46,622 bases of DNA from contig CALFOZ010000191.1 in assembly GCA_937919205.1 (NCBI GenBank), positions 1 to 46,622 of the forward strand. The letters are read 5' to 3'. Made by a program: the position numbers and the translations under genes. The stretch comes from an uncultured Planctomycetia bacterium (GTDB lineage Bacteria > Planctomycetota > Phycisphaerae > Phycisphaerales > SM1A02). How positions within the stretch are numbered: position 1 is the first letter of the stretch; each line of letters opens with the position of its first letter. The notes beneath the pieces were generated by a model. It had not been told where the DNA came from, did not search any database, and was given only the letters and a program-made list of their open reading frames with translations. Positions 1 to 46,622 of this stretch are shown in pieces.

Positions 1-2
1 AT

Positions 3-503
3 GCACCCAATAGCAATAACCTTGGTGGTCTTTACAACTTTGGCGCGGGGGCTGTGCTGTCAAGCACAAAAAATATATATGGACCAACTGGCCCGCTCTA
101 TATTTCCATGCTTGGCGGCATGGTGTTTGCCGGTCAAACTCCAAGTGAAGTTGTGTTAAATATTTCTGCCGCGGGAACCATCATCAATCTGCAAAGCGTT
201 GCGCTTACGCTTATGGATAACGCTGGTGGAATGCTTAGGTTAAATCCAAGCCAAACCGCAATTCGATCTGATGAAGTATTTCCGATGGGTGGTCGCGTGC
301 AAACGATCGCCTTCTCTTGGAATCTTCCACCAAACTTAATTGCCGCTACGCAGTGGCAAGTGAACTTTTCTAGCACCGGCGCCAATACTTCGCTTGACGC
401 CGTTTCGCTGGATATGCGATTCATTCCCGCGCCCGGAGCACTGTCCGTGCTGGCCATGCTTGGTGGTGGCGGGATGATTTGTGGGAGGCGGCGTCGTCTG
501 TAA
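3..503 (+). CDS. Secreted protein with PEP-CTERM-like sorting tail (5' end missing)
   Basis: The reading frame is open from the first bases of the window, so the gene begins upstream and only its last 166 codons are seen. The visible part is rich in small and polar residues and predicted beta strands, with no recognised catalytic motif. It ends with a proline-containing motif (IPAPGALSVLAMLG), a short hydrophobic stretch and a basic tail (GRRRRL). That three-part layout is the PEP-CTERM/exosortase sorting signal in the PAPGAL form common in planctomycetes, so the protein is probably exported and processed at the envelope. The Met at base 54 is internal to the frame and is unlikely to be the start. 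The ligand or structural role is unknown. Confidence 0.75.
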   Translation, partial: APNSNNLGGLYNFGAGAVLSSTKNIYGPTGPLYISMLGGMVFAGQTPSEVVLNISAAGTIINLQSVALTLMDNAGGMLRLNPSQTAIRSDEVFPMGGRVQTIAFSWNLPPNLIAATQWQVNFSSTGANTSLDAVSLDMRFIPAPGALSVLAMLGGGGMICGRRRRL

Positions 504-536
504 AGACGAAGTCAACCTCGTCCACGCCCTTTTTTG

Positions 537-578
537 AGCAGGCGGGTTCAGGCAACTGGGCCCGTCTGCTTGATTTTT
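537..578 (+). terminator. Rho-independent terminator of the PEP-CTERM gene
   Basis: A 13-bp stem (537-549 with 558-570, including three G-T pairs) encloses an 8-base loop and is followed by a T-rich run at 571-578. It lies 34 bases after the stop codon of the upstream gene and before the end of convergent metG. Confidence 0.65.
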
Positions 579-654
579 AGGCGTATTTTTATTTCAAAGT
601 CACTCAGCGCGGACATGTCTTGTGTGCTTCTGAACACAAAGCGCGCGCTCGCGC

Positions 655-2199
655 TTATGACTTGTCGGATTCCACGCGTGGATACAAGGCAACCTTTGTC
701 ACCGGACAGCCAGGCTTGAGCGCACCCCAACGTGATCGAACATCCCAAGAAGTATCGCCCGATACGCCAAGGAGCGCGGCGAACTCGGCCATTTTTTGCG
801 GCAAAAATGCTTCAAGAAGAAGCGATGCAATGCGGACACTTTCCAAGCACTGCGCCAAAATAGAGGCAACGCGCTCGCGTTGCGCTGGGTCTTTGGCCAA
901 CTTAAAGGGCTCAGTTTGGTTGATGAACAAATCAACATCGCGCAACAACTTCATGGCGTCTTCGGCGGCGTCCGCCAATTGAAAGTTGGCAAAGTGTTTT
1001 TGCCAATCAGCCACCGCTTGTTGACAGCGCGCGGGCCACGCGCCGCCACGCTCAATGTCATCGGGCATTTGGCCGTTGAATGTTTTGGCGATCATGGCCG
1101 TGACGCGGCTGGAACAATTGCCAACCGTGTTCACCAAATCGGCGGTGTATGTCTCGTGAAAAGCGCTGGCGCGAAAATCCGCGTCGGTGGCGTCAATGGG
1201 CCCGCGTGTCAACATGAACCAGCGCCACGCGTCCAATCCATAGCGCGCGATGTATTTTTCAATCGTTGGAAGATCGATGAAGTTTCCCAAACTCTTGCTC
1301 ATTTTCTTGCCTTCGCTAATCCAGAAACTATGCGCGTGGATTTTTGTGGGCGGCGGCAACTCAAGCGCCATAAGCATGGCGGGCCAAATCACAGCGTGAA
1401 ACCATAAGATTTCTTTTCCAATGACATGCCAGTCGGCGGGCCAGTAATGAGCGCGCGGATTTTTTGGGGAGGCATCGGTGTAATCAAGCGCGGTGATGTA
1501 GTTGAACAACGCGTCGATCCACACATAAATCACATGACCCGGATCGCCCGGCATGGGAATGCCCCAGGTGAAATTGGTGCGCGTCATGGGCACGTCCTGC
1601 AAGCCTTCGCGCAGACGGCCCACAACTTCATTCATGCGCGCAGATGGTTGCACAAAGTGGGGATGGCTTTCAAAGTGCGCTTTCAATCGGTCGCTGAAAG
1701 CGCTTAGTTTGAAATACCAATTTTGCTCTTGCGCGCGCACCAGTGGCTTGCCATTGACCGCGCTTTTATACTCGCACTCCTTGGCGCGCGTCTCGGTGAG
1801 ATATTCCTCTTGACCCTCGTCGTACCAACCCTCGAAGGAACCCTTGTACAGCGCGCCGGACTTTTGCAGGCGCTGAATAAATTCTTGCACCTGGCGTTCA
1901 TGCCTTGGTTGGGTTGTGCGGATAAAATCGGTGTTGCTGATTTGAAAAAGTGGAAGAATTCGTTCAAATTCCGCGGCATTTGTGTCGGCCCACGCCTGGG
2001 GAGTGACGTTGTGTTCGGCGGCGGATTTTTCCACCTTCACGCCGTGCTCATCCGTGCCCGTGAGAAAAAACACGTCGCAATTTTGCAGGCGCATGGCGCG
2101 CGCCCAGGCGTCGCACAATGTGGTGGTGAAGATGTGGCCAATGTGCGGGCGATCATTGACATAATAAATTGGAGTGGTGATGCAAGCCGTTCGAGTCAT
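655..2199 (-). CDS. metG: Methionyl-tRNA synthetase
   Basis: Class I aminoacyl-tRNA synthetase that charges tRNA-Met in the cytoplasm. The N-terminal Rossmann fold carries the HIGH motif (RPHIGHI, about residue 18) and the second signature KKMSKSLGN lies near residue 300. The usual CP-domain zinc cysteines are absent; the insert reads YLTETRAKEC, as in the short, zinc-free subtype. At 514 residues it has the catalytic core and anticodon-binding helical domain but no C-terminal tRNA-binding (OB-fold) extension. The start is supported by a TAGACT box 7 bases upstream and no Shine-Dalgarno site, suggesting a leaderless mRNA. It is convergent with the upstream exported-protein gene. Confidence 0.97.
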   Translation of the reverse strand: MTRTACITTPIYYVNDRPHIGHIFTTTLCDAWARAMRLQNCDVFFLTGTDEHGVKVEKSAAEHNVTPQAWADTNAAEFERILPLFQISNTDFIRTTQPRHERQVQEFIQRLQKSGALYKGSFEGWYDEGQEEYLTETRAKECEYKSAVNGKPLVRAQEQNWYFKLSAFSDRLKAHFESHPHFVQPSARMNEVVGRLREGLQDVPMTRTNFTWGIPMPGDPGHVIYVWIDALFNYITALDYTDASPKNPRAHYWPADWHVIGKEILWFHAVIWPAMLMALELPPPTKIHAHSFWISEGKKMSKSLGNFIDLPTIEKYIARYGLDAWRWFMLTRGPIDATDADFRASAFHETYTADLVNTVGNCSSRVTAMIAKTFNGQMPDDIERGGAWPARCQQAVADWQKHFANFQLADAAEDAMKLLRDVDLFINQTEPFKLAKDPAQRERVASILAQCLESVRIASLLLEAFLPQKMAEFAALLGVSGDTSWDVRSRWGALKPGCPVTKVALYPRVESDKS

Positions 2200-2206
2200 G
2201 TTGTGC

Positions 2207-2212
2207 AGTCTA
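2207..2212 (-). promoter_or_regulatory. Leaderless-type -10 box of metG (TAGACT)
   Basis: TAGACT on the minus strand, 7 bases before the metG ATG. There is no Shine-Dalgarno site between the box and the start codon. Confidence 0.6.
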
Positions 2213-2319
2213 ATTAGTTCAAGGTAACGCAGTGGGGTTATTTTTACATTGCGTTGAAGAACAGTGAAATATATTTTGCGCGCCAGTGGAATGTGCCAGG
2301 GCGCAAAAGCCTGAACACA

Positions 2320-2955
2320 TCAAGGCGCGCCGATCAACGGTTGAAGCGAGTCAAACTCTTGCTCATCTGCCACGCACGCCACATGAAGCACCAGGCCGTC
2401 GCTCCATATAAAAATCGTCGAGTCTATTAAGTTGTTTTTTAAACTATCAATAACAAGCAGGTTGTTGGGCATAAAAAGTTGCGAGCGACCAAGCGTGTCA
2501 AACGAAACATATTGGCCATCATCCGCCGCCAGATAGAGCACAAGCCAATGACCGCCCCGCGCGGCGGTTTGCTTATACACAAGTTCGGCGCATCGAAAGG
2601 GCGCGCCTGGAAGCGACACGCCGGAAATATTTCGCAACTCGTACCCCGCTTCGCAAAGATTGGGAGCGTGAAAGGGTCGCCCAAGAAGTCGAGCAAGCAA
2701 AAGGCTTTGTTGGTTTGCGTCCAACGGCGTGGCGGATTCCTGCTGTCGTAAAGCAATCTGAGCGGAGCCACTGAATTCCGCCGCCGCCGCCATGACTTCG
2801 CTCAATGGAATCCCACCCAACAGCGTGAGGCGATCCGCAATTTTAGGTCCAAATATTCCAAATAAAACCGCTCCGCAAACCGAAAGCAACGTGATAATGA
2901 CCGCGGTTGTAGATATGCGGTGAAGTGGCTCTGGGAATTTTTCAGAATGGTTCAT
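2320..2955 (-). CDS. Hypothetical single-pass membrane protein
   Basis: Not recognised. The 211-residue protein has a short N-terminal cytoplasmic part, one hydrophobic segment at about residues 16-38, and a soluble domain of roughly 170 residues predicted to lie outside the membrane. The layout resembles transmembrane anti-sigma factors of planctomycetes, but no zinc-binding anti-sigma motif is visible and no sigma factor lies next to it, so that idea is only weak inference. It is divergent from the secreted TPR gene. A TAGTTT hexamer lies 9 bases before the ATG, slightly farther than the spacing seen at other genes here. Confidence 0.6.
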   Translation of the reverse strand: MNHSEKFPEPLHRISTTAVIITLLSVCGAVLFGIFGPKIADRLTLLGGIPLSEVMAAAAEFSGSAQIALRQQESATPLDANQQSLLLARLLGRPFHAPNLCEAGYELRNISGVSLPGAPFRCAELVYKQTAARGGHWLVLYLAADDGQYVSFDTLGRSQLFMPNNLLVIDSLKNNLIDSTIFIWSDGLVLHVACVADEQEFDSLQPLIGAP

Positions 2956-3022
2956 GAATTTTGCAAACTAAAAAACGCAGTTATTCGTTACGATGATGGT
3001 AATGAATCTCCACAGGATATTT

Positions 3023-4612
3023 ATGCATTTTCCAGCGCACACTACGGCCAAGATATTCGCCAGTGTGGTTGCTATGACGTGCGCGGCCTACGCCCAAAAT
3101 GCGCTTGATGGATCGTTGCATATTGGTTCGGGCGGCGTGAATTCAGCCCCCGCCAATTCCTCGTCAATTGCGCCCCCGCGTAGAAATACCAGCGGATTGC
3201 GTCAACTTTCCGACGCACTGGGCTACTCGTCGGAGCGGGATTTGGCGCGCGACATTGGCGTCTCAAACGTGCGCAGGCTTGATCCCACGCTTACCCGGGG
3301 ATACGTCCCGCCTACAGGCACGACCAAGCCAACAAACACGATCGATTGGAAAAAAAACAATCCATTGAAATATGACAGCCAGGGTCTTGCCTTGTCGACC
3401 AACACATCTCGATCATGGGATCAAGAGGCCATTCCAGCTGGAAACTTTCAAATTAGAAATGGTGAACGCGGAGTATTTACCGCGAGTAGTTTGCGGGGCG
3501 TTCAGCGGGAATTTGATCGTGATCGAATAGGCGGCGGCGGACTGTCGCAATATGAAACCGCTCGATTGCGCGAGGATATTCGCAACAACACTATTCGGGC
3601 GGACGCGATTGGTGTTGGCTTGCGCGATCCATTTAAGGCATATCAACCCACCGACGCCATCATGCCAACAAAAGTTGCAGAGTTGAAGGTGCGCAGCAAT
3701 TCGCAAAATCTTGAGCCCAGCGACACGCGCATCAGCGGCTACCAAGCCGTGATGAAAGAAGTGAAGCAGAGATTTGAAAGCAGGCTGAATGAGGATGAAA
3801 AAATCGCGGAAACGGAGGGCAATCAGAAACAGCCAAGCGCCCAGAAAGATTCGGACGAACGCGTGTTGAGCGCGTATGAAAAATTGAAAAAGGAAATCGG
3901 CGACAAGCAGCAGGAAATTGACGCCCAGATTTCAGCCGATCCAAAAAGTGGCGCATCTTCTTCGACCGCGAATCCCGCGGATCAATCCACCACAGCTGTT
4001 GACGCCAAGGACCAGAAACGCACTGGCGTAAACATGACACTTGATGAGTATGCCTTGGTTTTAAAGCATGGCCAGCGCATTGATTCGATGACTGGGCCGG
4101 AAAAAAATCGCCTGAATGAATTATTGTCCGAGGGACAGCGCGCGATGTATGAGGGCAATTCATTTGTCGCGGAAAAAAGATTTGAAGTGGCCTTGGCGAT
4201 ACATCCCGACGATCCGTTGGCGTTGGCTGGTTTGTTGCATTGCCAAATCAGCGCCAATCTTCCAAACTCTGCGGCGATCAGTTTAAATAAATTATTTACC
4301 CAACATCCGGAGATGATGGACGTGAAGTGGGGGCCACAAGCCGTCCCGCCGCGGCCGCGCTTGGAGAAGTCCCTGCTTGAGGCCACTCATCGGATTGCTA
4401 TTGGCAGAGACGTCCCGCAATATGGATTGTTGCAGGCCTACATTGGGCACTTGCTTTCCGATCAAGACGCGGTCACGGCGGGTTTGTTTGCCATGCGTGG
4501 AGATGTGTCGGATGAAAATATGGCGGCGATTTTGCGCAAATTGTGGGTGGATCCCGCCACGGATAAATCTCCGCAACGAATTATTCCCGCCGATCCATCG
4601 CCAAAGCCATAG
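3023..4612 (+). CDS. Secreted TPR-containing protein
   Basis: The protein begins with a signal peptide (MHFPAHTTAKIF... ending AYA-QN). A long low-complexity, charged central region follows, with a coiled-coil-like stretch at about residues 250-300 and a Ser/Ala/Thr-rich linker. The C-terminal part (about 350-460) looks like one or two tetratricopeptide-type helical repeats (EGQRAMYEGNSFVAEKRFEV, then LALAGLLHCQ). The partner is unknown. ATGs also exist at 2993, 2996 and 3002, but 3023 is chosen because an AGGA Shine-Dalgarno sequence lies 5 bases before it and it gives a clean signal peptide. It is convergent with metF, with only 9 bases between stops. Confidence 0.75.
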   Translation: MHFPAHTTAKIFASVVAMTCAAYAQNALDGSLHIGSGGVNSAPANSSSIAPPRRNTSGLRQLSDALGYSSERDLARDIGVSNVRRLDPTLTRGYVPPTGTTKPTNTIDWKKNNPLKYDSQGLALSTNTSRSWDQEAIPAGNFQIRNGERGVFTASSLRGVQREFDRDRIGGGGLSQYETARLREDIRNNTIRADAIGVGLRDPFKAYQPTDAIMPTKVAELKVRSNSQNLEPSDTRISGYQAVMKEVKQRFESRLNEDEKIAETEGNQKQPSAQKDSDERVLSAYEKLKKEIGDKQQEIDAQISADPKSGASSSTANPADQSTTAVDAKDQKRTGVNMTLDEYALVLKHGQRIDSMTGPEKNRLNELLSEGQRAMYEGNSFVAEKRFEVALAIHPDDPLALAGLLHCQISANLPNSAAISLNKLFTQHPEMMDVKWGPQAVPPRPRLEKSLLEATHRIAIGRDVPQYGLLQAYIGHLLSDQDAVTAGLFAMRGDVSDENMAAILRKLWVDPATDKSPQRIIPADPSPKP

Positions 4613-4621
4613 CGCGCTGTA

Positions 4622-5524
4622 TTAGCGCAAATCGGCGGCGCTTTTAAGTCCAAGATTTTGAAATATGGCGCGGGTGGCGTCGCTTTTATTCAGCGTGTAC
4701 ATGTGTATTCCGCGCACGCCTTTGTCAAGCAACGCCATGCATTGTTCGGTTGCCCAATGAATACCAACTCGTTCAACGGAGGATTCATCATTGGCGCAAC
4801 GCTGTACGGCGCGCAATAATTTTGCGGGAAATGTGGTGCCGCCCGCGAGATCCGCCATGCGCTTTAATCCAGCGATGCTTGTCACCGGCATAATTCCAGC
4901 GATCACCGGAATTTGAATTCCACCGAGCTGACATCTCTCTTGCCAATCAAAGAACGAGTCGTTATTAAAAAATAATTGGCTACAAATATAATCCGCGCCC
5001 GCGTCAACTTTGGCGCACAGGTGCTCCATATGGAGCAACGTATTCGGAGTGTTCGGGTGTCCCTCTGGAAATCCGGCCACGCCAATACCAAAGCCACGTG
5101 GATCTGGATGGATTCCGCGATCATTAAATTGACGGATAAAGCGAACCAAATCGGCGGCGTGTTCAAAATCACTCGCGGTGCTACCGGCTTGCGGCGCGTC
5201 GCCACGTAGAGCCAAAATATTTGAGACGCCAGACTGCGCGTACTGGATTAAAATATTTTCAATGTCGCCACGGGTGTGATTGGCACACGTGAGATGCGGA
5301 ATAGGATCAAGTTTTGTTTTACTTTTAAGTCGCGCCACAAGTTCATGCGTGCGGGTACGGGTGCTTCCAGCGGCGCCATAGGTGACGCTGACAAACGAAG
5401 GTTGCAAACGCTCAAAGTCCGCGATCACATGAAAGAGTGAATCCCAGCCTGCGTCATTGCGCGGCGGGAAAAACTCAAAACTTGCGGTGACGGAGTCGCG
5501 TTTGAGAATGTCTGCAATATGCAT
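4622..5524 (-). CDS. metF: 5,10-methylenetetrahydrofolate reductase
   Basis: FAD-dependent TIM-barrel enzyme that reduces methylene-THF to methyl-THF, the methyl donor for methionine synthesis. The 300-residue length is normal for bacterial MetF. Visible signatures are FEFFPP with the catalytic Glu near residue 17, HLTCANHTRGD, ILALRGDAP, and the C-terminal GIHMYTLN that closes the barrel. It is divergent from rex, with only 27 bases between start codons, and has a TAGACT box 6 bases before its ATG. The minus-strand -10 box abuts a TTGTGAA sequence in the rex promoter, so control by Rex is possible but unproven. Confidence 0.96.
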   Translation of the reverse strand: MHIADILKRDSVTASFEFFPPRNDAGWDSLFHVIADFERLQPSFVSVTYGAAGSTRTRTHELVARLKSKTKLDPIPHLTCANHTRGDIENILIQYAQSGVSNILALRGDAPQAGSTASDFEHAADLVRFIRQFNDRGIHPDPRGFGIGVAGFPEGHPNTPNTLLHMEHLCAKVDAGADYICSQLFFNNDSFFDWQERCQLGGIQIPVIAGIMPVTSIAGLKRMADLAGGTTFPAKLLRAVQRCANDESSVERVGIHWATEQCMALLDKGVRGIHMYTLNKSDATRAIFQNLGLKSAADLR

Positions 5525-5530
5525 GTGGAT

Positions 5531-5536
5531 AGTCTA
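5531..5536 (-). promoter_or_regulatory. Leaderless-type -10 box of metF (TAGACT)
   Basis: TAGACT on the minus strand, 6 bases before the metF ATG, with no Shine-Dalgarno site. It is the same hexamer as at metG and argS, and it touches the TTGTGAA at 5537-5543. Confidence 0.6.
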
Positions 5537-5551
5537 TTGTGAATCTTCGTC

Positions 5552-6205
5552 ATGCCTAATTTAGATCGCATCTCCAAACCCACTGGCCGACGAATGAGTC
5601 TTTATCTTCGCGTGTTGCAATCACAACTCGATCAAGCGAACACGGCGATTAGTAGCAAGGAATTGGGGTCGCAAACTGGAGTGAAAGACGCTCAAGTTCG
5701 CAAGGATTTGGCATGCTTTGGCTCTTTGGGGCGGCCAGGCGTTGGATATGCCGTGGGCGAATTGCACAATCAACTGCGCAAAATGATGGGCATGGATCAA
5801 ACTTGGAAAACGGTCCTGGTGGGTACCGGCAATATTGGACGGGCCCTGTTGGCGTATCCACGCTTTCGCAACGAGGGGTTTGATTTTACGGCGGCATTTG
5901 ATCAAGACAAGAAAGCGGTGGGCAAGCGCATTTCGGGTCTCACAATTCAATCCATGGATGAGTTGAAACGGACCGTGAAGAAAACATCCGCTTTGATTGG
6001 CTTGATCGCCGTGCCACCAAGCGCGGCAACCATGGTTGCGAACATGTTGGTGCAGGCCGGCATCCGTGGCATTCTTAATTTTGCGCCCGTGCGACTGAAT
6101 CTGCCGCAAGGCGTGGCCGTGGTGAATGTGGATTTCACCGACGCGCTTGAGCGGCTTGCATTTGAAATTCGATTGGTTAAAACCGACGTAAAGGTGGTGA
6201 AATGA
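5552..6205 (+). CDS. rex: Redox-sensing transcriptional repressor Rex
   Basis: Cytoplasmic repressor that reads the NADH/NAD+ ratio. The N-terminal winged helix spans about residues 10-80 and includes SSKELGSQTGVKDAQVRKDL and the FG-x-LGRPGVGY segment typical of Rex. A Rossmann NAD(H)-binding domain follows with GTGNIGRAL (about 91-99), and a C-terminal swapped helix completes the 217-residue protein, the usual length. Its stop overlaps the start of the next gene (ATGA), so rex leads an operon with two lipoprotein genes. TTGTGAA at 5537-5543 equals one half of the Rex operator consensus, but the other half is poor. Rex usually regulates fermentation and respiration genes, none of which are adjacent. 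Confidence 0.95.
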   Translation: MPNLDRISKPTGRRMSLYLRVLQSQLDQANTAISSKELGSQTGVKDAQVRKDLACFGSLGRPGVGYAVGELHNQLRKMMGMDQTWKTVLVGTGNIGRALLAYPRFRNEGFDFTAAFDQDKKAVGKRISGLTIQSMDELKRTVKKTSALIGLIAVPPSAATMVANMLVQAGIRGILNFAPVRLNLPQGVAVVNVDFTDALERLAFEIRLVKTDVKVVK

Positions 6206-6885
6206 ACAGCTATTTCAATTGGGGAGCCGTGTTGTTGGCCGGATTGTTGGCGAGTTGTCATGCGACTGTATTCACTCCAAGCCCCGCTGACGCATTGCGT
6301 GAGCAAGTACAGGAACTTGAAGCCAAGAATTCAGCGTTGCAGTTGCAGGTGGAGGAATTGAACGCGCAAATTTCGCGCCGCAGTGACGATGCGGCGATCC
6401 AAGGTGAAAGGGCAACCATTACGCCGGAGTTGGAGCTAGCCACGCCACGCGTCTGTAAAATGACGATTGGAAACTTGTCCAGGGTGGTCCTGCGCGCGCC
6501 ACTGCCGGGCGCGGCGATTGATGTTGGTGAACTTGTGGTTTTTCTAAATGTCTTTGACGCGAAGGAGCGGGCACTTCAATTGACTGGAAGTTTGGATTTG
6601 GATGCCAGCGCGCAGTGGCCTGGTGGAAAGGTCGCCACTTTGTTGTCCAGCCATTGGGGACCGTTGCAATTAAGAGAGTTGTATCGCAGTGGCTTTGGAA
6701 CCCCGCACTATTCGTTGCGGTTGCCCATTTTGGAGGCCGCCGACATGAGCGAGGCCACGATTTTGGTTGTGGTGACTTATGTGGATGGCTGGACGGGTCG
6801 AACTTTGAAAATTGAGCGAGCCATGCCGTGGCCAAAGGATGATTTTTTGCTGGAAAACATTGGCAAACCCGAGAAAGCAGAGTGA
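6202..6885 (+). CDS. Lipoprotein with N-terminal coiled coil
   Basis: Signal peptide with lipobox LASC (Cys about residue 18), so the mature protein is probably a lipid-anchored envelope protein. Residues about 30-60 (REQVQELEAKNSALQLQVEE) form a clear heptad coiled coil, likely for oligomerisation. The remaining 160 residues look like a beta-rich globular domain of unknown function. The start ATG overlaps the rex stop codon by 4 bases, implying translational coupling and joint expression with the redox repressor. No family is recognised with confidence. Confidence 0.8.
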   Translation: MNSYFNWGAVLLAGLLASCHATVFTPSPADALREQVQELEAKNSALQLQVEELNAQISRRSDDAAIQGERATITPELELATPRVCKMTIGNLSRVVLRAPLPGAAIDVGELVVFLNVFDAKERALQLTGSLDLDASAQWPGGKVATLLSSHWGPLQLRELYRSGFGTPHYSLRLPILEAADMSEATILVVVTYVDGWTGRTLKIERAMPWPKDDFLLENIGKPEKAE

Positions 6886-7175
6886 TTATGATGCAACGCG
6901 CAATGCATTGTTTCAAGAGCAATTTCTGGCCGATGGTTCGCCGGCGAGCCACCATTGATTGTGGTTGGCGCGTCTTGGCCACCATCTCTATTGCTATTGG
7001 CGGATTGTTGTGCTTGCCAAGTTGCCAAAAAGTTCTCTTTCCAGAAACTGAACCACGCAACCAGTTTGAACGCTCCGACAATTTGCGTGATCGCTTCACG
7101 CCGGTGACAGAACCAGATGTGTTTGGAAATCCCAAGCCGGCCTTGCGCTCGCGGCTCTCTCCGCCAATGGGTTGA
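6882..7175 (+). CDS. Small lipoprotein
   Basis: A 97-residue protein with a hydrophobic signal and lipobox LPSC (Cys about residue 48), leaving a mature peptide of about 50 residues rich in Pro, Arg and Glu. It is the third gene of the rex operon: a GTG at 6882 overlaps the stop of the preceding lipoprotein gene. ATGs at 6888 and 6891 are possible alternative starts, and the first 30 or so residues before the hydrophobic core are unusually long for a signal peptide, so the true start may be further in. No function is recognised. Confidence 0.6.
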   Translation: MIMMQRAMHCFKSNFWPMVRRRATIDCGWRVLATISIAIGGLLCLPSCQKVLFPETEPRNQFERSDNLRDRFTPVTEPDVFGNPKPALRSRLSPPMG

Positions 7176-7250
7176 GCGGCGCAAAAATAAAATTAAATTT
7201 TGCCAAAGCCAAACCACAATTTGTCCGATAGTGTTCTTGAGGAAATTTTA

Positions 7251-7964
7251 ATGGCCCTGAGAATTTTAATTATCAAGAGCTCGGCCATTCAACAAGCCCT
7301 CACTCGGCGAACAAATATTGTGTGGGCGGGCTTTGCCGCGGCCGCGGCTATTACAAGTAGTTTGCTGATTCTTGGCGATGCCAATGGACCCAAGCCACTG
7401 GCCATGGCCAATGTGGTTGTTGGGGCAAGCGACGCAAGTATTTTTCCGCGCGAGGCGCCGTTGGATCATCAACGATGGACTTCCATTGTGATTCATCATT
7501 CAAGTACGCCAGCTGGCGACGTCGCTTCGGTGGCGCGTCTTCAGGGAGCTTATGATGCCAATGGAATTGGCTACCACTTTATTATTGGAAATGGACAGGG
7601 AATTACCGACGGTTTCATTCAGGTCTCGAGCCGATGGAATAGGCAAGAAGTGGGCGCGCATGTGGCGTCCATCGCCAAACAATCTGGAAATGGCGCAACA
7701 TTGGTGTCGCGTCAACGCAAGCCTTCGGCCGACGAATTGAATCGACATGCTGTGGGAATTTGTTTAATTGGAAATGGTGATCGAAGACCATTCACGGAGA
7801 ATCAAATGCGGGAGTTGGCGACACTGGTTCGTCGCCTGCAAAAAGAATTAAATATCTCGGCTGATCACGTTTACCTTCACAGCGATGTGGCGGGCGTGAG
7901 CAGTCCAGGTCGATTTTTTAGCGCCGCGGATTTTGAAGCGCAACTTGTGCAAACAAAATCTTGA
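7251..7964 (+). CDS. PGRP/amidase_2-fold peptidoglycan-binding protein
   Basis: The fold is that of N-acetylmuramoyl-L-alanine amidases of the T7 lysozyme/PGRP type, which bind or cut peptidoglycan stem peptides. An N-terminal membrane anchor or signal sequence (about 22-42) is followed by the domain: IVIHHSSTP (zinc His about 82), YHFIIGNG (Tyr 108), HAVGICLIGNG, and HSDVAGVSSPGRF (second His 210). In active enzymes the third zinc ligand is a Cys in the CPG motif; here it is Ser 218. Zinc hydrolysis is therefore doubtful and a binding role is possible. The start is ATG 7251, with GAGGAA 6 bases before it. It follows the rex lipoprotein operon in the same direction. Confidence 0.85.
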   Translation: MALRILIIKSSAIQQALTRRTNIVWAGFAAAAAITSSLLILGDANGPKPLAMANVVVGASDASIFPREAPLDHQRWTSIVIHHSSTPAGDVASVARLQGAYDANGIGYHFIIGNGQGITDGFIQVSSRWNRQEVGAHVASIAKQSGNGATLVSRQRKPSADELNRHAVGICLIGNGDRRPFTENQMRELATLVRRLQKELNISADHVYLHSDVAGVSSPGRFFSAADFEAQLVQTKS

Positions 7965-8134
7965 CCAAAGCCACGCTTTTTCTTAAAGCAAATTTTTGAG
8001 ATAAACCGTGGCAAACCCCACAAATAGCGCGCGAGGTTATTGCATTCATTTGAGGGCTTTGTTAATCTAATTGTCTAAACTTTTAGGTTTTTCAAGTCTC
8101 TTTTTTCAATCGTCGGGCAATACATGTAATTCAA

Positions 8135-9007
8135 ATGGCACCACTTCCAATAGAAATTTTTGGTCATCGCGTTATCGCGAAAATTGGAACCGGGGCCGCA
8201 AGCCAGGTGTTTGTTGTCCAAGATATGAAGACCAAGCAGGTTTGGGCGCTGAAGCAAGTGGTTTTGGCTGGTGAAAAATCAGATCGTTTTATTGAACAGG
8301 TTGAACAGGAATATGCGATTGGGTCCAAATTGGATCATGTGAATATTCGCGCCATTCATAAAATCTTGCGCACCAAAAAATTATTCACCACCACCGAAGT
8401 TGGCTTGTTGATGGAATTGGTGGACGCGGAAACCTTGGATGATCAACATCCGGAAAGCGTGGGCATGGCCGCGAACTTATTTGCCCAAGTGGCCCGCGGG
8501 CTTGAGCACATGAATGAGCGTGGATTTGTGCACGCGGATATGAAGCCAATCAACGTGATGGTGACTGGCGAAAAACAAGTGAAGATTATTGATTTGGGAC
8601 AAGCGTGCGCCGTGAATGAAGTGAAGAAGAGAATTCAAGGAACGCTTGGGTACATCGCGCCAGAGCAGGCCCATCTTCAGGCGATCACAGCCCAAACAGA
8701 CGTGTACAACTTTGGAGCCATGGTGTACAGAGTTCTTGCCGGTGAAATTATTCCAACCGCTTTGCAAATTGGCGCTGACGGAGTTTCCATGTCGGCCGTG
8801 ACGCCCAGCATGGTGAAACTTCCAACGCCGCTGAGTAAGAAACGCGTTGGAATTCCCGATGAATTGAGCGATCTTGTTCAGGAGTGCATACAACTGAAAC
8901 CGCAAGATCGCGTTCAGGGAATGGGTCAAGTTGCCGAACGATTGGAAATGATCTCGTCCGCGCTTGGCGATACGCATATGGGCATGCGGGCGGTTGGCGC
9001 CAAGTAA
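8135..9007 (+). CDS. Soluble serine/threonine protein kinase (Hanks type)
   Basis: A compact 290-residue kinase domain with no membrane segment or sensor domain. It has the glycine loop (IGTGAASQVF, 18-26), the lysine of the AxK motif (Lys 40), the catalytic loop HADMKPIN (Asp 135, Asn 140), the metal-binding DLG (Asp 153), a GT-x-GYIAPE segment, and the DVYNFG helix-F motif. The HRD arginine is Ala, so it is a non-RD kinase that may not need activation-loop phosphorylation. All catalytic residues are present, so activity is likely; substrates are unknown. The final codons and stop form the first unit of a 13-bp direct-repeat array. Confidence 0.9.
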   Translation: MAPLPIEIFGHRVIAKIGTGAASQVFVVQDMKTKQVWALKQVVLAGEKSDRFIEQVEQEYAIGSKLDHVNIRAIHKILRTKKLFTTTEVGLLMELVDAETLDDQHPESVGMAANLFAQVARGLEHMNERGFVHADMKPINVMVTGEKQVKIIDLGQACAVNEVKKRIQGTLGYIAPEQAHLQAITAQTDVYNFGAMVYRVLAGEIIPTALQIGADGVSMSAVTPSMVKLPTPLSKKRVGIPDELSDLVQECIQLKPQDRVQGMGQVAERLEMISSALGDTHMGMRAVGAK

Positions 9008-9051
9008 CGGCACCAAGTAACGGGACCAAGTAACGGCACTAAGTAACGGCA
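9000..9051 (+). repeat. Four 13-bp direct repeats after the kinase gene
   Basis: Four tandem copies of CCAAGTAACGGCA (with one-base variants) begin in the last codons of the kinase gene. A fifth AAGTAAC lies at 9077-9083, inside the inverted repeat GTAAC-A-GTTAC at 9079-9089. Each copy carries TAA, and the 13-base period puts a stop in all three frames. The array ends 62 bases before the deaminase start. Confidence 0.85.
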
Positions 9052-9086
9052 CTAATGTAATCACCAATACGCGTGCAAGTAACAGT

Positions 9087-9092
9087 TACACT
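9087..9092 (+). promoter_or_regulatory. Candidate -10 box of the deaminase gene (TACACT)
   Basis: TACACT lies 9 bases before a TTG and 21 bases before the ATG at 9114. It overlaps the inverted repeat GTAAC-A-GTTAC at 9079-9089, which could be an operator. The spacing does not fit the leaderless pattern for the ATG. Confidence 0.35.
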
Positions 9093-9113
9093 TGACGCAG
9101 GTTGCATCCAAAG

Positions 9114-9599
9114 ATGAAGTCATCCAGCGACGATAAATGGGATATCCGATTTCTTTTGCTCGCCGATCAGATCGCGACATGGAGCAAGGATCCAAGCCGT
9201 GGTGTCGGCGCGATTATTGTGAGCGCGGCTAAACAAATTGTGGCGACGGGTTTCAATGGCTTGCCGCGAGGCGTTGAGGATCGCGCCGATCGATTGGAGC
9301 GGCCAGCCAAATACGAATTGATTGTGCACGCGGAAATGAACGCCATTATTCAATGCGCCCGAAATGGTGTGAGCCCGCTTGGGTGCGCTATGTTCACCAG
9401 CTTTTCACCCTGTGTTGCGTGCGCCATTGGCATGGTGCAAGCGGGCATTTCGCGCGTGGTGACGTGGGAGCCTGATCTTGTTGGCGCCGACGCGCATTGG
9501 CTTGAGAGCATTCGCAAAGCGCAAAACGTGCTCAGTGAAAGTGGCGTCGCGTATGAAGTGCGAACGCGTCCCGCGCCGGTTTCACATTCGATTGGGTGA
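9114..9599 (+). CDS. Deoxycytidylate (dCMP) deaminase family protein
   Basis: Zinc-dependent cytidine/deoxycytidylate deaminase fold, about 161 residues. The signatures are HAEMNAI (zinc His and proton-shuttle Glu) and SPCVACAIGM (the two zinc cysteines, spaced PCxxC). The N-terminal FLLLADQIATWSKDPSRGVGAIIV and FNGLPRG segments match dCMP deaminases, which make dUMP for thymidylate synthesis. A related tRNA- or riboflavin-type deaminase cannot be fully excluded. The start ATG 9114 is chosen over the TTG at 9102, although no strong Shine-Dalgarno site precedes either. Its 3' end overlaps convergent argS by 18 bases. Confidence 0.88.
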   Translation: MKSSSDDKWDIRFLLLADQIATWSKDPSRGVGAIIVSAAKQIVATGFNGLPRGVEDRADRLERPAKYELIVHAEMNAIIQCARNGVSPLGCAMFTSFSPCVACAIGMVQAGISRVVTWEPDLVGADAHWLESIRKAQNVLSESGVAYEVRTRPAPVSHSIG

Positions 9600-11420
9600 G
9601 TCCATGCCCAATAGCGAAAGCCCTTGCGCCAAGACGCGCTTGGTTAAGAGCGACAGCCGCAAGCGGGCGAGTCGGGTGGATTCATCGGGCGCCTTCAGAA
9701 CAGGACAAGCTTGATAAAAAGTGGCGTAGCAATTGGCGAGTTCATGAAGCGCCGCGCACACGCGTTGCGGCGAGCCAAGATCGGCGGCTGATTTTATGGT
9801 GGCAGGAAAAGAAAGAATGGCTAGGACAAGCGCGCGCTCGGCGGGGTGGTCGAATTTCCAAGCTGAGTTTGAAATCGCGGAGTCCGCCGCGTCGCTCTTA
9901 GAGATCAGACTGGCGATGCGCGCGTGGGCATATTGAATGTAGGGACCCGTGTCGCCTTCAAAGGCGATCATGCGATCAAGGTCGAACACATAATCCTTGA
10001 TTGGGTCGCCTGAAAGATCCGCGTACTTCACGGCGGCAATGCCAACGGCTCGGCCAATTGCGGCGATTTCGTGGTCGGTGGTTCCTTGTGTTGGCGAATC
10101 CGTTTGCGTGGCGCGAAGTTTGACTTGATCGGTGCCGCGTTGAATCGCCTCATCCAGCAACGCCTTCAGCGTGAACAATTCCCCACTGCGAGTTTTTAAC
10201 GGCTTCTTGTCCGTGCCAAGCACACTGCCAAACGCCAGATGCGAAAGTTTGCATTGGGTGCCATCGGCGAGTTTGTTCCAGCCAATCAAATGTATGGCGT
10301 TGAAGACATCACGAAAGTGGTCGCGCTGGCGGGCATCCACCACATAAATAATTTCACCGGCGTGAAGTTGGGCCACGCGATAATGAACGGCCGCAAGATC
10401 CGTGGTGGCATAAAGAAATCCGCCGTCCGCCTTGCGAATGATCAAAGGTCTTTCTTGTTCGGCAATGCGAACGATGAGGGCGCCTTGATCTTCTTGGGCA
10501 AGACCGTGGTCAATGAAAGACTGAACCGTTGGCGCGAGTTTGTCGCGGTAAAAACTTTCACCGCGCGAATGCTCATTGGTTAATCGCACGCCAAGCACGC
10601 TCGCAATTTCAAGAACATCCGCCATGGTGACATCGATCAGTTTCTGCCACGCGGCAACGGTGGCGACGTCGCCGGACTGAAGTTTGAGCAGCGTGGACTT
10701 CGCGTCTTGCTCGGCGGAGATGGCGCTTTCTTGCTGTGTTTCAAGCTCTATTACACGGTGGGGGCCGGCGTCACGGGTGCGCGCGGCTTCAAGGCCAGCA
10801 GTGTCGGTGGCGGCTTCAAGTTGGGCGGCGCGATACGCGTGGTTGAGATCCGCAAGCGTGAGTGATTTCAGATCGCGCTTCTGGCGACGCAGGGCCGACA
10901 TGGTCATGGCGATGGGAAGTCCCCAATCGCCAAGATGATTTTCACGAAACACTTTGCGACCGAGCCGCTCGTGCAGGCGTGCAACGACATCGCCAAGAAT
11001 GGTACTACGTAAATGACCGACATGCATTTGCTTGGCCACGTTCACGCCGCACAAATCAACCACAATCGCGTGGGGCAACGGCGCAGGTTCAATTCCAAGA
11101 TCATCCATGTCCACGCGATCAAGCATGGTTTGCAGAGCCGATTGTGCAAGCTTGATATTGATGAAGCCAGGGCCGGCGATTTCCGCGGTGCCCAGCGCGG
11201 AAAGTGGAGTGGCCGCGAGAATTTTTTCAGCAACATCACGGGGATTTCCCTTGATGGCGCGCGCGATGGAAAGCGCGGCGTTGCATTGATAATCGCCATG
11301 CGTGGGATCGCCGCTGAACTTTATTTGCGGATCCGTCTTGGCGGCGTCCTCGCTGATCGCGGCGGCGATGCCCTTGCGGAACGCTTGTTCAAGATCAAAC
11401 TTGGGATCGCATGACGCCAT
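9582..11420 (-). CDS. argS: Arginyl-tRNA synthetase
   Basis: Class I synthetase, 612 residues. The N-terminal additional (Add-1) domain covers about residues 1-110; the HIGH-type motif is HVGHLRSTILGD (about 138-149). The canonical KMSKS is absent, as is common in ArgS, and a segment KKPLKTRSGELFTLKALLDEA lies in the equivalent position. The C-terminal DALR anticodon-binding domain ends in the typical GMDSPNRM. It lies 9 bases downstream of the M42 peptidase gene but has its own TAGACT box, whose TAG is the stop codon of that upstream gene. Its 3' end overlaps the convergent deaminase gene. Confidence 0.97.
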   Translation of the reverse strand: MASCDPKFDLEQAFRKGIAAAISEDAAKTDPQIKFSGDPTHGDYQCNAALSIARAIKGNPRDVAEKILAATPLSALGTAEIAGPGFINIKLAQSALQTMLDRVDMDDLGIEPAPLPHAIVVDLCGVNVAKQMHVGHLRSTILGDVVARLHERLGRKVFRENHLGDWGLPIAMTMSALRRQKRDLKSLTLADLNHAYRAAQLEAATDTAGLEAARTRDAGPHRVIELETQQESAISAEQDAKSTLLKLQSGDVATVAAWQKLIDVTMADVLEIASVLGVRLTNEHSRGESFYRDKLAPTVQSFIDHGLAQEDQGALIVRIAEQERPLIIRKADGGFLYATTDLAAVHYRVAQLHAGEIIYVVDARQRDHFRDVFNAIHLIGWNKLADGTQCKLSHLAFGSVLGTDKKPLKTRSGELFTLKALLDEAIQRGTDQVKLRATQTDSPTQGTTDHEIAAIGRAVGIAAVKYADLSGDPIKDYVFDLDRMIAFEGDTGPYIQYAHARIASLISKSDAADSAISNSAWKFDHPAERALVLAILSFPATIKSAADLGSPQRVCAALHELANCYATFYQACPVLKAPDESTRLARLRLSLLTKRVLAQGLSLLGMDSPNRM

Positions 11421-11426
11421 GATTTG

Positions 11427-11432
11427 AGTCTA
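11427..11432 (-). promoter_or_regulatory. Leaderless-type -10 box of argS (TAGACT)
   Basis: TAGACT on the minus strand, 6 bases before the argS ATG. The first three bases are the TAG stop codon of the upstream M42 gene. Confidence 0.55.
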
Positions 11433-12590
11433 TCGACGGGCGGGATTTTGTTTTGCGTTGAGAATAAATTTGCGGCTGTTGTACAGGGCGTCAAGGCGGG
11501 CAATTGGAATTCCCGTGCCCTCATCTTCGTCGGACAGTTTGGTGGCGGCAAGTTCCAGCATGGCAATCATGCTTGCAAAATCATTGATCGAAATAAATTC
11601 TTGTCCCACGCGCGCTTTTGTTTTTTCCTTGAGCACTCCGTCAATGTCGCACATGTTGTGGTAATTGCCCAGAGGAAGGCAAAGACATGTGCTTTCAAAT
11701 CCATACGCGGAAAATGCGGTGGCTTCACAGGCGCCGCCAGGCATGAGTTTGCGCTGATATATGAATGCGGGATTTAATTTTTTATGCTCGTCGTAAATCA
11801 GGGCGAGCGCATTGGTGAGTTTGGGTGAAAAGACGCTGGCGCGGTCGCCCACGCGCAAAATGGCGCCGCCGCCAATTGGACTGTCCGCGGGGAAAGAACG
11901 GGAATTTTCCAGGCACAAAAGACGCGCGTTGCGCGGCACCAACTTGCTGTGAATGCTGTGGAGCGCGCCGATGAAGCCAATTTCTTCAGCGCGCGTGAAA
12001 AGCAACCCAACATGCGGGGCGCTCTTAGATTTTAAAAGACGATCAAACACGGCGAGAGCGGCGGCCGCGGCCGCAAGATCATCGCACGCGTTTGTGTGCA
12101 ATGTGTCGCGCGTAATTCTTGCTTTAAGCAGTCGCCACCGCGCGATGTCGCCAAGCGCAATCGCCGATGTGGCCAACTTTAACCGCGCGGTATACACGGG
12201 AAAAATCGAATCGCCTTTCAAGCGACCCGTCACGGTGGCCGTGTGTCGTTTGTCATCGGCGTTAATCACTTCAATGGAGACATTCTTGAAATACGGCTCG
12301 TGCACGCCGCCACGAAATTCCAATTCCAGAGTGAGCGCATTGACCACGCGTGTCACCACAAACGCGGGGTGGTCCATGTGCGCCGTGATCAGCAATGGGC
12401 GGCGCTTGTTGTTGAAGGCGCGCTGGGTGATCAAAATATTTCCACCGTCGTCATATGTCACAAGCAGTTTGGTGGCGTGCGTGGCGATCCATGCTTGAAT
12501 GAAAGCGATCACCGAATCCTCGCGGCCGGCGGCGGTTGGCAACGCGGTGAGTTGCAATAATTGACGTCTTTCGTCCTGTGATGTCTTCAT
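11430..12590 (-). CDS. M42-like (M20/M28 clan) metallo-aminopeptidase
   Basis: Cytoplasmic dinuclear-metal peptidase of clan MH, 386 residues. Metal and catalytic residues are visible in order: AHMDHPAF (His, Asp), NACDDLAAAAA (bridging Asp), RAEEIGFIGA (catalytic and metal Glu pair), CLENS, MPGGACEATAF, and LGNYHNM (last His). This pattern fits tetrahedral aminopeptidases and glutamyl aminopeptidases of family M42. The likely role is trimming small peptides; the substrate is unknown. The start is ATG 12590, with GGAGAG 4 bases before it; an upstream TTG at 12602 in the same frame is less likely. It is divergent from ribBX and 9 bases ahead of argS. Confidence 0.85.
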   Translation of the reverse strand: MKTSQDERRQLLQLTALPTAAGREDSVIAFIQAWIATHATKLLVTYDDGGNILITQRAFNNKRRPLLITAHMDHPAFVVTRVVNALTLELEFRGGVHEPYFKNVSIEVINADDKRHTATVTGRLKGDSIFPVYTARLKLATSAIALGDIARWRLLKARITRDTLHTNACDDLAAAAAALAVFDRLLKSKSAPHVGLLFTRAEEIGFIGALHSIHSKLVPRNARLLCLENSRSFPADSPIGGGAILRVGDRASVFSPKLTNALALIYDEHKKLNPAFIYQRKLMPGGACEATAFSAYGFESTCLCLPLGNYHNMCDIDGVLKEKTKARVGQEFISINDFASMIAMLELAATKLSDEDEGTGIPIARLDALYNSRKFILNAKQNPARR

Positions 12591-12654
12591 AGGGCTCTCC
12601 AAATGTAAAGCGAAATCATTATCTAAAGCGGGGGAATTGTCTTGAGTTACAAAC

Positions 12655-12660
12655 TACACT
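12655..12660 (+). promoter_or_regulatory. Leaderless-type -10 box of ribBX (TACACT)
   Basis: TACACT, 6 bases before the ATG at 12667, with no Shine-Dalgarno site between. No FMN riboswitch is visible upstream. Confidence 0.6.
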
Positions 12661-12666
12661 CACGCC

Positions 12667-13866
12667 ATGCCGCTTGCCTCAATTGATGAAATCCTGAAGG
12701 AACTGTCCGCTGGCCGCGCCATTGTTCTGGTGGACGATGAGCAACGCGAGAACGAGGGCGACTTTGTGGTGGCCGCGGAAAAAATCACGCCTGAAATGGT
12801 GAATTTTTTAACGCGCATTGGCGGCGGATATTTATGCGTGGCTCTTGACGGCGTGGTTTGCGATCGGCTTGAACTGGATCTGGCGGCGTCGCGCAACAAC
12901 GCGCGCAGTACCGCATTCACGGTCAGCGTTGAGGGACATCCGCGCCACGGAATTGGAACTGGCGTAAGCGCCAAGGATCGCGCAACCACAATTCGTTTGT
13001 TAAGCGATCCAACCACTGAGTCCGCGGACTTCACGCGCCCTGGTCACGTGAATCCATTGCGCGCGCGCGATGGCGGCGTGCTTGTTCGCACGGGTCAAAC
13101 CGAAGGCAGTGTTGATTTGTGCCGGCTGGCTGGCTTGCAACCCGCGGCGGCGATTATTGAAATTGTGAAGCCCGATGGCGAAATGGCGCGCTTGCCGGAG
13201 TTGAAAGAAATATGCGCCCAGCACAAGTTGAAAATGTGCTCGGTGGAGCAGGTGATTCAGTGGCGCTTGGCCCGCGAAGTGATGGTGACGCGCGTTGAGC
13301 CGCATGACGGCGAGGACATTCAAACGCCCGAGGGAACTTTCCGTTTGTTCGCGTGGCGCAGTTCGGTGGACGCGCTTCCACACTTGGCATTCACCACTGG
13401 CGGAGTTGGGCGCTTGAACGCCAGCGGCGCAGTGGAAAAACAAAGCGAGCCAACATTGGTGCGCATGCATCGGCGCGATATTTTTTCCGATGTGTTTGGA
13501 ACGCTCAAAGATGCCAGTGGAGGCAACGGTCAGAATGAAATTCGATCCGCGTTGCGCGCCATTGCCAAAGATGGCCGCGGTGTATTGGTGTATTTGCGCA
13601 GTGAAGGCAGTGGATTTGATTTGCCTGGTCGCTTACAGCGCATTCATCGACCCATGAAGGACGATCCCAACGCGCCGGACTTAACGCGCCCTGATGGCGT
13701 CGCTTCCAAAGTGCATCCAATGGATTTGCGCGAGTTTGGCGTGGGCGGGCAAATTTTGCGCGACCTTGGATTAACTCAATTGCGTCTGTTGACCAATCAT
13801 CCAAAGGGTTCCATGCCAGGATTGCATGCGTTTGGTTTGGACATTGTGGACCAGGTGAAATTGTGA
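12667..13866 (+). CDS. ribB: 3,4-dihydroxy-2-butanone-4-phosphate synthase fused to a degenerate GTP cyclohydrolase II domain (RibBX type)
   Basis: The N-terminal half (about 1-205) is a complete RibB enzyme that converts ribulose 5-phosphate to the four-carbon riboflavin precursor: DDEQRENEGDF acidic loop, HPRHGIGTGVSAKDRATTI, GHVNPLRARDGGVL and GQTEGSVDL. The C-terminal half is homologous to GTP cyclohydrolase II but has lost key residues. The three zinc cysteines of the C-x10-C-x-C motif are Asp, Asp and Ser here (RMHRRDIFSDVFGTLKDASG), and the RQEGRGIGL segment reads RSEGSGFDL. It matches the known RibBX class, in which the second domain is not a cyclohydrolase. It is followed with one-base overlap by a LolA-like gene. 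Confidence 0.92.
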   Translation: MPLASIDEILKELSAGRAIVLVDDEQRENEGDFVVAAEKITPEMVNFLTRIGGGYLCVALDGVVCDRLELDLAASRNNARSTAFTVSVEGHPRHGIGTGVSAKDRATTIRLLSDPTTESADFTRPGHVNPLRARDGGVLVRTGQTEGSVDLCRLAGLQPAAAIIEIVKPDGEMARLPELKEICAQHKLKMCSVEQVIQWRLAREVMVTRVEPHDGEDIQTPEGTFRLFAWRSSVDALPHLAFTTGGVGRLNASGAVEKQSEPTLVRMHRRDIFSDVFGTLKDASGGNGQNEIRSALRAIAKDGRGVLVYLRSEGSGFDLPGRLQRIHRPMKDDPNAPDLTRPDGVASKVHPMDLREFGVGGQILRDLGLTQLRLLTNHPKGSMPGLHAFGLDIVDQVKL

Positions 13867-14807
13867 TGCGGGTTGGCGTGTTTGCGTGTGTCGCGCTTAG
13901 TGTTGCCGCGTGCGCCGCGGCGCCTGCGCAGGATGCAAGCTCCGCAAGTGCAAGTTCCGCAACTACAAGTTCTGCAACTACAAGCTCGCAAAATAAAGTT
14001 GCCGCGCAACAAGAAGTGGCTAAGCCTTCGAGTGATTCGGCGAGCTCGGTCACCACGGCGAGCGCCGTGGATGCGACGGCTCAATTTAAATCGACCGATG
14101 CGATGTTGAGCGCGCTTGAAAAAGCTGGCGACACTATTCGGTCATTGCGCGCCAACGTGATATACGACCGCGTGGACGCCGTCAGCGAAAATCGCGAGCG
14201 TCGCACGGGGCAAATTGTGCTCACGCAAGATTCCCAGCAGTTGAAAAGTCGCACGCTGGCGATCATGTTCGATCAGTTCATCGACGCCTCCGGTCATGCC
14301 AGTCCGCAGACCCAGCGATTTGTTTTTCACGGGGGCTGGCTATTTGAATTTGACGACGCGCGGCATCAATTGATCGCACGCGAATTAGTTCCGCCAGGCG
14401 AGCAACTTGATCCACTGCGCATTGGTGAAGGGCCGGTGCCAATTCCGATAGGGCAAAAAAAGGACGAGGTTTTAAGTCGATTTGAAGTGCAATTGGCGCC
14501 ACTTCCACAACAAACTTTATTGAAGCGGCTTGTGAATATTCAGGGACTTGTGATGCGCCCCAAACTGAACGCCGGTGTGGATCCAGATTTGGCGGAGATT
14601 GATGTGTGGTACGACTTGGGCACGTTGATGCCGGTGGCGGTGGCGGCCACCACCAAGGGCGGCGATCAAAAAATTCTTCTGCTGGCAAAAATAGAATTGA
14701 ACAAAGAACTCGACGCCGCCGCTAAAGCGTTGCTTGCCACGCAACCGCCAACGGCCGATGGCGTGGCGTGGCGACGCGACGTGCGACCATACAAGCCAAC
14801 TCCTTAA
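13866..14807 (+). CDS. LolA-like outer-membrane lipoprotein carrier/sorting protein
   Basis: A 313-residue exported protein: signal peptide (MRVGVFACVALSVAACAAAPAQ), a Ser/Ala/Thr-rich linker (about 20-65) built from short DNA repeats, then a domain resembling LolA-type proteins (ALEKAGDTIRSLRANVIYD, RRTGQIVL, RFVFHGGWLFEFD, LARELVPPGEQLDPLRI pattern). LolA carries lipoproteins across the periplasm; planctomycete relatives are common and poorly studied. The ATG overlaps the ribBX stop by one base. A C inside the signal region could make it a lipoprotein. Family assignment rests on pattern recognition only. Confidence 0.65.
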   Translation: MRVGVFACVALSVAACAAAPAQDASSASASSATTSSATTSSQNKVAAQQEVAKPSSDSASSVTTASAVDATAQFKSTDAMLSALEKAGDTIRSLRANVIYDRVDAVSENRERRTGQIVLTQDSQQLKSRTLAIMFDQFIDASGHASPQTQRFVFHGGWLFEFDDARHQLIARELVPPGEQLDPLRIGEGPVPIPIGQKKDEVLSRFEVQLAPLPQQTLLKRLVNIQGLVMRPKLNAGVDPDLAEIDVWYDLGTLMPVAVAATTKGGDQKILLLAKIELNKELDAAAKALLATQPPTADGVAWRRDVRPYKPTP

Positions 14808-14866
14808 GTGCGAATGCATTCTTCGTCCATGTTCCCAAAGCGCGAAATAGTGAAGAAGTAGTTGAC

Positions 14867-17587
14867 ATGTTTAAAATACAAATCCATCTCGCATGTTTGT
14901 GCGCCGCGATAATCACAAGCGCCACGCACGCGGTTGATCAAGATCTTGTGCCGGCGCGCGTTGATGTTTCTGCGGCGGTGGTGAAGGCGATGAATGAACC
15001 GTGGCTGAAGCCCGATGAGCGCCGCGACATGCGCATTCGTCACGGCCAGTGGTCCGATGAAGATTTGAACACCACGGCGCGCAAAGCCGAAGCGGCGCTT
15101 CGTGTTTGGAAATTGCGAGACGCCTCGCTTGAATCACCCGATGCGTCGGTTGTGACGCGGGCGCAGGCTTTGGTGTGGCGCGGCGAATCCGCGCAAGCGA
15201 TTTCATTGTTGGCTGGGTGCGATGATCCCGAGTGCCAACTGCTTAAAGCCCAGGCGTTGGCGTGGCTTGGCGACATGGATCAGGCCCGCGCGATTTTGCG
15301 CGCGTTGATTCAGAATTTGGATTTTAAAAATTCAAACGCAAACGTATTGCTTGTTGCGGCGCAAGCCACGATTCAGCTGGGGAAATTGCAAGCGCTTTCG
15401 GCGCAAGATTGGCGCGCGGTTGTGGATCAACTTGGCCGCGCGCGCGAAGCAGACAAACTTGATCCACGCGCGCCGCTTCTTGAGGGCGATATTTTAATTG
15501 ACCGTCACAATCGCGCCGAGGGAGTTCCCGCATTGTGGCAAACGCTTTCGCTTGATCCGCGTTCAAGCCGCGCATGGTTTGCGCTTGGCGAAGTTGCTCT
15601 GAGCAATTTTGATTTTGATTCCGCGCGCCTTGCCGCGGATCGCCTGCGGTTGTTGAACTCCACGCATCCGCTTGCGGATCTTCTTGATTCCGAAAACGCG
15701 CTTTTAAGCGACGATCCAGATCGCGCCGACGCGATATTGGATGGACTGCTGTCGCGCGAGCCACACATGCCGCAGGCTTTGGCTTTGCGCGCGGCGGTTG
15801 CTGGTCGTCGATGGAATCCAGAATTGGCGCGGCAACGCCTTGGCGAGTTTGATGAGCAATTTCCAAACAACGCGTTGGCTTACGCCACGCTTGGTCGCAC
15901 ATTAAGTTTGAATCGCCAATATGAATTGGGACAACGAGCGCTTGAGGAGGCGATTCGTAGGCAACCTGCATGGACGGAACCCCGCGGTGAACTTGGATAT
16001 TTGTTGATGCAATCTGGCCGCGATCAAGAAGCGATCGCCACGCTGAAAGCGGCCGCCGAGCTTGATCCGTTTGACACAAGAAGTTCATTTGGTCTTTGGC
16101 TGATGGATGAACTTTCCAAATGGAAGGAGATCGACTCGCCGCATTTTAGAATTCGCGTGAAGCCTGGCGTGGATGAAGTGATGGCGGACTTGATGCCCGA
16201 CGCCTTGGAAGCCATGCACTTGGATGTGACCAAGCGATTCGCGCATGAGCCCGTACAAAAAACCACGATCGAAGTTTTACCCGACCATGAATTTTTTGCC
16301 GTGCGCATCACCGGCATGCCGGGAATTCACACCATGGCCGCGGCCACTGGTCCGGTGATCGCGCTTGAAGTTCCCATGGAGGGAAATCCCAAAAAACATC
16401 TTGGCTTGTTTGATTGGCTGGAGGTACTGCGGCACGAATACACGCATACGGTCACGCTAAGTCAAACGCAAAACAGAATTCCGCATTGGCTTACCGAGGC
16501 GCTTGCGGTGAGCATGGAAACCAAGCCGCGAACTTTTGAGACATGCCAGTTGTTGGCGCGCTCATTGGCCACGGGAAAATTATTCGCGCTCGACAAAATC
16601 AAGTGGGCGTTTGTGCGACCGGAGTCTCAGCAAGATCGACCGTTGGCTTACGCGCAGGGTTGTTGGATGGTTGAATATCTGCAAAGCAAGTGGGGCGCTG
16701 AATGTGTGCCGAAATTGCTGGAAAAATACAAGCAAGGCCTGGATGAGAGCCAGGCATTTGAGCAAACGGTTGGCGTGAGTGGCGAGCAATTTTTCGCAGG
16801 ATTCTTGGTGTGGGCCGCGGAGCAAGTGAGGCAGTGGGGTTTGTCGCCGGAACCGTCGTTGGAAAAACTTTCCGACACACTGCGGGCTAAAGATCCAAAA
16901 TTGCAATTGGCGACGCGTCAGGCTCAGCAAGAAAGACTGGACGCGCTTGCGGAATTTTTAGCGCGCCAAGTTGGAGAACCATTTCAAGTTGCGCAGACCG
17001 TTTTGGTTGCCACGCGCTGGCCGATGGTGAAGAAACCCGCGGTTGAACTCACCGACGAATTGATAGATGGATGGCTCGCGCAATATCCAGATCAGCCAGA
17101 TTTGCTCGAGCTTAAACTTAGGCGACGTTTGAAGGAGCAACCAGAGGTGGATGGAATTGCCACGACATTGTTGCAGGCGTACGCCAAGGCGCGGCCTGTG
17201 GATCCGTATCCACACCGGGTGTACGCGCGCGGCATGTTGACTTCCGGTGATCAACAAGCCGCGATTGAGCATCTGATCGTGTTGGATTTGCTTGAGGAGC
17301 AAAATCCAAGTTACGCGTTGGAACTTGCGCGTTTGTATCGGGTTGAAAATAATTTAGCGGCCGCGCGCAAGTCAGTTGAGAAGGCCGCGCGCATTAATCC
17401 ATTTGACGCGGCCACGCGGGAATTTGCGGCCACGTTGGCCATTGAAGATGGAGATTTGCCGCGCGCGCGCCTTCACATTGGAGCGCTTATGAAACTAGAG
17501 CCCGATCAAAAACGCCACGCGTTGCGTCTGGAAAAATTGGACGCAATGATCGCGGCAAAGTTGTCAAAATCGCCCGCCGCGCCGTGA
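14867..17587 (+). CDS. Secreted TPR protein with gluzincin (peptidase MA-like) domain
   Basis: A 906-residue exported protein starting with a signal peptide (MFKIQIHLACLCAAIITSATHA). Residues about 90-400 are many tetratricopeptide repeats (ARAILRALIQ, AWFALGEVALSNFDFDSA, ALAYATLGRTLSLNRQYELG and similar). A zinc-peptidase domain follows with HEYTH (His 523 to His 527) and a third ligand Glu in WLTEALAV (Glu 544), the arrangement of peptidase MA-like gluzincins. More TPRs follow at about 720-880. It probably degrades or processes envelope proteins held by the repeats, but this is inference. The start ATG 14867 is chosen for its signal peptide; the frame opens at 14768. Confidence 0.82.
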   Translation: MFKIQIHLACLCAAIITSATHAVDQDLVPARVDVSAAVVKAMNEPWLKPDERRDMRIRHGQWSDEDLNTTARKAEAALRVWKLRDASLESPDASVVTRAQALVWRGESAQAISLLAGCDDPECQLLKAQALAWLGDMDQARAILRALIQNLDFKNSNANVLLVAAQATIQLGKLQALSAQDWRAVVDQLGRAREADKLDPRAPLLEGDILIDRHNRAEGVPALWQTLSLDPRSSRAWFALGEVALSNFDFDSARLAADRLRLLNSTHPLADLLDSENALLSDDPDRADAILDGLLSREPHMPQALALRAAVAGRRWNPELARQRLGEFDEQFPNNALAYATLGRTLSLNRQYELGQRALEEAIRRQPAWTEPRGELGYLLMQSGRDQEAIATLKAAAELDPFDTRSSFGLWLMDELSKWKEIDSPHFRIRVKPGVDEVMADLMPDALEAMHLDVTKRFAHEPVQKTTIEVLPDHEFFAVRITGMPGIHTMAAATGPVIALEVPMEGNPKKHLGLFDWLEVLRHEYTHTVTLSQTQNRIPHWLTEALAVSMETKPRTFETCQLLARSLATGKLFALDKIKWAFVRPESQQDRPLAYAQGCWMVEYLQSKWGAECVPKLLEKYKQGLDESQAFEQTVGVSGEQFFAGFLVWAAEQVRQWGLSPEPSLEKLSDTLRAKDPKLQLATRQAQQERLDALAEFLARQVGEPFQVAQTVLVATRWPMVKKPAVELTDELIDGWLAQYPDQPDLLELKLRRRLKEQPEVDGIATTLLQAYAKARPVDPYPHRVYARGMLTSGDQQAAIEHLIVLDLLEEQNPSYALELARLYRVENNLAAARKSVEKAARINPFDAATREFAATLAIEDGDLPRARLHIGALMKLEPDQKRHALRLEKLDAMIAAKLSKSPAAP

Positions 17588-17597
17588 TGGTGTTTGA

Positions 17598-18569
17598 TTA
17601 TTTCATCCAAGGCAAGTGATCCAGATCCACATTGCCACCGCAAAAAATAATCGCAACGTCGCGCCACTTGTGTTCTTGCGCCAATTCACGAAATGCATCC
17701 GACATGACAACAGCCACGCCAACCGCGGCGCTGGCCTCAATCGTGAGTTTCAGTTGCGCCCAAGAAAATCGCATCGCGCTGGCGATCGCGTCTTCCTCCA
17801 CCACATGAATTTGATCAACAAGTTTTTGAACCACGGGAAATGTGAGTGAGCCAAGCGCGCCGCGCAAGCCATCGGCGATAGTGAGTTGATTGGTGGATGG
17901 CTGGCAGATTCCTGTTGCTTTAGAGCGCGCCGCATCGTTGGCGATCACCGGCTCCGCGCCAATAATGCAGATGCCCGGGCGTTTACCTTTGGCCGCCACG
18001 GCGATTCCAGAAATCAATCCGCCGCCACCAACGGGCACAACAATCGCGTCCAATTCAGTCATGTCTTCTAAAATTTCAAGAGCCATGGTGCCTTGGCCCG
18101 CCATGACATCGACGTGGTTGTATGGAGGAATCACAGTGGAGCAAGTGCGCGCAACCACGTTCGCCAACATTTCCTCGCGCGCCGTGAGCGTGGGTTCACA
18201 CAGCGTGATGTGCGCACCAAATTTTTCAACAGCTTCAAGCTTGGCGCGCGGCGCGTTGTGCGGCATAACAACGTGGCATGGAAATCCACGCTCGCGCGCG
18301 GCGTACGCCAGCGCCTGCCCATGGTTTCCGCTGGAATGCGTTGCCACACCAGTCTCTTTGGTCGACTCAGGCAACCGACTGACCGCGTGCGCGGCCCCGC
18401 GATATTTGAAACTTCCTGTGCGCTGAAACAATTCGCACTTGGCGAACACTCGGACGCCAGCGATGCGCGACAGCGCGTCCATTTCAAGACACGGCGTTCG
18501 TACCGCGCGCCCATTAATTCGCGCGGCGGCGGCCTGCACATCGGCAAGCGTGATTGGCAGACTTATCAT
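17598..18569 (-). CDS. Threonine/serine dehydratase (PLP fold II)
   Basis: Catabolic-type PLP enzyme that deaminates threonine or serine; serine racemases share the fold. The PLP lysine is in RTGSFKYRGA, substrate contacts in SSGNHGQALA, and the phosphate-binding glycine loop is GGGGLISG. There is no C-terminal ACT-like regulatory domain, so it resembles TdcB or serine racemase rather than biosynthetic IlvA. At 323 residues the length is normal. ATG 18569 is chosen because TACCCT lies 7 bases before it; an upstream ATG at 18602 would overlap the divergent DinB gene. The exact substrate cannot be told from sequence. Confidence 0.9.
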   Translation of the reverse strand: MISLPITLADVQAAAARINGRAVRTPCLEMDALSRIAGVRVFAKCELFQRTGSFKYRGAAHAVSRLPESTKETGVATHSSGNHGQALAYAARERGFPCHVVMPHNAPRAKLEAVEKFGAHITLCEPTLTAREEMLANVVARTCSTVIPPYNHVDVMAGQGTMALEILEDMTELDAIVVPVGGGGLISGIAVAAKGKRPGICIIGAEPVIANDAARSKATGICQPSTNQLTIADGLRGALGSLTFPVVQKLVDQIHVVEEDAIASAMRFSWAQLKLTIEASAAVGVAVVMSDAFRELAQEHKWRDVAIIFCGGNVDLDHLPWMK

Positions 18570-18576
18570 CAGACGC

Positions 18577-18582
18577 AGGGTA
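18577..18582 (-). promoter_or_regulatory. Leaderless-type -10 box of the dehydratase gene (TACCCT)
   Basis: TACCCT on the minus strand, 7 bases before the ATG at 18569. It overlaps by two bases the plus-strand -10 box of the divergent DinB gene. Confidence 0.55.
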
Positions 18583-18586
18583 ACCT
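18581..18586 (+). promoter_or_regulatory. Leaderless-type -10 box of the DinB gene (TAACCT)
   Basis: TAACCT, 6 bases before the ATG at 18593, with no Shine-Dalgarno site. Together with the minus-strand box it forms AGGGTAACCT. Confidence 0.55.
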
Positions 18587-18592
18587 GCAAAC

Positions 18593-19111
18593 ATGGGAAC
18601 ACGCTTCGACACCATCAAACATTTGCACGAGCACCGACATTGGGTCCGCCACAAATTACTGACCGCGTCACGCGGACTCACAAACGATGGACTGCGCAAA
18701 TCTTTTGAAATGGGAGTGGGAAGCGTGCTGGGAACCTTCGTGCATTTGTATGGCGCGGAAACGGTGTGGATCAACGTTCTCGAAAATAAAAATCAGTCTG
18801 CCGCGTTTCCAACGCTGGAAAATTTCGCCAATCTTGAAGCGCTTGAACGGGATTGGGAATTGCTTGATCAGCGCTGGGCCGCGTGGCTTTCCAACGTGAA
18901 GGAAGAGGATTTGGATCATGTGGCCGAGCGCATTCGCGAGGGCAAGTCGTTCCTCACCACCGTTATGGACGTGCTGATTCATGTGGCCACGCACCAGCAT
19001 TATCACGCCGCGCAAATTGTGAACATGTTGCGTCATTTGGGGGTGAAGCCGCCGCCAGCCTGTGATTTTATTGTCATGGCGCGCGAAAATTTTCTGGACG
19101 AAAAAAAATAA
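18593..19111 (+). CDS. DinB/YfiT-family metal-binding protein
   Basis: A four-helix bundle protein of the DinB-like superfamily, 172 residues. The expected three metal-binding histidines are visible: His 51 (FVHLYGAE) and the HVATHQHYHAAQ helix (His 134, His 138). Family members act as thiol-dependent transferases or bind nickel or zinc; the substrate here is unknown. It is divergent from the Thr/Ser dehydratase with 23 bases between start codons, and precedes the TPP riboswitch that controls thiC. Confidence 0.9.
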   Translation: MGTRFDTIKHLHEHRHWVRHKLLTASRGLTNDGLRKSFEMGVGSVLGTFVHLYGAETVWINVLENKNQSAAFPTLENFANLEALERDWELLDQRWAAWLSNVKEEDLDHVAERIREGKSFLTTVMDVLIHVATHQHYHAAQIVNMLRHLGVKPPPACDFIVMARENFLDEKK

Positions 19112-19135
19112 AAGTGTGACTATGATGCTTGCTTC

Positions 19136-19222
19136 GCCGCTCGGGGCGCGGACTCCATCGTGGAGTTCGCTGAGAAGTACCCGTGGAACCTGAACCGATT
19201 CGTATCGGCGTAGGGAAGTGGC
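19136..19222 (+). ncRNA. TPP riboswitch upstream of thiC
   Basis: The conserved THI-box parts are present in order: the CTCGGGG stretch after the P1 strand, CTGAGA, ACCC...GAACCTGA, and GCGTAGGGAA before the closing P1 strand. P1 pairs GCCGCT (19136-19141) with AGTGGC (19217-19222). It binds thiamine pyrophosphate and is expected to switch off thiC. Downstream, GCCAC (19237-19241) can pair with the GTGGC at 19218-19222 and so compete with P1; the ribosome site AGGAAG (19259-19264) follows. No U-run is seen, so control of translation is more likely than early termination. Confidence 0.92.
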
Positions 19223-19270
19223 TCTGTTTGCGAACCGCCACCGCGGATTCGCCTTGTCAGGAAGCGCGCC

Positions 19271-21196
19271 ATGAAAAATACAACGTCCCAAGAAAAAAAT
19301 AGCGGCTCCACCGCGCAAACTTCTTCATTTGAAATTGGGCGAGCGCATGAGCGCTTGCGCAATGAACCGTTGCCATTGCATGGCGCGGCAAATCCTTCAA
19401 CGCAGGCGCAAGGCACAACGCCTGGTTCCTTCGCGCGCAAGTCCGACGTTGGCGGGCCGCTCGCATTTTCAAGTCCCGACACGCCGGGCATGCCCGCGCC
19501 ATCCACGCAAACCGCGTGGGATTTTCTTCCAGCAGGATGGACAATTGTCGCGGCGCAAAATCATCAACAAGGTTGCGCCGGGCATTTGCACACGCACGTT
19601 GCGCGGTGGATTTGCGCCAAGGCGCCCGCGGGATTTGAACCCATCACGCAACTGGAGTTCGCGCGTTTAGGCGTGATCACCAAGGAAATGCGCCGCGTTG
19701 CCGAGCGCGAGCAACATCTCACGGCCGAGCAAGTGCGCGATGAAATCGCCGCGGGCCGCATGGTGATTCCGGCAAATCGTGTTCACTTGGGCTATCAACT
19801 TGATCCCATGGCGATCGGTCGCGCCTGTAAAACAAAGATCAACGCCAACATGGGCGCAAGTCCAATTAGTTCCGGCACCGACGAAGAGGTTGAAAAATTA
19901 AAGTGGGCGCAGAAGTGGGGCGCCGACACCGTGATGGATCTTTCAACTGGCGGCGATCTGGACGCGTGCCGCGACGCGCTGATTCGAAACAGCCAAGTTC
20001 CAATTGGAACCGTTCCGATTTATTCCATGATCATCGGCCGCAAGCTTGATGATTTAAACGAGGCCGTGATTTTGGAAACGCTGGAACACCAGGCCAAGCA
20101 GGGCGTGGATTACTTCACTATTCACGCCGGCGTTCTGAAGGAGCACTTGCCTTTTATCAAGAATCGTTTGATTGGCATCGTGAGCCGCGGCGGAAGTTTG
20201 CTGGCCAAGTGGATGTTGATTCACAACCGGCAAAATGTGATGTACGAATGTTGGGAAAGTATTTGCGCCGTCATGCGCCGCTATGACGTGACATTTTCCA
20301 TTGGCGATGGTTTACGACCCGGCGGCCTTGCCGACGCGACTGACGCGGCGCAACTTGCCGAGCTTGCGACGATTGGCGAACTCACCGAGCGCGCGTGGAG
20401 ACAGGGCGTGCAAGTGATGGTGGAGGGACCCGGCCATGTTCCGCTGGATCAAATTGAATACAACATGAAATTACAGCGACGGCTTTGCCACGGCGCGCCG
20501 TTCTATGTGCTTGGCCCGTTGGTCACGGATATTTTTCCGGGCTACGACCACATCACAAGTTGCATTGGCGCCACCAGCGCGGGCTATCACGGCGCCAGCA
20601 TGTTGTGTTACGTCACGCCCAAGGAACATTTAGGTTTGCCAAAGAAGGACGATGTGAAGCAAGGTTGCATCGCGTACAAAATTGCGGCGCACGCGGCCGA
20701 TGTCGCGCTTGGAATTCCAGGCGCGCGCGATCGCGACGACGAGCTCACCAAGGCGCGCGCCGCGTTGAATTGGCAAAAACATTTTGAGTTGTCATTTGAT
20801 CCAGACACCGCCCGCGCTTATCACGACGAGGACTTGGACGTGGACACGGATTTCTGCGCCATGTGCGGGCACGATTGGTGCAGTGTTCGCATTAGCAAGG
20901 AAATTCAGGAATTTGCCAGCGGCAAGAGCGAGGAGTATCGACGCGACAAGCCGGTGTTGAGCGCGGCGCTTACGCCAGAACAACAAGAGGTGCTCACCAA
21001 GCGCGGTGTTCTTTCGCCCGATGAAATTCACAAGCTTGCCTCTAAAACCAAGGTGGCGGTGGGCGCGGTTGAAGCCAAGGCTTCTTGTCACAGTGACTTT
21101 GTTGACGCCACTGTTGCGCAACAAAAACAAGAGCAATTTGTTCAGCTCAACACGGCGCCTGCCCACAATATTCCCACAAAAATCCCTTTAATTTAG
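19271..21196 (+). CDS. thiC: Phosphomethylpyrimidine synthase
   Basis: Radical-SAM enzyme that converts aminoimidazole ribotide to HMP-phosphate for thiamine synthesis. Its 641 residues include the long N-terminal domain, the TIM-barrel core ([72 protein letters not shown]), and the C-terminal iron-sulfur motif CAMCGHDWC (CxxCx4C). The start has AGGAAG 6 bases upstream and is preceded by the TPP riboswitch. The product joins with a thiazole made elsewhere; no other thi gene lies nearby. Confidence 0.98.
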
Positions 21197-21232
21197 GGGG
21201 CGTCGAAGGAATTTCTTGGCATACTCATATGA

Positions 21233-21634
21233 ATGATGGCTCTTCAACATCATCACAAAGAGAATTCACTGGGCAATCCTTCGCCTCCATGGTTAAGCGC
21301 ACCGCCCATGCGATATCAAGAGGGCTACGTGTGGTTTCTGCTTTTTTCAAGCATGGATATTATTTTGACATGGCATATTTTGCGCAAGGGCGGTCTTGAA
21401 GTGAATCCACTCGCGCGGGTTGTAATTGAGCATTGGGATCTTGCCGGGGCCATCGCGTTTAAATTTAGTTTGGTTTTGTTCGTTGTTGTCGCGTGCGAAA
21501 TAGTTGGCCGACACGAGGACAGGCTTGGCAAGCGACTCACCGCGGTCGCCATCGCGGCTTCGGCATTTCCTGTTCTTTGGAGTCTGTGCCTGTTGGCGAT
21601 GCACGGATTTCTTGTGCAGCCCGTTCCTCAATAA
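21233..21634 (+). CDS. DUF5658-like small membrane protein
   Basis: A 133-residue protein with three predicted hydrophobic segments (about 32-48, 72-90 and 105-127). The pattern SSMDIILTWHILRKGGLEVNPLA followed by FKFSLVLFVVVACEIVGRH resembles the DUF5658 family, of unknown role. The start could be ATG 21233 or 21236; a CATACT sequence lies 7 bases before the first. It sits between thiC and a convergent peptidase gene. Confidence 0.65.
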   Translation: MMALQHHHKENSLGNPSPPWLSAPPMRYQEGYVWFLLFSSMDIILTWHILRKGGLEVNPLARVVIEHWDLAGAIAFKFSLVLFVVVACEIVGRHEDRLGKRLTAVAIAASAFPVLWSLCLLAMHGFLVQPVPQ

Positions 21635-21660
21635 TTGACGCGTTGCGAGCGCGTGTGAAC

Positions 21661-21682
21661 GCGTGGCGAACTTGATCCACGC
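21661..21682 (+). terminator. Weak hairpin between convergent genes
   Basis: GCGTGG (21661-21666) pairs perfectly with CCACGC (21677-21682) across a 10-base loop. A T-rich stretch begins only about 10 bases later, inside the end of the convergent gene, so it is at best a weak terminator. Confidence 0.35.
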
Positions 21683-21694
21683 CGCGCATTACTT

Positions 21695-22966
21695 TTATTT
21701 TTTGACCTTGGTCAACATTCTCGCTTGCGCCATGGCCGCTTCAATTTCCTTGCTTGATCTAGGAATGTCGCGTGTGAGAGTGACCGGACCGCGCGCGGTT
21801 ATGAAAATATCGTCCTCAATGCGCACGCCAATTTTTTCTTGGGGCAAGTACACGCCAGGCTCAATCGTGATCACGGCGCCGGCTTGAATCGGCGCGTCGG
21901 GGCTTGCGTCATGCGTTTCAAGACCAAGATGGTGGCCGATGGAATGAATGAAGGCGTCGGCAAGTCCAGCGCGACGAATGACCGCGCGCGCGGCCTCGTC
22001 AATCTGGTGAAAGCGCGCGCCGGGCTTGCAGGCGCGAATCGCCGCGGTTTGCGCGGCAAGAACCAGATCATGAATTTCGCGCTGACGCGCTGTGAACTTT
22101 CCATTCACCGGCAATGTGCGCGTGACATCTGCGGAATATCCGCACCACTTGGCGCCGGAATCCAAACAGACCAAATCACCATCACGCAATGTTTGATCGT
22201 TGGCGTGGTAATGCAATACCGTGCTGTTGAAACCACCGCCTGCGATTGTGCGAAACGCAAGTTCACGTGAGCCGCCTTGGTGATACCCCGCCTCCACGTG
22301 CCGTTGTAAATCAAACTCATTCATGTTGGGTCGCAGTGACGCGAACGCGGCGGCAAAACCAAGTCCCGTGATGCGGCCAGCTTCTTGAATGCATGCAACT
22401 TCAGCCTTGCTCTTGCGAGCGCGCATGGCGTTTACCAGGGTTGTGCCATCATGAATGGCGCAGTTGGGAATGCGCTCCACCGTGCGGCGAAAAATTTCCA
22501 GGTCTCCGCTTACTGGACTGTTGTGCGCCGCAAGCGGCATGAGCAATGTCAACGCCTTGGCGCGCTTGGCCGCGTCTAGAAGTTGCAGAGCAAGCATATT
22601 GGTTCGAAATATGGTTTCAATTCCGGCGCGCGCGCGAAGTTCGCCACCAATCTCGGCGCGAAAGCCATCCCACTTTTCGCGCTCTGGATTCAGCGGCCTT
22701 AGAAAAAGTTGCACGCGTCGCGCAGGATTTGGATTTTTTCCATCAAACAATAAAGCGGCGCCAGGTTCATCAACCAAACCAGTGAGGTAGGTGAAGTGCG
22801 CGTGCGCGGCGAAAGGGTGGTGTAAGTTTGGATCGGCTTCGCCCGCAAGAACCAAGCCGACGGAGCCGCGCAAGGCGTCAAGCAGGGCGCCGCGCCGGCG
22901 CGCAAATTCCGCTTGCTCAATCATGATTACGGGCTTGATAGAAGAACGATTTTTTGTTGCGGCCAT
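21695..22966 (-). CDS. pepP: Xaa-Pro aminopeptidase (M24B, PepP type)
   Basis: Removes N-terminal residues that precede proline. An N-terminal creatinase/AMP_N domain (about 15-150; FTYLTGLVDEPGAALLF) is followed by the pita-bread catalytic domain. The five metal ligands appear in LDSGAKW (Asp), SADVTRT (Asp), HSIGHHLGLETHD (His), TIEPG (Glu) and RIEDD (Glu). Length 423 is normal. ATG 22966 is supported by a TATTCT box 6 bases before it; a second Met 14 codons in is the alternative. Confidence 0.95.
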   Translation of the reverse strand: MAATKNRSSIKPVIMIEQAEFARRRGALLDALRGSVGLVLAGEADPNLHHPFAAHAHFTYLTGLVDEPGAALLFDGKNPNPARRVQLFLRPLNPEREKWDGFRAEIGGELRARAGIETIFRTNMLALQLLDAAKRAKALTLLMPLAAHNSPVSGDLEIFRRTVERIPNCAIHDGTTLVNAMRARKSKAEVACIQEAGRITGLGFAAAFASLRPNMNEFDLQRHVEAGYHQGGSRELAFRTIAGGGFNSTVLHYHANDQTLRDGDLVCLDSGAKWCGYSADVTRTLPVNGKFTARQREIHDLVLAAQTAAIRACKPGARFHQIDEAARAVIRRAGLADAFIHSIGHHLGLETHDASPDAPIQAGAVITIEPGVYLPQEKIGVRIEDDIFITARGPVTLTRDIPRSSKEIEAAMAQARMLTKVKK

Positions 22967-22972
22967 GCGCTA

Positions 22973-22978
22973 AGAATA
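22973..22978 (-). promoter_or_regulatory. Leaderless-type -10 box of pepP (TATTCT)
   Basis: TATTCT on the minus strand, 6 bases before the ATG at 22966, with no Shine-Dalgarno site. It favours this ATG over the inner one. Confidence 0.55.
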
Positions 22979-23095
22979 GGCAAAATTTGAATGCGCCACG
23001 CGCTCCTTGCCTTTGCTACAACAATGTTGCGCGCCGACTTTGTCGCACAAGTTTGGCACGTGCTCAACACAGGCGTGGCTTTCACAACGAAAGAT

Positions 23096-23965
23096 TTATG
23101 CGTTCGCCGCGGCCGCCGTCTTATCCATAATTCGCTTGGCATACGTGGTCATGGCGTTGCGCAATTGATCGAAACTTTCCAGCACATACAAAATGGGCTG
23201 ATAGTGGTCGATTTCAAACGCCGTGTCGCACACGCGGTCCAAATCAAATGGACGGCGATCCACTTCGGCGCTCTCAAGAGAGTGTTTGCATTCGCCAGGA
23301 CTTGAAATCAATCCACTGCCGTATACCTTGATGCGTCCGCTCTCTTTGATCAAACCAAATTCAACCGTGAACCAGAAAAGGCGCGCCAGGCGTTCAACAT
23401 CTTTTTTATCTGTAGCTTCAAACGCGGCCTTGCCATAGGTCTGTAGAAAATCCGCGAACACCGGATCCGCGTGCAAAGGAACATGTCCAAAGATGTCGTG
23501 AAAAATATCGGGCTCGGGCAAGTAGTCAATGCTTTGCTTGGGTCGAATCACAATGGTGGTGGGAAATTCGCGCCGCGCCAAACATGCGAAGAAAGCCTTG
23601 GGCGGCAAGTAGCCAGGCACCGCGCGACTTTGCCACTTGGTCAATGGATGCAGGCGACTATTGATTTCCGCCAACGGCGGAATTCTGTCGCGGCGAAGAT
23701 TGATCAGCGCCGCGCCGTCTAAATATGTTTTGCTGGCGTTGTCCTTCAAGAAAATCATTTGGCGGTCAAACAGGGTCGACCACGTTTCTTGATTTTCCGC
23801 GCTGTATCCATCGTATTTCTGCTCGATATAGCAGTGCGTGATGTCGCCGTAACCAGGCGCGCCAAAGTTGTTGGCGTAGGTTTGCGCGGCGTTCGCTTGC
23901 GCGTCGTCAATCATTGCGTGATTCAAACTGCCCGCAAACTTTTTAGCGTGATGTGATCCGTCCAT
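23096..23965 (-). CDS. phhA: Phenylalanine-4-hydroxylase
   Basis: Pterin- and iron-dependent monooxygenase that makes tyrosine from phenylalanine. The iron ligands are seen in HDIFGHVP (two His) and FWFTVEFGL (Glu); PEPDIFHDIFGH is the family signature. It has no N-terminal ACT regulatory domain, and its 289 residues fit the bacterial single-domain enzyme. AGGAGA lies just before the ATG, so translation is led by a Shine-Dalgarno site, with a TAGAAT -10 box farther upstream. The recycling enzyme PhhB is not in this window. It ends 129 bases before pepP begins on the same strand. Confidence 0.97.
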   Translation of the reverse strand: MDGSHHAKKFAGSLNHAMIDDAQANAAQTYANNFGAPGYGDITHCYIEQKYDGYSAENQETWSTLFDRQMIFLKDNASKTYLDGAALINLRRDRIPPLAEINSRLHPLTKWQSRAVPGYLPPKAFFACLARREFPTTIVIRPKQSIDYLPEPDIFHDIFGHVPLHADPVFADFLQTYGKAAFEATDKKDVERLARLFWFTVEFGLIKESGRIKVYGSGLISSPGECKHSLESAEVDRRPFDLDRVCDTAFEIDHYQPILYVLESFDQLRNAMTTYAKRIMDKTAAAANA

Positions 23966-23986
23966 GTGGTTCTCCTGTGGGAAATG

Positions 23987-23992
23987 ATTCTA
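23987..23992 (-). promoter_or_regulatory. -10 box of phhA (TAGAAT) with short leader
   Basis: TAGAAT on the minus strand, 21 bases before the phhA ATG. This allows a leader of about 15 bases that holds the AGGAGA ribosome site at 23971-23976. Confidence 0.45.
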
Positions 23993-24016
23993 GTGTGGGG
24001 GCGCAAAAAAATAGAA

Positions 24017-24634
24017 TCACAAATTGGTTGGAAATGACGCGCCCTCAATGAATGAGCGAACTTGCTCGGCATTTTCAAACGCAAGAGGAAACGGCAAGCG
24101 GCCCACATCATGCATGCGGCGAATGTCAATGCCGCCGCCGTCCACGCCCACCGCGATCGGGTCTTCGCACTCCACTTTGTTGGTCACGCAAAGCGCTTTC
24201 AAAAACATTCTAGGTTGCGCGTTCAACTGCTTCAGTAAATGAATTTCATCGGCCGCCAACGGATTTACCTTCGTCATCGCCTGATCATCTAGGAACCAAC
24301 CAGCAAGCCGGCCAGAATCAATCGCAACACTGGCCCAACGCACATCCTCTGGTTCGCCGTGATAGGCGCGCCAACGATCGCACCACTGCGCGAATGTTCC
24401 CGTTTCGGATTGACGAGAAAGCGTGACAATTAAATGCATGCTGTCATCGTCGTCATTGGGAAGTTCAAGCACGGTCTCCATAGCCAGCAACATGGCCTCC
24501 ATCACGGGCATCACCAACGCGCCATCGCTTGCCACAATAAATTTCACCGCCACGCGTTCGCCATCAAACTTTACATACCCTGACAAATGTCCGTGGAGAA
24601 ATTCAATCGCCGCATCTATGGAAACTTCTTGCAT
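24017..24634 (-). CDS. DUF2470-like / split-barrel flavoprotein-related protein
   Basis: A 205-residue soluble protein. The C-terminal 60 residues (FLKALC..., GVDGGGIDIRR, VGRLPFPLAFENAEQVRSFIEG) look like the DUF2470 domain found at the end of HugZ-type heme-degrading proteins. The N-terminal part (VKFIVASDGALVMPV, SMHLIVTL, RWASVAIDSGRLAG) is consistent with the FMN-binding split-barrel that usually precedes it. A heme or flavin role is inferred only from this resemblance. A TAGGAT box lies 6 bases before the ATG. It lies upstream of phhA on the same strand with about 50 bases between. Confidence 0.6.
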   Translation of the reverse strand: MQEVSIDAAIEFLHGHLSGYVKFDGERVAVKFIVASDGALVMPVMEAMLLAMETVLELPNDDDDSMHLIVTLSRQSETGTFAQWCDRWRAYHGEPEDVRWASVAIDSGRLAGWFLDDQAMTKVNPLAADEIHLLKQLNAQPRMFLKALCVTNKVECEDPIAVGVDGGGIDIRRMHDVGRLPFPLAFENAEQVRSFIEGASFPTNL

Positions 24635-24640
24635 GCCGTC

Positions 24641-24646
24641 ATCCTA
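24641..24646 (-). promoter_or_regulatory. Leaderless-type -10 box of the DUF2470-like gene (TAGGAT)
   Basis: TAGGAT on the minus strand, 6 bases before the ATG at 24634, with no Shine-Dalgarno site. Confidence 0.55.
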
Positions 24647-24774
24647 ATCCGTCACGGCTCTTCGTACACTCTGAATATGCCGCGCCGCACGCACACCATG
24701 AGTCGCCCCGACTTGCGAACGCCGCGAGTACATAGAGTTGGTTTCATGCGCCTAATTCGCGGGCAAGGTGAAGT

Positions 24775-26577
24775 ATGACCTTCATCGCCGTGGCGATTAC
24801 TGTGCAAGACACCGAGGACATTGCAAGCGCGCTTGAGTGCGCTGATGCCGAAGCCCAGCGCGGCGCCACCATTGTGGAGTGGCGCGTGGATACGTTGGCG
24901 CAAACTGATAACGCGCTTGAGAGCGTCGCTTTGTTGGTGAAAAATAGTCCGTTGCCTTGCATTGTCACCATTCGCGCCGCGGCGGAAGGCGGCGCGTATG
25001 TGGGCCATGAATCCGCGCGGCTTGAATTACTCATAGCGATTTGCAAACTCAATCTACCGCCGTCCTACATTGATCTTGAGTTGGCGGCGTTTCAAGCAAG
25101 CGCGGATTTTCAAAAACAATTTACCGCGGCGAAAACCTCCACGCGCCTTATTTTAAGCGCGCATGATTTTCAATCGCGGCCCGCGGATCTTTCCAAACGC
25201 ATTGGCGCCATGTGGAGCGAGTCACTGTGCTCCGTTGCAAAAATAGCGTGGCGCGCACGCAGTGTGCGTGACAATCTGGAGGCGTTTGAATTACTGCGCC
25301 ATCAAAGCAAGCCAACAATCGCGCTGTGCATGGGGCAATTTGGAATTGCCAGCCGCGTGCTTGCTCCAAAGTTTGGCGGATTTCTCACGTACGCCCGCCC
25401 CGAAAGTGAAATGGGCACGGCGCCAGGTCAACTCACGGCGCAAGAATTTATTCACGTCTATTCATTTGCGCGCATCACGCCCGCCACCAACTTATTTGCG
25501 GTGGTGGGATGGCCAATTGAACACTCGTTGTCGCCACTACTGCACAACGCGGCGTTTACCGCTACGCAATTCAACGGCGCCTATGTTCCGCTGGCCATTC
25601 CACCAGAGTGGGAACATTTCAAGGCGTCGCTTGGCGAAATGGTTGCGTCGCCTGTTTTAAATTTGCGCGGACTCAGCGTGACATTGCCGCATAAGGAACA
25701 TGCGTTGCGTTGGTGCAAACAGCAGGGCGGCGTTGGCGATGTAGTGAGCGAGTGGTGCGGCGCGGCGAACACACTACTTTTTTCTGACAACGGCCAGACG
25801 CGCGCGCACAATACCGATGCGCCCGCCGCGGTTGCCACGCTTGCCGCCGCGCTTGGCATACATGAACACATTTCCGCCGCGCTTGCGTCCGGCAACGCCA
25901 TGCACAGTGACGCCAATGACAAATCACTTGTTACGCACACGCTCGATCAATGGCGGCGACAACATGTGTTGGTCTTGGGTGCCGGTGGCGTCGCGCGCGC
26001 GGTTATTGCTGGCCTTGCTCTTGCAGGTTCGCGCGTCACTATTGCCAATCGCACCCACACTAAAGCCGCGCAACTTGCCACGCACTTCAATGCGCGCGAC
26101 ATTGACGGCGCGAATCAATCACGCGTGCAAGCCGTTGAATTAGAAAATATTCCCGCGCACTCCTTCAGCGCCATTGTGAATTGCACCAGCGCGGGAATGA
26201 CCGGCTCCGGCGCCGAGTCGGTTGATCCACTTCCAATCTTGTTTGAAATTAAATCGGGCACTGTTGTCATGGACACGGTGTACCGTCCGCGAGAAACGCC
26301 ACTGCTACAGCGCGGGCGCGCCGCGGGCGCGGTGATTGTTGATGGAACGGAAATGTTTTTGCGCCAAGCCGCGTTGCAATTTGAATTGTTCACCAAAAAC
26401 CAGATTGTTTCCGATACCGCGACGAACAACGTTCCGCACAAGAACGCTGATTCAAATACCAATTCGCATACCGGCGTTTCGCCCAACATTCATTTGCAAC
26501 TCAACGAGCAATACCTCAATGCTCCGATTGAATTGTGGCGGAAACTTCTTAACCATACATTGGACCCTCATTCATGA
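24775..26577 (+). CDS. aroDE: Bifunctional 3-dehydroquinate dehydratase / shikimate dehydrogenase
   Basis: Fusion enzyme for two successive steps of the shikimate pathway. Residues 1-230 form a type I dehydroquinase with the catalytic His in LILSAHDF and the Schiff-base Lys in SVAKIAWRA. Residues about 240-600 are shikimate dehydrogenase: PIEHSLSPLLHNAAF, VTLPHKE (catalytic Lys), GAANTL, NTDA, and the NADP loop GAGGVARAV. There is an insertion of about 30 residues before GAGG and a polar, Asn/Ser/Thr-rich insertion of about 40 residues near the C-terminus. Start ATG 24775 has AAGGTG upstream. The stop overlaps the next gene (ATGA), an MFS carrier. Confidence 0.96.
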   Translation: MTFIAVAITVQDTEDIASALECADAEAQRGATIVEWRVDTLAQTDNALESVALLVKNSPLPCIVTIRAAAEGGAYVGHESARLELLIAICKLNLPPSYIDLELAAFQASADFQKQFTAAKTSTRLILSAHDFQSRPADLSKRIGAMWSESLCSVAKIAWRARSVRDNLEAFELLRHQSKPTIALCMGQFGIASRVLAPKFGGFLTYARPESEMGTAPGQLTAQEFIHVYSFARITPATNLFAVVGWPIEHSLSPLLHNAAFTATQFNGAYVPLAIPPEWEHFKASLGEMVASPVLNLRGLSVTLPHKEHALRWCKQQGGVGDVVSEWCGAANTLLFSDNGQTRAHNTDAPAAVATLAAALGIHEHISAALASGNAMHSDANDKSLVTHTLDQWRRQHVLVLGAGGVARAVIAGLALAGSRVTIANRTHTKAAQLATHFNARDIDGANQSRVQAVELENIPAHSFSAIVNCTSAGMTGSGAESVDPLPILFEIKSGTVVMDTVYRPRETPLLQRGRAAGAVIVDGTEMFLRQAALQFELFTKNQIVSDTATNNVPHKNADSNTNSHTGVSPNIHLQLNEQYLNAPIELWRKLLNHTLDPHS

Positions 26578-27851
26578 AAGTCACTTCACTCGCCCGCAAC
26601 GCGCGCGCCCCCATGATCGCGCTTGTCACGCTTTCACTGCTGAATTTGCTTAATTATGTGGATCGCTATGTCGTCAGCAGTCTGGTTCCATTTCTAGAAA
26701 AACCAATCGACCAAGGCGGCTTGGCGCTGACGCATGTGCAATCGGGCTTGCTCTTCTCCGCGTTCTTGGTGGTGTACATGATCGCCGCGCCGGTGTTTGG
26801 TTTAATCGCCGACCGATTTCCGCGCCTACATGTTCTTGCGGCGGCCGTTGCATTTTGGAGCGTGCTCACATTGCTTGGTGGTTTCGCGTGGGGTTTCTGG
26901 AGTTTGCTGATCATGCGCGCCTTCACTGGACTTGGCGAAGCCGCATATGCCAGTGTTGCGCCCGCCGTTCTTGCCGATGAATTTCCAGCCAATAAACAAA
27001 GTCGCGCCATGGCGTTCTTCAACGCCGCAATTCCGGTTGGCGCCGCGATTGGTTTCACGCTTGGTGGAGTGGTGGGATCCATGTACGGTTGGCGCGAAGC
27101 TTTCTTTGTGGCCGGCGGTCCCGGACTTTTTCTGGCGCTGGTGATTTATTTTCTTCGCGATCCAAAGCGCGGAGCCATGGATGCGCACGTTGTTGTGAAC
27201 GCACCGCCAAACGTGCGCGACGCCGTCAGTATTTTATTCAGGCCGCGTTGGCTTTGGACCACCATGGGCTACGCGCTTCAAACCGCCGGCTTTGGAAGTC
27301 TTGGTTTTTGGACGCCAACGTATCTTGACCAAGCATGGGGATTAAGCGTTGAAAGTTCCAGCACCATGTTTGGCGCGATCATTGTTGTCACCGGAATCAC
27401 CGGCACATTGGCTGGCGGATTTCTTGGCGATTGGTGGTATCAACGCAATCGCACGGCGCATTTATGGATTTGCGGCATCACTAGTTTTCTTGCCGCGGCA
27501 TCAATCCTTTTTGTTCTGTACGCACCCAATATCACGGCCATGTGGTGCGGAATCACGTTGGGTTCCTTCTTTCTTGTCATGAGTGTGGGACCCGTCCACG
27601 CGCATCTGGTTCACATTCTTAATCCGGCCGAACGCGGCACTGGAATGGCGCTGGCCATTTTAGTTTTACATATTCTTGGCGATGTTCCTGCGGTTCCAAT
27701 GATTGGTTGGATCGCGCAAGGCTCTGGATGGAAAACCGCATACATGTCCATTCCAATTTTTATATTTCTTGCGGGACTCATCTGGTGCGGCGGAGCAATA
27801 TATGAACGACGCCTGCATTCACGAACTTCCAATTCCATCACTCACGCCTAA
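26574..27851 (+). CDS. MFS transporter (Spinster-like)
   Basis: A 425-residue integral membrane protein with about 12 hydrophobic segments. The first-helix motif NYVDRYVVSSLVPFL and the loop 2-3 motif FGLIADRFPR (G-x-x-x-D-R) are typical of the major facilitator superfamily, and the opening resembles Spinster-type members. The substrate cannot be told. Its ATG overlaps the aroDE stop by 4 bases and aroC follows, so a link to shikimate or aromatic metabolites is possible but only inferred from context. Confidence 0.9.
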   Translation: MKVTSLARNARAPMIALVTLSLLNLLNYVDRYVVSSLVPFLEKPIDQGGLALTHVQSGLLFSAFLVVYMIAAPVFGLIADRFPRLHVLAAAVAFWSVLTLLGGFAWGFWSLLIMRAFTGLGEAAYASVAPAVLADEFPANKQSRAMAFFNAAIPVGAAIGFTLGGVVGSMYGWREAFFVAGGPGLFLALVIYFLRDPKRGAMDAHVVVNAPPNVRDAVSILFRPRWLWTTMGYALQTAGFGSLGFWTPTYLDQAWGLSVESSSTMFGAIIVVTGITGTLAGGFLGDWWYQRNRTAHLWICGITSFLAAASILFVLYAPNITAMWCGITLGSFFLVMSVGPVHAHLVHILNPAERGTGMALAILVLHILGDVPAVPMIGWIAQGSGWKTAYMSIPIFIFLAGLIWCGGAIYERRLHSRTSNSITHA

Positions 27852-27863
27852 TCTCGCCATCCG

Positions 27864-27869
27864 TATGAT
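27864..27869 (+). promoter_or_regulatory. Leaderless-type -10 box of aroC (TATGAT)
   Basis: TATGAT, 6 bases before the ATG at 27876, with no Shine-Dalgarno site. It lies in the 24-base gap after the MFS gene, so aroC may have its own start besides read-through. Confidence 0.55.
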
Positions 27870-27875
27870 GGACGC

Positions 27876-29045
27876 ATGACATTGCGATATCTCACCGCCG
27901 GTGAAAGTCACGGACCAGGTCTGCTTGCCATCGTGGAAGGAATTCCTGCGGGGCTTTCCATTGATAGCGAGTTCATCAATAGCGAGCTCAAACGCCGCCA
28001 AGCCGGTTACGGCCGTGGTGCGCGTCAACGCATAGAAACCGACAAGGCTGAATTTATTTCCGGTGTTCGCCGCGGTGTGTCCATGGGCGGTCCAATCGCC
28101 ATGCGAATTCCTAATGAAGACAATCGCCTTGATGACGCGGCAAAAACGCCTTCTGTTTCGCGCCCGCGTCCTGGCCACGCCGATCTTGCCGGCAGTGTGA
28201 AGTGGCTCACCACCGATTGCCGCGAAACATTGGAGCGAGCCAGCGCGCGTGAAACCGCGGCGCGTGTCGCCGCCGGCGCGCTTGCAAATTGTTTTCTGCG
28301 CGAGTTTGGTATTCAAACATGTGGCTTTGTGCGCGCCGCGCTTGATGTCCGCTGGACTGGCGAAGTCACCGCGCATTCATGGCCCGCGCAACTTGCCGCG
28401 CGCAATGCAAGCGACGTTGGAATTCCTTGTGACGCAACAAGCGCGCAACTTGTTGATCGTATTCATCAAGCAAAGGTTGACAAAGACACCGTTGGCGGTC
28501 TTGTTGAAGCGCATGTGTTCAATTGCCCAATTGGGCTTGGTTCTTGCGTGCAATGGCACGAGCGATTGGACTCGCGCTTGGCCGGCGCCGTGATGGGCAT
28601 TCAAGCTTTTAAGGCCGTTGAAATTGGTCTTGGCCGCGAGTGCGCGTTTCGCACTGGCAGTCAAGTGCACGACGCGATTCAGTATGACGCGTCAAAGAAA
28701 AACGAATCGCATCTTGGATTTGTGCGCCCCACAAACAATGCCGGCGGACTTGAAGGCGGCATGACCAATGGAATGCCAGTCGTGATCACCGGCACCATGA
28801 AACCCATCAGCACATTGTTGCGCGGAATGCCCAGCGTGGATTTAAACACCAAGGAATCCGTCATGAGCGCGTATGAGCGTTCCGATGTCAGCGCCATTGC
28901 CGCGGCGAGCGTGGTGATGGAGCATGTTGTTGCGTTTGAAATTGCGCGCGCGTTTCTGGAAAAATTTTCTGGCGATTCCATGACGCAAGTAAAAGCATCG
29001 CATGCGTCCTTCATGGAACTTGCGCGCCGCTTGCCACTGGCGTAA
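27876..29045 (+). CDS. aroC: Chorismate synthase
   Basis: FMN-dependent last enzyme of the shikimate pathway (EPSP to chorismate). Signatures are GESHGPGLLAIVEG at the N-terminus, RRQAGYGRGARQRIETD, the SARETAARVAAGA segment, and the C-terminal RSDVSAIAAASVVMEHVVAF. At 389 residues it is within the family range. It follows aroDE and the MFS gene on the same strand, placing three steps of the pathway's second half together; EPSP synthase and shikimate kinase are not in this window. Confidence 0.98.
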   Translation: MTLRYLTAGESHGPGLLAIVEGIPAGLSIDSEFINSELKRRQAGYGRGARQRIETDKAEFISGVRRGVSMGGPIAMRIPNEDNRLDDAAKTPSVSRPRPGHADLAGSVKWLTTDCRETLERASARETAARVAAGALANCFLREFGIQTCGFVRAALDVRWTGEVTAHSWPAQLAARNASDVGIPCDATSAQLVDRIHQAKVDKDTVGGLVEAHVFNCPIGLGSCVQWHERLDSRLAGAVMGIQAFKAVEIGLGRECAFRTGSQVHDAIQYDASKKNESHLGFVRPTNNAGGLEGGMTNGMPVVITGTMKPISTLLRGMPSVDLNTKESVMSAYERSDVSAIAAASVVMEHVVAFEIARAFLEKFSGDSMTQVKASHASFMELARRLPLA

Positions 29046-29090
29046 CTTTTTCCGCGCCGCATAAACGCAACGTTCATTGACATGATTGGC

Positions 29091-29139
29091 GCATCCACAC
29101 CTCGGAATCATTGACGCTGTATTTGTGTGATGCATTTTT
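29091..29139 (+). terminator. Terminator after aroC
   Basis: A 9-bp stem with one bulged base (GCATC-C-ACAC, 29091-29100, with GTGT-GATGC, 29125-29133) encloses a 24-base loop and is followed by ATTTTT. It starts 46 bases after the aroC stop. The remaining 150 bases to the next gene are AT-rich. Confidence 0.5.
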
Positions 29140-29289
29140 AAAGTAGTTCAAAAAATAAATCTCAATTTAAATCAAAAAAATCAAGCATTTTGCGCGTTTG
29201 GCTATGTGAAATCATGAAACTTTGAAAAAAAATCAAACTAAAATTTGACCTTGTATTTCTGTTTTCGACAGTCTCCGTGGAGGATTGAA

Positions 29290-29556
29290 ATGAACACGAG
29301 CAATACATTTGGCCGAGCTAATTTTGAATATCCATGCGCTTGGGGTTACAGCTTGATTGCTGGACAAGAGTCGCACCTTCACTTGGCCATTCGCCAAACT
29401 TTTGGGGAGCACCCCGTTAAAATTGGTGAATTGCGCAAAAGTTCGGGCGGTCGTTGGTGCGCTTTAAATGTAGACACCACCGTTAGCGACGAATCACAGC
29501 GCCAAGGTTTCTTGGACACGCTTCGCAAGTGCGTTGGAATTCGTTACGTGCTGTAA
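29290..29556 (+). CDS. DUF493/YbeD-family small protein
   Basis: An 88-residue protein with the pattern of the DUF493 (YbeD) family: FEYPCAWGYSLIA at the start, KSSGGRWCALNVDTTV in the middle, and a C-terminal helix plus strand (LDTLRKCVGIRYVL). The fold is ferredoxin-like and related to ACT-type regulatory domains; the role in lipoate or other regulation is unproven. The start is fixed by a strong GGAGG (29279-29283) 6 bases before ATG 29290. The upstream sequence is AT-rich with poly-A tracts and a possible TAAAAT -10 box at 29239-29244. It is convergent with the next gene. Confidence 0.82.
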   Translation: MNTSNTFGRANFEYPCAWGYSLIAGQESHLHLAIRQTFGEHPVKIGELRKSSGGRWCALNVDTTVSDESQRQGFLDTLRKCVGIRYVL

Positions 29557-29591
29557 ACATCGCAACACACAGCAATGTTTGCGCCGCTGGC

Positions 29592-31445
29592 TTAGGCCTG
29601 AGAAAGCGGAATGGGCGGCGATGCGAGAGTGGGGTGGAATACAACCTTGCCGCGCAGTGCCTCAAACAAAGAAGTTAATTCGCGTGACGGAATAGTTCCC
29701 ACCAAAGAACTTGGCGCTGGAAGTTGACAGCCATTTTCTCGGGCATTTGCAAACGCGTCGGCGGCGCTTCTGCGATCACCTCGCAGTGAGAACGCAAGCC
29801 CTAGCGCCCACCATGCATCCGCAAACTGCGCCAGCAATTGCGTTGCCAAGCGAAACGCACGTCCAGCTTCGATTGGATTTCGCTCGCTTGTGAGATACGA
29901 AACGCCCATATTAAAATGAGCCCAAGCATTTTTGGCGTCAGCCCGCAGGATTCCGCGGCACAAGCGCAAGGCATCTTGATGTCCATTCAGACCCATGGAC
30001 AAAGACGCGACTCCTTCATTCAACTGACACGCGAGGGCGTTTTTGTCGGAACCAGCCGCCTCTTGAAATGCCTGCCGCGCGCCCATCCAAGCGCCCGCCG
30101 AAAGCAGGCGCACGCCGCGTTCAAAATGAATTTGCGCCGCTTGTGGATCATTGGCCGCACTGAATTCAACCGGAAACTGCGTGGAATTCACTTTGGCATC
30201 GATGATCAAACTAAACTCAGCCGGTGCATCTGGCACAACAAAAACTTTGGACGAATCGGCCATGGTGCTTTGCGCTTGCACTACGGGCGAAAAAATTTCC
30301 CGCCTTGGACCCACGGACGCGCTCGGAAATATTTGTTGCGCTATAACCGCCACAGACTCTGGAATTTCAAATCGCACCACGCGCAAACGTTTAGACTTTA
30401 GTCGAGCCATGGATGGTTTCCTGCGACCACCACCTAACTGAGCGGGCAGTACATCGGCCATGGTGTTGATGGTCAACAACACGCCTTCACCATAATGACG
30501 AAACCAACGATGACCTTCGGGCACCGCGTCGTGACCCCGCACCATTCGCACCACGGGCACGCCCAATATCCTGTGTAAGGCTCGCATGGATTTTGCAAAG
30601 TCCTCGGATTCCAACGGCACGCCTTCGCCAGTACCTAGTGCGATTACTTGTGGCTCTCGCGCGTGCAATCGATCAAATGCAAATGCACGTAGCGCATTTG
30701 CCTGCGACTCCAGCGCTTGGGCGCTCTCAATGTTCGCCAAAACAGATTCGCGCGGAAGCGCGCTGTGCGCTAACAACATTCCATCTGGGCATATCGCCGC
30801 CAGCGGAATTTTTTCAACAAGCTCCGAATATTCGCGCGCAAGATTTCGCAGTGATTTGCGCAGGGGTTCAGCCACTTGCATATCCGCCAGCCCACGCGGT
30901 CTGCGCTCATCCGTTACCTGATCGTTGGCCAACGCCAACGTCAACGCCAGTTCACGATCACCAGCGATCACAATTGTGCGACTGGGCGCCGCGGCAAATC
31001 GCTCCAGCACAATGGCCAAGCATGCGGCATCTCCCAAAGCTCCAGCGGTCAAGTCCCCAAGAAAAACAATCTGCGCGCAACGTCCTCTTGCAGTTGCCTC
31101 ATCTATAAAAGCCAAGGCGGTTTCAAGCGCCAACACATCGCCGCGCACATCTCCAATAATCCAGAACGCCTCTTCCTCTGAAATTTCATTCAGTCGAAGA
31201 ACGCGCCTGCCAATGGGACGAAATTCCGCGCCCATCGCGCCGGGACCAGAACCCACCAATAGATTGGCGGCCCGCACCGCGTCCAGCGCTCGAAGCAGTG
31301 TTCGTTCCGTGTCGCCCCAAGCGGCCACGCGTTGACGGACATTGTCCAGAATATGAATCGCCCTTGGCTCGGTTAAGTCAACCGTGACCAATGGTCCCGG
31401 TTGTGGAACAGTTGGGGATATATTTTCACCAGGAAAAGAGGACAC
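29592..31445 (-). CDS. Degenerate PPP-family phosphatase domain fused to TPRs
   Basis: The N-terminal 310 residues follow the order of the PP1/PP2A (PPP) phosphatase motifs, but several metal or catalytic residues differ: GDIHG is GDVRG (98-102; His to Arg), GDYVDRG is GDLTAG (130-135), and GNHE is GDRE (162-165; Asn to Asp, His to Arg). The later histidines remain (LLAHSALP His 225; VRGHDAV His 303). Residues about 440-570 are tetratricopeptide repeats (ERGVRLLSAGAWMGARQAF, AWAHFNMGVSYL, AWWALGLAFSL). It is probably a cytoplasmic protein that binds rather than cuts. The start is GTG 31445, supported by TAGAAT 6 bases upstream. It is divergent from the glutathione peroxidase. Confidence 0.78.
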   Translation of the reverse strand: MSSFPGENISPTVPQPGPLVTVDLTEPRAIHILDNVRQRVAAWGDTERTLLRALDAVRAANLLVGSGPGAMGAEFRPIGRRVLRLNEISEEEAFWIIGDVRGDVLALETALAFIDEATARGRCAQIVFLGDLTAGALGDAACLAIVLERFAAAPSRTIVIAGDRELALTLALANDQVTDERRPRGLADMQVAEPLRKSLRNLAREYSELVEKIPLAAICPDGMLLAHSALPRESVLANIESAQALESQANALRAFAFDRLHAREPQVIALGTGEGVPLESEDFAKSMRALHRILGVPVVRMVRGHDAVPEGHRWFRHYGEGVLLTINTMADVLPAQLGGGRRKPSMARLKSKRLRVVRFEIPESVAVIAQQIFPSASVGPRREIFSPVVQAQSTMADSSKVFVVPDAPAEFSLIIDAKVNSTQFPVEFSAANDPQAAQIHFERGVRLLSAGAWMGARQAFQEAAGSDKNALACQLNEGVASLSMGLNGHQDALRLCRGILRADAKNAWAHFNMGVSYLTSERNPIEAGRAFRLATQLLAQFADAWWALGLAFSLRGDRRSAADAFANARENGCQLPAPSSLVGTIPSRELTSLFEALRGKVVFHPTLASPPIPLSQA

Positions 31446-31451
31446 AAATAA

Positions 31452-31457
31452 ATTCTA
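31452..31457 (-). promoter_or_regulatory. Leaderless-type -10 box before a GTG start (TAGAAT)
   Basis: TAGAAT on the minus strand, 6 bases before the GTG at 31445. No Shine-Dalgarno site is seen, which supports GTG as a real start. Confidence 0.55.
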
Positions 31458-31500
31458 ACGGCAGAATTCAAATTGTTGGATCCACGCAACGGATCTGGCC

Positions 31501-31506
31501 TACTAT
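31501..31506 (+). promoter_or_regulatory. Leaderless-type -10 box of gpx (TACTAT)
   Basis: TACTAT, 6 bases before the ATG at 31513, with no Shine-Dalgarno site. Confidence 0.55.
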
Positions 31507-31512
31507 CTGCGC

Positions 31513-32133
31513 ATGAAAATAAATATTACATCTGTGATTCTTGGCGCCATCGCCGCCGTCACGGGATTTGCCTGCGCGCAAACCGCCCCACAAAATGCCG
31601 AACTTGTCAATAAATGGAAGGATCGAAACATGTATTCCATCAAAGCAACCACCCTCGACGGAGCGCCCGCGGATCTTTCCCAATATAAAGGCAAGGTTGT
31701 CTTGGTTGTGAATGTGGCAAGCCGCTGTGGTTTCACCGGTCAATATGCGGGCCTGCAAAAGTTGTACGACACATATAAAGACAAGGGACTTGTGGTGCTT
31801 GGTATTCCAAGCAATGATTTTGGCGGACAAGAGCCTGGCAGTGAAAAAGAAATTAAGGAATTTTGCTCCTCCAAATATTCGGTCACATTTCCAATGTTGT
31901 CCAAAGAGCAAACAAAGGCGGGACCAGGCCAAAGCGAAATATATGAATTTCTAGGAACTCGCATCGGCAAATTGCCCGGCTGGAATTTCAGCAAATACGT
32001 GGTCGACAAACAAGGACAGCCGATTGCATTTTATTCCAGTAATGTGGCGCCAGATGATAAAGCCTTGGTGGCCGCTATTGAGCAGGCGCTGGGCTTGAAA
32101 GCCGCCGCGCCAACAACCGAACAGAAGCCATAA
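31513..32133 (+). CDS. gpx: Secreted glutathione peroxidase-family protein
   Basis: Thiol peroxidase with an N-terminal signal peptide (cleavage near ACA-QT), so it acts in the periplasm. The peroxidatic Cys 72 is in NVASRCGFTGQY, the catalytic Gln in NDFGGQEPGS, and the Trp in LPGWNFSKYVVD. Bacterial GPx enzymes of this Cys type usually use thioredoxin rather than glutathione. A second, resolving Cys may lie in EFCSSKY. A C-terminal tail rich in Ala, Pro and Thr follows the fold. It is convergent with the next membrane-protein gene. Confidence 0.93.
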   Translation: MKINITSVILGAIAAVTGFACAQTAPQNAELVNKWKDRNMYSIKATTLDGAPADLSQYKGKVVLVVNVASRCGFTGQYAGLQKLYDTYKDKGLVVLGIPSNDFGGQEPGSEKEIKEFCSSKYSVTFPMLSKEQTKAGPGQSEIYEFLGTRIGKLPGWNFSKYVVDKQGQPIAFYSSNVAPDDKALVAAIEQALGLKAAAPTTEQKP

Positions 32134-32158
32134 TTTATTATTCAAACCGCCGCGTGAT

Positions 32159-33346
32159 TTAGAGTGGCGCTTGATGAATATTCTTTTCAAGTTGTTTGGC
32201 TGTGATTTTGCGCAGTGGCAAAAGCACCTCGGTTGCCGCCGCCGCAACCAACAGCGACACGCCCACCCAAATTGGAAGAACTCCAATCATTACAGCGCAG
32301 GCGGTCAGCGCCGCTTGCGGCAGTGGCGCGCTTGAAATTGCCAGCGAGACACGCAGGGAACGCAACCACGGAACTCCCAGCGTCAATGCAAATCCGATCG
32401 CCGCCGCGATCCATCGTAAATCTTCGCCGGCAAAATAAAGACCCAGCGTTGGCGTCACGCGCAACTCATGTATCACATCAACGCGGCTTATGGCGATCGC
32501 AACAGCGCCTGCCGTGGCTGGTCCAAAGCTTCGCGATAAAAATATATTTGGATGGTCACGCAATCCCCACGCGGCCAACATTGTTCCCCAAGGCAACAAC
32601 CATGCCGCCGCCGCGTCAAATTCCATCGCCCATGCGGCCACGCATGCAAGCACAAATGAAATAATTCCGGCGCTACCTCGGGCCGCGTCGATGGATGGGG
32701 AATTCTCCGCAAGCAAACCCATTGTCAACCAGCGTTCCGCGCCGCGGGGGAGCGCCGCTCCAAAGGCGACGATCGCCGCGGCAATCAAACTCCATCTTGT
32801 CAACGCTTCTTGTGTTTCAATTTTGGCCACAAGAAATACCACGCCAATCGGAATTAAAACCGTCCATGCTCCGATGGCTAATCCGCCGTTCTTCCACCAG
32901 CGAACACGTCCAGTCACTGGCGAGCGCGCCAACGTAACGATGGCGGCCAGCAATGCAACCACCCACAATGCGCCGTGGTCAAATGCGCTTCTACTTTCGC
33001 GCAGATTAATTTCCGCGCTTTGGCGCAATGCGTCAAGTTCAATCACCACCGACTCCGCTGGCACGGTTCTGGTTGTCGCGGCGGCAAGCATCAAGGCTTC
33101 GGTGGCGCGTTGCGAGCGCAATACTTCAGCGCGCGCCTCGCCACAGCCATCAATCAGCCACTGGTACATATCCGGAAACGCTTTGGCGGCGCAGAGCGGC
33201 CCAAAAAATACGCCAACACATATTCCCGCGACAATCCAGGAATTTTTCCAACCCGCCGCGTGTAATAACCATCCCAAAGTCATGGCAGACGCGCCCACCA
33301 CCACCGCGCCAAAAATGGACCAAGCGATTGTTTCTGGAGTCAACAC
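32159..33346 (-). CDS. Hypothetical polytopic membrane protein
   Basis: Not recognised. The 395-residue protein has about nine to ten hydrophobic segments (for example about 8-30, 36-52, 125-142, 155-175, 185-200, 230-262, 275-290, 320-335, 345-378). A soluble, helical, charged loop of about 70 residues lies after the second segment. The start is GTG 33346, supported by TACTGT 6 bases before it and no Shine-Dalgarno site. It is convergent with gpx and divergent from the large secreted protein gene. Ala- and Gly-rich composition makes it look like a transporter or carbohydrate-related permease, but no motif allows a call. Confidence 0.65.
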   Translation of the reverse strand: MLTPETIAWSIFGAVVVGASAMTLGWLLHAAGWKNSWIVAGICVGVFFGPLCAAKAFPDMYQWLIDGCGEARAEVLRSQRATEALMLAAATTRTVPAESVVIELDALRQSAEINLRESRSAFDHGALWVVALLAAIVTLARSPVTGRVRWWKNGGLAIGAWTVLIPIGVVFLVAKIETQEALTRWSLIAAAIVAFGAALPRGAERWLTMGLLAENSPSIDAARGSAGIISFVLACVAAWAMEFDAAAAWLLPWGTMLAAWGLRDHPNIFLSRSFGPATAGAVAIAISRVDVIHELRVTPTLGLYFAGEDLRWIAAAIGFALTLGVPWLRSLRVSLAISSAPLPQAALTACAVMIGVLPIWVGVSLLVAAAATEVLLPLRKITAKQLEKNIHQAPL

Positions 33347-33352
33347 TCCCGT

Positions 33353-33358
33353 ACAGTA
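33353..33358 (-). promoter_or_regulatory. Leaderless-type -10 box before a GTG start (TACTGT)
   Basis: TACTGT on the minus strand, 6 bases before the GTG at 33346, with no Shine-Dalgarno site. Confidence 0.5.
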
Positions 33359-33479
33359 GTTGTTTCACAAGGTTTCATACAGAGTCGCCGCGAAATTTTT
33401 TTCACCTTCACCGTGACCTGTTTCACATTGCGTCTCGTTTTTATTTTTAACCGCAACACATTTCGCTGAAAGAACATCC

Positions 33480-35498
33480 ATGCCGCGCACCGCACTTGCT
33501 CAACGTAATGTCATTCGTGCCGCCACCATAATGATGTGTGTCGCCTGTTGCTACGCGCATTCGCACGCGCAAGATCAAGCGCCTGTTCGGCGCACTCCTG
33601 GCGAGGTGGCGTTCATCAAAGCCATAGACATGGCGCCGGCGGATGCGATCAGTGTGGCCGTTGTCCCCAGCGCGCAATCTTTGGGCGAGGACATGGGCGA
33701 GCTTGCGGCCAAGTTGCAACGCATGCAGGCGTTGACGGAAATGAAGCCACTCGATTTGCTCAAAAGTCAACTTGGGGTTGGTCCAGGCATGAATGATCGC
33801 GGCGCGTTTGTGGCGTGGTTTGTTGGCGCCGCCGATCAAACATCGCAGTGGTGCGCGCTGATTCCAACCACCGATGGCGCGAAATTTTTGCAGGCGAATT
33901 TTGAAGCCACTCCAACCACCGCGCCCGACGCGTTTGTGTGGCGTGGAAAAACTGTGTACGCAAAAATCATCGACGGCTGGGTTGTGGTCAGTCAAAGTCC
34001 GGAGCTTGCACGGTTGTATGTGGCCAAGCCTGGCTTGTCCGAGCGCTTGAAAAAGCGTCTGGGCGAGCGTGGTTTCGCCGTGTTATGCGATGGAGAAATT
34101 GGTGTGTGGGCTGGTCCGCAAGCGCTGGCGGATATGCGCAACGCCGGCCAAATGGCGGCCACGCAAGTGCAGGATGCGGCGCCAACATCAAATGAAAAAA
34201 ATAGTTCCAAAAATGATTCCAAGCTCGATTTAAAAGCGCAGGCGCAACCATCACCAAGTGATCGCGTTGCAAAGCTCATGCAGGGCTTGACCGATGGAGT
34301 GTTCAGCGTCGATGTTGATCCGCTTGGCGTGTTGATTCACAGCTACGCGGTGCTTGATCCCGCGAGTGAGTTGGGAAAATCCGCGCGCGGTGGGGCGCAA
34401 CTTGGCGTGGATCCCGCCAAAGATCCCGCCAAAGATCCCGCCAAAGATATTGGCGGCGCCAAACTGGATCGTTTACCGCGCGGCCGATTTGTGTTTGCCG
34501 TTGCCGCGGATATGGACGGTCTTGGTGGAACGCAGGCGTTTCTAGATCTTGCGGCGCAAATCCCTGGCGGCGAGCAGATTCCAGCATGGATCGAGCAAAA
34601 TAAAAATCTCGCCAGCGCAATTCAATGTGCAATCTATCCAAGCAAGTTGGGCGTTGTCGGTGGCGGAATTTTAAATGACGCCGTCATGTGGATAGCCACC
34701 GCCGACAGCGTCAAAGCAAAATCTGTCATGGAGCAGTGGATGCTTTCTCTTTCCGGAGAAATTGATGGACAGAAGCGCGAGGCCGTGTGGGAAAAAGACC
34801 GCGTGTTGAAAAGTGGAATGACCACGGACGCGTACACCGTCAAGGACATTCCGCTTCCAAAGAATGGACAGCCCGCCCGTAAAAATAATCCCATGGAACG
34901 CATTGTCCGCTCATTGATCTACGGTCCGAAAGGCCCGAACGGATTTGTGAAAACATTTCCAGACGGTCTCTATGTGACTTTCAGCCAGCGGCCAGATGTC
35001 CTGGAAAAAGCCACGCATTGCGCCACCGGAGCAAACTCGCTTGAAGGCGACGCGGTTCTTCGCGCCTTGCGCGGGTGGATGATGCCTAGGCCCGACGCGC
35101 TTGCGTTTGTTGGCGTGGGCTCGTTGCTGAATGTTGTTCGACAAGCGGCCAGCGCGTTTCCGATGGGCATTATGGAAATACCAGATGCGCCGCCAGATTT
35201 GGAACCAATCGCATTTGGTCTTTCGGTCAATGGTGGCCACATTGAAACTTCAACAATGGTTCCCACCAACGTGATTGGCGTGGCTGTCACGGCGTACGCG
35301 GATCGCAAGGACGCCCAACGAGAAGATCAGCAAGAAGATCAGCAAGAAGATCAGCAAGAAGATCAGCAAGAAGATCAGCAAGAAAATAAGAAAAAAATAG
35401 AAGGCAAACAAAATTCCGCACAAGATGATTCAAAAATAAAATCTTCTCCCGCCACCAAGCCAACACTAACCCCAACACCCGCGCCCAAAAATCCGTGA
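33480..35498 (+). CDS. Large secreted protein of unknown function
   Basis: A 672-residue protein with an N-terminal signal peptide (cleavage near SHA-QD). The body alternates beta-rich segments with charged linkers and looks like the DUF3352-type secreted proteins of planctomycetes (ISVAVVPSAQ, FVAWFVGAADQ, FVFAVAADMDG, DALAFVGVGSLL), but this is uncertain. Two in-frame tandem repeats are visible: DPAK three times (34410-34445) and EDQQ five times (35322-35381), the latter in an acidic, Gln-rich tail followed by a Pro/Thr/Lys-rich end. A TATTTT sequence and AAAGAA lie upstream; there is no leaderless box. The stop overlaps the GTG start of folP. Confidence 0.7.
   Translation: MPRTALAQRNVIRAATIMMCVACCYAHSHAQDQAPVRRTPGEVAFIKAIDMAPADAISVAVVPSAQSLGEDMGELAAKLQRMQALTEMKPLDLLKSQLGVGPGMNDRGAFVAWFVGAADQTSQWCALIPTTDGAKFLQANFEATPTTAPDAFVWRGKTVYAKIIDGWVVVSQSPELARLYVAKPGLSERLKKRLGERGFAVLCDGEIGVWAGPQALADMRNAGQMAATQVQDAAPTSNEKNSSKNDSKLDLKAQAQPSPSDRVAKLMQGLTDGVFSVDVDPLGVLIHSYAVLDPASELGKSARGGAQLGVDPAKDPAKDPAKDIGGAKLDRLPRGRFVFAVAADMDGLGGTQAFLDLAAQIPGGEQIPAWIEQNKNLASAIQCAIYPSKLGVVGGGILNDAVMWIATADSVKAKSVMEQWMLSLSGEIDGQKREAVWEKDRVLKSGMTTDAYTVKDIPLPKNGQPARKNNPMERIVRSLIYGPKGPNGFVKTFPDGLYVTFSQRPDVLEKATHCATGANSLEGDAVLRALRGWMMPRPDALAFVGVGSLLNVVRQAASAFPMGIMEIPDAPPDLEPIAFGLSVNGGHIETSTMVPTNVIGVAVTAYADRKDAQREDQQEDQQEDQQEDQQEDQQENKKKIEGKQNSAQDDSKIKSSPATKPTLTPTPAPKNP
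34410..34445 (+). repeat. Three 12-bp in-frame repeats (GATCCCGCCAAA)
   Basis: Three exact 12-base copies that encode DPAK in the secreted protein. The unit is a multiple of three, so copy changes keep the frame. Confidence 0.9.
35322..35381 (+). repeat. Five 12-bp in-frame repeats (GAAGATCAGCAA)
   Basis: Five exact tandem 12-base copies encoding EDQQ in the acidic tail of the secreted protein, followed by a diverged partial copy. Perfect identity suggests recent expansion by slippage. Confidence 0.92.
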
Positions 35499-36376
35499 CC
35501 CACACACGTACAACAATGGCGTGTTGGCCCATTGCCGCGCGCGCCCCAATATCATTTGCCGAGCGACCTTTGCTGGCGGGCATTCTGAATTGCACGCCGG
35601 ATTCATTTTCCGACGGCGGAAAGTTTGCCACCACCGATCACGCCATCGCGCATGGCCTGCGCCTGATCAATGAGGGCGCGGACATTCTTGATGTGGGTGG
35701 TGAAAGCACGCGCCCTGGCGCGCAACGCGTGTCAGCCACTGATCAAATTCGCCGCATCGAGCCCGTCATTCGTTCGCTTCGTCAACAAAGCAACATTCCT
35801 ATCAGCGTGGACACAACGTTAAGCCTGGTCGCGCAGTCAGCCATCGCCGCGGGCGCGAATATTGTCAATGATGTCAGTGGGGGTGAGGAGGATGAAAATA
35901 TTTTTAGTGTCGCGGCGAACACCGGCGCGGGCTTAATTCTTATGCATCGATTGAGGCCGCCAGGGCAGGATGAATACAGCGACCAATATCAAATCAACCC
36001 GGTGTACAACGATGTTGTGCAAGATGTGTTGGCGCACCTTCTGCGTTTGGTGGAGCGCGCCCTTTCATTTGGAGTGCGCAAAGAGCATGTTGTCATTGAC
36101 CCCGGATTTGGATTTGGAAAAAGTGTCAATGACAACTTTACATTGTTGCGCCGCCTGAGCGAAATCAACCAAAGCCAAATTCCCGTGCTGGCCAGCCTTA
36201 GTCGCAAAAGTTTTTTGGGCGCGGCCTGTGGCGCCAAAAATCCAAGCGAGCGATTGCCCGCATCGCTCGCCGCCGCGGCACTGGCCAAGCAGGGCGGCGT
36301 CGCCATTCTGCGCGTACACGACGTGTTGGAACATCGGCAATTTCTAAGCATTTCCGCGGCGTGCACTGCTTGCTAG
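35495..36376 (+). CDS. folP: Dihydropteroate synthase
   Basis: Condenses pABA with dihydropterin pyrophosphate to make dihydropteroate for folate. The TIM-barrel signatures appear in order: ILNCTPDSFSDGG, DVGGESTRPGA, NDVSGG, IDPGFGFGKS, and SRKSFLG. Length 293 is normal. A GTG at 35495 overlaps the stop of the preceding gene by 4 bases; an ATG at 35516 is an alternative start. It feeds the folate pool also used by metF, but the two genes are far apart. Confidence 0.96.
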   Translation: MTHTRTTMACWPIAARAPISFAERPLLAGILNCTPDSFSDGGKFATTDHAIAHGLRLINEGADILDVGGESTRPGAQRVSATDQIRRIEPVIRSLRQQSNIPISVDTTLSLVAQSAIAAGANIVNDVSGGEEDENIFSVAANTGAGLILMHRLRPPGQDEYSDQYQINPVYNDVVQDVLAHLLRLVERALSFGVRKEHVVIDPGFGFGKSVNDNFTLLRRLSEINQSQIPVLASLSRKSFLGAACGAKNPSERLPASLAAAALAKQGGVAILRVHDVLEHRQFLSISAACTAC

Positions 36377-36460
36377 TATCAATTCATCGCAAGCGGATCG
36401 TCCGGCGGCGATTCAGTGAAAAATATCCAGGACACATTGTCCACAGTTGATGAGGAAACC

Positions 36461-36799
36461 ATGGCCAGCCCAAACACAATCGAATTCACAGAAGCAAATT
36501 TTGATAGCGAAGTTCTCAAGAGCGCCGTTCCAGTGTTGGTGGACTTTTGGGCGGAGTGGTGCCAACCGTGTCGCATGCTTGGTCCCACCATCGATCAAGT
36601 CGCGGAAGAAACCAAAGGCAAAGCCAAAGTTGGCAAGGTTGATATTGATCAACATCAATCCATCGCGCTCAAATACGGAATTCAAAGTATTCCGACCATC
36701 TTGCTTTTTAAGCAAGGACAACTCGTGAAAAAATGGGTTGGCGCGGTACCCAAGGCCACGCTTCTCACCACTCTCAACGAGACCATCGGCGCGGCATAA
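36461..36799 (+). CDS. trxA: Thioredoxin
   Basis: Small cytoplasmic disulfide reductase, 112 residues. The active site reads WCQPC (Cys 34, Cys 37), where the usual Gly is Gln. The rest is canonical: FWAEWC, the buried Asp in VDFW, and the cis-Pro loop SIPTILLF. GAGGAA lies 4 bases before ATG 36461; upstream in-frame codons give an unlikely N-terminal extension. It may reduce the thiol peroxidase type encoded nearby, but that protein carries a signal peptide. Confidence 0.96.
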   Translation: MASPNTIEFTEANFDSEVLKSAVPVLVDFWAEWCQPCRMLGPTIDQVAEETKGKAKVGKVDIDQHQSIALKYGIQSIPTILLFKQGQLVKKWVGAVPKATLLTTLNETIGAA

Positions 36800-36943
36800 G
36801 GCTCAACGCCGCATGTCCGCACGAAGGACCACGTTGGCAAGACGTCGTCAAACGTTGCGGCAGTATGTACAATGTTTCTCCATCGATGCCTATGCGATGT
36901 TGGTTTCACCGTTGGATTGCGTCTGATTTGATTTGGCAAAACT

Positions 36944-37016
36944 GGGCCTGTAGCTCATTTGGTAGAGCGCTTCCATGGCATGGAAGAGGCGGTCGGTTCG
37001 ATCCCGATCAGGTCCA
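36944..37016 (+). tRNA. tRNA-Ala (anticodon GGC)
   Basis: A 73-base cloverleaf. The acceptor stem pairs GGGCCTG with CAGGTCC and includes the G3-T70 wobble pair that identifies alanine tRNAs. The anticodon stem CTTCC/GGAAG encloses the loop ATGGCAT with anticodon GGC (reads GCC and GCT). The T arm is GGTCGGTTCGATCCCGATC with GTTCGAT. The discriminator is A and the CCA end is not encoded. A TACAAT sequence at 36868-36873 may be its -10 box. A terminator follows directly. Confidence 0.97.
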
Positions 37017-37020
37017 CTTC

Positions 37021-37060
37021 AACACCCCGTCATTGTCCAACAATGGCGGGGTGTTTATTT
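37021..37060 (+). terminator. Terminator of the tRNA-Ala gene
   Basis: A 15-bp stem (37021-37035 with 37041-37055; one T-G pair) and a 5-base loop, followed by TTTATTT. It begins 4 bases after the tRNA. Confidence 0.85.
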
Positions 37061-37076
37061 ACACATCAAGCCTCAA

Positions 37077-37082
37077 TATAAT
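37077..37082 (+). promoter_or_regulatory. Candidate -10 box (TATAAT) of the phosphodiesterase-fold gene
   Basis: A perfect TATAAT hexamer after the tRNA terminator. It would give a leader of about 74 bases carrying the TCACAA repeats. No clear -35 box is seen. Confidence 0.45.
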
Positions 37083-37119
37083 CTGAATGAAAGTCAAGTA
37101 GTTTCATCGGTGGATTATT

Positions 37120-37155
37120 TCACAATCACAATCACAATCACAATCACAATCACAA
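37120..37155 (+). repeat. Six tandem TCACAA hexamers in the 5' leader
   Basis: Six perfect TCACAA copies end 7 bases before the ATG at 37163. No Shine-Dalgarno site is visible in this leader, so the repeat occupies the place where one would be expected. Confidence 0.95.
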
Positions 37156-37162
37156 GCCAAAC

Positions 37163-38311
37163 ATGTCTCGCACCACACACACATCGAAGTTCGCATGGAT
37201 GTTCCCGGCACTATGTATCGCCGCGTTGGGGGTGGTCATCGCAATCAATCCATTTGGCGCCACTGTTTCGCGCGCCGCTGATCACTCCGCGCAATCCGCC
37301 GTTGAGTCGCCGCGCTTTCAACATGTGATTTTAATTTCCGTGGACGGTCTTCGCCCAGAGGCCATCTTGCCACCACTTGTCCAACACCATCCGGCGTTCC
37401 AGCAACTTGCCCAAGGCGCGTGGACCGCGCAAGCCCGTTGCGATCCTGATATTTCAATCACGCTTCCAAATCATATTGACATGATCACTTCACGACTTGT
37501 CGCGGGCGAGAACGGTCATGGCTGGGTCGGCAATGTCGATCCGCCTTCGCGCACAATGGGTGGAACACTGCATTTGAAGCCTGGCCACTATATTTCCAGC
37601 GTATTTGATGTCGCCCACGATGAAGGATTGCAAACAGCATTGGTCGTGGGCAAGTGGAAATTTGTGTTGTTCGAGCAAAGTTATGGCGAAGACGCTGGCG
37701 GTCTAGATGATGTGGCTCCCAATTACGGCAAAGATAAAATTGATTGCTTTGTGTGCTCTCCCAATTCAATGGACCAAGTACAACAACTTGCCGCATTTAT
37801 TCAAAGCGCCGGCGACCGCCAGAAAAAAACATTTACGTTTCTTCATTTGGCGCTACCTGATTTTGTCGGACATGCTTCTGGCTGGGACTTGTCCGATGGC
37901 TCCGCGTATCGCCAAGCGTTGCTTGACATTGATACAGCGCTTGGATTCGTGTTGTCCAAGATCAACAACTCACCAACTCTCAAAGACCGCGTCGCCATTG
38001 TGTTAACCGCTGATCACGGAGGCGGAGTACCGTTCATCAGCCACCTAGACCCAGAGGCGCCCGTGAATTTCACAATTCCATTCTTGGTGTGGAGTGGCGT
38101 GAATCAAACCCAAGTTGATTTGTACGCCATCAATGCCAAGACGCGTCATTGTCCCTCGGCCAACGAGCGCTTCACCGCCAATCAACTTCCACCCATTCGC
38201 AACTCCGATGCCAGCAACACATGCCTTATGTTGCTTGGGTTGCCAGCAATTCCTGGTAGTACGGTCAACGCTGGGCAAGATTTACAAATTACTTCTGCGT
38301 TGCATAAATAA
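37163..38311 (+). CDS. Exported alkaline phosphatase-fold phosphodiesterase/nucleotide pyrophosphatase
   Basis: A 382-residue member of the alkaline phosphatase superfamily (type I phosphodiesterase/NPP-like), with an N-terminal hydrophobic export signal at about residues 10-29. Two-metal motifs are visible: ISVDGLRPEA (Asp), ITLPNHIDMIT (Thr nucleophile), LPDFVGHASG (Asp and His), and LTADHGG (Asp-His). It probably hydrolyses phosphoesters in the periplasm; the substrate is unknown. It follows the tRNA terminator and a TCACAA repeat leader that has no Shine-Dalgarno site. Confidence 0.88.
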   Translation: MSRTTHTSKFAWMFPALCIAALGVVIAINPFGATVSRAADHSAQSAVESPRFQHVILISVDGLRPEAILPPLVQHHPAFQQLAQGAWTAQARCDPDISITLPNHIDMITSRLVAGENGHGWVGNVDPPSRTMGGTLHLKPGHYISSVFDVAHDEGLQTALVVGKWKFVLFEQSYGEDAGGLDDVAPNYGKDKIDCFVCSPNSMDQVQQLAAFIQSAGDRQKKTFTFLHLALPDFVGHASGWDLSDGSAYRQALLDIDTALGFVLSKINNSPTLKDRVAIVLTADHGGGVPFISHLDPEAPVNFTIPFLVWSGVNQTQVDLYAINAKTRHCPSANERFTANQLPPIRNSDASNTCLMLLGLPAIPGSTVNAGQDLQITSALHK

Positions 38312-38380
38312 TCGCGCGCCACAAATGGAAGAGCGCACTATTTTTCGCAAGCGTGTTTCGATTTAAAAATACAAATCGTG

Positions 38381-38386
38381 TAGGCT
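38381..38386 (+). promoter_or_regulatory. Leaderless-type -10 box of the FHA-HD-GYP gene (TAGGCT)
   Basis: TAGGCT, 6 bases before the ATG at 38393, with no Shine-Dalgarno site. A small hairpin (CGATTT 38359-38364 with AAATCG 38373-38378) lies just upstream. Confidence 0.55.
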
Positions 38387-38392
38387 TATTGC

Positions 38393-39928
38393 ATGGCTGA
38401 ATTCTGGCTCATTTCTCCGCCTGGAAATAAGGATGCAAGGTTTCAACTTGCTTCACCTGGACCAATTTCAATTGGCCGCGAAATCAGTTGTGGCATTGTC
38501 TTGGCGGATCGCGCCGTGAGTCGTCAGCATGCCACTCTCTCGTGGACGCCGCCAACGACTCAAGAGCCTGGAAGTTGGCGCCTTGAGGATTTGGGTAGTT
38601 CAGGCGGCACGTTTGTCAATGGAATGTGCTTGTCACCTGGTAAAGCTCTTCCATTGCAACACGGCGATCAAATTCAAATCGCGCCGTGGAACTTTGATGT
38701 GATTGATCAGCAATCATCCATCAACGGCGCGCGCACCATCGTGATGTCTGGTGCCAAAGAACAACAGCAAGAAGGAACCCAAATTGAGCGCGTCACTATT
38801 TCCGCGCCCGCGACATTCGCGCAAAATCAACTTGTGTTGCTTCTTCAGTCGAACGAGGCCATTCATAAAGCCAAGGACGAATCGGCGGTCTATGAAGCGT
38901 TGGTGAATGCCGTTTCCAAATCCACTCGCTTTGAGAATGTCGCGTTTGTGCGTAGCACGGGTCAGGGCGAGGCGGTGGATGTGCTTGCGCAAGTTGGAAA
39001 CATTCAAGATCCAAGCGGCAAAACCCGCATGAGCCGCACCATGCTGCGCCAAGCCCGCGAAGGTGCAGTTGTTGCCAAAGCCAACGCCACCGGCGGGGGC
39101 ATTGCCATGAGTTTGCAGGGCATGGATGTTCGACGCGCTATTTGTATTCCCGTTGAATTCGCCGGCGCTCTGTTTGGGTTTCTGTACTTGGATGATTCAC
39201 AGCAACGCGATGACGCCATGCTTACCGAAACCGCAAGTGTGGCTGGCGCCGTGGCGCGCATGGCCGCGCAAAGTTTGGGCAATCAGCAACGCGCGCGCAT
39301 GGAGCAACGTCTCGCCATGGAGAAGCAACTTATGTTTGAGGGCTTCATGAACTCGCTCATCCTCACGATTGACGCCAAGGATCCTTACACGCGTGGACAT
39401 TCCGAACGTGTCGCAATTTATGCAAAAATGTTGGCGGAGGCCGCCAACCTAGGTCCTGAAATGATGGAACTCGCGTATCGGTGCGGCAGGGTGCATGACA
39501 TTGGAAAGATCAACGTTCCGGGCGATCTTCTGCGCAAACCCTCGCGCCTGACCGCTGAAGAGTTCGCGCAAATCACAGTGCATCCAGATATAAGCTATAA
39601 AATTCTGCACCCGATTCCACAAATGCGCGACGTATTACCTGGCGTTCTTGAGCATCATGAAAAGTGGGACGGTTCTGGCTATCCGAACAAATTGGTTGGC
39701 GAGAAAATTTCTGTCCTTGGAAGAATTATTGGCATCGCGGATTGTTTTGACGCAATGACCAGCTCCCGCGCCTATCGACCGGCGCGTGAAATTGGCGAAG
39801 TGTTGGTTGAAATTGAAAAATGTCTTGGCAAACACTTTGATCCGGAGTTAGGCAAAGTTTTCTTGTCCATTCCCGTTCACAAACTCACCGAGCATATTGT
39901 CACGGCTTCCCCGGCCCAAGCAGAATAG
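38393..39928 (+). CDS. FHA-GAF-HD-GYP signalling protein (putative cyclic-di-GMP phosphodiesterase)
   Basis: A soluble 511-residue protein with three modules. An FHA phosphothreonine-binding domain (about 15-105) shows ISIGRE, SRQHATL, and LGSSGGTFVNG. A GAF-like sensor domain (about 150-300) follows. The HD-GYP domain (about 315-490) has the metal motifs GRVHDIGKINVP and the GYP motif HHEKWDGSGYP. HD-GYP proteins break down cyclic-di-GMP. The FHA domain suggests control by threonine phosphorylation, perhaps by a kinase such as the one at 8 kb, although that pairing is a guess. It overlaps convergent AI-2E permease by 29 bases. Confidence 0.93.
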   Translation: MAEFWLISPPGNKDARFQLASPGPISIGREISCGIVLADRAVSRQHATLSWTPPTTQEPGSWRLEDLGSSGGTFVNGMCLSPGKALPLQHGDQIQIAPWNFDVIDQQSSINGARTIVMSGAKEQQQEGTQIERVTISAPATFAQNQLVLLLQSNEAIHKAKDESAVYEALVNAVSKSTRFENVAFVRSTGQGEAVDVLAQVGNIQDPSGKTRMSRTMLRQAREGAVVAKANATGGGIAMSLQGMDVRRAICIPVEFAGALFGFLYLDDSQQRDDAMLTETASVAGAVARMAAQSLGNQQRARMEQRLAMEKQLMFEGFMNSLILTIDAKDPYTRGHSERVAIYAKMLAEAANLGPEMMELAYRCGRVHDIGKINVPGDLLRKPSRLTAEEFAQITVHPDISYKILHPIPQMRDVLPGVLEHHEKWDGSGYPNKLVGEKISVLGRIIGIADCFDAMTSSRAYRPAREIGEVLVEIEKCLGKHFDPELGKVFLSIPVHKLTEHIVTASPAQAE

Positions 39929-40946
39929 AAATCCATTTAAATTCATCTGTGTTGTCCAGCAATATTTTCACCAGCATCGTGAGCGGCACGCTTAAGAACA
40001 TGCCCACCGGACCAAGGATCCATCCCCAAAACACCAGGCTAAGAAATACAACTGCGGCGCTTAGGCCCAGTTTGCGGCCAAACAATTTTGGCTCCAGCCA
40101 ACTTCCAATCGCCAAATTTATGAACACTTGAGCCACCACCATGATCAACGCCATCTGCCAGGTATTCACCGCCAAGCACAACAGAACGGCGGGGATCGCC
40201 GTGATAATTGCGCCAAAGGTTGGAATGTAATTTAGAAAAAAAGCGGTCAGCCCAATGAACAAAGCGTACGGCGTGTTCAACGCGTAGCAACTTGCGGCGA
40301 CCAACACCGCGGTTAAAAAATTTGTTTGAGATTTCACCGCAAGGTAACTTTGAATATCGCTGACAATTTTTCGATATCGACCAAGATCATCCTCGGGGCG
40401 TCCAGTGATCAAGCGAATTTTACTTGGCAGAACCGACGCCTCGCCCAATAAAAATGCCAAGGTAAGAATCACGAACAATCCACTTTGCGCCAAGTTGGCC
40501 AACGCCTTCACAAATTCGCTGGCATAGCCCAGCACGTCGCTAGGATTTGTTTTGGCGATCAACGTGTCCAGGTCAAGATGAATGCCCCGCGCCGCCAAGT
40601 CCGTGTTGAATTCCAGAAGCTTGGCGTCAAGCACGCTTCGATATTGTGGAATTTGTTGCGCGAGAACCGCGACGTTTTTTGTTGCGATTGTGGTGGCCCA
40701 TAAAATCAGGAACACAATCACAATCATCAGGCACCCCGCGGCAAGCCACCTCGGCATTCCGGTTCGGCACAAAAACGCCAATGCCGGCAGGCTTACCACG
40801 GCTAGAAATATCGCCGCCAAAATTGGAACCACTAATGGTGCCGCCGCTTTCAGGCCTGCCAAAATAATCACCGCCGCGGCCGCGCTGAACAAAATTCGAG
40901 AGCCACGACCCGCTTGGTTGTTTGAAGGGGTTGTCAAAGTCATCAT
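39900..40946 (-). CDS. AI-2E/PerM-family permease
   Basis: A 348-residue integral membrane protein of the PF01594 (AI-2E transporter/PerM) family. About eight hydrophobic segments are visible, with the family's C-terminal pattern LNYIPTFGAIITAIPA, GSWLEPKLFGRKLGLSAAVVFLSL and FWGWILGPVGMFLSVPL. Members move solutes such as AI-2 or ions; the substrate here is unknown. A TAGGAT box lies 4 or 7 bases before two adjacent ATGs (40946, 40943), so the second ATG best fits a leaderless start. The gene overlaps the FHA-HD-GYP gene at its 3' end and is divergent from the sugar dehydrogenase. Confidence 0.93.
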   Translation of the reverse strand: MMTLTTPSNNQAGRGSRILFSAAAAVIILAGLKAAAPLVVPILAAIFLAVVSLPALAFLCRTGMPRWLAAGCLMIVIVFLILWATTIATKNVAVLAQQIPQYRSVLDAKLLEFNTDLAARGIHLDLDTLIAKTNPSDVLGYASEFVKALANLAQSGLFVILTLAFLLGEASVLPSKIRLITGRPEDDLGRYRKIVSDIQSYLAVKSQTNFLTAVLVAASCYALNTPYALFIGLTAFFLNYIPTFGAIITAIPAVLLCLAVNTWQMALIMVVAQVFINLAIGSWLEPKLFGRKLGLSAAVVFLSLVFWGWILGPVGMFLSVPLTMLVKILLDNTDEFKWISILLGPGKP

Positions 40947-40950
40947 TGTA

Positions 40951-40956
40951 ATCCTA
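40951..40956 (-). promoter_or_regulatory. Leaderless-type -10 box of the AI-2E permease gene (TAGGAT)
   Basis: TAGGAT on the minus strand, 4 bases before the first ATG and 7 before the second (40943). Confidence 0.5.
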
Positions 40957-41006
40957 CGACATACCGCAATACAGGATATGTACGCGTTGATGTACTACAG
41001 TCAATT

Positions 41007-41012
41007 TATAAT
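41007..41012 (+). promoter_or_regulatory. Candidate -10 box (TATAAT) of the sugar dehydrogenase gene
   Basis: TATAAT lies 22 bases before the ATG at 41035, giving a leader of about 16 bases. It also overlaps an in-frame ATG at 41011, which would then not be used as a start. Confidence 0.45.
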
Positions 41013-41034
41013 GCCAAACATCATCGTGCACAAT

Positions 41035-42273
41035 ATGCGCCAATTTCTAAATTCAACTCCACGCGCGCTGATCATGTGTCTTCTTGTGATGGTTGCGACA
41101 CGCGCATACGCGCAAACTCCCCAGCCCACGACGCCCATTGCCGTGCCAGAGATACAACTCACCAGGCTGTTTCCCAACGTGGCATTGCGACGACCGATTC
41201 AAGCTATTCAAGCGCCGGGCGAGCCTGAGATTTTATATGTGGTTGAACAGGCCGGCCGCATTCTTAGACTTGATGAAAAAAATGATCAAGTGAAATCAGG
41301 CGATGTGTTTGTGGATATTCGAGCGCAAGTGAATTCCAAAAATAATGAGGAGGGACTGCTATCGATTTGCTTTGACCCAAATTACGCCGCGAATGGATTT
41401 CTTTACATGTACTACAGCGCCGACAAACCAAGGCGATCAATTCTGAGCCGGTTTCACGTGAGTAGCGATCGCAAATCCGTGGACGTGGACAGTCAAATAC
41501 AAATTCTGGAAGTAGCCCAGCCTTATTCAAATCACAATGGCGGCACCGCGCTATTCGGCCCAGACGGCATGCTGTATCTCAGCCTAGGTGATGGCGGCGC
41601 CGCCAATGATCCGCATGGACACGGGCAAAATCTGCGAACACTTCTTGCATCCGTTCTTCGCATTGATGTGAGTCAGTGCACCAAGGAATCTCCCTACGCC
41701 ATTCCCGTCGACAATCCATTTGTGGACACCAAGGGCGCGCGAAAAGAAATTTGGGCTTATGGATTGCGCAATGTGTGGCGCATGGGCTTTGATCGAGAAA
41801 CCAAATTGCTTTGGGCGGGGGACGTTGGTCAAGATCAATATGAGGAGATTGATGTCATCGTGAAAGGCGGCAATTATGGCTGGAATGCCCGCGAGGGATT
41901 TCATGAATTCGCTCCCGGCAGTAAAGGCGATTTTGGCGACACCTATAGAGAGCCCGCGTTCGAGTATTCGCATAGCGATGGTGTGAGCGTGACGGGTGGC
42001 TATGTGTATCGCGGCAAAAAATATCCCCAACTCAACGGCATTTATTTTTTCGCCGACTTTGGATACGGCATCATCTGGGGCGCGCGCTGTGAGGATTTAA
42101 AACTTGGTACGCCCAGAAAATTAATCCATCGCAGCGCCAATCTGTGGAGCAGTTTTGGAGAGATGCTCAACGGAGAACTTGTGTTGTGTTCCTTTGATGG
42201 TGGCGATCGCGGCCCCGGCTCGCTTTGGAAAATCACGGGCGCGCAAACTTCAACCGCCGATGTAGCCCGGTGA
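41035..42273 (+). CDS. PQQ-dependent aldose/sorbosone dehydrogenase-type protein
   Basis: A secreted six-bladed beta-propeller (GSDH family), 412 residues, with a signal peptide (MRQFLNSTPRALIMCLLVMVA, cleavage AYA-QT). Family motifs are SNHNGG (catalytic His), FGPDGMLYLSLGDGG, RNVWRMGFD, DVGQDQYEEIDVI, GGNYGWNAREG and the late GGYVYRG. It probably oxidises sugars in the periplasm with PQQ as cofactor; PQQ synthesis genes are not in this window, so cofactor supply is open. ATG 41035 is favoured by its signal peptide and an upstream TATAAT; earlier ATGs (40978, 40990, 41011) are in frame. The longer frame overlapping the permease is spurious. Confidence 0.9.
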   Translation: MRQFLNSTPRALIMCLLVMVATRAYAQTPQPTTPIAVPEIQLTRLFPNVALRRPIQAIQAPGEPEILYVVEQAGRILRLDEKNDQVKSGDVFVDIRAQVNSKNNEEGLLSICFDPNYAANGFLYMYYSADKPRRSILSRFHVSSDRKSVDVDSQIQILEVAQPYSNHNGGTALFGPDGMLYLSLGDGGAANDPHGHGQNLRTLLASVLRIDVSQCTKESPYAIPVDNPFVDTKGARKEIWAYGLRNVWRMGFDRETKLLWAGDVGQDQYEEIDVIVKGGNYGWNAREGFHEFAPGSKGDFGDTYREPAFEYSHSDGVSVTGGYVYRGKKYPQLNGIYFFADFGYGIIWGARCEDLKLGTPRKLIHRSANLWSSFGEMLNGELVLCSFDGGDRGPGSLWKITGAQTSTADVAR

Positions 42274-42510
42274 ATTCCACCAAGGCTCGCTCATCTCAGG
42301 ATAGTTGCCTTGATCAACATTTGGATCCTCATCGTCGCCGTCATCCAAATCGTAATACGTCACGGGCTGACCACCTCTGTCCATTTGTTGCGTTTGATAT
42401 TGCGTGGGGGATCGATCGCCTTGCCACAGTGACGGCTGGCTTTTGCATCCACAAAGAATTCCCAAACTCAACACAAGCAACTTGAAGGCATTTGATTGAA
42501 CGTAAATCAT
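42250..42510 (-). CDS. Small lipoprotein
   Basis: An 86-residue lipoprotein with signal MIYVQSNAFKLLVLSLG and lipobox LCGC (Cys 21 or 22). The mature part is short, acidic and low in complexity (YDLDDGDDEDPNVDQ), ending with PWWNSPGYIGG. TAGAGT lies 7 bases before ATG 42510. Its 3' end overlaps the convergent dehydrogenase gene by 24 bases. It follows the repeat-domain gene on the same strand, but the -10 box sits at that gene's end, so it may be transcribed alone. No function is recognised. Confidence 0.65.
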   Translation of the reverse strand: MIYVQSNAFKLLVLSLGILCGCKSQPSLWQGDRSPTQYQTQQMDRGGQPVTYYDLDDGDDEDPNVDQGNYPEMSEPWWNSPGYIGG

Positions 42511-42515
42511 GGGTG

Positions 42516-43214
42516 TCACTCTAGCACCTGCGCCATGGGTGTGATTCCCGTGGGAACGCCGGCTCTGTCCGCGCCGGGCGCCCAACTGCGCGCTTCAACC
42601 GAGTCGCCATCACGCGCGATCAACATGAACCAACCATCGCTGAAATAAATCGCGATGCCGCCTTGTTGTTTCTGCCAGCAGCCCGTGTTGATGGCGTCGA
42701 TGCTTTTCATAGCCACACCGTTGCTTTGCAGACAAATATAAAATTCTTGATCTTTCCATTTCGCATCGGCGCTACGCGTCTTCCACACGCCCGCCCATTG
42801 CGTTGAGTAGTTAAGAACTTTCACCGCCTGGCCAAATGAAGTTGGCGGACCTTGCCGATTTGTCCGCGGCGCATATGAATATTTCTCAAATCCAATGTGT
42901 CCCAACTGGATCACATCCAGCCAACCATCTGTCCAATCCAAGATCAATACGCCTTCTTCCACTTTCCATGTGCCGTGTTCACCCTTGGCGCCGTCGGGGC
43001 CTTTGCACCAATTGCTTATGGCCACGCCATCGTTGAGCAGATTCACATTAAACAAGGCATTTTCAATGTCGGTCAGCGCCCAAGTTCCCTCTGCGACATC
43101 GCGCGTGATTTCAGTGTTCACGGATCCACTTTTTGGCGCGCCAGAAACGCACGCGCATTCAAGCACGCTCACTGCAACAACAAAAGCAAGAGCAAATATT
43201 TTCATACATTTCAT
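42516..43214 (-). CDS. Exported protein with two copies of an unknown domain
   Basis: A 232-residue protein with an N-terminal signal (MKCMKIFALAFVVAVSVL) and nearby cysteines that may allow lipid attachment, although the lipobox is imperfect. The body is two related units of about 85 residues. Each runs G-x-W at the start, then a GVA-containing strand, a second G-x-W or GCW, a DGW core (DWTDGWLDVI; YFSDGWFMLI), and a final YAP...G-P-P-T or WAP...G-V-P-T segment ending in a hydrophobic strand. The duplication is plain but no family is recognised. ATG 43214 is chosen because TACCAT lies 7 bases before it. Confidence 0.7.
   Translation of the reverse strand: MKCMKIFALAFVVAVSVLECACVSGAPKSGSVNTEITRDVAEGTWALTDIENALFNVNLLNDGVAISNWCKGPDGAKGEHGTWKVEEGVLILDWTDGWLDVIQLGHIGFEKYSYAPRTNRQGPPTSFGQAVKVLNYSTQWAGVWKTRSADAKWKDQEFYICLQSNGVAMKSIDAINTGCWQKQQGGIAIYFSDGWFMLIARDGDSVEARSWAPGADRAGVPTGITPMAQVLE
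42518..42523 (-). promoter_or_regulatory. Leaderless-type -10 box of the small lipoprotein gene (TAGAGT)
   Basis: TAGAGT on the minus strand, 7 bases before the ATG at 42510. It lies at the end of the upstream gene and shares its last base with the first base of that gene's TGA stop. Confidence 0.5.
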
Positions 43215-43221
43215 ATTGCCC

Positions 43222-43227
43222 ATGGTA
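43222..43227 (-). promoter_or_regulatory. Leaderless-type -10 box of the two-domain gene (TACCAT)
   Basis: TACCAT on the minus strand, 7 bases before the ATG at 43214. It overlaps the alternative start at 43223. Confidence 0.45.
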
Positions 43228-43315
43228 TCTACGGTTCGCGTGCCTGGATCACGCCGCGGCAACAAAACCCTCAATCCATCGCAACGTATTGGTTTCTAGC
43301 CAGCATTTATGTACG

Positions 43316-43924
43316 TCACGTTGTTGCGCCATCTCCCGCGTCTTCTCGAACTTCTTGTTGACGAACCCAACCACTTGGCCCAGTCACCGCACGCGCGATC
43401 AGAAGGTTCATCGCATGATCAAGTCGAAGCGGCGCATAGTTCCAACAATCAACCCCCACATCCATACTGCGACCAACCTCCTGTAGAGCTCCGTGCGTGT
43501 GGCCATACATGTGCAGAGCGCCACTGAGTTGCCCGCGCCAAGCTCGAAGCGGATAGTGGCAGACAATCACCCGTTCATTTCCAATCTCTCGACGAAAGCT
43601 CATTTGATCTTTCACCAATTCAAATAGCGTATAAAATCGCTCCGATTTGGGATCATGATTTCCACGAATCAAACGAATTTCTTTACAGCGAATTTGTCGG
43701 CGCATTGTGCGCGCGTGTTCAACCTGCGCGTCTTGGCCCGCAGGATGGGGCCCGCAAAAATCTCCGATGTGAATCAGCACGTCGCGTTTTTCAACACGGC
43801 GATTGAGCGTTTCTAAAAAATGGGCGTCCATGCTTTCCACATCCGCGAAGGGTCTTTGAAACAGCGAAAGTGCGTGGGCATCGCCAAAATGGGTGTCGCC
43901 CGAAATCCAGATCGTCTTCGCCAT
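43316..43924 (-). CDS. Calcineurin-like metallophosphoesterase
   Basis: A 202-residue cytoplasmic phosphoesterase with all motifs of the superfamily: GDTHFGD (Asp, His), IGDFCG (Asp), RGNHD (Asn, His), CHYP (His) and YGHTHG (His pair). The physiological substrate, perhaps a nucleotide or phosphoprotein, is unknown. ATG 43924 (MAKTIWISGD) is chosen because TAACCT lies 6 bases before it; an ATG two codons earlier overlaps no promoter feature. It is divergent from pyrB, with 94 bases between starts. Confidence 0.92.
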   Translation of the reverse strand: MAKTIWISGDTHFGDAHALSLFQRPFADVESMDAHFLETLNRRVEKRDVLIHIGDFCGPHPAGQDAQVEHARTMRRQIRCKEIRLIRGNHDPKSERFYTLFELVKDQMSFRREIGNERVIVCHYPLRAWRGQLSGALHMYGHTHGALQEVGRSMDVGVDCWNYAPLRLDHAMNLLIARAVTGPSGWVRQQEVREDAGDGATT

Positions 43925-43930
43925 GTTCAT

Positions 43931-43936
43931 AGGTTA
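43931..43936 (-). promoter_or_regulatory. Leaderless-type -10 box of the phosphoesterase gene (TAACCT)
   Basis: TAACCT on the minus strand, 6 bases before ATG 43924. The earlier ATG at 43930 directly abuts the box and is therefore less likely. Confidence 0.5.
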
Positions 43937-44005
43937 ACCAAAGGCCGCCGCAATCGATCTAGGTCTCTGCGTTGGTTGGTTTCAAACTTGTTCCCATGAA
44001 TTCGC

Positions 44006-44011
44006 TATAAC
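44006..44011 (+). promoter_or_regulatory. Candidate -10 box of pyrB (TATAAC)
   Basis: TATAAC, 7 bases before the ATG at 44019. The spacing fits a leaderless start, although the last base of the hexamer is C, not T. Confidence 0.45.
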
Positions 44012-44018
44012 TATCCCC

Positions 44019-44957
44019 ATGCTCAAAGGCTTGTCCAACACCAAGCACTTTTTACAAATCGAAGGCTTGTCCCGTGAACAGCTTCAGGGTTTGTTGGCGG
44101 CCGCCAAAAACAATTTGGCGGTGGCAGATCAACGAGTGGCCCGCAAGGACGCATTGGCCGGCCGCGTGATTGCCAATTTATTTTTTGAGGATTCCACCCG
44201 TACTCGTTGTAGCTTTGAAACCGCCGTGCATCGACTTGGCGGTGAAGTATTTACCCTTGCCGCAAGTGGTTCTAGCGCGAGTAAGGGCGAAAGCTTGGTG
44301 GACACCGCCCTAAACATAGAAGCCATGGGCGTAAGCGGCCTTGTCATTCGTTCCACAATTGCAGGCGGTCCGGCCATGGTGGCCAAGCGGGTTTCTATTC
44401 CAGTTATTAATGCGGGGGACGGCCGCCACGAGCATCCAACTCAGGGCCTACTTGATCTACTAACTCTTCAGGAGTCCTTGGGGTCCCTTCAGGGGAAACG
44501 AGTCGCCATTGTTGGAGATATTGCCAACAGCCGAGTCGCACGCTCGGCAACTCATGGTCTTGCAATTCTTGGTTGCAATGTTGTTCTAATTGGGCCTCCA
44601 ACCTTGGTTAACAAATCACACCAAGAAATGACTAAATTTGATAAACTTGTAACTATTTCACACGATTTAGATTCTAATTTACGCGATATTGATGCAATAA
44701 TGATGCTTAGACTTCAGACCGAAAGAGCGGCATCTTACGGGGTATCATCTGATTACAGGACATTGTACGGGCTTACAACTGAGCGCGCGCTTAAATTAAA
44801 AAACGGGGCAGTTGTTCTACATCCTGGACCAGTCAATCGTGGCGTGGAAATCGATGATGCGGTTGCAGATGAATTTGGTGGAACTCGGATTTTGCGCCAA
44901 GTTACTCACGGAGTTGCCGCAAGAATGGCCGTCTTGGAGCAAGTTATTAGACATTAG
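44019..44957 (+). CDS. pyrB: Aspartate carbamoyltransferase catalytic subunit
   Basis: First committed enzyme of pyrimidine synthesis. Carbamoyl-phosphate site FEDSTRTR (about 56-63), HPTQGLLDLLT, the SSASKGESL loop Lys, and the C-terminal HPGPVNRGVE are visible; the 312-residue length is normal. No regulatory chain or pyrC follows. Codon use shifts inside the gene: after about base 44400, codons such as AGA, AGG, ATA, GTA, ACA and TCA become common, unlike its 5' part and the rest of the window. The start has TATAAC 7 bases before it and no Shine-Dalgarno site. Confidence 0.97.
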   Translation: MLKGLSNTKHFLQIEGLSREQLQGLLAAAKNNLAVADQRVARKDALAGRVIANLFFEDSTRTRCSFETAVHRLGGEVFTLAASGSSASKGESLVDTALNIEAMGVSGLVIRSTIAGGPAMVAKRVSIPVINAGDGRHEHPTQGLLDLLTLQESLGSLQGKRVAIVGDIANSRVARSATHGLAILGCNVVLIGPPTLVNKSHQEMTKFDKLVTISHDLDSNLRDIDAIMMLRLQTERAASYGVSSDYRTLYGLTTERALKLKNGAVVLHPGPVNRGVEIDDAVADEFGGTRILRQVTHGVAARMAVLEQVIRH

Positions 44958-45134
44958 CGGTTGATATTTTTCTGACGCCCGCAATATAATGCATTGAAAT
45001 GTAAATAAAAAATGCGCTACAAGAGGCACTCATCTCAAACAAATTTTTAGGCTTCGAGTAAATTCGACTCTTCTATATCACCGATACTAGTCAACTGCCA
45101 CAACAATTTTCAAAGACACATTACCGGTTCAAAT

Positions 45135-46622
45135 TTGCCTAAATCTATCACCTGTATTTTTATCTTGGCGCTACTAGCGTTCACCGCTCTTAACGGATGC
45201 GAAACGGATGGTTTTTTTGATCCAAGCCGAACAGGTTATTTTGAAACAACCCCATCAGCCATTCCAATTTTAACCCGCCTCGATGTCATAGAACAGGCGA
45301 TTGATGGTCCTGAATTTGTCAATCCAACACCTGAGGATTTGAAACCTGGAGATTTGTCTTATAAATTCTCGCCAGGCGACGTGCTCAGAATTCAAATTCC
45401 AAGTTTGATGCAAACTGGGCAAACAGAAATTGCCGAAAGAGTTGTGGATCAAACTGGAGATATTCAACTTCCTGTGATCAACAAGGTGCAGGCCGCGGGT
45501 CTTACCACGGAAGATTTGCAGGCAAGTATTGAAAAAAAGCTGGAGGGAATTATTAAAAACCCAAAAGCTTTCGTTTCGTTGCAAGAAGGGCGTGCATTTC
45601 AGTTTCGCATCCTTGGATCTGTGGATCAACCTGGGCTATACGCGCTGAACAAGCCCGATCTTCGATTGCTCGACGCAATCGCAACCGCCCGTGGAGCAAG
45701 CGCAACCACCACCAGAATTTATATAACTCGAGAAAAAATCGCCGACGAAAACAAAGTGACCTACGGCAAAAAAGCCGCGACCCCCGAAGCTCAGACCACA
45801 TCGTCCACAACTTCACCACAGACAGTTCAGCCAACAACCACTCCAACAACTCCAACTCAGGCGATTCCATCAACAATCGACATTGATCAGTTAATCAATG
45901 AATTGCCAAATAGCACTGCTACGCCAGCAACACCAGCACCCAACTCGGCACCAACAACCGAACCCAGCGCGGCACCAACAACCGAACCCAGCGCGGCGCC
46001 AACAACCGAACCTACCGCGGCACCAACTACCGAGCCAACCGCGGCACCAACTACCGAGCCCACCGCGGCGCCAACAACTGAACCCACCGCGGCACCAACT
46101 ACCGAGCCAACCGCGGCACCAACTACCGAGCCCACCGCGGCGCCAACAACTGAACCCACCGCGGCACCAACTACCGAGCCTTCAAAAAGCCGTACGCGAT
46201 TGGGATTGCTTCAAACAGAAACCCGTCCAGACCCTCCTGTGGATATTGATCAACTTGCGCCCGCCACATTAGATGATCGTGCTGGGCAAAATTCGGATGC
46301 GGCCCCGGTTGTGAATTCCTCTGACGCCAACACGGGCGAAAAGTATGTCTTTGATAACGCATCTCAATCGTGGGTGCGTACATCGTCCACCACCCCAACA
46401 AAAGCAAATGATTCAGCGGTCGTTGGTTCTGTGGGCTCAGGTGAAACCACAACAAGCGATCCCGCGGGCGCAAAATTAAAATCCAACGAGGCCGCCGATG
46501 TTTTAAGTAAAAAGCGCGAATCCGCTAAGAAAGAAAAATATGAAGTTATTGATATCTCATACAACGATTTAGTTCGTGGCCAACCCAATCTCAATATTGT
46601 GATTCGGCCAGGTGATTTAATT
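45135..46622 (+). CDS. Polysaccharide-export lipoprotein (Wza-like, 3' end missing)
   Basis: Only the first 496 codons are seen. The protein begins with TTG (no ATG in frame after the preceding stop) and has a signal with lipobox LNGC (Cys 22). Residues about 74-152 form the polysaccharide export domain (YKFSPGDVLRI, VVDQTGDIQLPVINKVQAAGLT). An SLBB domain begins at about 155 (RILGSVDQPGLYAL, LLDAIATARGA) and is interrupted by about 260 disordered residues carrying PTTEP[ST]AA repeats; it resumes near 469 (YEVIDISYNDLVRG, VIRPGD). It likely forms an outer-membrane channel for exopolysaccharide. Upstream 177 bases are AT-rich with no gene. Confidence 0.87.
   Translation, partial: MPKSITCIFILALLAFTALNGCETDGFFDPSRTGYFETTPSAIPILTRLDVIEQAIDGPEFVNPTPEDLKPGDLSYKFSPGDVLRIQIPSLMQTGQTEIAERVVDQTGDIQLPVINKVQAAGLTTEDLQASIEKKLEGIIKNPKAFVSLQEGRAFQFRILGSVDQPGLYALNKPDLRLLDAIATARGASATTTRIYITREKIADENKVTYGKKAATPEAQTTSSTTSPQTVQPTTTPTTPTQAIPSTIDIDQLINELPNSTATPATPAPNSAPTTEPSAAPTTEPSAAPTTEPTAAPTTEPTAAPTTEPTAAPTTEPTAAPTTEPTAAPTTEPTAAPTTEPTAAPTTEPSKSRTRLGLLQTETRPDPPVDIDQLAPATLDDRAGQNSDAAPVVNSSDANTGEKYVFDNASQSWVRTSSTTPTKANDSAVVGSVGSGETTTSDPAGAKLKSNEAADVLSKKRESAKKEKYEVIDISYNDLVRGQPNLNIVIRPGDLI
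45948..46187 (+). repeat. 24-bp tandem repeats encoding PTTEP[ST]AA
   Basis: Nine full units of 24 bases and a partial tenth. Units 4-6 and 7-9 are identical sets of three, so a 72-base block has duplicated on top of the 24-base unit. The frame is kept throughout. Confidence 0.92.

Follow-up and report, generated by a model that had tools for sequence, protein, structure and literature searches.

A long insert, predicted to form a mainly disordered arm, in the first SLBB domain of a Wza-type polysaccharide-export lipoprotein of the Phycisphaerae

OPX proteins, the Wza superfamily of polysaccharide exporters, combine a secretion or lipoprotein signal with a Poly_export domain and, behind it, SLBB sequence. 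Class 1 adds Wza_C and Class 2 adds GfcC; Class 3 has neither, and its median length is given in the available part of one account as 256 aa (PMC9603273). Inserts are known in the SLBB superfamily: the accessible portion of the paper describing them places them after the helix in the transcobalamin clade or, as small inserts, between strands 4 and 5 in the Nqo1/OPX/ComEA clade, with a disordered low-complexity loop suggested for ComEA (PMC1796856). In the E. coli Wza-Wzc structure the D1 domain of Wza contacts the forearms of Wzc, and the text available to us describes D1 alone in this role (PMC12881504).

We identified a gene for an OPX (Wza-type) outer-membrane lipoprotein of an exosortase-linked exopolysaccharide locus at the end of the window, by which we mean the whole 46,622-nucleotide stretch analysed here, the entire contig C191 of a 2.49-Mb, 241-contig assembly. 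According to the ORF list and Pfam, the gene occupies 45135..46622 on the forward strand, as do all of its features given below; the frame has a TTG start, encodes 496 residues and is still open at position 46622, where the contig ends. The last 110 bases (46513-46622) are repeated, at 95% and with 5 mismatches, at the end of contig C180, and on C180 the frame continues through a second SLBB domain (PF10531, 32.6 bits, cut-off 27) to a stop. Three of the mismatches alter amino acids, and the set looks more like a strain difference at the contig break than like sequencing noise.

The protein begins with a signal peptide (45135..45200) carrying the lipobox LNGC with its cysteine at residue 22, a call made by reading the sequence and not by a signal-peptide program; Gly 21 and Cys 22 are among the columns conserved in at least 90% of 72 sequences. 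The Poly_export domain (PF02563, residues 75-149, 45357..45581) scores 59.9 bits against a cut-off of 28 and is the sole Poly_export match found in its genome. The first half of SLBB1 (residues 155-203, 45597..45743) supplies beta1, beta2, the helix and beta3, as judged from Pfam, an AlphaFold2 model and superposition on Wza, and the SLBB_2 profile covers residues 157-203 through its positions 3-50 of 79 only, at 24.1 bits, under the cut-off of 27. At the beta3-beta4 turn a 268-residue insert, rich in Pro, Thr, Ala and Ser, follows (residues 201-468, 45735..46538), delimited by comparison with orthologues and modelled mostly as low-confidence coil. The domain then resumes as YEVIDISYNDLVRG...VIRPGD, and residues 469-496 (46539..46622) provide beta4, a short helix and the start of beta5 in the model and the superposition before the contig ends. 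The first-pass annotation had proposed a polysaccharide-export lipoprotein with an interrupted SLBB domain, and the lipobox, the Poly_export match and the resumption of the fold at residue 469 bear this out.

By its Pfam content, Poly_export and SLBB only, the exporter is assigned to OPX Class 3, notwithstanding its extra sequence (the insert and a C-terminal tail). All 67 orthologues match Poly_export, and all 67 match SLBB at an E value of 0.01 or better; in the exporter itself the SLBB domain encoded on C180 exceeds the cut-off. Wza_C (PF18412) was absent from the C180 part at E 1e-4 and from the 67 orthologues at E 0.01, although a short divergent helix could escape such a search, and GfcC (PF06251) gave zero Pfam matches in either. 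There is a distant resemblance to GfcC, part of which can be superposed with SLBB2 (3p42; Z 10.6, 76 residues, rmsd 1.8). The tail of the orthologues is strongly conserved (27 residues, 462-488, in orthologue L070) and lies behind SLBB2, at the place that the Wza_C helix takes in Wza. The exporter scores 50.7 bits against the XrtA/PEP-CTERM exporter model TIGR03027 (curated cut-off 180) and 52.6 bits against EpsE, TIGR03028 (curated cut-off 262.65). Plasmid records returned distant export proteins alone, in eight records, and in none of the eight did a single place cover 80% of the query.

The neighbourhood is that of an exopolysaccharide locus. An exosortase gene (PF09721, 155.1 bits, cut-off 25.7) lies downstream of the exporter on C180, on the same strand, and is followed by genes for a DUF3485/EpsI-like protein, a TPR protein, a tyrosine-autokinase-like protein, a sugar epimerase and a WecA-like transferase. 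The TPR protein is best matched by TIGR02917 PrsT (117.8 bits, below the cut-off of 312) and the autokinase-like protein by TIGR01007 (73.8 bits, below the cut-off of 108). Among the fetched loci of relatives, 72 of 80 and 78 of 80 likewise have an exosortase gene downstream of the exporter and in the same orientation; the eight and two misses are mostly loci cut short, with L091, L110 and L150 not very short. Directly upstream of the exporter, locus annotation places a pyrB-like carbamoyltransferase gene (44019..44957, forward strand), and pyrB matches occur in at least 27 of 80 and at least 34 of 80 of the fetched loci, whose upstream flanks are short.

An AlphaFold2 model was built from the window fragment together with 71 orthologues. 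Block means of pLDDT are 90-97 for residues 61-200, 96-97 from residue 471 onward, and 42-74 between 211 and 470, although thin alignments can also give low pLDDT. Strands at 194-202 and 467-475 bracket the insert, and counting strands in the SLBB fold puts it between beta3 and beta4. Residues 65-496 of the model superpose on residues 73-247 of Wza (2j58) with Z 14.1 over 160 residues (rmsd 2.8), leaving at most 15 Wza residues of that range unaligned, and the full-length model of orthologue L070 superposes on Wza 62-345 with Z 15.2 over 256 residues (rmsd 4.7). Since the superposition spans both flanks of the insert, the SLBB1 fold closes across the gap in the model, and SLBB1 is, on the evidence of these models, a single fold interrupted by a long, mainly disordered arm. 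The earlier suggestion of a disordered stretch within one SLBB domain is thus upheld for the window fragment and for the full-length orthologue, and the two flanks do not turn out to belong to different domains.

The first 204 residues of the exporter have a match in 93 of 101 genomes (its own and those of relatives), and in 77 of these the match is single. Within the order, 80 loci were fetched and four (L044, L045, L048, L078) were left out as cut by contig ends; all 76 loci with both halves in one frame carry the insert, with lengths of 97-467 aa (median 141), and one further genome of the order (G065), measured separately, has an insert of 93 aa. A class-wide profile search gave matches in 119 of 120 genomes, the exception being G149. 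All 70 proteins measured from other orders of the class have the insert (66-358 aa, median 141.5), although these loci were recruited with a profile that itself contains it; the search covered 101 genomes of other orders, of which 69 are represented here and about 29 had no loci fetched.

The first of these class sets (54 proteins and one duplicate, mostly single long matches) has inserts of 101-264 aa. To reduce the bias of this set, 20 extra loci with split or weak matches (18 from other orders, together with G126 and G065) were fetched, and the 17 that could be measured extend the insert lengths down to 66 aa. Two loci with their halves in different frames (L337, L341) were not counted, G126 has just a short OPX protein with the second part missing, and three rows were dropped before counting: L227, at the same place as L266; L229, from G065; and L230, the window itself. 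Two additional OPX copies, L326 in G148 and L327 in G132, both from one family, have shorter inserts of 66 and 70 aa with the histidine-rich stretches HGHGHH and HRHEHH, which are possibly metal-binding.

Outside this group the site is shorter, with 0-64 aa in the OPX proteins of the other classes of the phylum (19 measured, from the 22 best-match loci of the 95 other-class genomes with a match, L242, L243 and L251 being dropped as having no match to the C-terminal part). In short OPX paralogues of the class it does not exceed 34 aa, judging from 13 mostly rough measurements of which only three rest on C-terminal matches above 40 bits and one is negative (-67) through misalignment; these came from 15 of 30 loci that were chosen for short frames, with L297 and L302 dropped for want of a C-terminal match, and since the frames are short (260-425 aa) they leave little room for any insert. 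In a FastTree tree of 182 sequences, made from the Poly_export/SLBB1 part only, all 147 insert-bearing proteins group in one clade, which contains no protein lacking the insert (local support 0.963). Because the insert-bearing proteins measured form one clade, a single gain near the base of the class, with retention ever since, is the probable history of the arm, as far as this sample goes. The insertion had been called unusual: against the OPX proteins of other classes it is, but within its own lineage every measured orthologue has one.

Given that the contig ends inside the gene and that the overlap with the next contig contains mismatches, a misassembled repeat might have fused two genes or domains. 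Many separate assemblies, including single-contig genomes, nevertheless show the architecture of the exporter in an unbroken frame, and several congeners carry the insert with other repeat units. We therefore consider an assembly error or a two-gene fusion extremely improbable and have ruled it out.

The most conspicuous part of the insert is a tandem array at 45948..46180, consisting of nine full APTTEP[ST]A units and a broken tenth. The nine 8-residue units lie in codon register at 45948-46163, and Tandem Repeats Finder (TRF) reports a period of 24 bases (9.8 copies, 85% match) and a period of 72 bases (3.4 copies, 92% match). Units four to six (46020-46091) equal units seven to nine (46092-46163) base for base, so that the second-level duplication of 72 bases, noticed together with the nine repeats in the first-pass annotation, is exact. 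A search with the window protein also returned circumsporozoite proteins (E down to 2.2e-17), which we rejected as homologues, the matches being low-complexity ones to the array.

Only 11 of the 77 inserts of the order set contain tandem arrays with a TRF score of at least 80: ten in the genus of the window, the window included, and one in L086. Genus member L047 has none by the same program. Two inserts (L041, L043) share the 24-base APTTEP-type unit with the window, and the other arrayed inserts have different units with periods of 18, 30, 36, 45, 57 or 75 bases. In the 45 family inserts in which three conserved elements (A, B and C, described below) were all found, the linker between A and B, where the array lies, is 67-127 aa long in nine genus members versus 16-76 aa in 36 other members of the family. 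Since the arrays are mostly bound to the genus and differ in unit and period, we conclude that the repeats lengthened the A-B linker recently and repeatedly, at the level of the genus, in a feature that is itself old. The idea that the repeats are the essential feature is ruled out by their presence in so few inserts, and the description of the insertion as repeat-filled holds mainly for the genus of the window. The case shows that a conspicuous repeat can be a late addition to an old feature.

Several other repeats were seen. Linkers rich in PT and TA (TAPTTAP- and AAPTTTP-type) occur in two more predicted proteins of the genome (L006 2521-3966 and L007 1534-2418), so such linkers are not unique to the exporter. 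Elsewhere in the window, exact 12-base tandem arrays at 35321-35384 (5.3 copies, QEDQ-type) and 34410-34448 (3.2 copies, AKDP-type) share one predicted 672-aa ORF (33480-35498). A 13-base tandem repeat at 8996-9052 (4.4 copies), whose period is not a multiple of three, begins in ORF 8135-9007, which looks protein-kinase-like by eye, and extends beyond its end.

The composition of the arm would suit a passive spacer or cell-wall linker, in which length and flexibility alone matter and the repeats are neutral products of slippage. The insert of the window is rich in P, T and A, and the median hydrophobic fraction is 0.21 in 76 inserts versus 0.37 in the core. The Pfam family PF04886, "PT disordered repeat", matches the window protein at 21.7 bits, below the gathering cut-off of 26.2, and reaches E 0.01 or better in just one of 67 orthologues. 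The variety of repeat units and periods among many congeners, and the PT-rich linkers in two other proteins of the genome, also point in this direction. Such a spacer leaves unexplained the conserved motif blocks and the hairpin, found far more often than in shuffled sequences, and we regard it as very unlikely. The flexible arm or spacer proposed earlier thus fits the linkers but does not account for the conserved elements.

There are three of these elements. Motif A, IDIDQLINELP (residues 248-258, 45876..45908), is a short helix in the model, and is recognised by pattern and by conservation in the genus. Motif B with its lead-in, SKSRTRLGLLQTETRPDPPVDIDQL (residues 350-374, 46182..46256), was defined from the family inserts and from genus conservation. 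Motif C, GEKYVFDNASQSWVRT (residues 401-416, 46335..46382), is an aromatic beta-hairpin predicted by the model and recurring in patterns and in the genus. IDIDQL at 45876-45893 and VDIDQL at 46239-46256 stand one on each side of the array, as the first-pass annotation had it. Among the eleven members of the genus, the mean frequency of the top residue is 0.73-0.82 in the motif blocks versus 0.45-0.49 in the linkers.

The patterns were composed after reading the inserts. A looser motif-A pattern occurs in 75 of 77 order inserts versus 16.7 in shuffles, and in 25 of 54 inserts from other orders versus 8.2. The VDIDDL-type motif is present in 49 of 77 order inserts versus 1.1 in shuffles. All 49 lie among the 51 inserts of the window's family, in one to four copies (two or more in 29); none of the 26 inserts from other families of the order and none of the 54 in the first other-order set contains it. 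In L339, a protein of another order, the 358-aa insert contains a related IDxEExLxxL-like motif five times, an independent case of a short arm motif being multiplied.

The two short strands of the hairpin (403-407 and 412-416) have raised pLDDT in the model, with block means of 74 and 70, and its pattern occurs in 70 of 77 order inserts, the window included, versus 0.9 in shuffles, and in 32 of 54 inserts from other orders versus 1.0. A profile made from the order only reaches 2 bits in 44 of these 54, versus 0.8 per 54 shuffled sequences; with patterns composed after the inserts had been read, this is the fairest of the motif tests. In the less favourable second set the strict hairpin occurs in 5 of 17 inserts (5 of 16 other-order proteins). 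By sequence comparison, the aromatic hairpin, near the C-terminal end of the arm, is thus shared by most members of the order and by part of the class. The 27-residue hairpin of the window had zero matches among PDB sequences, and weak matches of the profile of 77 hairpins to Kelch blades, EVH1 and PCF11 (best E 3.2e-05) were rejected as kinship and ascribed to a shared hairpin pattern. The hairpin may also bear a likeness to the well-known model hairpins of protein G B1 and the tryptophan zippers and to choline-binding repeats.

We conclude from these comparisons that the arm consists of small conserved elements (a leading amphipathic motif, in this family VDIDDL, and in part of the class the aromatic hairpin) joined by fast-diverging linkers. 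The elements could pack on neighbouring subunits as an extra collar, the disorder being confined to the monomer model. Agreeing with such folding on assembly, the hairpin, motif A and, in the window model, a tail helix have raised block-mean pLDDT of about 65-77 amid low surroundings, and the clade has no insert-free member; but among the 45 family inserts the spacing runs from 16 to 127 aa between A and B, 19 to 69 between B and C, and 17 to 63 between C and the end. Because spacing so variable hardly allows a fixed collar, we think folding of this kind distinctly unlikely.

The hairpin is rich in W, Y and F, and aromatic side chains stack on sugars. The arms might therefore point inward, with the hairpins lining or gating the channel and binding the passing polysaccharide; SLBB domains are thought to contact the polymer, in the available text of PMC9603273, and inserts in SLBB domains were predicted to join in ligand binding, in that of PMC1796856. 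An arm of 66-467 aa per subunit would nevertheless crowd the lumen if the exporter is an octamer, and the acidic and amphipathic motifs seem to resemble protein-docking elements more than sugar-binding ones. We consider a place in the lumen unlikely.

We favor instead, with a probability of roughly 0.5, an arm that serves as a flexible tether in the periplasm, with motifs that dock a partner in the export machine. The exporter would form a ring like that of Wza, and every subunit would send one flexible arm from the SLBB1 ring into the periplasm, where the motifs would dock a partner that belongs to the same machine and sits in the periplasm or the inner membrane. Candidate partners in the locus are the large TPR protein and the tyrosine-autokinase-like co-polymerase. 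The length of the linkers would set the reach of the arm, and in the genus of the window slippage of the PT-rich repeats may have lengthened one of them. Since the available account of the Wza-Wzc contact involves D1 only (PMC12881504), an arm on D2 has no known counterpart there, and arms extending from the SLBB1 ring would couple the machine in an additional or a different way.

Such a ring could bear a crown of long flexible arms, each carrying several docking motifs and in many cases an aromatic hairpin that folds by itself, and this crown could recruit lineage-specific machinery (the TPR protein, the co-polymerase or exosortase-processed proteins), which we offer as a doubtful extension. 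If true, the crown would be a trans-envelope coupling unlike the direct D1-to-Wzc contact of E. coli, and repeat number would tune its reach. An insert that defines a clade and contains short motifs that can be recognised suggests that the export machine has a lineage-specific contact, one open to testing.

In the open-access literature, a scope outside which most subscription papers fall, we found no description of an insert at this SLBB position, and the main text of PMC9603273, as available, does not mention such an insert or contain the terms "hairpin", "disorder" or "Planctomyc". Within that literature, the exporter represents a known kind of protein, a Class 3 OPX, with a lineage-specific insert at a previously undescribed SLBB position. 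Like Wza of the E. coli group 1 capsule (PDB 2J58, 9r60/9r64), it is a lipoprotein with Poly_export and two SLBB domains (Z about 14-15); unlike the exporter, Wza lacks an insert of this kind at its beta3-beta4 turn and does have a C-terminal Wza_C helix. Class 3 proteins such as M. xanthus WzaB (PDB 9n9a) share with it the content of Poly_export and SLBB only, lacking Wza_C and GfcC, but the complete orthologues of the order have open frames of 463-868 aa versus the Class 3 median of 256 aa given in the accessible text of PMC9603273.

The XrtA/PEP-CTERM exporter (TIGR03027) and EpsE (TIGR03028) are also OPX proteins with significant similarity, and the exporter falls far below their curated cut-offs. 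The outer-membrane lipoproteins LpoB and RcsF have a disordered N-terminal segment that reaches across the periplasm with a binding element; the analogy is to their way of working and not a claim of homology, as the exporter's segment is an insert in a channel domain. Inserts in SLBB domains are themselves of a known kind. Those described in the available part of PMC1796856 follow the helix or lie between strands 4 and 5, so that the insert of the exporter, between strands 3 and 4 and far longer, occupies another site.
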